33,207 bases of DNA from Leptolyngbyaceae cyanobacterium T60_A2020_046 (GTDB lineage Bacteria; Cyanobacteriota; Cyanobacteriia; Phormidesmidales; Phormidesmidaceae): NCBI GenBank assembly GCA_015272155.1, contig JACYME010000114.1, forward strand, positions 1-33,207, written 5' to 3'. Every line of letters begins with the position of its first letter. Within the stretch, counting starts at the first letter, position 1. The notes under the pieces are model-generated. The model was not told where the DNA came from and ran no database searches. It saw only the letters and a program-made list of their open reading frames with translations. Below are positions 1 to 33,207 of this stretch, piece after piece. The position numbers and the translations under genes were made by a program.

Positions 1-957
1 CCCATTCGCTATCGCCTCGCCTTTGCAAATTGGCAGAAGTTGGGCGATCGCGATCAAATCCTGTACCAACGCGGCTATCAACTAGTTCACGTGCCCTCCG
101 GCAAAAATAGCGCCGATATCAAAATGTCCATAGACGGCGTTTTAATTTCCCTGCGGAATCCCTTAATTCGTGAGGTGTTTGTCTGCTCTACCGACTCTGA
201 CCTGATGCATTTGAGCCATTCGCTCATAGGGCAAGGCATCACGCCCTATCGCGTATGCCGCCATGAAAATCGGGTAGAAATTCGCAATGTCTTGACCCAG
301 AAGACAGGCTACTTCGTTCTACCCCAGCCCGAAGCAGCATCGCCCAAAGCCCCGAACCAGCCCCAATCTCCAGCCGAGGTCGAACATCTGCCCTCCTCCG
401 CCTCACAACTGCGGGGATGGCTGAAAATCCTGATTTTGCAGGCCCAGCACGATCAGCCCAACCAACCCATCACAATCAGTGAATTGGCGAAGCGATTTCG
501 CAATCGCAACCACGCTGCCGTCAACACAGCCATCCGATCTGTGACAACGGCCAAAACCCTAAAGCAATTTCTCGAAACCAATCCTCAGTTTCAACTCTTC
601 CCAATTCCGAATACGCAATCCTTGCAGGTTACCCTTAGCGAACCGAGCGACAATACTGCGGTTAACCCAGTGGCTAACCCTGCAAAACCTGCGATCGCAA
701 AAATCAGCGATGCCGCCACCCTAGAGCAAGCCGTCGTCAAACTGATGTGGACGCTCTCTGCAAACCAAGCTGGAAAGTCCATTCACCTATCCGTTTTGGG
801 CTCCGAGTTTTCCAAAACCTACCAAGAACCGATGAGTAAGGCTCTGAAACGCATCGGCGAACCCAAAGGATTACCCAAGTTTTTTGCAAAATGCCGTTCT
901 TTACGCATCAAAAAACAGGATCAAGAGTGGCAAGTGCTGCTGGCTTGTGTGAGCTAA
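1..957 (+). CDS. NYN-domain (LabA/DUF88-like) protein, 5' truncated
   Basis: The reading frame is open from base 1, so the gene starts outside the window. A TTG at position 40 is probably internal, because the residues before it (IRYRLAFANWQKLGDRDQ) read as part of the same domain. The visible N-terminal part resembles the second half of a NYN domain, a PIN-like RNase fold: it has KNSADIKMSIDG, followed by the acidic CSTDSDLMHLS loop expected to hold metal-binding aspartates. After a Pro/Ala-rich linker come two segments of about 75 residues (starting near LRGWLKILIL and LEQAVVKLMW). Both read like small winged-helix modules of the LOTUS/OST-HTH type, which bind RNA. I infer a regulatory ribonuclease; its substrate is unknown. 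It converges on the cyclase gene on the opposite strand. The NYN call is fairly secure; the LOTUS-like call is tentative. Confidence 0.75.
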   Translation, partial: PIRYRLAFANWQKLGDRDQILYQRGYQLVHVPSGKNSADIKMSIDGVLISLRNPLIREVFVCSTDSDLMHLSHSLIGQGITPYRVCRHENRVEIRNVLTQKTGYFVLPQPEAASPKAPNQPQSPAEVEHLPSSASQLRGWLKILILQAQHDQPNQPITISELAKRFRNRNHAAVNTAIRSVTTAKTLKQFLETNPQFQLFPIPNTQSLQVTLSEPSDNTAVNPVANPAKPAIAKISDAATLEQAVVKLMWTLSANQAGKSIHLSVLGSEFSKTYQEPMSKALKRIGEPKGLPKFFAKCRSLRIKKQDQEWQVLLACVS

Positions 958-965
958 GGGCGAGG

Positions 966-986
966 GGCTAACCCATCACATTAGCC
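966..986. terminator. Weak hairpin between convergent genes
   Basis: GGCTAA (966-971) pairs with TTAGCC (981-986) across a 9-nt loop, in the 40-bp gap between the two convergent stop codons. There is no clear T-run on either strand, so terminator function is only suggested by position. Confidence 0.3.
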
Positions 987-997
987 TTGTCAGCCCT

Positions 998-2011
998 CTA
1001 ATGCTGCATTTTCAAAAAGCGATCAAGGTCAGAGAATGAACTCGCGTGGGTCACGATGGGCGTTTCATAGCCCTTCATCGTGACGGTATAGCGCTTGAAT
1101 AATTCCTCCGTTGCCCCAAGCTGTTGGAGATGCAGATAAGTGGTTTCACCGATCGCGAGATCCAGCCCCAGCTGCTTCGTCGAAGATTCAAACCGAAACG
1201 CAGCATTCACCGTGTCACCTAGAGCCGTGTAGTCTGGGCGATCGCCCGAGCCCGTATTGCCCACCATGGCATAGCCCGTATTCAAGCCTGCCCCAATCCG
1301 CAACGGAAAGGGAAGCGGAAAGCGCTTATGAAGCTGACTCGTCATTTTGGCTAAGGCACTGATAGCCCGCGTAATTTGCAGCATTTCGCGGGGTTCTGCG
1401 CCTTGGGGGCTGTGAATCCACACCGCCATGACCGCATCACCGATATACTTATCGACCCAACTGCCATATTCGCCAATAATTTCCCCTGCACAGCGAAACC
1501 AAGTGCCAATGGATTCTGAGAGCACTTTTTCATCGGTTTGGCGCGTCATCACGGTGAAATCACGAATATCCACCACCATCACAGAAATCAGCCGCCGCAT
1601 GTGTAGCGTTGCCGTCACCGTTGCCTCATGGGCAGGCGTATGCTCGGGCCGCAGCAGGGCCGGACTGGTGGAGGGACAGTAAAACCGCAGCTCAGTTTGT
1701 CCGAAGGTCAGCAGATCCCCGTCTTGCAGCGTAACCGGCACGCTCACCCGTCGGCCATTCACAAAGGAACCATTGCGGCTACCCAGGTCAATGAGGTAAA
1801 ACTCGCCGGTTTCCATACACTGCACCATGGCATGGTTCCGAGAAATCCAGCGGTCTGGAATGACCAAGTTATTATCGTCGCTGCGGCCAACCGTCCAGCA
1901 ATTGCTGCCCACGAGAGACAGTTGACGGTTTCCAGACTCCGTATGGAGCACCAAATACGGCCCATTTTGTCCAGTCACAGTGCTTTGAGAATTCCAGAGA
2001 TGGAGGCTCAC
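998..2011 (-). CDS. FHA-domain class III adenylate cyclase
   Basis: This 337-aa protein probably makes cAMP. An N-terminal FHA domain (about residues 35-112) has the GRS motif (42-44), SRNH (57-60) and GSRNGSFVNG, the phosphothreonine-binding signature. A class III cyclase catalytic domain follows (about 138-300). Metal-binding aspartates lie at D148 (MVVDIRDF) and D192 (DKYIGDAV). K188 and T262 sit at the purine-specifying positions, a Lys/Thr pair typical of bacterial adenylate rather than guanylate cyclases. N269 and R273 (GDTVNAAFR) match the transition-state residues. There is no transmembrane segment, so it should be cytosolic, with recruitment or activation by a phosphorylated partner through FHA (inference). 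The start is a GTG at 2011 without a clear Shine-Dalgarno. No kinase gene lies next to it. Confidence 0.9.
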   Translation of the reverse strand: MSLHLWNSQSTVTGQNGPYLVLHTESGNRQLSLVGSNCWTVGRSDDNNLVIPDRWISRNHAMVQCMETGEFYLIDLGSRNGSFVNGRRVSVPVTLQDGDLLTFGQTELRFYCPSTSPALLRPEHTPAHEATVTATLHMRRLISVMVVDIRDFTVMTRQTDEKVLSESIGTWFRCAGEIIGEYGSWVDKYIGDAVMAVWIHSPQGAEPREMLQITRAISALAKMTSQLHKRFPLPFPLRIGAGLNTGYAMVGNTGSGDRPDYTALGDTVNAAFRFESSTKQLGLDLAIGETTYLHLQQLGATEELFKRYTVTMKGYETPIVTHASSFSDLDRFLKMQH

Positions 2012-2396
2012 ACGAAGCTTACGTCAGCTACTTGAGAGCTTAACGAACTTACTCAATTCGGTTGAGGATGCTGCTGATTGAACAGATGTCTTGCTCCGGT
2101 CACAATTTTCTGCCTTGGAAAAAGGGAGAAATCGATTCATTCTTCGGTGAGGAAGGAGGGGATTCAGAACGTTCACACGCGCATCGGCAATGCCGTAATG
2201 GGCATTCAGTTGGGAGTCTGGCAACAATTATGCCAAAGAAGCCTCAATATCTGTCGGTTTTTCTGAAACCCGTAGCGAGAGATCGTTTCACCAGACAACA
2301 GCGTCAAGGGGCAACGAATAGATCCGTTGCCGGGGTTCAGGAGTCTGAGGGGTGGTGGCTTCTAGGGAGCGCGTGATACGGGAGATCGGACTCGCT
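2012..2396. other. Gene-free interval, 385 bp
   Basis: This interval lies upstream of the cyclase and downstream of the DUF3120 gene, both on the minus strand. No reading frame here looks like a protein. One short hairpin is visible, GGCAACG and CGTTGCC around an 8-nt loop near 2310-2335, without a T-run. The cyclase promoter should lie here, but I cannot point to convincing -10 and -35 boxes. Confidence 0.4.
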
Positions 2397-3137
2397 TTAA
2401 ACGATCAGGGCGCTGCCAAGAAACAGCAGATCCACGATCAGGGTGCTCAGCACTGCACCGCTAAAGGCCCACCAGCAGGGCTGGCGCGATCGCAACAGCG
2501 GCACGATCCCAATGGTCAACAGCGCGATCGCGACAAGCAAGCCTCGATTGAGGGCGATTGCCGTTTGCAGCGCTGTGGCCCCCTCTCGCAACACCACCGG
2601 CACCCATTCCGGATCAACCTGCATGACCTGTCGCCAGAGGGGCACCAGATCCATCCAATACACGTATAGATCAGTCATGGCCGTCCCCAGCAAAGAGCCG
2701 AGGTAAAAGTAGCTACCCACACGCCCGCGCCCGGTCGCCAAGGTAATCACCACAATGGGAATACCAATCGCCTCGATGGGCAAGTGGACAAAGGGCTCCC
2801 ACCGAAACCAGCCCCAATAGATCGAGCCTGCCAGCCACGTCCAGCTAAAGCCGATGAGCAGATCGCCCCAGATGCGGCTATGGCTGCGCAGCATGAGGCC
2901 CACGCCTGCCATTAGCCAAGTGCTGGTCAGGGTGAGGCTGAGCCAGGGTAGCGATCGCACCAAGGGAGCTTGAAAAAACACCGGAACAACCACCAGCGCG
3001 ATCGCCGCAGCCATCACTCGATGAGTTTGATACCATCCAGCGAAAGGCTGCCACACTGAGGCGTACAGCTTAGGAGTTTTTGTAGAAGGACTAAAGGATG
3101 ACAAATATTTTCTCAGGTTATTAACCGTTCTTAACAT
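2397..3137 (-). CDS. DUF3120 family integral membrane protein
   Basis: From the ATG at 3137 this gives 246 residues with six or so hydrophobic segments (for example VMAAAIALVVVPVFF, LLVAIALLTIGIVPLL and a C-terminal segment ending FLGSALIV). The FFQAPLVRSLPWLSL stretch and the conserved-looking GSIYWGWFRWEPFVHLP region match my memory of DUF3120, a family of unknown function found in cyanobacteria and plastid lineages. An upstream in-frame start at 3254 would add 39 hydrophilic, low-complexity residues that do not look like the family, so I prefer 3137. It is divergent from uppP, with about 235 bp between the chosen starts that could hold promoters for both. Function is unknown; the location is presumably the plasma or thylakoid membrane. 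Confidence 0.75.
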   Translation of the reverse strand: MLRTVNNLRKYLSSFSPSTKTPKLYASVWQPFAGWYQTHRVMAAAIALVVVPVFFQAPLVRSLPWLSLTLTSTWLMAGVGLMLRSHSRIWGDLLIGFSWTWLAGSIYWGWFRWEPFVHLPIEAIGIPIVVITLATGRGRVGSYFYLGSLLGTAMTDLYVYWMDLVPLWRQVMQVDPEWVPVVLREGATALQTAIALNRGLLVAIALLTIGIVPLLRSRQPCWWAFSGAVLSTLIVDLLFLGSALIV

Positions 3138-3373
3138 ACCACATTGGCTGTGGTCGGGCACGCAACCCTGGGGCTGGCTGGGTAGAATATGGCGGGGCTT
3201 GGCCTGTTGGCTGAACGGCCTCGTCAACGGACCTAGTATCCCCCCTGGGGGCATCCCAACTTTAATGTATTGGAATTGGATGAAAGGTGTGGGATGCGCG
3301 AAAACAGCGCAAAACGCAACCCTCTCTCATATCTGTTAAGCAAACTTCACTGTTTGGGGATCACTCATTCGTT

Positions 3374-4276
3374 ATGGTTATGTCTGCGATCGCAACGTTC
3401 ATACCAGTCTTCCCGCTCTTGATGACCTCTGAAATCGCCCAGGGCCTTTCAATCTGGCAGTCCATTATGGTGGGCATTGTTCAGGGCATTACGGAGTTTT
3501 TGCCCATTAGCAGCACCGCCCATATCAAAATGGTGCCCGTGGTGTTGGGCTGGGGCGATCCGGGGGTCGCGTTTACAGCGGTGGTGCAGCTCGGCAGCAT
3601 TGGGGCGATTCTCAGCTACTTTTGGACCGATGTGAAAACGGTGTGTCAGGGCATTGGGCGCGCGATCGCCCATCGCCAGTTTGAAGACGCCGATTTCCAA
3701 GTCGGGCTGGGTATTTTGGTCGGCACCCTGCCGATTGTGGTCTGTGGTCTGTTGCTCAAGTTTTTTCTGCGGGAAAGTTATGAAACCCTGGCGCGGGGTT
3801 CTGTGGTGATTGGCGTTACCTCCATTGCCTTGGCGGTGCTGCTGGGGGTGGCAGAGTGGCGGGGCAAGCGTCATCGCGGCTACGACAAAGTGGGTCTGTG
3901 GGATGGCATTGGCATGGGATGGGCCCAGGCGCTGGCGTTGATTCCTGGGGTGTCGCGATCCGGGGCGACCATCACGGCGGGGCTGTTCATGGGGTTTGAT
4001 CGCGCCACGGCAGCGCGATTTTCCTTGTTGATGGGGATTCCCGCGATCGTCTTGTCTGGCATTGCGGAACTCGACGAACTATTTGCCCCAGATTTTCAGA
4101 TGGGGGCAGCAGCGATCGCGGCGGGCGTGATTTCAGCCGCCATTTCTTCCTACATTGCCATCTACTGGCTGCTTCACTTTCTCAGAAACCACACCACTTG
4201 GGTGTTTGTGTTTTATCGCATTGCCTTTGGTACAGCGATTTTGTGGGGCGTCGCCAGCCAAAAAATCCCCAACTAA
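3374..4276 (+). CDS. uppP: Undecaprenyl-diphosphatase UppP (BacA family)
   Basis: UppP dephosphorylates undecaprenyl diphosphate to regenerate the lipid carrier for peptidoglycan and other envelope glycans, and confers bacitracin tolerance. Numbered from the ATG at 3374 (300 aa), the family motifs are clear: QGITEFLPISSTAH (37-50), which contains the (E/Q)xxxE catalytic pair Q37/E41 and a conserved His, and PGVSRSG (191-197), the second active-site motif with its Arg. There are about eight hydrophobic segments. The first acidic position is Gln instead of the Glu of E. coli, a known variant. The frame stays open upstream to a weak start at 3287, but those extra residues are hydrophilic and unlike UppP. 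A second ATG at 3380 is equally possible. Confidence 0.93.
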   Translation: MVMSAIATFIPVFPLLMTSEIAQGLSIWQSIMVGIVQGITEFLPISSTAHIKMVPVVLGWGDPGVAFTAVVQLGSIGAILSYFWTDVKTVCQGIGRAIAHRQFEDADFQVGLGILVGTLPIVVCGLLLKFFLRESYETLARGSVVIGVTSIALAVLLGVAEWRGKRHRGYDKVGLWDGIGMGWAQALALIPGVSRSGATITAGLFMGFDRATAARFSLLMGIPAIVLSGIAELDELFAPDFQMGAAAIAAGVISAAISSYIAIYWLLHFLRNHTTWVFVFYRIAFGTAILWGVASQKIPN

Positions 4277-4611
4277 ACCCTGTACCAGAGAATATCGCAG
4301 CGATCAGAGGCGGGTTCGGAAGGGGCGAGGCCCTCGGCGGGCGGCAGTCCTGTAGGGCAACGCATACTCGGAAAATTTGACCTCACCGAGTGCCCAAGTC
4401 CTGCCTGGGGCATCCTCACAGCGGCTCTGCTGTCTAATCTCCAGCGGCAGAGCCACCCCTAGGGACTCCCAGCCAGAGGCTAGGAGCCAGGGATCTCGGG
4501 AGAGTTCAGGAGTATGCGTTTGCCCTGGGCAGTCCTGCCTAGAATTAAGGTGCGCACGTCTTTGCGGTGTACTATTTTCTGTTTGGGGAGCGTTGACCCA
4601 CGGATATTGCC
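4277..4611. repeat. Gene-free structured element with nested inverted repeats
   Basis: The 335 bp between uppP and the DUF512 gene hold no convincing protein. An imperfect long inverted repeat frames most of it: AGGGCAACGCATACTC at 4354-4369 matches the reverse complement of 4510-4526 with a single extra T. Inside, GGCTCTGC and GCAGAGCC form a hairpin around 4424-4454, and CTCGG pairs with CCGAG near 4367-4388. The words AGTCCTG or GTCCTGCC recur three times (4346, 4398 and 4531 regions). This looks like a folded dispersed element (MITE-like or REP-like) or a structured RNA. The DUF512 promoter may lie in the last 80 bp. The identity is inferred from structure only. Confidence 0.5.
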
Positions 4612-6027
4612 ATGAGCCAATCCACCATTCAACCGGCTGTTGTGACACGAGTGTTGCCGGACTCGATCGCGGAGGAAATTGGCTTTGAAGCGGGCGATCG
4701 CCTCGTTTCCATCAACGGTCAGCGGCCCCGCGACTTGATCGACTATCAGTTTCTCTGCGCCGATGAGGAACTGATTTTGGAAGTGGTCGATCGCACGGGC
4801 AAGGCCCACACCGTCGAGCTTGAAAAGGACTACGACGAAGATCTGGGCCTGGAGTTTGAAACGGCCCTCTTCGACGGTTTGATCCAGTGCAATAACCGCT
4901 GCCCCTTTTGCTTTATCGACCAACAGCCGCCCGGCAAGCGCGAAACCCTCTATCTCAAAGATGACGACTATCGGCTGAGTTTTCTATACGGCAGCTATCT
5001 GACGTTGACCAACCTGACCCCGCGCGAATGGGATCGCATTGCCGCGATGCGCCTATCGCCCTTATTCGTCTCCGTCCACGCCACAGAGCCGGAGGTGCGA
5101 TCGCGGCTGCTCAAAAATCCCCGCGCGGGTGAACTGCTGTCTCACCTCGCGTGGTTTCAGGAACAGCGGCTGCAAATCCACGCCCAAGTGGTGGTCTGCC
5201 CCGGCATCAACGACGGCTCGCACCTGACGCGCACCCTGCACGATCTGGCTCGCTTCCACGGCGGTGATGTTCCTACCGTGGCCTCGGTGGCGGTAGTGCC
5301 CGTGGGTTTGACCCGCTTTCGTCCCCGCGAGGATGAGCTGATCCCCGTATCGTCGGCTAAGGCGAGGGAGGTGATTGATCAAGTGCAGCCCCTCCAAGCG
5401 GAGTTTCGTCAACGCTTTGGCACGACCTTTGCCTGGTTGGCAGATGAGTGGTTTTTGATTGCACGGCGATCGCTGCCCACAGCGGCGGATTATGAAACCT
5501 ACCCTCAGCTTGGCAATGGGGTAGGCTCCATTCGCCAATTTTTGACGGAGTTTGAGGACGCGGCCACCCTGTTACCCACTGAGGTCAATCCGCCGCGCCA
5601 CTACACCTGGGTGGTGGGCAATGCGGTGGAGCACGCCTTTCAGCCCATTGTGGAACGGTTTAATGCTATCCACGGCTTGCACGTTTCGTTGGCGGCGCTA
5701 AATAGCGACTACTGGGGCCAAGAGATTACCGTGACCGGGCTGCTGACGGGGCACGACCTGCGGCATCATCTGCACGATCGCGCCTTGGGCGACGGCATTC
5801 TGCTACCGACGGTGATGCTCAAGCCCAACGATTCCGGCGATCGCCAAACCTGGCAGTTCCTCGATGACCAACGCGTGAGCGAGGTGAGCCAGACCCTTGA
5901 CGTTCCGATTCACCCCGTTGAGGGCATTTCAGGCCTGATTGCAGCCTGTCTTCAGCCAGAGCCAGAGAAAAATTCCGAAACCGCCCCTAATCGCCGATTG
6001 CGTCCTTTATCCTTAGAAACGGAGTGA
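4612..6027 (+). CDS. PDZ/DUF512 FeS protein, radical-SAM-like (cyanobacterial family)
   Basis: This 471-aa protein starts with a PDZ-like segment (residues about 8-60, VLPDSIAEEIGFEAGDRLVS). A CX3CX2C cluster motif follows at C93, C97 and C100 (CNNRCPFC), typical of radical-SAM iron-sulfur binding. The LSFLYGSYLTLTNL and VSVHATEPEVRSRLLKN stretches and the DUF512-type C-terminal half fit a family annotated as a putative FeS-containing cyanobacterial oxidoreductase. The reaction is unknown. The ATG at 4612 gives a complete PDZ module. Its TGA (6025-6027) overlaps a GTG that could begin the outer-membrane protein gene, suggesting co-transcription. I am sure of the family and not of a function. 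Confidence 0.88.
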   Translation: MSQSTIQPAVVTRVLPDSIAEEIGFEAGDRLVSINGQRPRDLIDYQFLCADEELILEVVDRTGKAHTVELEKDYDEDLGLEFETALFDGLIQCNNRCPFCFIDQQPPGKRETLYLKDDDYRLSFLYGSYLTLTNLTPREWDRIAAMRLSPLFVSVHATEPEVRSRLLKNPRAGELLSHLAWFQEQRLQIHAQVVVCPGINDGSHLTRTLHDLARFHGGDVPTVASVAVVPVGLTRFRPREDELIPVSSAKAREVIDQVQPLQAEFRQRFGTTFAWLADEWFLIARRSLPTAADYETYPQLGNGVGSIRQFLTEFEDAATLLPTEVNPPRHYTWVVGNAVEHAFQPIVERFNAIHGLHVSLAALNSDYWGQEITVTGLLTGHDLRHHLHDRALGDGILLPTVMLKPNDSGDRQTWQFLDDQRVSEVSQTLDVPIHPVEGISGLIAACLQPEPEKNSETAPNRRLRPLSLETE

Positions 6028-6080
6028 AAATACCAGGAGCCGATGGCCTGCGCGTCTGCCAGTGGGATGTCGGTAATTTT

Positions 6081-7871
6081 ATGGGACAAGGCTGTTCTTC
6101 TCGTTGTGTGACTCGGTTGGGACTCAATCTCGCGATCGCCATTCCAGCCTTTGGCCTAGGCGTTTGGGGCACATCCCCTGCTTTGGCAACAATGCCCGAC
6201 CCCGTATTGAGGACGCAAGGGGAAGCATCGCTGGCCTTGGCTGATGCAGCCGCGATCGCCCATCATCCCGCCCCCACGGATGGAGGCTTGACAGCGGAGC
6301 GCCCCGCTGACCCACACCACCTGAGTCAAGCCGAATCCGCCGAGCCCAACGAAACCGACGGCGGCACCTTTAGTCCGTTGCCAGAAGCTTCTGAAGAAGC
6401 TGCACCAGAAGCTGAGGCTGCACCAGAAGCGGTTGAGGATGCTGCGCCAACCGGCATTCCAGAAACTCTTCCGCCCCGACCTGGGGCGGAGGCTGAGGCG
6501 GTGCCAATTCCCGCTGAGGTGGTGCTGGATGCGTTGGAGTACCTCAATCCCGACCCGAATCCGCTCCTGATCCAGACCGACCCCGCTGAAGTGGAAATCA
6601 TCGGCACTCAATTACTGACCCTGGAGCAGGCGATCGAACTGGCCTATCGCAACAATCCTGACTTACAAGTGGCCGAGCTAGAGCTTCAGCAGAGCCGTGA
6701 AGTGTTAAACGAAGCCCGTGCGGCACGGCTCCCCACGGTTTCGGTCAGCGGTGCGCTTCAGGGCCAAAACACCACGAGCACTTCCCTCGGGCTAGTCGGC
6801 GGGGGCTTGGGCACGGTGACGACCGAGCGGCTGGGCGGCGTCATTCGCGGCCAGCTTGATGTGGTGTACAACGTCTTTTCCTCGGGGCGGCGGACGGCCT
6901 CTATTCGGGCAGCGGAGGAAAGTATTCGCCTGCAAGAGCTAGAACTAGAGCGGCGACGTGAGGTGCTACGCCTAAACACCATTAATGAGTATTACGACCT
7001 GCAACAGACGGTTGAGGAGATTCGCATCAGTCAGGCGTTTCTAGAAGAGGCGGAGCGCAACCTGCGGGATACTCGCCTGCGCGAGGAAGTGGGCGTTGGC
7101 ACCCGCTTTGACGTGCTACGGGCTGAGGTGCAAACGGCGAATGCGCGGCAACGGCTGGTGCAGGCCCAGAGCGATCGCCAAATTGCCCAGCGAACCCTTG
7201 CGCGACGGCTGAACTTGCCACCGTCGATTACGGTGAACACGGTGCCCGTCGCGATCGCGGGGAACTGGCCCCTTAGCCTAGAAGAAAGTATCGTGATGGC
7301 GTATCAGCTCCGGGCAGAGTTGGAGCAGCAGCTCGCCCAGCGGGAAATTGGCGAACAGCAGCGCCGCATTGCTCTGTCTGAACGTGGCCCCCAGGTGGAT
7401 CTCTTTGCCAACTATTCCGGCCAAAGTACCTTTACCGAAGATGATGGCTTCAACGATGGCTATCAGTTTGGGGCGCGGGTGGCCTGGACGTTGTTTGATG
7501 GCGGTGCTGCTGCCGCGCGGGGACGACAGCGGGAAATTGACATCGCGATCGCGGAAGAGCGCTTCGAAGACACCCGCACGGGCATCCGCCTTGAAATTGA
7601 GCAGGCGTATTATTCCCTCCAGGCGAATCAGCAAAACATTCAAACCGCAGAACTCGCCGTCGAGCAAGCCCGTGAAGCACTGGAACTCGCAGTTCTGCGC
7701 TTTGAAGCGGGCGTCGGCACGCAGTTGGATGTGATTAGCGCCCAGTCTGAGCTGACGGATGCCGAAGGCCAATACATTCGCGCGGTGCTGGGCTACAATC
7801 GTGCCCTTGCCGCGTTGGAGCGATCAGTCAGCAACCTGCCAGAGCGCAACTACGAACCCCTGCCCTATTAG
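6081..7871 (+). CDS. TolC-type outer membrane efflux protein
   Basis: From the ATG at 6081 this is 596 aa. The N-terminus reads as a signal peptide (basic start, then LNLAIAIPAFGLGVWG, cleavage near SPALA). An Ala/Glu/Pro-rich periplasmic linker follows (to about residue 150), then two outer-membrane efflux repeats. The first begins at LTLEQAIELAYRNNPDLQVA and the second at SLEESIVMAYQLRAELEQQL; each carries long coiled helices and YDLQQTVEEI or YSLQANQQNI segments. TolC homologues form trimeric channels for type I secretion and RND or ABC efflux, and cyanobacteria usually carry few. An in-frame GTG at 6024 overlaps the preceding stop as GTGA and would add 19 residues before the signal peptide, so the true start is uncertain. 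No adaptor or pump gene is adjacent, although an ABC-2 exporter lies 1.6 kb downstream. Confidence 0.9.
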   Translation: MGQGCSSRCVTRLGLNLAIAIPAFGLGVWGTSPALATMPDPVLRTQGEASLALADAAAIAHHPAPTDGGLTAERPADPHHLSQAESAEPNETDGGTFSPLPEASEEAAPEAEAAPEAVEDAAPTGIPETLPPRPGAEAEAVPIPAEVVLDALEYLNPDPNPLLIQTDPAEVEIIGTQLLTLEQAIELAYRNNPDLQVAELELQQSREVLNEARAARLPTVSVSGALQGQNTTSTSLGLVGGGLGTVTTERLGGVIRGQLDVVYNVFSSGRRTASIRAAEESIRLQELELERRREVLRLNTINEYYDLQQTVEEIRISQAFLEEAERNLRDTRLREEVGVGTRFDVLRAEVQTANARQRLVQAQSDRQIAQRTLARRLNLPPSITVNTVPVAIAGNWPLSLEESIVMAYQLRAELEQQLAQREIGEQQRRIALSERGPQVDLFANYSGQSTFTEDDGFNDGYQFGARVAWTLFDGGAAAARGRQREIDIAIAEERFEDTRTGIRLEIEQAYYSLQANQQNIQTAELAVEQAREALELAVLRFEAGVGTQLDVISAQSELTDAEGQYIRAVLGYNRALAALERSVSNLPERNYEPLPY

Positions 7872-7930
7872 CAAAAATCTGCTCCTTGATTTGGGCACTG
7901 TTCGAGAGCTAACTTCTAAAGCAAACCTTA

Positions 7931-8227
<297 letters not shown>

Positions 8228-8506
8228 CTACATACACCACCTCTAGTCGAGACAAGCGCTCGCGAACCGCATCAAAAATCACCACTGCCCCTAAACGTTC
8301 AGACGCATTTGCCTCAGTCACCATCATCTGGCTTGGATCCCCTTTGGATTCTCGCTAGAACTCAGCTCTCAAACTTCAATTCACTTACGGAACCAACGTT
8401 TCATGCAGGTGGAAGACGCTGCCGAGTATCTGCCCAAAGGAATGCGGTTCAAGACAAGCCGTGAATCGTGAACTCCACCGACTTGCGACCCTACTGTATC
8501 GAGTCT

Positions 8507-9007
8507 CTAACGGATTGGCCCCGCATCTGCGGACTGGCAAGGATAGACCGCTACGCCCAAGACCAGATTGTCACCAAATTCTTCAAAGCCGTAGGGATGG
8601 CTGTTTAACCGATGTACGGGGTAGGCTCGCTGACCGCTCTCACCCCAAAAGCCAATCTGGACGTAGCACTGACCGTCTCCAATCCGCCAGTGATCGTAGT
8701 CATACATGCTGTTGAAGGGCACCTTGGTTGGCCAATTGACGATCGCAGCGGGCTTTGTATTTGCGTTCACATCGGGTGGATAGGTGCTGTATTCCACGTA
8801 GTGAAGCTGGAGTTCTTTCCCTAGGCTCCCCATCTGCTGTTTTGCTTCGGCATAGTTGGCCCGTCGCGTCATGCTGGCATAGGCTGGATAGGCGATCGCG
8901 GCAAGGACGCCCAAGATAAACACCACAATGATGAGTTCAATGAGCGTCAGGCCCGCATTATCACGGCGCTGGCGCTGAGCCTCAAGGCGCAAAAGAGCGG
9001 CAATCAT
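8507..9007 (-). CDS. Type IV pilin-like protein (prepilin)
   Basis: This 166-aa protein (from the ATG at 9007) has a classical class III signal. A basic leader ends in RRDNAG, followed by LTLIELIIVVFILGVLAAIA, with the conserved Glu at +5 of the mature protein. PilD-type peptidase should cleave after the Gly and methylate the next residue. The mature part has the extended hydrophobic helix, a globular C-terminal domain and two cysteines (DGQCYV and YPCQ) that may form the pilin disulfide. A GTG at 9022 would extend the leader by five residues. It may be a minor pilin or PilA-like subunit for motility or DNA uptake. No other pil gene is near, and a transposase relic lies just downstream. Confidence 0.88.
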   Translation of the reverse strand: MIAALLRLEAQRQRRDNAGLTLIELIIVVFILGVLAAIAYPAYASMTRRANYAEAKQQMGSLGKELQLHYVEYSTYPPDVNANTKPAAIVNWPTKVPFNSMYDYDHWRIGDGQCYVQIGFWGESGQRAYPVHRLNSHPYGFEEFGDNLVLGVAVYPCQSADAGPIR

Positions 9008-9500
9008 GGGAGCAAAATGCACAGCAGAGTGGATAACCGAGCCAACGATGCACGCAAATGTCGAGTTCTACACAAGTCCGCTGCGGAATAAGCCACTGAG
9101 TCACCAAAACCGGGTCAACCCTAGGTTTTGAGTCGGGGCTCAAGGCGCGACGGACGCCTTTTCAATACCGTAAAAGTGCGGGTTGGAATTCACCGCCCAA
9201 TTGACAATATCCCAAGGATTACGGAGAAAATGAAATCAATTTGAGTCGCTTCAGGAACTCAACAAAAAACCGTGCGATCGCTTCACCAAAGCTTGATTGA
9301 AGCCCCCAAAAAACAGTCCGGATTTTCTCGGATTGTCGTGATTGGAACCATGTTCGCCCTCATCAAGGCTCCATCTTGGCTTGTTGACAGGGTTTGAGTT
9401 TTGAATTCAGGGCCTCCTGTCTCAACCGTTGGGATTACCCCGGATAGACCAAAGCCCGTTAGGATCAGGGGAGACTTGAACTTTTGTTAAGGGGCGATCA
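9008..9500. other. Gene-free divergent intergenic region, 493 bp
   Basis: This region separates the pilin-like gene (minus) from the ABC transporter operon (plus), so it should hold both promoters. I see no convincing coding frame. TTGACA-like words occur near 9203 and 9383, but neither has a good -10 box at the right distance. A short inverted repeat, TTGAG and CTCAA around TCGGGG (9128-9143), is visible. AAGGGG just before position 9501 serves as the ribosome binding site of the ATPase gene. Confidence 0.45.
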
Positions 9501-10493
9501 GTGCAACTGGTCAACGATCTGGTGTCAACTCAGAATCTGGACAATACGGCTGGGCAGCGGGCAATTGTGTTGTCTGCCCAGGGACTCGTAAAGGGCTACG
9601 GACGCGGCAAGCGACGTTTTGAGGCGGTGCAGGGCGTGTCATTAACCCTGCATCAGGGGTCTGTGTTGGCCTTTTTAGGCCCGAATGGTGCGGGAAAAAC
9701 CACCACTATCAAAATGATTGCAGGGCTGGTGCGCCCCGACGCGGGTTGGGTTGAAATTGCAGGCCAAAACCCCCATCGACAAGTTGCAGCCCTGCGTCAG
9801 GTGGGGGCGGTGCTGGAGGGCAACCGCAACCTCTATTGGCGGCTCACTGCGGAAGAAAATCTGGAATACTTTGGGGTTTTGCGACGGGTTCCCCGACGAC
9901 TGGCCCAGCGCCGAGGTGCAGAATTGCTCGCCCAGTTTGGATTGGCAGACAAACGACAGACGCCCGTGCAAAAACTGTCGCGGGGAATGCAGCAAAAGCT
10001 CGCGATCGCGGTTTCCCTCATCCATGATCCGCAACTCTTACTGCTTGATGAGCCGACCCTTGGTCTTGATGTGGAAGCGAGCCAAACGGTCAAAGCACTT
10101 GTCAAAGAAATTGCAGCGGAGGGGCGAGCCGTGTTGCTCACCACCCATCAACTTGATGTGGCGGAGGAATTATCTGACCGCGTCGCCATTATCCGCCAAG
10201 GGCGCATTATCACCGAAGAACCGACCCAAGCCCTGATCCGTCAGTTCTCGGGGTCAACCTATCGCCTAGAAGTGGATGGGCTGCTCACCCCGGCGCAGCA
10301 ACAGGCGATTGCCGCCTTCGGCGGCACGGTGAATGGCTCCATCGTTCACTTTTCCGGTTCACCCACTAGCCTCTATGACCTTCTAAATGTGCTGCGGCCC
10401 CTACCCTTGGTATCCGTTGCCCGCGATCGCGCCGACCTCACCCAGGTTTTCCTCAAACTGATGCAAGACCCCGCCGATATCCGCCATGATTGA
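9501..10493 (+). CDS. ABC transporter ATP-binding protein (ABC-2/DrrA-like)
   Basis: This 330-aa ATPase has Walker A GPNGAGKTT (60-68), the signature LSRGMQQ (159-165), Walker B LLLLDEP followed by D-loop residues TLGLD, and the H-loop His at 216 (LLTTHQLD). The C-terminal extension after about residue 245 resembles the accessory domain of DrrA-type exporters. The GTG at 9501 is supported by AAGGGG a few bases upstream. Its end overlaps the permease start by 8 nt, so the two form one exporter. Substrate is not predictable; relatives export antibiotics, polysaccharides or lipids. Confidence 0.92.
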   Translation: MQLVNDLVSTQNLDNTAGQRAIVLSAQGLVKGYGRGKRRFEAVQGVSLTLHQGSVLAFLGPNGAGKTTTIKMIAGLVRPDAGWVEIAGQNPHRQVAALRQVGAVLEGNRNLYWRLTAEENLEYFGVLRRVPRRLAQRRGAELLAQFGLADKRQTPVQKLSRGMQQKLAIAVSLIHDPQLLLLDEPTLGLDVEASQTVKALVKEIAAEGRAVLLTTHQLDVAEELSDRVAIIRQGRIITEEPTQALIRQFSGSTYRLEVDGLLTPAQQQAIAAFGGTVNGSIVHFSGSPTSLYDLLNVLRPLPLVSVARDRADLTQVFLKLMQDPADIRHD

Positions 10494-11259
10494 TCTCCTC
10501 ATTGCTGAACTCAAACGCACCTGGATTCAGTTCATTCGCTATCCCGCCGAGGTGATTGCAGGCTTGGTTATCATCACATCCGTCTTCTATGGCTTGTTTT
10601 TGAGTGCGCAATACATGGCCGGGCCAAACTTTGCCTTTGGCGATCGCCTCGATGCCGTTGTTGTGGGCTATGTGCTGTGGACACTTACCCTCTACATCAT
10701 TAATGACATCGCGATCGGGCTCCAGTCAGAATCCCAAACCGGCACCCTGGAGCAAGTCTTTCTCTCCCCCCTAGGTGCGCCACGGGTATTTTTCGCTCGC
10801 GCGATCGCCAGCCTTGCCCTACGCCTCAGCTTAATTGTCATCATCATTGCCATCCTCACCGGAATTACCGGAAGTCAGCTAGCCTTTCCTCCGGTACTCG
10901 CCCTACCGATGTTATCCCTTGTCATGGCAGGCTATGGCCTCGCCTTTATCATGGGAGCCTGCGCCCTCATATTCAAGCGCGTCCAGCAAATTCTCGGCGT
11001 CTTTCAGTTCGTGCTGCTCTTCTTACTCGCCGCCCCTGTTGAAGAATGGAACGGCCCCATCGAAATCCTGCGCTACCTATTGCCCATGCTACCCAGCACT
11101 GGGCTGCTGAGAGATGTGATGGCGCGCGGCATCGATCTCAACTGGGGCGATTTTGGCTGGGCATTCCTCAACGGCGTAGCCTACCTCGCTGTCGGGCTAC
11201 TCGTATTTGCCTGGGCAGAACGAACCGCTAAGCACAACGGATCCCTTGGTGGTTACTAG
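10486..11259 (+). CDS. ABC-2 type transporter permease
   Basis: This 257-aa membrane protein has about six hydrophobic segments (for example VIAGLVIITSVFYGLFL, LIVIIIAILTGI and FQFVLLFLLAAPVEEW) and the ABC-2 permease layout, with an amphipathic N-terminus ending near IRYPAEV. It starts inside the end of the ATPase gene, which indicates translational coupling. It would dimerise and pair with that ATPase as a complete inner-membrane exporter. No membrane-fusion protein is encoded nearby. Confidence 0.88.
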   Translation: MIDLLIAELKRTWIQFIRYPAEVIAGLVIITSVFYGLFLSAQYMAGPNFAFGDRLDAVVVGYVLWTLTLYIINDIAIGLQSESQTGTLEQVFLSPLGAPRVFFARAIASLALRLSLIVIIIAILTGITGSQLAFPPVLALPMLSLVMAGYGLAFIMGACALIFKRVQQILGVFQFVLLFLLAAPVEEWNGPIEILRYLLPMLPSTGLLRDVMARGIDLNWGDFGWAFLNGVAYLAVGLLVFAWAERTAKHNGSLGGY

Positions 11260-11386
11260 CAAACCCCTTCCAGACAACGGGCCAACCCGCACAACGGGTT
11301 CGGCCTACCCCGAATTATGCTGGAGATTACCTAAGATTTTGCAACTTAGACCACCGTTACATTTCGCCGATCCCTCAAAAAAGTCA

Positions 11387-11416
11387 TTGACACCCATCGA
11401 AAAGGCTAGGTACTAT
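11387..11416 (+). promoter_or_regulatory. Probable sigma-70 promoter of the str operon
   Basis: TTGACA (11387-11392, a perfect -35) and TACTAT (11411-11416, a good -10) are separated by 18 bp. They lie about 55 bp upstream of the rpsL start and nothing else is transcribed from this point, so this is the likely main promoter of rpsL-rpsG-fusA-tuf. The start site would fall near 11423. Confidence 0.65.
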
Positions 11417-11469
11417 AAAAGCTTGTGACAACAACACACCACTAACCGAAGCTAGACTTTGATGACCCT

Positions 11470-11844
11470 ATGCCCACGATTCAGCAGCTAGTTCGCAGCG
11501 AACGCGCCAAGCTTAAAGACAAAACAAAATCCCCAGCCCTGAAAAGCTGCCCTCAGCGTCGCGGGGTATGTACGCGGGTTTACACCACCACCCCCAAAAA
11601 GCCGAACTCAGCCCTGCGCAAGGTGGCGCGGGTTCGTTTGACATCTGGCTTCGAGGTGACCGCTTATATTCCGGGGATCGGGCATAACCTCCAAGAACAC
11701 TCTGTCGTCATGATTCGGGGTGGTCGTGTCAAAGATTTGCCTGGGGTTCGCTATCACATCATTCGCGGCACCCTAGACACCGCCGGCGTCAAAGATCGTA
11801 AACAAGGTCGCTCGAAATACGGCGCTAAGCGACCTAAGGCCTAG
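11470..11844 (+). CDS. rpsL: 30S ribosomal protein S12
   Basis: S12 lies at the decoding centre of the small subunit and controls fidelity. All 124 residues are present, including [11 protein letters not shown] and [14 protein letters not shown]43 and K88, the positions altered in streptomycin-resistant mutants, are wild type, and the Asp after K88 is the residue methylthiolated in some bacteria. It is the first gene of the str operon, behind a consensus-like promoter. Confidence 0.98.
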
Positions 11845-11857
11845 TTTTCCATGGCAC

Positions 11858-11889
11858 AAAAGCCCTGAGTTTATATCAGACAGGCTTTT
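11858..11889 (+). terminator. Attenuator-like hairpin between rpsL and rpsG
   Basis: AAAAGCC (11858-11864) pairs with GGCTTTT (11883-11889), with an inner CTGA/TCAG stem. Only the T-run within the 3' arm is available, so it may act as a partial terminator, a processing site or a stabilising stem inside the operon. Confidence 0.4.
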
Positions 11890-11957
11890 ATACTGCCCTT
11901 CTAAATATCCCCATCTCGTCATTCTCAGCCGATTCACAGAGGATTTAAAGGTTTCCC

Positions 11958-12428
11958 ATGTCTCGTCGCACATCTGCTCAAAAGCGTCCTGTACCTCCAG
12001 ATTCAGTCCACAACAGCCGTCTTGTCAGCATGATGATTCGTCGCATTATGTTGGATGGTAAGAAGTCTTTGGCTTCTCGGGTCGTCTACGATGCTTTTAG
12101 CATCATCCAAGAGCGTACCGGCGGCGACCCGTTGGAATTGTTTGAGCAGGCAGTACGTAATGTGACGCCTTTAGTTGAGGTTAAAGCCCGCCGAGTCGGC
12201 GGTGCGACCTATCAAGTCCCGATGGAAGTCCGTCAAGACCGCGGTACGGCGTTAGCACTCCGCTGGATTACTCAGTTTGCTCGCTCCCGTGGGGGCAAGA
12301 CAATGGCAGCGAAGCTTGCCAATGAATTGATGGATGCCGCCAACGAGACGGGGAGCGCAGTGCGCAAGCGCGAAGAAACCCATCGCATGGCTGAGGCAAA
12401 TAAGGCATTTGCCCACTACCGCTACTAG
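11958..12428 (+). CDS. rpsG: 30S ribosomal protein S7
   Basis: S7 nucleates assembly of the 30S head and contacts mRNA and tRNA at the exit site. The 156 residues match the family length, with the [15 protein letters not shown] and [20 protein letters not shown] landmarks. It follows rpsL by 113 bp and precedes fusA, the standard str operon order. Confidence 0.98.
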
Positions 12429-12524
12429 GCTGTCCCGCCATCTCGGGTTATCTCTGCTAGCTCGCTGAATAAAACGACCGAGATAGACTAAAAGGGGTGT
12501 TTGATAGCGTCAAAGGAGGTCGCT

Positions 12525-14600
12525 GTGGCACGTAAGTACCCGCTAGAGCGCGTCAGGAATATTGGGATTGCAGCTCACATCGACGCAGGCAAAACCACCA
12601 CAACTGAACGAATTTTGTTCTATTCCGGAGTCGTCCACAAAATCGGCGAGGTTCATGAGGGAACCGCCGTAACAGACTGGATGGCTCAAGAACGCGAGCG
12701 TGGAATTACGATCACGGCTGCTGCAATCAGCACGAGCTGGCGCGACCATCAAATCAATATCATTGATACGCCAGGCCACGTTGATTTCACCATTGAGGTT
12801 GAGCGCTCAATGCGTGTCCTTGATGGTGTTATTGCCGTATTCTGCTCTGTCGGCGGGGTTCAACCTCAGTCCGAAACTGTTTGGCGTCAGGCTGATCGCT
12901 ATCACGTACCGCGCATCGCCTTTGTCAACAAGATGGATCGTACCGGGGCAAATTTTTTCAAGGTGTATCAGCAGATTCGCGATCGCCTGAAAGCAAACGC
13001 TGTTCCCATCCAAGTTCCCATCGGTGCAGAAGACAACTTTCGAGGAGTCGTTGACCTCGTTCGGATGCGGGCTCGAATCTACAACGATGATCTTGGAAAA
13101 GACATCGTTGATACAGAGATTCCTGAAGAGATGCAGGCGATCGCTGAAGAGTATCGCGCCAAGCTGTTAGAGGCCGTTGCCGAGACGGATGATACCCTCA
13201 TGGAGAAATACTTCGAGGGTGAACCTTTCACCGAAGCAGAGCTGACTGCAGGCCTACGCAGAGGTGTCTTGAATGGCACAATTGTCCCTTTACTTTGTGG
13301 CTCCGCATTCAAAAACAAGGGAGTTCAGCTTCTTCTAGATGCTGTTGTGGATTATCTGCCTGCCCCTACAGAAGTACCTGCTATTCAGGGGCTGTTACCC
13401 GATGGTTCTGATGCGCATCGCTATGCAGATGATGACGAACCCTTCGCAGCTCTCGCATTCAAAATCATGGCTGATCCCTACGGTCGCCTGACCTTTATTC
13501 GGGTTTACTCTGGGGTCTTGTCAAAGGGCAGCTACATTCTCAATGCAACGAAGGAGAAAAAAGAGCGGATTTCTCGTCTAATTGTGTTGAAAGCCGATGA
13601 ACGAATTGAAGTTGATGAGTTGCGTGCAGGCGATCTCGGAGCAGTTCTCGGGCTGAAAGATACGTTCACAGGCGACACAATTTGCGACCCTGAAAATCCA
13701 ATTGTGCTTGAATCGCTCTACATTCCTGAGCCCGTGATTTCGGTAGCCGTTGAGCCTAAGACAAAGCAAGATATGGAGAAACTCTCCAAGGCTCTACAAT
13801 CTTTGTCGGAGGAAGATCCGACCTTCCGGGTTTCCATTGATCCTGAAACCAACCAGACCGTCATTGCCGGGATGGGAGAGTTACACTTAGATATTCTCGT
13901 GGATAGAATGCTCCGAGAATTTAAGGTGGAAGCAAATATCGGTGCCCCTCAAGTTGCCTACCGAGAAACGATTCGTAAGTCTGCAAAAGTTGAAGGTAAA
14001 TTCGTTCGTCAAAGTGGTGGCAAAGGTCAGTACGGTCATGTTGTCATCGAGGTCGAACCTGGAGAGCCAGGAAGTGGATTTGAGTTTGTTTCTAAGATTG
14101 TCGGCGGTGTAATTCCCAAAGAATACATTCCCTCAGCCGAGCAAGGGATGAAAGAGGCTTGCGAATCTGGTATTCTAGCTGGGTACCCCGTGATCGATCT
14201 CAAGGTCACTCTGGTAGATGGCTCCTACCATGATGTTGACTCCTCAGAAATGGCCTTCAAGATCGCTGGATCTATGGCTGTCAAAGAGGGTGTAATGAAA
14301 GCTTCCCCTGTGCTCCTTGAGCCCACGATGAAAGTTGAGGTCGAAGTTCCCGAGGAATTCCTCGGAGAAGTCATGGGAGACCTAAACTCTCGTCGAGGTC
14401 AAATCGAGGGCATGGGGACTGAAGAGGGCCTCGCCAAGGTGACTGCCAATGTCCCCCTGGCTGAGATGTTTGGGTATGCCACCGACATTCGTTCTAAAAC
14501 GCAAGGTCGCGGCATATTTTCGATGGAATTCAACCGCTATGACGAGGTACCTCGGAATGTGGCTGAAGTCATCATTGCTAAGAACAGTGGGAACGCGTAG
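12525..14600 (+). CDS. fusA: Elongation factor G
   Basis: EF-G is the GTPase that drives ribosomal translocation. I chose the GTG at 12525 because it gives the family N-terminus [15 protein letters not shown] and 691 residues. It lies just behind a near-perfect Shine-Dalgarno, AAAGGAGGT at 12512-12520. The frame also opens at 12501, but that would bury the Shine-Dalgarno in coding sequence. G motifs are AHIDAGKT (17-24), [14 protein letters not shown] and NKMD. Domain IV and V signatures follow ([23 protein letters not shown]). Second-copy EF-G variants exist in some cyanobacteria, but the operon position marks this as the main one. Confidence 0.98.
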
Positions 14601-14626
14601 GTTTAAGTTAGGGACACGTAACGTAA

Positions 14627-15856
14627 ATGGCACGAGAGAAGTTTGAACGGAAAAAACCTCACGTTAACATCGGCACCATTGGTCACGTTGACCATGGTAA
14701 GACGACGTTAACTGCTGCAATTACCATGACCTTGGCTGTGACTGGGGGCGCGAAGGCTCGTAAGTATGAGGACATCGACGCGGCCCCTGAAGAAAAGGCT
14801 CGTGGTATTACGATTAACACCGCACACGTTGAGTATGAGACGGAAAACCGCCACTATGCTCACGTTGACTGCCCCGGCCACGCTGACTATGTGAAAAACA
14901 TGATCACGGGCGCAGCTCAGATGGATGGTGCGATCTTGGTCGTGTCTGCGGCGGATGGGCCGATGCCCCAGACCCGTGAGCACATTCTGTTGGCCAAGCA
15001 GGTTGGTGTTCCGAGCATCGTCGTGTTCCTGAATAAGCAGGATCAGGTTGATGATGAAGAACTTCTGGAGCTAGTTGAGCTAGAAGTGCGTGAGTTGCTC
15101 AGCTCCTATGATTTCCCTGGTGATGATATTCCTATCGTTTCTGGGTCTGCATTGAAGGCGGTTGAAGCCCTCACGGCTAACAATGCGTTGAATCGTGGCG
15201 ATGACCCCTGGGTTGATAAGATCTTGTCCCTGATGGACAGCGTTGACGAATATATCCCGACCCCAGAGCGTGACGTTGACAAGCCCTTCTTGATGGCAGT
15301 TGAAGACGTTTTCTCCATCACAGGCCGGGGAACTGTTGCAACGGGCCGTATCGAGCGTGGCACGATCAAGGTTGGTGAAACCATTGAGATTGTCGGGATT
15401 CGCGACACTCGTAGCACGACAGTTACTGGTGTTGAGATGTTCCAGAAGGTTCTGGATGAGGGCCAAGCTGGAGATAATGTTGGCGTTCTGCTGCGTGGTA
15501 TCCAAAAGGTGGATATTGAGCGCGGTATGGTGTTGGCGAAGCCCGGCTCAATCACTCCTCATACCAAGTTTGAGGCTGAGGTTTATATTCTGAAAAAGGA
15601 GGAGGGTGGCCGTCATACGCCGTTCTTCCCAGGCTATAAGCCTCAGTTCTATGTTCGTACCACCGATGTGACTGGTACAATCGCGAGCTTCACTGCTGAC
15701 GATGGCAGCAATGCAGAGATGGTTATGCCTGGCGATCGCATCAAGATGAATGTAGAACTCATCAACCCAGTTGCAATTGAACAGGGGATGCGTTTTGCAA
15801 TTCGTGAAGGTGGTCGTACCGTTGGTGCTGGTGTTGTGTCTAAAATTGTTGAGTAA
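14627..15856 (+). CDS. tufA: Elongation factor Tu
   Basis: EF-Tu delivers aminoacyl-tRNA to the ribosome. The 409 residues include the G motifs GHVDHGKT (19-26), [15 protein letters not shown] and NKQD, and the domain 2/3 landmarks [13 protein letters not shown] and [12 protein letters not shown]. The length of 409, rather than about 394, is typical of cyanobacterial and plastid EF-Tu, which carry an insertion in the G domain. It starts 26 bp after fusA. A terminator-like stem follows it, before rpsJ. Confidence 0.98.
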
Positions 15857-15879
15857 TTAGCAACTTAGACACCCAAGCT

Positions 15880-15915
15880 GGGGAAGGTTGTTTAGTGCAG
15901 CCTTCCCCTTTGTTC
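15880..15915 (+). terminator. Stem-loop terminator after tuf
   Basis: GGGGAAGGTTG (15880-15890) pairs with CAGCCTTCCCC (15898-15908), an 11-bp stem with one G-U pair, followed by TTTGTTC. The short T-run suggests partial termination, lowering expression of rpsJ relative to tuf. Confidence 0.65.
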
Positions 15916-15983
15916 TCGCTAGCCTTTTAAGCGCTGGTTTGAGATTTCAGAACCTTGACAATCAAATCTGGACATCGTTAGAA

Positions 15984-16301
15984 ATGGCAACTATTCAGCA
16001 GCAAAAGATTCGGATTCGTTTGAAAGCATTTGATCGTCGCTTGCTCGACACTTCTTGCGAAAAGATTGTTGATACCGCCAATCGCACAAACGCTACAGCA
16101 ATTGGCCCGATCCCGCTGCCTACAAAGCGCAAGATCTACTGTGTGCTGCGTTCTCCCCACGTCAACAAAGATTCTCGGGAGCACTTTGAGACCCGGACTC
16201 ATCGCCGCATTATTGACATTTACCAGCCTTCCTCAAAAACGATTGACGCTCTGATGAAGCTTGACTTGCCTGCTGGGGTAGATATCGAGGTCAAGCTCTA
16301 G
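15984..16301 (+). CDS. rpsJ: 30S ribosomal protein S10
   Basis: S10 belongs to the 30S head and also binds NusB in antitermination complexes. The ATG at 15984 gives the 105-aa family form starting [18 protein letters not shown]. The frame extends upstream to 15888, but that part covers the terminator stem and is not S10-like. Placement of rpsJ behind tuf, separate from the S10 operon, is the usual cyanobacterial arrangement. Confidence 0.97.
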
Positions 16302-16449
16302 CACCCACCGTCCGGTGACTGTAGATTCTTTGCCTAGTCCTATGGGCAATAGAGGCATGGGATAGAATAAGGGAGAGCGAAATCCTTGAAAACCAAGATA
16401 TTTGACGGCTTTTTAGGGATGCTGCAAATCTACAGTTCACCGGAGATAA

Positions 16450-17091
16450 ATGGCTTCTTCATCTTCGCTAGCCGTTAGAGAACTTCCATTATTTCCCCTT
16501 CCGGAATTAGTCCTCTTCCCAGGAGCACACTTACCGCTCCATATTTTTGAATTTCGTTATCGCATTATGATGAACACGATACTTCAGGGCGATCGCCGCT
16601 TTGGAGTATTGATGTTTGATCCCTCAACTGAACAACCTGCCCGAATTGGCTGCTGTGCAGAGGTTTTGCATTGTCAGCGTTTGCCCGATGATCGGATGAA
16701 AATGTTGACTATTGGTCAGCAACGCTTCCGAGTCTTAGATTATGTGCGCGAGAAGCCCTACCGCGTCGGGTTAGTCGAGTGGATTGAAGATAAGCCAACG
16801 GAGCGGGATCTGAACCCGCTAGTCACAGAAGTCGATCAGTTGCTTCGCGATGTTGTTCGGCTTTCAGCCAAGCTTACAAGCCGGGATGTCAAGCTACCCA
16901 ACAATATTCCTGACCTCCCTCTCGAGCTGTCTTACTGGATTGCGAGTAATCTTTACGATGCTTCTGAAGAGCAGCAGTCTTTGCTCGAAATTCAGGATAC
17001 TGGGGCGCGCTTAGAGCGCGAGGCCGAGATCCTTATGACGACGCGCAATCATTTGGCAGCTCGAACCGCCTTGAAAGACGTGCTCGAATAG
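16450..17091 (+). CDS. LON N-terminal (substrate-binding) domain protein
   Basis: The 213 residues begin with the LON-domain signature RELPLFPLPELVLFPGAHLPLHIFEFRYR and continue with GDRRFGVLMFD. There is no AAA+ ATPase or serine-lysine protease domain, so this is a stand-alone LON domain rather than Lon protease. The C-terminal half is helical and charged. Family members are annotated as Lon-like or peptidase S16 LON domain proteins; their role is uncertain, possibly protein quality control. It follows rpsJ by 148 bp and may be part of the str transcription unit. A perfect palindrome follows it. Confidence 0.92.
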   Translation: MASSSSLAVRELPLFPLPELVLFPGAHLPLHIFEFRYRIMMNTILQGDRRFGVLMFDPSTEQPARIGCCAEVLHCQRLPDDRMKMLTIGQQRFRVLDYVREKPYRVGLVEWIEDKPTERDLNPLVTEVDQLLRDVVRLSAKLTSRDVKLPNNIPDLPLELSYWIASNLYDASEEQQSLLEIQDTGARLEREAEILMTTRNHLAARTALKDVLE

Positions 17092-17154
17092 ATCTCACGT
17101 CAGGGCTTGGTTTGGCTTTTTCAACAGCCTTCTCCCTAGGACGCTGGCTTCTCT

Positions 17155-17184
17155 GGTGGGCAGGTGCGATCGCACCTGCCCACC
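17155..17184. terminator. Perfect 30-bp palindrome centred on HIP1, possible terminator
   Basis: The 15-nt arm GGTGGGCAGGTGCGA is followed immediately by its exact reverse complement. The centre is GCGATCGC at 17166-17173. Transcribed rightward, it is followed by TAGCTTTTAG, a poor T-run. It lies 64 bp after the LON gene, a terminator-like position, but it may equally be a cruciform-forming repeat or a binding site. Confidence 0.6.
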
Positions 17185-17577
17185 TAGCTTTTAGGCAGCA
17201 ATTCAGTGAGGCAGCCAGCCTACTTTTTACGACTCGGGCTTCCGAAGAGTGGAGTTGAGATTTTTCAGCATTTCCAGGACTTACGCAAGAACCATAGCGA
17301 TCGCGGGTCGCTTCAGCTGTGCCATCAGAAAGTTGGACAGCAGGCCATGCTTGATTTGATCAGTCGTTTGACCACTCTGGTAAGCGATGGCCTTCAATCG
17401 GGTTCACACGAGCAACGCGCAAGCTATGTATCAGCTGCTGGCGTTGGCCTTGGCAGCCCGCCTGCTGGAATCCTGCTGATATTTTGGACTTCTGATCCCC
17501 GTTAGGAATGGTGGGCGAGGTGAACAGTCTCTCAAGCGATATCGTCGTGAAGGGGATGTGCTCAACCGCGAAAAGTG
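17185..17577. other. Gene-free interval with a possible mobile-element end
   Basis: No frame in this roughly 390-bp stretch looks like a real protein. A 99-codon open frame at 17206-17505 has no domain, no ribosome binding site and an unlikely composition. CAGGACTTACGCAAG at 17275-17289 resembles terminal inverted repeats I associate with cyanobacterial insertion sequences, so this may be relic DNA. Confidence 0.4.
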
Positions 17578-17606
17578 CTGGCAGGATGGATAGGGGGGCC
17601 TATGAT
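17578..17606 (+). promoter_or_regulatory. Possible promoter of the TonB-like gene
   Basis: CTGGCA (17578-17583, 4 of 6 matches to the -35 consensus) and TATGAT (17601-17606) are separated by 17 bp and lie about 65 bp upstream of the chosen ATG. Confidence 0.4.
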
Positions 17607-17671
17607 ACTCAATCCACCGCTCTGCACTTCAAAATTTCGATTCGTTGGGAAAAGGTAATCAATCTGGGGCT

Positions 17672-18595
17672 ATGAGACTGTCTTTTTTTGCTGAACGGAA
17701 GCGACCACTTTGGCACTTTCTGGTGCCGCCGATGCTGCTGTTATCTTTGGGGTTGCATGGTGTTCTGCTGTTTGTGCCCCTAGGCCCGTCGGATAGCGAT
17801 CTTCTGCCCCCACCGGATCCTGAAGATGATGGCATTTCCATTACGCGCATCGACCCGCCGCGATCGCCAGTTTCCGCTACAGCGACTGATGCCGCAAGCA
17901 CCCCAGGCACAACCCCAGATTCCGCGTCTACAAACCCACGAGGCAACGGCGCGCCAACATCATCTAACCCCAACCGCCCGGGGACAGGGGCAGGAAGTTC
18001 GTCCCAATCGCGTTCGACACCATCGCGCACCGGGAATGATACGACGCCTCCATCCACAACCGACCCATCCAATTCAGAGCCCCCAGACCTGACCGTTGAG
18101 GCTCCGGGCTCAACGCCAGCTTCCCCGAATCCGGTTGCGCCTTCCGTTGGAGCCGTAAGTCGTGAGGTTCCCCAAGCACTCCTTGACCTGATCGCGCAGT
18201 GGCGCGGTGACTATGCCTACAGTGCGGAGAATACCGCTGAAGTTGTGGCCCGTGAAAACCTCCGGGAATGGCTTGACAGCCTTCCATCTGGCCGAACCCC
18301 CCTGCAACCCCAGCAAATTCAAGACATTTCTCCCATTCAATATCGGCTTCGGGGGTGCTTACCCATTGCCCCAGGGGCTGCCTGGGTTGGAGTCATGGTG
18401 GATGATAGTGGCGCAATTGTTGGTGAACCCATGCTCCTAAAAAGTACGGGATACCCTATTTTTGACGCGCGATCGCTGCAACGTGCAGAGCGCCATCGCT
18501 TTGCGAGTGACAGTGCCGGAGCCTATATTCTTGAAATTCCGGTCACCTACGCTCGCGAGCAGTGTATTCAAATCCGAGAAAATGCTCTGCGCTAA
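17672..18595 (+). CDS. TonB-like protein with proline/serine-rich linker
   Basis: From the ATG at 17672 (307 aa) the protein has a short basic N-terminus, one membrane anchor (FLVPPMLLLSLGLHGVLLF) and a Pro/Ser/Thr-rich disordered region of about 120 residues. A C-terminal domain (about 160-307) contains WVGVMVDDSGAIVGEPMLLKSTGYPIFD and YILEIPVTY, the pattern of TonB/TolA-type C-terminal domains. TonB couples the inner-membrane proton gradient to outer-membrane receptors. No exbB, exbD or receptor gene is adjacent, and the C-terminus is divergent with a cysteine pair (RGCLP, EQCIQ), so another envelope role is possible. TTG at 17645 is an alternative start; GGGG before 17672 favours the ATG. 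It converges on map. Confidence 0.75.
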   Translation: MRLSFFAERKRPLWHFLVPPMLLLSLGLHGVLLFVPLGPSDSDLLPPPDPEDDGISITRIDPPRSPVSATATDAASTPGTTPDSASTNPRGNGAPTSSNPNRPGTGAGSSSQSRSTPSRTGNDTTPPSTTDPSNSEPPDLTVEAPGSTPASPNPVAPSVGAVSREVPQALLDLIAQWRGDYAYSAENTAEVVARENLREWLDSLPSGRTPLQPQQIQDISPIQYRLRGCLPIAPGAAWVGVMVDDSGAIVGEPMLLKSTGYPIFDARSLQRAERHRFASDSAGAYILEIPVTYAREQCIQIRENALR

Positions 18596-18618
18596 GGCGT
18601 TTCTCTGAAAGGCGATCG

Positions 18619-19452
18619 CTACAGCCCTGTCCGATCAGTCAGGATTTCATAGCCCGTCTCGGTGACTAAAACTGTGTGCTCAAACTGAGCTGATAGGGAG
18701 CGATCAAGGGTAACAACCGTCCAGCGATCGCTCAGGGTGCGAGTATGCTTACCCCCGGCATTCAAAATTGGCTCGATCGCCAGGGTCATCCCTGCTCGCA
18801 ACGTCACATTCGGCAATTCACGGGTGCGAAAGTTAAACACAGAGGGGGGCTCATGGAGGTTGCGCCCAACCCCATGCCCCACATAATCTTCCACGATGCT
18901 GTAGCCTCCCGCCTTGGCCACGTCCTCAATTGCCCCAGCAATATCCAGCAACGTATTCCCCGGTTTGACCTGGCTGATGCCCGCATAAAGGGCAGCCTCT
19001 GCCGTCTCCATCAACATTTGGGCCTTGGTGGCCAGCTTGCCAACGGCCAGGGTGATGCACGAGTCCCCATGAAAGCCGTTGTAGTAGGCTCCAGTATCAA
19101 CCTTCAGGACATCCCCAGCCCGAATCACTTTCCGCTGACGAGGAATGCCGTGCACCACTTCATCGTTAGTGCAGGCACAAATACTCGATGGGAAACCGTG
19201 ATATCCCTTGAAGCTCGGGGTTGCCCCCATTTCTCGAATGCGGCGCTCTGCATAGGCATCAAGGTCTGCTGTGGTCATCCCTGGCTCAACGCGATCGGCA
19301 ATTTCTTTGAGAACCGTTGCCACAATGCGGGCAGCCTGTCGCATTATGGCGATCTCTGCCTCGGTTTTGATCTCCACACCCTGCACGCGATTGGGCCGCA
19401 ATCGCCGCCCCTCATGTTCCGAGCGGGATAAGAGCTGTGACAAGAGATTCAT
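18619..19452 (-). CDS. map: Methionine aminopeptidase, type I
   Basis: MetAP removes the initiator methionine from nascent proteins, using two metal ions. The ligands are visible: two Asp ([18 protein letters not shown]), His ([13 protein letters not shown]), Glu (LAIEPILN) and Glu (FEHTVLV). The Cys/His-rich stretch before them ([16 protein letters not shown]) is the type I substrate pocket. I prefer the ATG at 19452 (277 aa, [10 protein letters not shown]), which matches the N-terminal extension I remember in this cyanobacterial subgroup. An ATG at 19497 would add 15 residues. The roughly 40-residue basic extension before the catalytic core may mediate ribosome docking (inference). It is divergent from rplS. 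Confidence 0.95.
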
Positions 19453-19614
19453 AACCGCACGCAACCTAACAACATGAGATAATTGTCGCCGCCCCATGAC
19501 CTAAGGGGAAATTGCGAACAACAGGTGTGCTGATTGTAACTGTTTCATAGGCCACCACGGTGATTCGAGATTGACTGCCGCAGCCTCACCTTCGAGAAAT
19601 TCACCCATGAAGGG

Positions 19615-19643
19615 TAGACTATCCGCTGATGCTGGCCTATGAT
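19615..19643 (+). promoter_or_regulatory. Possible promoter of rplS
   Basis: TAGACT (19615-19620, 4 of 6 matches) and TATGAT (19638-19643) have a 17-bp spacer. They lie 28 bp upstream of the rplS ATG in the map/rplS divergent gap. Confidence 0.45.
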
Positions 19644-19670
19644 TAAAGACTGTGCGCTTTTTGGAAAACA

Positions 19671-20033
19671 ATGAACGCGGAAGAAGTTATCCGTTCACTT
19701 GAAGCGGAGCAATTAAAGCAAGATCTTCCTCAAATTTATGTGGGCGACACGGTTCGCGTGGGCGTTCGCATCCAGGAGGGGGGCAAAGAACGGATCCAAC
19801 CCTACGAAGGAACTGTCATTGCGAAGCGCAATGGTGGGATTAATGAAAGCATTACGGTGCGCCGAATCTTTCAAGGCGTTGGGGTTGAGCGGGTTTTCTT
19901 ACTCCATGCACCGCGAGTTGCTGACATCAAGGTGCTTCGGCGCGGCAAGGCCCGTCGGGCGAAGTTGTATTACCTGCGCGATCGCGTAGGCAAGGCAACT
20001 CGCTTGAAACAGCGGTTTGATCGCCCGTTGTAG
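19671..20033 (+). CDS. rplS: 50S ribosomal protein L19
   Basis: L19 sits at the 30S-50S interface. The 120 residues carry the family core: [51 protein letters not shown] and [16 protein letters not shown]. The gene is first in the run rplS-tRNA-Trp-secE-nusG-rplK-rplA-rplJ-rplL. Confidence 0.97.
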
Positions 20034-20095
20034 CCCTTTTTCAGTCTTTCCAGTCCATGTTACGATAGGTATCCTGATTGGAGTTTCCCCCACAT

Positions 20096-20168
20096 GCGTC
20101 CTTAGTTCAGTTGGTAGAACGCAGGTCTCCAAAACCTGATGTCCGGGGTTCGAGTCCTCGAGGGCGCG
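20096..20168 (+). tRNA. trnW: tRNA-Trp (anticodon CCA)
   Basis: The 73-nt cloverleaf is complete. The acceptor stem is GCGTCCT/AGGGCGC with one G-U, the D arm GTTC/GAAC, the anticodon stem CAGGT/ACCTG with loop CTCCAAA (anticodon CCA at 20129-20131), and the T arm CGGGG/CCTCG with loop TTCGAGT. The discriminator is G, the tryptophan identity base. The 3' CCA is not encoded. The gene lies between rplS and secE. Confidence 0.97.
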
Positions 20169-20336
20169 CTGGGTTACGAAAGCAATATCGACCCAAAGGT
20201 TCAACACAGAAGGTTCCTTCATTCGTTGGATCTTTGGGTACGATAGTGTTTTGGGTGGCAACTCTGTGCAGGTCTCCTGTACTGGTTAGGCACGATTCGG
20301 TTTTGTTGAGTAGTTGCGAGGCTTGGGGCAGTCGCA

Positions 20337-20579
20337 GTGGTCAAGAAGGAAGCTGAAAAAGAATCGAAACGCGAGGCAGCCAGCGCTGGTTCTACAGGTG
20401 GCTTGGATATCGCAGGGTTCCTTAAGGGAACAAAAGAAGAGTTGACGAAGGTCGTTTGGCCCACTCGTCAGCAACTGATTAGTGAATCAGCAGCCGTGAT
20501 TTTAATGGTTAGCCTTTCAGCAACCTTAATTTATTTGGTTGATCAACTGTTCGGCTGGGCCTCAAAGCAGGTGTTCTGA
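20337..20579 (+). CDS. secE: Preprotein translocase subunit SecE
   Basis: This 80-aa single-span SecE clamps SecY in the Sec translocon. The signature LKGTKEELTKVVWPTRQQLI (29-48) is followed by one membrane segment (AAVILMVSLSATLIYLVDQL). The short one-helix form is normal for cyanobacteria. The GTG start at 20337 is preceded by TTGGGG. Its TGA overlaps the nusG ATG (TGATG), so translation of the two is probably coupled. Confidence 0.96.
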   Translation: MVKKEAEKESKREAASAGSTGGLDIAGFLKGTKEELTKVVWPTRQQLISESAAVILMVSLSATLIYLVDQLFGWASKQVF

Positions 20580-21211
20580 TGGCATTTGAAGATGAGTTCA
20601 CCCCTGAGGGTGGAGAAAAAGGCGTTGATCGCGCTGAAACTAACTCCAAGCAAGCTCGGTGGTATGCCGTTCAGGTTGCTTCAGGGTGTGAAAAAAAGGT
20701 CAAGGCAAGCTTAGAGCAGCGCTTACAGACCCTTGACGTGGCCGATCGCGTTCTGAAGATTGAAATTCCACAAACGCCAATCAAGCGCGTTCGGAAGGAT
20801 GGCAGTCATCAGAATGCTGAGGAAAAAGTCTTCCCTGGCTACGTTTTAATCAGCATGAAGCTGGATGATGAAGTTTGGCAGGTGGTGAAAAATACGCCCC
20901 ACGTCATCAACTTTGTGGGTGCTGAGCAACGCCGTGCCTATGGGCGGGGCCGGGGGCACGTTAAGCCCATGCCCCTCAGTCGTTCTGAGGTCGAGCGTAT
21001 CTTTAAGCAGACCCAGGAACAGAAGCCTGTCATCAAAGTGGATATGGAGGCGGGAGATCGCATCACGGTGCTATCTGGCCCCTTCAAAGACTTTGAGGGT
21101 GAGGTCATTGAGGTTAGCCCAGAACGCAGCAAGCTCAAGGCGCTACTGTCCATCTTTGGGCGCGACACCCCAGTGGAATTGGAGTTTAACCAGGTTCAGA
21201 AAGAGAGTTAA
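20579..21211 (+). CDS. nusG: Transcription termination/antitermination protein NusG
   Basis: The 210 residues comprise the NGN domain (from about residue 27, ARWYAVQVASGCEKKVKASL, to the INFVGAEQR region) and a C-terminal KOW domain (about 152-208, GDRITVLSGPFKDFEGEVIE). NusG binds RNA polymerase and modulates elongation, Rho termination and coupling to ribosomes. The N-terminal acidic tail and a basic insert before the KOW linker are modest. The gene overlaps secE by one base and is 3 bp from rplK. Confidence 0.97.
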   Translation: MAFEDEFTPEGGEKGVDRAETNSKQARWYAVQVASGCEKKVKASLEQRLQTLDVADRVLKIEIPQTPIKRVRKDGSHQNAEEKVFPGYVLISMKLDDEVWQVVKNTPHVINFVGAEQRRAYGRGRGHVKPMPLSRSEVERIFKQTQEQKPVIKVDMEAGDRITVLSGPFKDFEGEVIEVSPERSKLKALLSIFGRDTPVELEFNQVQKES

Positions 21212-21214
21212 TCG

Positions 21215-21640
21215 ATGGCAAAAAAGGTTGTCGCACTGATTAAGCTGGCGATTCCAGCCGGAAAAGCCAACCCTGCACCGCCAATTGGCCCGGCATTGGG
21301 TCAGCATGGTGTCAATATCATGGCGTTCTGTAAGGAATACAACGCTAGAACCGCAGACAAAGTGGGGCTGATCGTCCCCGTTGAGATTTCGGTATTTGAA
21401 GATCGGAGCTTTACCTTCGTTCTGAAGACACCTCCTGCTTCTGTTTTGATTAAGAAAGCGATCGGCATCGAGAAAGGTTCTGGCCAGCCCCAGAAGGTTA
21501 AAGTGGGTTCGATTACGCGCAGCCAGCTTCGTGAAATCGCAGAAACCAAAATGCCCGACTTGAACGCGAATGATGTTGAAGCAGCGATGCGCATCATCGA
21601 AGGTACTGCGCGCAACATGGGCGTTACAGTTGCCGACTAA
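21215..21640 (+). CDS. rplK: 50S ribosomal protein L11
   Basis: L11 forms the GTPase-associated centre with L10 and L7/L12. The 141 residues include [20 protein letters not shown] in the N-terminal domain and the rRNA-binding C-terminal domain, ending [11 protein letters not shown]. It starts 3 bp after nusG. Confidence 0.98.
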
Positions 21641-21748
21641 ATCGAAGAGATTGGTCATTTCGCCATCTCGATTCAGTCTTTCTGTTGTCAGTAGTCAATA
21701 CATAGGGGGGAGAGGGTTTTAGCTTCGCTAGTACCCCTGGAGGATGAA

Positions 21749-22459
21749 ATGGGTAAGAAAGTTTCAAAGCGCATGTTGGCGCTGCAAGAAAAGGTTCAAG
21801 ATCGACTTTATGAGCCTTTGGAAGCACTTGAGTTGTTGAAAGCAACTGCAACCGCAAAGTTTCCAGAATCCGCTGAGGCCCATATTCGCCTCGGTATTGA
21901 TCCGAAATATACCGATCAGCAACTGAGAACGACAGTTATTCTTCCGAAGGGAACCGGACAGACGGTTCGGATTGCGGTCATTGCTCGGGGTGAGAAAGTT
22001 ACCGAGGCGACCGAAGCTGGCGCAGATATTGCGGGTTCTGAGGAACTGATTGACGAAATTCAGAAGGGCATGATGGATTTTGATGTCTTGGTTGCCACAC
22101 CAGACATGATGCCCAAGGTTGCGAAGCTGGGTCGTCTGTTAGGCCCACGGGGTCTGATGCCTTCTCCGAAAGGTGGTACAGTCACCTTTGACTTGCCTCA
22201 AGCAATTGAAGAATTCAAAGCAGGTAAGTTAGAGTTCCGGGCTGATAAAACTGGGATTGTCCATGTTATGTTTGGCAAGGCGTCTTTCTCTGCACAGGAT
22301 TTGTTGGTCAATCTTAAAGCGTTGCAGGACTGTATTGACCGCAATAAGCCTTCTGGGGCAAAGGGGCGCTACTGGCGCACCGTTAACGTTGCATCTACGA
22401 TGGGGCCTGCAATCCCTCTAGATGTTAGCGCCTTGAGAGATTTCAAGCTGGCTGAATAG
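21749..22459 (+). CDS. rplA: 50S ribosomal protein L1
   Basis: L1 forms the mobile stalk near the E site and in other bacteria represses its own operon by binding mRNA. The 236 residues contain [20 protein letters not shown], the family signature. GGAGG at 21739-21743 lies 5 bp upstream of the ATG. The 108-bp gap after rplK could carry an L1-binding mRNA structure, but I could not identify one. Confidence 0.98.
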
Positions 22460-22765
22460 GTTTGCTTGATATCAAGATTTCACTGACTGGATTCTCACCC
22501 TGTTGAGGTTTATCTAACTCAAAACCTTTCACAACTGAATCAATCAAAGCCAAAGACAGCAGGGGCTAATTGAGTGCTGAAAAATCCTGCCGAGGTGGAT
22601 GACGCGATCGCAACTCACACACTAGGTTATGTGTGAATTGTTAGTTCTCGCCTGAGCCCCGGCCTGCACGCTGGGGCTTTTTGCTGAGATTGATGCAGAT
22701 GAATGGTGAGGAATCTAAGTGGAACAAGCTTCGTGAGTATCCCTGGGAAAAGGAGGTGAGACAAG
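22460..22765 (+). promoter_or_regulatory. rplJ leader region (possible L10 autoregulatory leader)
   Basis: This 306-bp gap has no gene and carries several stems upstream of rplJ: TTGAG/CTCAA near 22503-22523, CACAC/GTGTG near 22616-22634, and a terminator at 22655-22682. It ends with the strong Shine-Dalgarno AAAGGAGGTGA before the rplJ start. A leader with an internal terminator is how Bacillus rplJL is regulated by the L10-L12 complex. A similar mechanism here is inference. Confidence 0.5.
22655..22682 (+). terminator. Intrinsic terminator/attenuator before rplJ
   Basis: AGCCCC (22655-22660) pairs with GGGGCT (22673-22678), followed by a run of Ts continuing to 22682. It either ends the rplA transcript or works as an attenuator in the rplJ leader. 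Confidence 0.7.
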
Positions 22766-23299
22766 ATGGGGAGAACACTGGAGGATAAGAAGGCGATCGT
22801 TGCCGACCTCAAAGAGGCGTTAACCGATGTGCAGTTGACCTTTGTGATTGACTACAAAGGCTTATCTGTTGCTGAGTTGACCGACCTTCGTAATCGGCTA
22901 CGGGAAAAAGGAGGCTCCTGTAAAATTACCAAAAACACGCTCATGCACCTCGCGGTGGATGGTGATGAAAATTGGCAACCGATGCAGGCTTTCCTGAAGG
23001 ACTCTTCTGCCTTTCTATTGGTCAAAGAGGACGTAGGCGGTGCCGTCAAAGCCTATAAAGAGTTCCAAAAAGCCACTAAGAAAACCGAGTTGCGCGGCGG
23101 CGTCATGGAAGGGCGTGCCCTTTCCAAAGAACAAGTCGAGGCCCTCGGTGATTTGCCCTCAAAAGAGCAGCTATACGCTCAAATCGCAGGCGCAATCAAT
23201 GCTCTGGCAACCAAGGTTGCTGTTGGCATCAAGGAAGTGCCGTCCTCGTTGGCGCGTGGCATTAAAGCGGTGTCTGAACAAGGCAGCGATGCTGCGTAG
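22766..23299 (+). CDS. rplJ: 50S ribosomal protein L10
   Basis: L10 anchors the L7/L12 dimers to 23S rRNA. The 177 residues include the N-terminal rRNA-binding domain (LTFVIDYKGLSVAELTDLRN, KITKNTLMHLAV) and the C-terminal helix that binds L7/L12. AAAGGAGGTGAG just upstream supports the start. It lies 86 bp before rplL. Confidence 0.97.
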   Translation: MGRTLEDKKAIVADLKEALTDVQLTFVIDYKGLSVAELTDLRNRLREKGGSCKITKNTLMHLAVDGDENWQPMQAFLKDSSAFLLVKEDVGGAVKAYKEFQKATKKTELRGGVMEGRALSKEQVEALGDLPSKEQLYAQIAGAINALATKVAVGIKEVPSSLARGIKAVSEQGSDAA

Positions 23300-23385
23300 G
23301 GCTTCAGGCCAAGTTAGGTGTCTGTTGAGCTTGGCACCAATGTTTGAGTGAGTTTTATCGTTCCACACTGAAGGAGAATCAAACC

Positions 23386-23775
23386 ATGTCTGCTGTAACT
23401 GATGAAATTTTGGAAAAGTTAAAGTCTCTGACGCTGCTGGAGGCTGCTGACCTCGTTAAGCAAATTGAAGAAACCTTTGGCGTGAGCGCTGCGGCTCCTG
23501 TTGGCGGCATGATGATGGCGGCTCCTGGCGCTGCTGCTCCTGCTGAAGCCGAAGAAGAGAAGACTGAGTTTGATGTCGTTCTCGAAGAAGTACCCGCAGA
23601 CAAGAAGATTGCTGTTCTGAAGGTTGTGCGCGCGCTGACTGGCCTAGGCTTGAAAGAAGCGAAGGAAATGGTTGAGTCGGCACCCAAAGCAGTTAAAGAG
23701 GCAGTTGCTAAGGCCGATGCAGAAGATGCCAAGAAGCAGCTTGAAGAAGCTGGTGCTAAGGTCTCGGTGAAGTAG
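23386..23775 (+). CDS. rplL: 50S ribosomal protein L7/L12
   Basis: L7/L12 is the multimeric stalk protein that recruits translation GTPases. From the ATG at 23386 it has 129 residues: an N-terminal dimerisation domain, an Ala/Pro hinge (about 38-56) and the factor-binding domain with [26 protein letters not shown] at 23371-23376 supports this start over an upstream in-frame one at 23344. Confidence 0.98.
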
Positions 23776-23802
23776 TCTTAGGTCATTGAATGACTTTATG
23801 AC

Positions 23803-23839
23803 ACAGCCCAGCCTCTTGAAGAGGCTGGGCTGTTTTTTT
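23803..23839 (+). terminator. Strong intrinsic terminator after rplL
   Basis: ACAGCCCAGCCTC (23803-23815), loop TTGAA, and GAGGCTGGGCTGT (23821-23833) form a 13-bp perfect stem, followed by TTTTTT. It closes the secE-rplL cluster; rpoB does not follow. Confidence 0.95.
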
Positions 23840-23941
23840 GTCGGCTGTTTTTTGTCGGCTGCTCAGTGATTCACCACTGCCTAGGCTTGACGCCTACAAC
23901 CGAGGATAGTCATTCATTCGTGTCAGTGAGTGTCTCACATG

Positions 23942-25555
23942 CTATTCCCACTCGATGGTGCCAGGGGGCTTTGAAGTGATGTCGTAGACGACCCGGTTCA
24001 CTCCGGCAACTTCATTCACGATGCGGTTTGAGATAGCTTCGAGCAGATCATAGGGAGCCCGTGACCAGTCGGCGGTCATCCCGTCTTCGCTAGAGACTAA
24101 CCGCAACACAATCGGATAAGCGTAGGTGCGCTGATCGCCCATCACCCCAACGCTGCGCACTGGAAGCAGCACTGCAAATGCTTGCCAAAAGTCGTGGTAA
24201 AGACCTCGATTGCGAATCTCTTCGCGCACGATGTAGTCGGCATCGCGCAGGATGTCGAGTTTTTCTTCGGTGACTTCACCCAGGATACGAATGGCTAAAC
24301 CTGGGCCTGGGAAGGGATGCCGACGCACGATTTCTTCGGGAAGGCCGACCGATCGCCCGACTTTCCGTACCTCGTCTTTAAATAACTTGCGCAGGGGTTC
24401 GACTAGCTTGAATTGAAGATCTTTCGGCAATCCACCAACGTTGTGGTGGCTTTTGATTTTGACGGCAACTCGTTCCCCGGTTTTTGGATCGATATTGGTG
24501 TCGGCGGACTCAATCACATCTGGATAGAGGGTGCCTTGGGCAAGGTAGTCGAAGGGGCCAAGACGCTTGGATTCTTCTTCAAAAACGCGGATGAATTCGT
24601 GGCCGATGCGTTTGCGCTTTTCTTCAGGATCGGTCACACCTTCAACAATTTTCAGGAAGCGATCGCGGGCATTAATGTACTGCACTGGGATGTGAAACTG
24701 CTGGTAGAAAAGTTCCACCAACCGTTCGGGCTCTTCCTTTCGCATAAAGCCCTGGTCGATAAACATGCAGGTAAGCTGATCCCCGATCGCCTGATGCAGC
24801 AAAAAGGCAAGCGTCGAGGAATCAACCCCGCCTGAGAGAGCCAGCAACACCCGTTTATCTCCCACCTTGGCCCGGACTTCGCGAATGGCCTCTTCGACAA
24901 ATGCTTCTGTCGTCCAGGTTGGTTGGCATTTACAGATGTGATAAACAAAGTTGCGGATCAAGGCTTGCCCGCCCTCGGAATGAACCACCTCGGGGTGAAA
25001 CTGCACGCCATAAAGCTTACGCTGGTGGTCGGCGATCGCGGCGCTGGGTGTATTGTCAGTGTGGGCCAGAACCTCAAATCCTTCGGGCATCTGGGTGACA
25101 GAATCTCCGTGGCTCATCCACATGGTGGTGCCATCCGCTACATTCGTCAGCAAATCCGTTGGATCATCAATATGCAGCGATGCCTTGCCATACTCACCGC
25201 GCTCGGCCCGTTCAACTTGGCCACCAAGCTGCTGCACCATGAGTTGCATGCCATAGCAAACCCCCAAAATGGGAACCCCCAGTTCCCAAATGGCTGGGTC
25301 ACAATGGGGGGCGCGCTCGTCATAGACGGAACTTGGGCCACCGGAAAGGATGATGCCCTTAGGGTTGAGCTGTTTGAGCTGCTCTGCTGTGGTGCGATAG
25401 GAGAGCACCTCAGAATAGACCTCCGTTTCGCGGATGCGGCGGGCAATCAGCTCAGAATATTGAGAGCCAAAGTCGAGGATGAGCAGCATTTGTCTGTTGA
25501 TCTCAGTCAAACCAGCGTCGTTGGGGGTGGAGGGATTTTCTGTTTGAAGGGTCAC
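23942..25555 (-). CDS. guaA: GMP synthase (glutamine-hydrolysing)
   Basis: GuaA converts XMP to GMP using glutamine and ATP. The 537 residues hold a class I glutamine amidotransferase domain with Cys100 (GVCYGMQ) and the His187/Glu189 pair ([11 protein letters not shown]). The ATP pyrophosphatase domain has the P-loop SGGVDSS (241-247), and the dimerisation domain ends [10 protein letters not shown]. The start is a GTG at 25555, giving a 22-residue lead-in before [12 protein letters not shown]. It is convergent with rplL. Confidence 0.98.
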
Positions 25556-25733
25556 GGTCAGAATCCTGTAAGCGTCTGGGAGTTGGACTCAAAGGAGGCA
25601 TCGCTGCCTTGAAAAGTCACTTTGTCTTGACGAGATTTAGAAAAGAAGACAACGTCGGCTGCCAGTGAAGCTTGCCGCCAGCGATCGCCAGGTCTTAAAA
25701 ACAGTAAAAAATATTCTTACTAGCTTAGCAAAG

Positions 25734-26882
25734 CTACGGAAGAAGGGAATGCCCCCGTTCGCTGGCTTGAATCACCTGGCGCTGTCGGTCAAAGAGTACC
25801 GTGCCCACGGTGACCGAGCGATCGCTGTGGGTGCGAATGTAGTCCATCGCCCGTTGGTCAACCCGTTCTGCCAAGGTGCGATAGATGCGCGACACCCATG
25901 TCGTCCCCCCTTGCGCATCCAGACGGCGCAGGTGGGTCAGCCCCGCCTCAACCGTGGGAGCATTGAGTAAGGTTTGCACTGACGGAGTGGGTAACCCCTC
26001 AGCGGCAGCGATCGCGCTCAAAATTTCCTGTCGCCCGTCAGCGACGTGATGATGGGTGTGAAAAATGCCGCCCGCCAGCTTGATGAGCTTGCCGTGGTAG
26101 CCCAGTAGCAGAATGGACTCCACGCCACACATCCCCGCCTCAACCAGCATCGGCCCCAGCCAATTGGCGGTTTTGACGCGGCGATCGCCCTCAATTCCTA
26201 GCTTGAGGGCAAGATCGAGGCCGTTTTCTCCCAAACAAAACACCAGCGACCGATGACGAGCAGCCTGAGATCGCAGCGCTTGGCGAAACTTATCCAGTTG
26301 GCTGGGAGCGCTGAGGGGTTGTGCAATGCCCGCCGTACCCAACAGTGACAGCCCCTCAACCACGCCAAAGGCCGCATTGGAGGTGCGGAGCGCCAGCGAT
26401 CGCCCCTCCGGCAAGATCACGGTCACTCGGATTTTTTGGCCTGGAGTTAGCCGAGTCGCCAAATTCGTCTGGAGAATCTGCCGGGCATAGCGATAGATAG
26501 CAGGGCGATCGCCCGCCGCTGTTTGGCGACCAATTCCCTCGCCACCGAGAATCTCGATGGACTCCGATTGCTCAGCCCCCGCCCAGGCCACCACTGCCCA
26601 CACGGGCGTGTCGCGGGTGAGATCCAAATTGTCACCGGGATCACTGCGGGTAATGGCAAGGACGGAACCATCTGGCAAGGGAGCCACCTGCTCAATCGGA
26701 ACGGTTACCGTCCGAGCAGGTTCGATGAGATCGAGGGAAACCCGCGATCGCGCCTCCCCCTGTTGCAAATAATCCAGCGCCGCGATCGCACTCGCACAGG
26801 CAAACACTGGCAGGGTAAACCCTGCCCGAGGAGCTGCGGTTGGGCACTGTGGATCTGTTGGCGAGGTCTGCGCTTCAGGCAT
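25734..26882 (-). CDS. cbiD: Cobalt-precorrin-5B C1-methyltransferase CbiD
   Basis: CbiD methylates C1 of cobalt-precorrin-5B, with SAM, in the anaerobic corrin pathway. The 382 residues carry the family landmarks: an N-terminal AGFTLPVFACASAIAAL, GEGIGRQTAAGD, GRSLALRTSNAAFGVVEGLSLLGTAGIA, and a C-terminal VESILLLGYHGKLIKLAGGIFHTHHHVADGR core. The N-terminal motif differs from the TTGTCA-like form of enteric CbiD, as in other cyanobacteria. It lies 178 bp upstream of guaA on the same strand. No cobalamin riboswitch is visible in the 82-bp gap to moaA. No other cob/cbi gene is present in the window. Confidence 0.95.
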   Translation of the reverse strand: MPEAQTSPTDPQCPTAAPRAGFTLPVFACASAIAALDYLQQGEARSRVSLDLIEPARTVTVPIEQVAPLPDGSVLAITRSDPGDNLDLTRDTPVWAVVAWAGAEQSESIEILGGEGIGRQTAAGDRPAIYRYARQILQTNLATRLTPGQKIRVTVILPEGRSLALRTSNAAFGVVEGLSLLGTAGIAQPLSAPSQLDKFRQALRSQAARHRSLVFCLGENGLDLALKLGIEGDRRVKTANWLGPMLVEAGMCGVESILLLGYHGKLIKLAGGIFHTHHHVADGRQEILSAIAAAEGLPTPSVQTLLNAPTVEAGLTHLRRLDAQGGTTWVSRIYRTLAERVDQRAMDYIRTHSDRSVTVGTVLFDRQRQVIQASERGHSLLP

Positions 26883-26964
26883 GTTTTAACAATGTGAATG
26901 TTGCTAAAGTAGGCACAACACTATTCAATCAATTCGTGTCCATCACTGCCATTGCCCAGCGCCC

Positions 26965-27951
26965 ATGCCTGCCATCGACTACCTTCGCATTAGCCTGATC
27001 GATCGCTGCAATTTTCGGTGTCAGTACTGTATGCCAGAAGGGGCAGATCTTGCCTATGCGCTCCAGCAGGATTGGCTCACGCGGGCAGAACTCCGTCACC
27101 TCTTGCGCGATGTTTTTATCCCCCTGGGGTTCACACGCTTTCGGCTGACGGGGGGCGAGCCTTTGCTGCGTCCCGATATCGTCGAGATTGTGCAAGATAT
27201 TACAGCGCTGCCAGCTACCCAAGATCTTGCCATAACGACCAATGCCTTTCTCCTCGCTAAACGAGCCCAAGCCCTATGGGACGCGGGCTTACGGCGTATC
27301 AACATCAGCCTCGATTCGCTGGATCCAGACACCTTTGGGAAAATTATCGGTCGGCCTAGTGTTGCGCTTTGGCATCAAGTTTGGGCCGGTATCCAAACGG
27401 CGCACCAGATTGGATTTTCGCCCCTTAAGCTCAATGTGGTGGTCATTCCTGGGGTCAATGATGGGGAGGTGCTTGACCTTGCGGCCCTGACTCGCGATCG
27501 CGACTGGCATGTCCGCTTTATCGAATTTATGCCCATTGGCAACGGTGATTTGTTTGCATCCCAGGGTTGGGTTGCTTCAGAAATTTTGCGCCAGCAGATT
27601 CGCGATCGCTGGGGGTTAGAGGCGGGCAGCGTGCGCGGTAATGGCCCCGCCGATGTGTTCAAAATTCCAGGGGCACAGGGCACCGTGGGCTTTATTAGCC
27701 AGATGTCAGAATGTTTTTGCGATCGCTGCAATCGCATGCGCCTCTCCGCTGATGGCTGGCTGCGGCCCTGTTTGCTGAACGAAACTGGACAGATCAACCT
27801 GCGGGCACTTTTGCGCGACGATGTGCCGATGGAAGCACTGCGCGATCGCGTCAGCGAACTCGTCTTCGCTAAGCCCGAGATCAACTTCAAGATGCGCGAG
27901 TCGGGTACCACTGGAGCCTACAGTCGCACCATGTCTCAAATCGGCGGGTGA
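26965..27951 (+). CDS. moaA: GTP 3',8-cyclase MoaA
   Basis: MoaA is the radical-SAM enzyme that, with MoaC, turns GTP into cyclic pyranopterin for molybdenum cofactor. The N-terminal cluster motif CX3CX2C is at C15, C19 and C22 ([12 protein letters not shown]). [10 protein letters not shown] (61-70) is the SAM-binding region. The C-terminal cluster is C251, C254 and C268 (CX2CX13C), and the C-terminus [12 protein letters not shown] ends in the catalytic GG. From the ATG at 26965 the protein is 328 aa, and the usual DxxGR segment before YLRIS is missing. Codons upstream in the same frame do not supply it. Divergent from cbiD with 82 bp between. Confidence 0.95.
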
Positions 27952-28018
27952 GCCCCACAGGCGCGCTCCCTAGATTGATTTGGGGATCGCACCTTGGGGA
28001 TGAATGGAGAGTTGGGGC

Positions 28019-28038
28019 CTTCTCTAAGCCTTGAGAAG
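28019..28038. terminator. Hairpin between moaA and the prenyl synthase gene
   Basis: CTTCTC (28019-28024) and GAGAAG (28033-28038) form a perfect 6-bp stem with an 8-nt loop, in the convergent gap. There is no clear T-run. Confidence 0.35.
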
Positions 28039-28074
28039 ACGCGATCGTGCACTACCGCAAGCGCTACCGCGTCA

Positions 28075-28923
28075 TCACGCTGCTTTGATGATGTTGCTCA
28101 GCAGCGCCATCACATCATCGCGCGTCAGCTTTTCTTTCCCCTGCTCTAGGGCATCGAGGGTACCGTAGGCTAGTACCAAGGGAATTTGGCAAAAGTCCAT
28201 GGCGGGGCCTGCGGGCAGGCTTTGGGCATAGGCGTCGGCAAGGGCCAGATTATGGCGCGCGTAGGCGTGCATCTGGCTTAGCGTCCACCCTGGGGGAAAG
28301 AAACTAACGCCGCGTTCCTTATCTTCCAAGTGATTGCGGAGGATGTTGACGGACTGGAGCCCGCGTCCAAACCCAATCGCCTGGGCGCGATCGGTCTTGG
28401 TGCCATCGTGCCACGCCCACAAATCTGACAACATCAGCCCCACAGCGCCCGCCACGCTGAAGGTATAGCGGTTGAGGTCTGCTTCTGAGTTGATTGCCCA
28501 GTTGCACTCTGCCCAATCGGCCATGCGATCGGCCATTGCGGCGGTGGCGTCCCAAATGCGGGGGGCAATGCTCATGGGAGCAAGCAACGCCCATTCCCCA
28601 ACTCGGAGGGAAACCTCTTCAAGATCAGCGTGGTAGGGATGTAGTCCAACTGCGAACTCTTCGGGCCGCGATCGCTCAGTGCCACCCTGGAGGTTGTTGC
28701 TGATTTGCCGCAGGAGCTTCGCCTTCAGTCGATTTTCCATCTCGGGATGATCTTCAATTTGGTCGATCGCGCGCATACACAGATACGCAGATGCCACGGC
28801 CTCTTGAAGCCCAGCGGGCAGCAGACTAATTGGCAAATAAAAGGTTCGACTGGTCTCCTTAAGCACCTCCAACGCATCTTTCTGAGTATCCAGGCAACTT
28901 TCTGAAAGCCCGTTCTCTGGCAT
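28075..28923 (-). CDS. Squalene/phytoene synthase family protein, atypical
   Basis: The 282 residues show the trans-head-to-head prenyl synthase pattern: TSRTFYLPISLLP (25-36), a first Asp-rich motif DQIED (54-58), RYTFSVAGAVGLMLSDLW and the second motif region NILRNHLED. In the second motif the usual Asp is Asn197, leaving N-x-x-E-D (197-201); D201 is retained. GVSFFPPGW follows. Family enzymes condense two C15 or C20 diphosphates to squalene or phytoene. This could be a squalene synthase, a different prenyl synthase or a non-classical member; cyanobacterial CrtB usually has both Asp motifs intact. No carotenoid or hopanoid gene is adjacent. Convergent with moaA. Confidence 0.85.
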   Translation of the reverse strand: MPENGLSESCLDTQKDALEVLKETSRTFYLPISLLPAGLQEAVASAYLCMRAIDQIEDHPEMENRLKAKLLRQISNNLQGGTERSRPEEFAVGLHPYHADLEEVSLRVGEWALLAPMSIAPRIWDATAAMADRMADWAECNWAINSEADLNRYTFSVAGAVGLMLSDLWAWHDGTKTDRAQAIGFGRGLQSVNILRNHLEDKERGVSFFPPGWTLSQMHAYARHNLALADAYAQSLPAGPAMDFCQIPLVLAYGTLDALEQGKEKLTRDDVMALLSNIIKAA

Positions 28924-29443
28924 AGTCTGGTTTCTCCCTATGAGCGCTCAACGTGGATGTGTGAAGGAGCTTCAGGCACACAACATATACCCCGTTAAAA
29001 AGAGAAGATCAATGGTTCGACTCTGGGGGCAGTGTATTCAGTATCCACGCGGTGACGAGTTTGGTTTGCAGAAGATTCAGGCTGATGACGATTTATAGGG
29101 GAAATCATCCTCACTTAGAGGAAAGCCGACTTAGCCACCCCGCAGATGAAGGCGGGATGAGAATCTGATGGACTGAAATTCGGAGCCGATGAAGTTTTCT
29201 GAGGGCTAACTAAATCATGGAAGCTGAGGTCAAAAAGGTTGTGTTTGTCACGTCATTTACATCGGCAATGATGCCAACTCGGCAATCGGATTTGTCCGTT
29301 GAGGGATAAAGGTCCTGAGCTGAGTCGCTCGGTTTGGGCGATCGCACCCTGGATTCCCCCTTGGGATGGCGATCCCCGGTAATCATTCACCGTCTTGAAA
29401 TGGAAGCTTCAGGTCTGAAGAGTGCCAAGCGCCTCGCGTCGGG
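28924..29443. other. Gene-free interval, 520 bp, with a short hairpin and two tiny open frames
   Basis: No protein I recognise is encoded here. Two short plus-strand frames exist, 29012-29098 (28 codons) and 29217-29309 (30 codons), neither with a good ribosome binding site. CCCGC (29139-29143) pairs with GCGGG (29152-29156) around an 8-nt loop, in a context that could be part of a structured RNA. The promoter of the prenyl synthase gene should lie near 28930-28990. Confidence 0.45.
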
Positions 29444-29734
29444 TTAGGAGACGGAGGATGGCGGTTCAGGGGCGATCGCGCTGCGGGCCGTGCGGACAGC
29501 AGCGGCATATTGGCGTGGGGCAATCACCAAAAACACACCCCACCAAAGCCCGACGGCAATTCCTACGGGTATCGTGAGCCACAGCCGATGACTCAACAGC
29601 CACACCCCGCCAAGAATCACGATCCCCGTCAACACAATTGACCAAGGCTGACACCACCACGGCTTGAGCTGCCACAGGGATTCCGGCAGTTGTCGTTCTA
29701 GGTTTGGAAAGTCGCACGCTGGGGATTCAGCCAT
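29444..29734 (-). CDS. Small membrane protein, DUF6737-like
   Basis: From the ATG at 29734 this 96-aa protein has two hydrophobic segments (SIVLTGIVILGGVWLLSHRL and the adjacent TIPVGIAVGLWWGVFLVIAP) preceded by WQLKPWWCQPWS. That motif matches my memory of DUF6737, a cyanobacterial family without known function. An in-frame start at 29806 would run toward gcvT and is less likely. It is divergent from gcvT with 83 bp between the starts. Confidence 0.7.
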   Translation of the reverse strand: MAESPACDFPNLERQLPESLWQLKPWWCQPWSIVLTGIVILGGVWLLSHRLWLTIPVGIAVGLWWGVFLVIAPRQYAAAVRTARSAIAPEPPSSVS

Positions 29735-29817
29735 TGATGGGGACAAGCCGTGGGCGATCGTCCTTAGCCTATCGCGATCGCCTTCTAAAATTGAGGTTTG
29801 CTGCACTCATCGTTGCC

Positions 29818-30918
29818 ATGTCTCTGTTGCATACGCCCCTGTACGACCTGTCCGTAAGCCTCAACGCCCGCTTCACCGAGTTTGCCGGGTGGGAAATGCC
29901 CGTTCAATACACAGGCATTCGCCAAGAACACCAAGCGGTACGCGAGGCCGCAGGCATGTTTGACATCTCCCACATGGGCAAGTTTCGACTGCGCGGCAAG
30001 GCGGTGATCCAGCAACTCCAGCGGCTTGTGCCCTCCGATCTCAGCTCTCTGCAACCGGGGCAGGCGCAATATACCGTGTTGCTCAATGACCAAGGCGGCA
30101 TCATCGATGACCTGATCATCTATCGCCAACTGCCCGAGGCCGATGGCTGCGATCGCGTTGTCATGATTGTGAATGCGGCCACGACTGAGAAGGATAAAAC
30201 CTGGCTGCGCGATCACCTCGACACGCGCCACGTTGAGTTTGTCGATGAGTCCCGCGATCGCGTCCTCATCGCCGTGCAAGGCCCCCAGGCCGTCGCCAAG
30301 CTACAAACCCTCACGGCGGCGGATCTTTCTCAAGTGGGACGTTTCGGCCACCAGACCGCCACCGTGCTTGGGCATCCGGCCTTTCTCGCTCGCACCGGCT
30401 ACACCGGCGAAGACGGCTTTGAGGTCATGGTGGAGCCAGCGGCGGGGCAAGCCCTGTGGCAAACCCTGCACGAGCAGGGGGTTGTGCCGTGCGGGTTGGG
30501 GGCGCGAGATACGCTGCGGCTAGAGGCGGCGATGGCCCTCTATGGTCAGGACATTACTGACGACACGACCCCTTTGGAAGCTGGGCTGGGCTGGTTGGTG
30601 CATCTCGATCGCGGGGGAGACTTTATCGGGCGATCGCGGCTCGTGGCTCAGGCGGAGCAAGGGGTCAGTCGCCGCCTCGTGGGGCTCAAACTGTCAGGGC
30701 GCAACATTGCCCGCCACGACTATTCGGTATGGCATGGAGACGCAGCGGTGGGCCTCGTCACCAGCGGCACCCTGTCACCCACCCTGGGGTATCCCATCGC
30801 GATCGCCTACGTCCCCGCCGAGCTTGCCAAAATTGGACAGTCGCTGAGGGTCGAGATTCGCGGCAAGCAATTTCCTGCGGAAGTGGTGAAACGACCTTTT
30901 TATCGGCGCAAATCCTGA
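29818..30918 (+). CDS. gcvT: Aminomethyltransferase (glycine cleavage T protein)
   Basis: GcvT transfers the methylene group from lipoyl-bound aminomethyl to tetrahydrofolate, releasing ammonia, in photorespiratory glycine breakdown. From the ATG at 29818 the 367 residues include NARFTEFAGWEMPVQYTGI, GMFDISHMGKFRLRG, ARTGYTGEDGFEVMV, and a C-terminal barrel with GLVTSGTLSPTLGYPIAIAY. The frame extends upstream to 29704, but that part is not family-like. It is 86 bp from gcvH and probably co-transcribed with it. No glycine riboswitch is visible in the short upstream gap. Confidence 0.97.
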   Translation: MSLLHTPLYDLSVSLNARFTEFAGWEMPVQYTGIRQEHQAVREAAGMFDISHMGKFRLRGKAVIQQLQRLVPSDLSSLQPGQAQYTVLLNDQGGIIDDLIIYRQLPEADGCDRVVMIVNAATTEKDKTWLRDHLDTRHVEFVDESRDRVLIAVQGPQAVAKLQTLTAADLSQVGRFGHQTATVLGHPAFLARTGYTGEDGFEVMVEPAAGQALWQTLHEQGVVPCGLGARDTLRLEAAMALYGQDITDDTTPLEAGLGWLVHLDRGGDFIGRSRLVAQAEQGVSRRLVGLKLSGRNIARHDYSVWHGDAAVGLVTSGTLSPTLGYPIAIAYVPAELAKIGQSLRVEIRGKQFPAEVVKRPFYRRKS

Positions 30919-31004
30919 GGGATGGGTACAATTTCGTTGGCTGAATGCAGGAAGTCTCGTGCGACACTGTCAGACAGCGCGCGAGGTTGTGAGAGGAAGC
31001 GGCA

Positions 31005-31400
31005 ATGGCCCTTGAGTATCCAGACAATCTGAAATATCTCGACACCCACGAATATGCCCGTGTCGATGAAGATGAGGACATCGTCACCGTGGGCATTTCC
31101 GCCTTTGCGGTGGATCAGCTTGGTGACATTGTGTTTTTGGAGTTGCCGGAGGTTGGCGACACCGTGGAAAAGGGCGAAACCTTTGGCACAGTCGAGTCTG
31201 TGAAAGCGGTTGAGGAACTGAAATCTCCCGTCACGGGAGAAGTGTTGGAACGTAACGATCCCCTGCTCGATGCCCCAGAGCAAATTGCTGACGATCCCTA
31301 TGGAGATGCCTGGCTCATCAAGATCAAGGCTGAAAACCTGGAGGACTTGGACGATGCCATGTCCGCTGAGGAATACAAGGATCAGGTCGAAGGGAACTGA
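31005..31400 (+). CDS. gcvH: Glycine cleavage system H protein
   Basis: GcvH carries lipoate between the P, T and L proteins. The 131 residues include the lipoylation motif [12 protein letters not shown] with Lys67. The [16 protein letters not shown] run and the acidic C-terminus are typical of cyanobacterial GcvH. GAGAGGAAG upstream is the ribosome binding site. It follows gcvT, but gcvP, which in many genomes comes next, is absent. Confidence 0.97.
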
Positions 31401-31424
31401 TCATCGCCCCGATGGTGACTGCTG

Positions 31425-31463
31425 AAAGCCCCGATTCCCGATGGTGACGGAATTGGGGCTTTG
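31425..31463 (+). terminator. Intrinsic terminator of gcvT-gcvH
   Basis: AAAGCCCCGATTCC (31425-31438) pairs with GGAATTGGGGCTTT (31449-31462), a 14-bp stem with one G-U pair, followed by GTTC. It starts 24 bp after the gcvH stop. Confidence 0.85.
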
Positions 31464-31495
31464 TTCATGGCGTGATGGCATGATCGTCTCTCAGC

Positions 31496-31516
31496 TTAGT
31501 GTGTTTTTTACACTAA
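31496..31516. promoter_or_regulatory. Inverted repeat, possible operator or hairpin
   Basis: TTAGTGT (31496-31502) and ACACTAA (31510-31516) are perfect mirror halves around GTTTTTT. The 7-bp arms fit a dimeric regulator site or a short hairpin. It lies 283 bp upstream of the hydrolase ATG and 33 bp after the gcvH terminator. Confidence 0.4.
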
Positions 31517-31602
31517 AATAAAAAGGTATCCTGCTGCGAACCCGTTGCGCGATCGCGCCCGCCGAAAGTTATCCCAATTCTGTACTTTGTCGCAACACTT
31601 GG

Positions 31603-31639
31603 CCCTCACCCAACCCTCTCCCACGATTGGAGAGGGGCT
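31603..31639 (+). repeat. Dispersed palindromic repeat, copy 2
   Basis: CCCTCACCCAACCCTCTCCC leads into a perfect 8-bp hairpin, CCCTCTCC (31614-31621) and GGAGAGGG (31629-31636) with a 7-nt loop. The ACCCAACCCTCTCC core matches the minus-strand copy at 7984-8022. Confidence 0.7.
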
Positions 31640-31798
31640 TTGAAGAGGCCGGTTGTATAGCCTGCCTCAGAGAATGGGGATTACATCTGTGAGCAAACAC
31701 AGTGGTCAGGTCGCGAAGCGATCGCTACGTTTATCGCTACGTTTAAAGCAATGCAAGGTTTCCGGTTCCGCGCTTGTTGTGCCCTTGAGGACTCTGCC

Positions 31799-32833
31799 AT
31801 GACGCTGCAAACCCCACTGCCCTGCCCAGAATTTTTTGACCCGACCCGCCTCGATGCGGTCTACCGCGTGCCTTACCAAACTCGCGCCACCGAGGCTCAA
31901 GCCTGGTCGGCTCAGCATCACATCCGCCCCGCCAGTGAAGACATTTTCCGCATTTGTCTACTGCTGATTGATGTGCAAAATACCTTTTGCTTGCCAGAGT
32001 TCGAGCTTTTTGTGGGCGGGCGATCGGGTAGGGGCGCGATCGCAGACAATGAGCGCCTTTGTCAGTTCATCTATCGCAATCTCGGCACCCTGACGGCAAT
32101 TGCGCCCACCCTCGACACTCACACTGCCGCGCAAATCTTTCATCCCCTCTTTTGGGTGAACGATCAAAACCTTCATCCCGAGCCGATGACGATGATCGAT
32201 TATGCTGATGTCGTTGCTGGCAAATGGCAGGTGAATCCTGCGATCGCGCCCTATTTCGGGCAGGCAAGCCTATCGGAATTTGCCCTGCACTACACCCGCC
32301 AACTCAGCGAAGCGGGCAAATACCCCCTCACCATTTGGCCCTACCACTCCATGCTGGGGGGCATCGGCCATGCCCTAGTCTCCGCAATTGAGGAAGCCTG
32401 TTTCTTCCACTCCATCGCCCGCAACAGCCCCACGCAGTACGAAATTAAGGGCAGCAATCCCCTGACGGAAAATTACTCTGTGCTGCGGCCAGAGGTGCTC
32501 GAAGATGGCCATGGCGACGCGATCGCCCACAAAAACAATCGCTTTACTGATACGCTACTTGCCTTTGATGCCGTCATTGTCGCAGGGCAGGCCCAGAGCC
32601 ACTGTGTTGCCTGGACTGTGGACGACCTGCTTACCGAAATTCGCCTGCGCGACCCACAGCTTGCCCAAAAAATCTACTTGCTGGAAGACTGCACCTCGCC
32701 CGTTGTTGTCCCTGGCGTTGTCGATTTCACTGAACAGGCCGAAGCAGCCTATGACCGATTTGCCACCGCAGGGATGCATCGAGTCAAATCCACAGTCCCG
32801 CTCCATGATTGGCCGGGGTTAGCGTTGATCTAG
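31799..32833 (+). CDS. Isochorismatase-like cysteine hydrolase
   Basis: From the ATG at 31799 the protein has 344 aa. The isochorismatase fold is indicated by ICLLLIDVQNTF with Asp58, a likely catalytic Lys174 (EAGKYPLTIW) and a Cys269 nucleophile (VAGQAQSHCVAW). Asp107, His109 and His115 (LDTHTAAQIFHPLFW) are the DxH...H pattern that binds metal in nicotinamidases. At 344 aa it is much longer than a standard 180-210 aa nicotinamidase, with insertions before the catalytic Lys and before Cys269. I therefore infer a hydrolase of an amide or related bond; nicotinamide is only a candidate substrate. The frame opens upstream at 31751, but that lead-in is not family-like. Confidence 0.88.
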   Translation: MTLQTPLPCPEFFDPTRLDAVYRVPYQTRATEAQAWSAQHHIRPASEDIFRICLLLIDVQNTFCLPEFELFVGGRSGRGAIADNERLCQFIYRNLGTLTAIAPTLDTHTAAQIFHPLFWVNDQNLHPEPMTMIDYADVVAGKWQVNPAIAPYFGQASLSEFALHYTRQLSEAGKYPLTIWPYHSMLGGIGHALVSAIEEACFFHSIARNSPTQYEIKGSNPLTENYSVLRPEVLEDGHGDAIAHKNNRFTDTLLAFDAVIVAGQAQSHCVAWTVDDLLTEIRLRDPQLAQKIYLLEDCTSPVVVPGVVDFTEQAEAAYDRFATAGMHRVKSTVPLHDWPGLALI

Positions 32834-32846
32834 CCACTGGCCGGGA

Positions 32847-33207
32847 TTAGCGATCCAGGAAGGTTTGCACCGTGGGCCAGTTTTCCGGGCAGTAATACAG
32901 CGCACTGGCTGGGATCAGCGCACCGAGGTAAGCCGCGAGTATCTGCTGCTCTTCAGGGCTCAGGCTTGATACCTCGGCCCCCGCAAAAAACTCATTAATA
33001 ATCTGATTGACCGAGTACCCCTCGTCGTAGGCGGCACACATCACCTGGGCATACTCCAGGTTGTCCTGATCGGTGAAGACCTCCATCGCGAGTTGATAGG
33101 CGAGGGGGTTTTCATCCTGCAAAAAGCGGTACAGCGCGTTGAGGTAGGCGTCGGGATCGCTGGTTTGGGCGATCGCGGGCACCATCCCGATTACCCAAGT
33201 CATGCCC
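32847..33207 (-). CDS. Secreted DUF732-like protein, 5' end cut by the window
   Basis: The frame reaches the right edge and stays open there. The ATG at 33203 begins MTWVIGMVPAIAQ, which reads as the end of a signal peptide, so the true start probably lies beyond the window. The mature part, about 105 residues, contains MCAAYDEGYSVNQIINEFF and a C-terminal SALYYCPE. Two Cys positions match the DUF732 pattern known from mycobacteria and cyanobacteria, small secreted proteins of unknown function. It converges on the hydrolase gene with 13 bp between stops. Confidence 0.7.
   Translation of the reverse strand, partial: GMTWVIGMVPAIAQTSDPDAYLNALYRFLQDENPLAYQLAMEVFTDQDNLEYAQVMCAAYDEGYSVNQIINEFFAGAEVSSLSPEEQQILAAYLGALIPASALYYCPENWPTVQTFLDR

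Follow-up and report, generated by a model that had tools for sequence, protein, structure and literature searches.

A probable ISAs1-type MITE relic with a REP-like palindromic core between uppP and a DUF512 gene in a Leptolyngbyaceae cyanobacterium

The non-coding 175-bp element found between uppP and the DUF512 gene, at 4353-4527 of the window (the whole 33,207-nucleotide stretch of DNA that was analysed), is very probably the relic of an ISAs1-type MITE. The first-pass annotation had offered three readings of this region, of which the MITE/REP-like one is borne out by multiple copies, TIRs, 10-bp duplications, the REP-like core and the presence in relatives of a partner that bears a transposase, whereas the structured RNA and the leader of the DUF512 gene are not. 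In this way a strongly folding gap is explained as transposon debris, which removes a false regulatory-RNA candidate, and a MITE is tied to ISAs1 ends in cyanobacteria.

Layout of the element and its copies in the genome

The gap from the uppP stop (4276) to the DUF512 start (4612; the gene names are those of the first-pass annotation) is 335 bp long, with a GC content of 0.60. The order from 5' to 3' is uppP, element, DUF512 gene, such that the element precedes the DUF512 gene on the same strand, and the element plus its duplications take up only about half of the interval 4277-4611 that was first flagged. On either side of it stands the same 10-bp sequence, GGCAGTCCTG, in direct orientation and without a mismatch, at 4343-4352 (left target-site duplication, with its boundary set against the other copies) and at 4528-4537 (right target-site duplication, also placed by copy comparison), and the end of the right duplication is 74 bp away from the DUF512 start codon. 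The left TIR (TAGGGC-AACGCATACTC; 4353-4369, plus strand) reads TAGGGCAACGCATACTC, which is the family consensus TAGGGCAAACGCATACTC minus one base. The right TIR (4510-4527, minus strand), identified by copy comparison and inverted-repeat match, reads GAGTATGCGTTTGCCCTG, or CAGGGCAAACGCATACTC on the minus strand. The two arms share a perfect 11-bp core (4359-4369/4510-4520), and the right arm has one extra base; the imperfect inverted repeat with an extra base that had been reported earlier is thus confirmed, with arms at 4353-4369 and 4510-4527. The recurring AGTCCTG word was also correctly noticed. It occurs three times (4346, 4397 and 4531), the first and third occurrences being explained by the 10-bp duplication, as they are within the GGCAGTCCTG copies, and the second being internal, in a hairpin arm.

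Between the TIRs, all on the plus strand, are the MITE left arm (GGAAAATTTGACCTC..., 4370-4386), which is common to other copies in the genome, an internal palindromic, REP-like module (4387-4491) and the MITE right arm (4492-4509), delimited by the alignment of copies. The module is matched at 4387-4491 by the covariance model R2 and at 4389-4495 by the model R1, and in the A2 consensus fold it has three hairpins: GTGCCCAAGTCCTGCCTGGGGCAT at 4390-4413, GCGGCTCTGC...GCGGCAGAGCCAC at 4421-4456 and CTCCCAGCCAGAGGCTAGGAG at 4466-4486. The element is short, has paired TIRs and lacks a transposase gene, as expected of a MITE.

The strong self-complementarity of the region, remarked on in the first-pass annotation, holds up when the fold is calculated: for one strand of 4340-4545 the predicted energy is -101.6 kcal/mol, compared with -78.65 +/- 4.75 kcal/mol for 200 dinucleotide shuffles, corresponding to a z of -4.83, and 0 of the 200 shuffles are as low.

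A whole-assembly search of the blastn type yields 13 matches, and a TIR pattern search adds more. Ten related places are found when the window is included, six of them two-ended (window, C145, C174, C78, C104 and C10), such that the element is multi-copy. The remaining ones are partial or decayed: C113 is without the 3' end, C46 is without the 5' end and some of the middle, of C1 only the 5' end is left, and C96 has decayed. C104 and C46 are internal-deletion forms, and a copy having the arms without the core was not found among the copies. Over the aligned stretches the identity to the window copy is 72-96%, the lowest value being for a match of the palindromic part in the opposite orientation. 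The other copies adjoin other genes elsewhere in the genome. No ORF of at least 100 amino acids overlaps four of the five two-ended copies other than that of the window; the C104 copy is overlapped by one mechanical ORF. The C10 copy (L012 1700-2100, G000:C10) abuts an ORF that may resemble an IS1-type InsB transposase. As a separate observation, the MITE 5' ends of C113 and C1 (L005 and L009) have common flanking DNA, including the start of the neighbouring gene; because this DNA is common to both, it is probable that the flank and the MITE end were copied as one piece.

When the boundary is fixed at the outer TIR base and the 10-bp flanks of the six two-ended copies are compared, the flanks match at 10 (window), 8 (C145), 7 (C174), 10 (C78), 2 (C104) and 4 (C10) of the 10 bases, that is at 7-10 bases for four of the six copies. 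The identities sum to 41 versus a mean of 20 when the flanks are re-paired, a sum that is reached in 0.135% of the permutations. C104 and C10, with two and four matching bases, respectively, have no in-register 10-bp duplication; by eye, a possible shifted 8-bp repeat (7/8) is seen for C104 and none for C10.

It could be argued that the structure arose by chance in a GC-rich gap, in agreement with the GC content of 0.60, but this is extremely improbable, considering that the fold is better than those of 200/200 shuffles, that the TIRs are accompanied by a perfect duplication and that the second-best place in the own-genome search has an E-value of 1.6e-35. The whole-genome copy search proposed in the first-pass annotation has thus, by finding further copies, refuted chance structure.

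ISAs1-family ends and the orthologous gap in relatives

The exact TIR core, AGGGCAAACGCATNCTC, is found in 41 of 388 genomes of the class, the backward control being 0 in every row listed. In four of these genomes (G254, G032, G374 and G337) forward and reverse copies of the TIRs are separated by about 1.2 kb, with an ISAs1 transposase between them; in G254 this protein is matched by PF13808/PF01609 and also by NCBIfam NF033564 ('ISAs1 family transposase') with an E-value of 2.4e-129. Among nine TIR-bounded stretches from relatives an exact 10-bp duplication is present in six and a one-base-shifted duplication in a seventh, and the stretches of 1055 bp and 857 bp have no 10-bp duplication. The six include a 142-bp MITE of G330 with the same ends; MITEs have thus arisen from these ends in another genome as well. 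According to a 2025 paper (PMC11946415), ISAs1 ends are 14-22 bp long and start with CAGGG, with a 10-bp duplication, and the right end of the window element, CAGGGCAAACGCATACTC, together with its 10-bp duplication, fits the definition given there. The left end, TAGGGC-AACGCATACTC, deviates from CAGGG at the first base, like some of the full-length relatives.

The sharing of ends with an autonomous element is observed in the relatives and not in the genome of the window element itself. A profile search of seven genomes with positive controls matches an ISAs1 transposase in six of them and not in the own genome, and a protein query of the own genome, run without a control, gives none either; the own assembly consists of 250 contigs, such that this absence is not final. 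The element is thus a MITE without a visible helper in the present genome. The 11 places in the own genome with an exact or one-mismatch TIR are all at least 1 kb from a contig end, and nothing therefore points to a copy that went missing where the assembly is broken. There is also no ISAs1-type DDE transposase inside the 175 bp, so the window element is not itself an IS of the ISAs1 family.

In the full-length elements that were read, the inner arms are unlike the MITE arms, and a direct parent was not found. A scan of the genome collection, from which the own genome was possibly excluded, with the subterminal word AACGCATNCTCNGAAAATTT gives nine stretches, none of them cyanobacterial by title; nine matches are about what chance predicts for 18 specified bases (our estimate is about 7), and the MITE arm is therefore not seen elsewhere. 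A follow-up of the MITE in plasmid records gave no match, and in the literature, for which the full-text coverage was partial, nothing was found that joins ISAs1, target site duplication and MITE.

The orthologous site was compared using DUF512 loci, of which 30 were returned from 39 genomes searched, one being the window's own. The uppP gene is directly upstream of the DUF512 gene in 24 of the 29 loci of relatives, and in five it is not found within the flank examined. The uppP-DUF512 gaps of the 24 relatives are 26-267 bp long (below 80 bp in 19 of the 24), and the TIR core is found in the gap of none of these 24 readable relatives. The window gap minus the element and one duplication would be 150 bp, a length similar to the 135-136 bp of the gaps in G001 and G014. 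Conservation thus extends to the two genes and not to the element between them; the insertion is private, from which it follows that the element is not a conserved leader.

It is very improbable, in spite of the strong predicted fold (z -4.83) and of the position in front of the DUF512 gene on the same strand, that the element is a structured RNA or an untranslated leader that regulates this gene. It is missing from the orthologous gap in 24/24 relatives, copies are located next to other genes elsewhere in the genome, no Rfam family is matched at E <= 1 within 4200-4700, and there is no covariation within the MITE family (one double-change pair, a count that 283 of 500 shuffles attain). In addition, 74 bp separate the end of the second duplication from the start codon, the promoter scan of 4200-4700 finds no promoter-like site, and the sole terminator-like site in this region is on the opposite strand. 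Neither conservation in the orthologous gap nor covariation of the stems was observed, and the regulatory leader RNA was rejected. Elsewhere in the window, an Rfam L10 ribosomal leader (RF00557) is at 22532-22692 and a tRNA is at 20096-20168.

The palindromic core repeat

The core of the ISAs1-type MITE relic belongs to a repeat family that also occurs outside MITEs. R1, built from five MITE-borne copies, matches in 16 of the 59 genomes examined and R2, the second covariance model of the core repeat, in 24 of 59, the own genome included in both cases; the matched repeats are dispersed and presumably extragenic. The 22 R1 loci from relatives that were read are free-standing, typically bounded by CT...(G/C)AG, and 0 of the 22 have an exact TIR core within 200 bp. 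The free-standing repeat is about 105 bp long with a constant core, GGCTCTGCC/GGCAGAGCC (rows including L161, L162, L163, L164, L176 and L177), and in G056 three equal-scoring R2 copies are present at a spacing of about 180 bp (G056:C1:2049245-2049715). The module is also found in the own genome at places without a good TIR nearby (C113:11986, C151:1456 and C167:9267, with a best TIR agreement of 10-12 of 17); the one at C113:11986 may be a MITE remnant.

In the free-standing alignment A3, which comprises 16 of the 22 loci, at least one double change is seen in 18 of 30 pairs, and 92% of the cells pair, a percentage that is inflated by the selection of the rows with a structure-bearing model; none of the five covariation measures is attained by a single one of 500 shuffles. 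The core word GGCTCTGCC is constant, and the letters of the outer stems vary almost without restriction. The five MITE-borne copies are flat in the same test (one double-change pair, matched in 283/500 shuffles), five rows giving little power, and the covariation term is unfavourable in their consensus folds. Strong stem covariation in the free-standing repeats and none in the MITE-borne ones is a natural contrast on what maintains bacterial palindromes.

These data also bear on the possibility that the element is purely a repeat of the REP/BIME type that owes its mobility to a Y1 (RAYT) transposase, with an incidental outer inverted repeat. The core at 4387-4491 does belong to a palindromic family found alone in relatives, and a core-type repeat is within 500 bp in 3 of the 40 Y1-transposase loci fetched (L199, L200 and L201; Y1_Tnp, RAYT-like), which may suggest a link, most loci being without it. 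However, the outer TIRs are identical to ISAs1 ends and have 10-bp duplications next to them, and the exact TIR core is within 200 bp of 0/22 free-standing repeats, which makes this alternative very improbable. Y1 genes are also present in many genomes without the core repeat.

The sixteen Y1 proteins that were translated are, by eye, highly alike. Of 16 loci (L199-L206 and L211-L218), 13 also have, as judged by eye, at least part of a conserved stretch 3' of the Y1 stop codon (GGTGCCAGGTAACGGATCG...GCTACAGTTCACAAGTCTGGATGCGAGAGAAGAG), which occurs as well where the genome lacks the palindromic repeat; it could be the right end of an element or a non-coding RNA.

In the literature, of which the coverage was partial, the core word GGCTCTGCC was not found described as a cyanobacterial repeat; the core repeat family may be the part that is new, and it is apparently unnamed. 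As a kind of mobile DNA the MITE is ordinary, and more interest attaches to the core repeat family.

Origin of the element and comparison with known systems

The observed ends, target duplication and partner element point to a transposition event in which an ISAs1-family transposase, once present in the lineage and acting in trans from a full-length element that is now gone, would have recognised the 17/18-bp inverted ends, and the insertion of the 175-bp DNA into the uppP-DUF512 gap would have duplicated 10 bp of the target. The window copy is presumably now immobile and decaying, since the transposase is absent and the copies have diverged. The middle of the element, being homologous to a separate REP-like repeat family, would be a captured member of it, and in the simplest reading there are two possible orders of events: an ISAs1-type MITE captured the repeat, or the repeat inserted into the MITE.

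Somewhat more tentatively, and slightly short of probable in our estimation, the element may be a chimaera of an ISAs1-type MITE and a captured, widespread cyanobacterial palindromic repeat (about 105 bp, with three covarying hairpins), whose hairpins would be kept when it is free-standing, possibly needed by a Y1 transposase or another partner, and would have lost this constraint in the MITE, where they would be copied passively by a different transposition system. In a readthrough transcript, if there is one, the hairpins would come after uppP and before the DUF512 gene, and any effect on the uppP-DUF512 transcript would probably be incidental. No evidence was seen for a role beyond self-propagation, and the intergenic mRNA is expected to be affected incidentally at most.

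The closest comparison is with the ISAs1-family IS (NF033564; PF13808 + PF01609), which have the same (T/C)AGGGC ends of 17-18 bp and the same 10-bp target duplication, and the ends of the window element bound intact transposase genes in relatives. The window element differs from these in its length of 175 bp, in the absence of the transposase gene and in its inner arms, which are unlike those of the full-length elements read. REP/BIME/REPIN sequences (PMC3733652 and PMC12306157) resemble the core in being GC-rich dispersed palindromes, and the core also stands alone; the core differs in its length of about 105 bp and in its three consensus hairpins, and the core words GCTCTGC/GGCAGAG are absent from the main text of PMC12306157. 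With the bacterial MITEs of the review PMC10969869 the element shares that it is short, non-coding, mostly intergenic, present in several copies and strongly folded, with paired TIRs and direct repeats; in contrast, its ends are tied to ISAs1, a name absent from the main text of that review. The MITEs of Anabaena sp. 90 are likewise cyanobacterial, 77-541 bp long and mostly intergenic, and, as described in PMC3542288, its authors found no IS in that genome with ends that match them, whereas for the window MITE relatives reveal the IS family to which the ends correspond.
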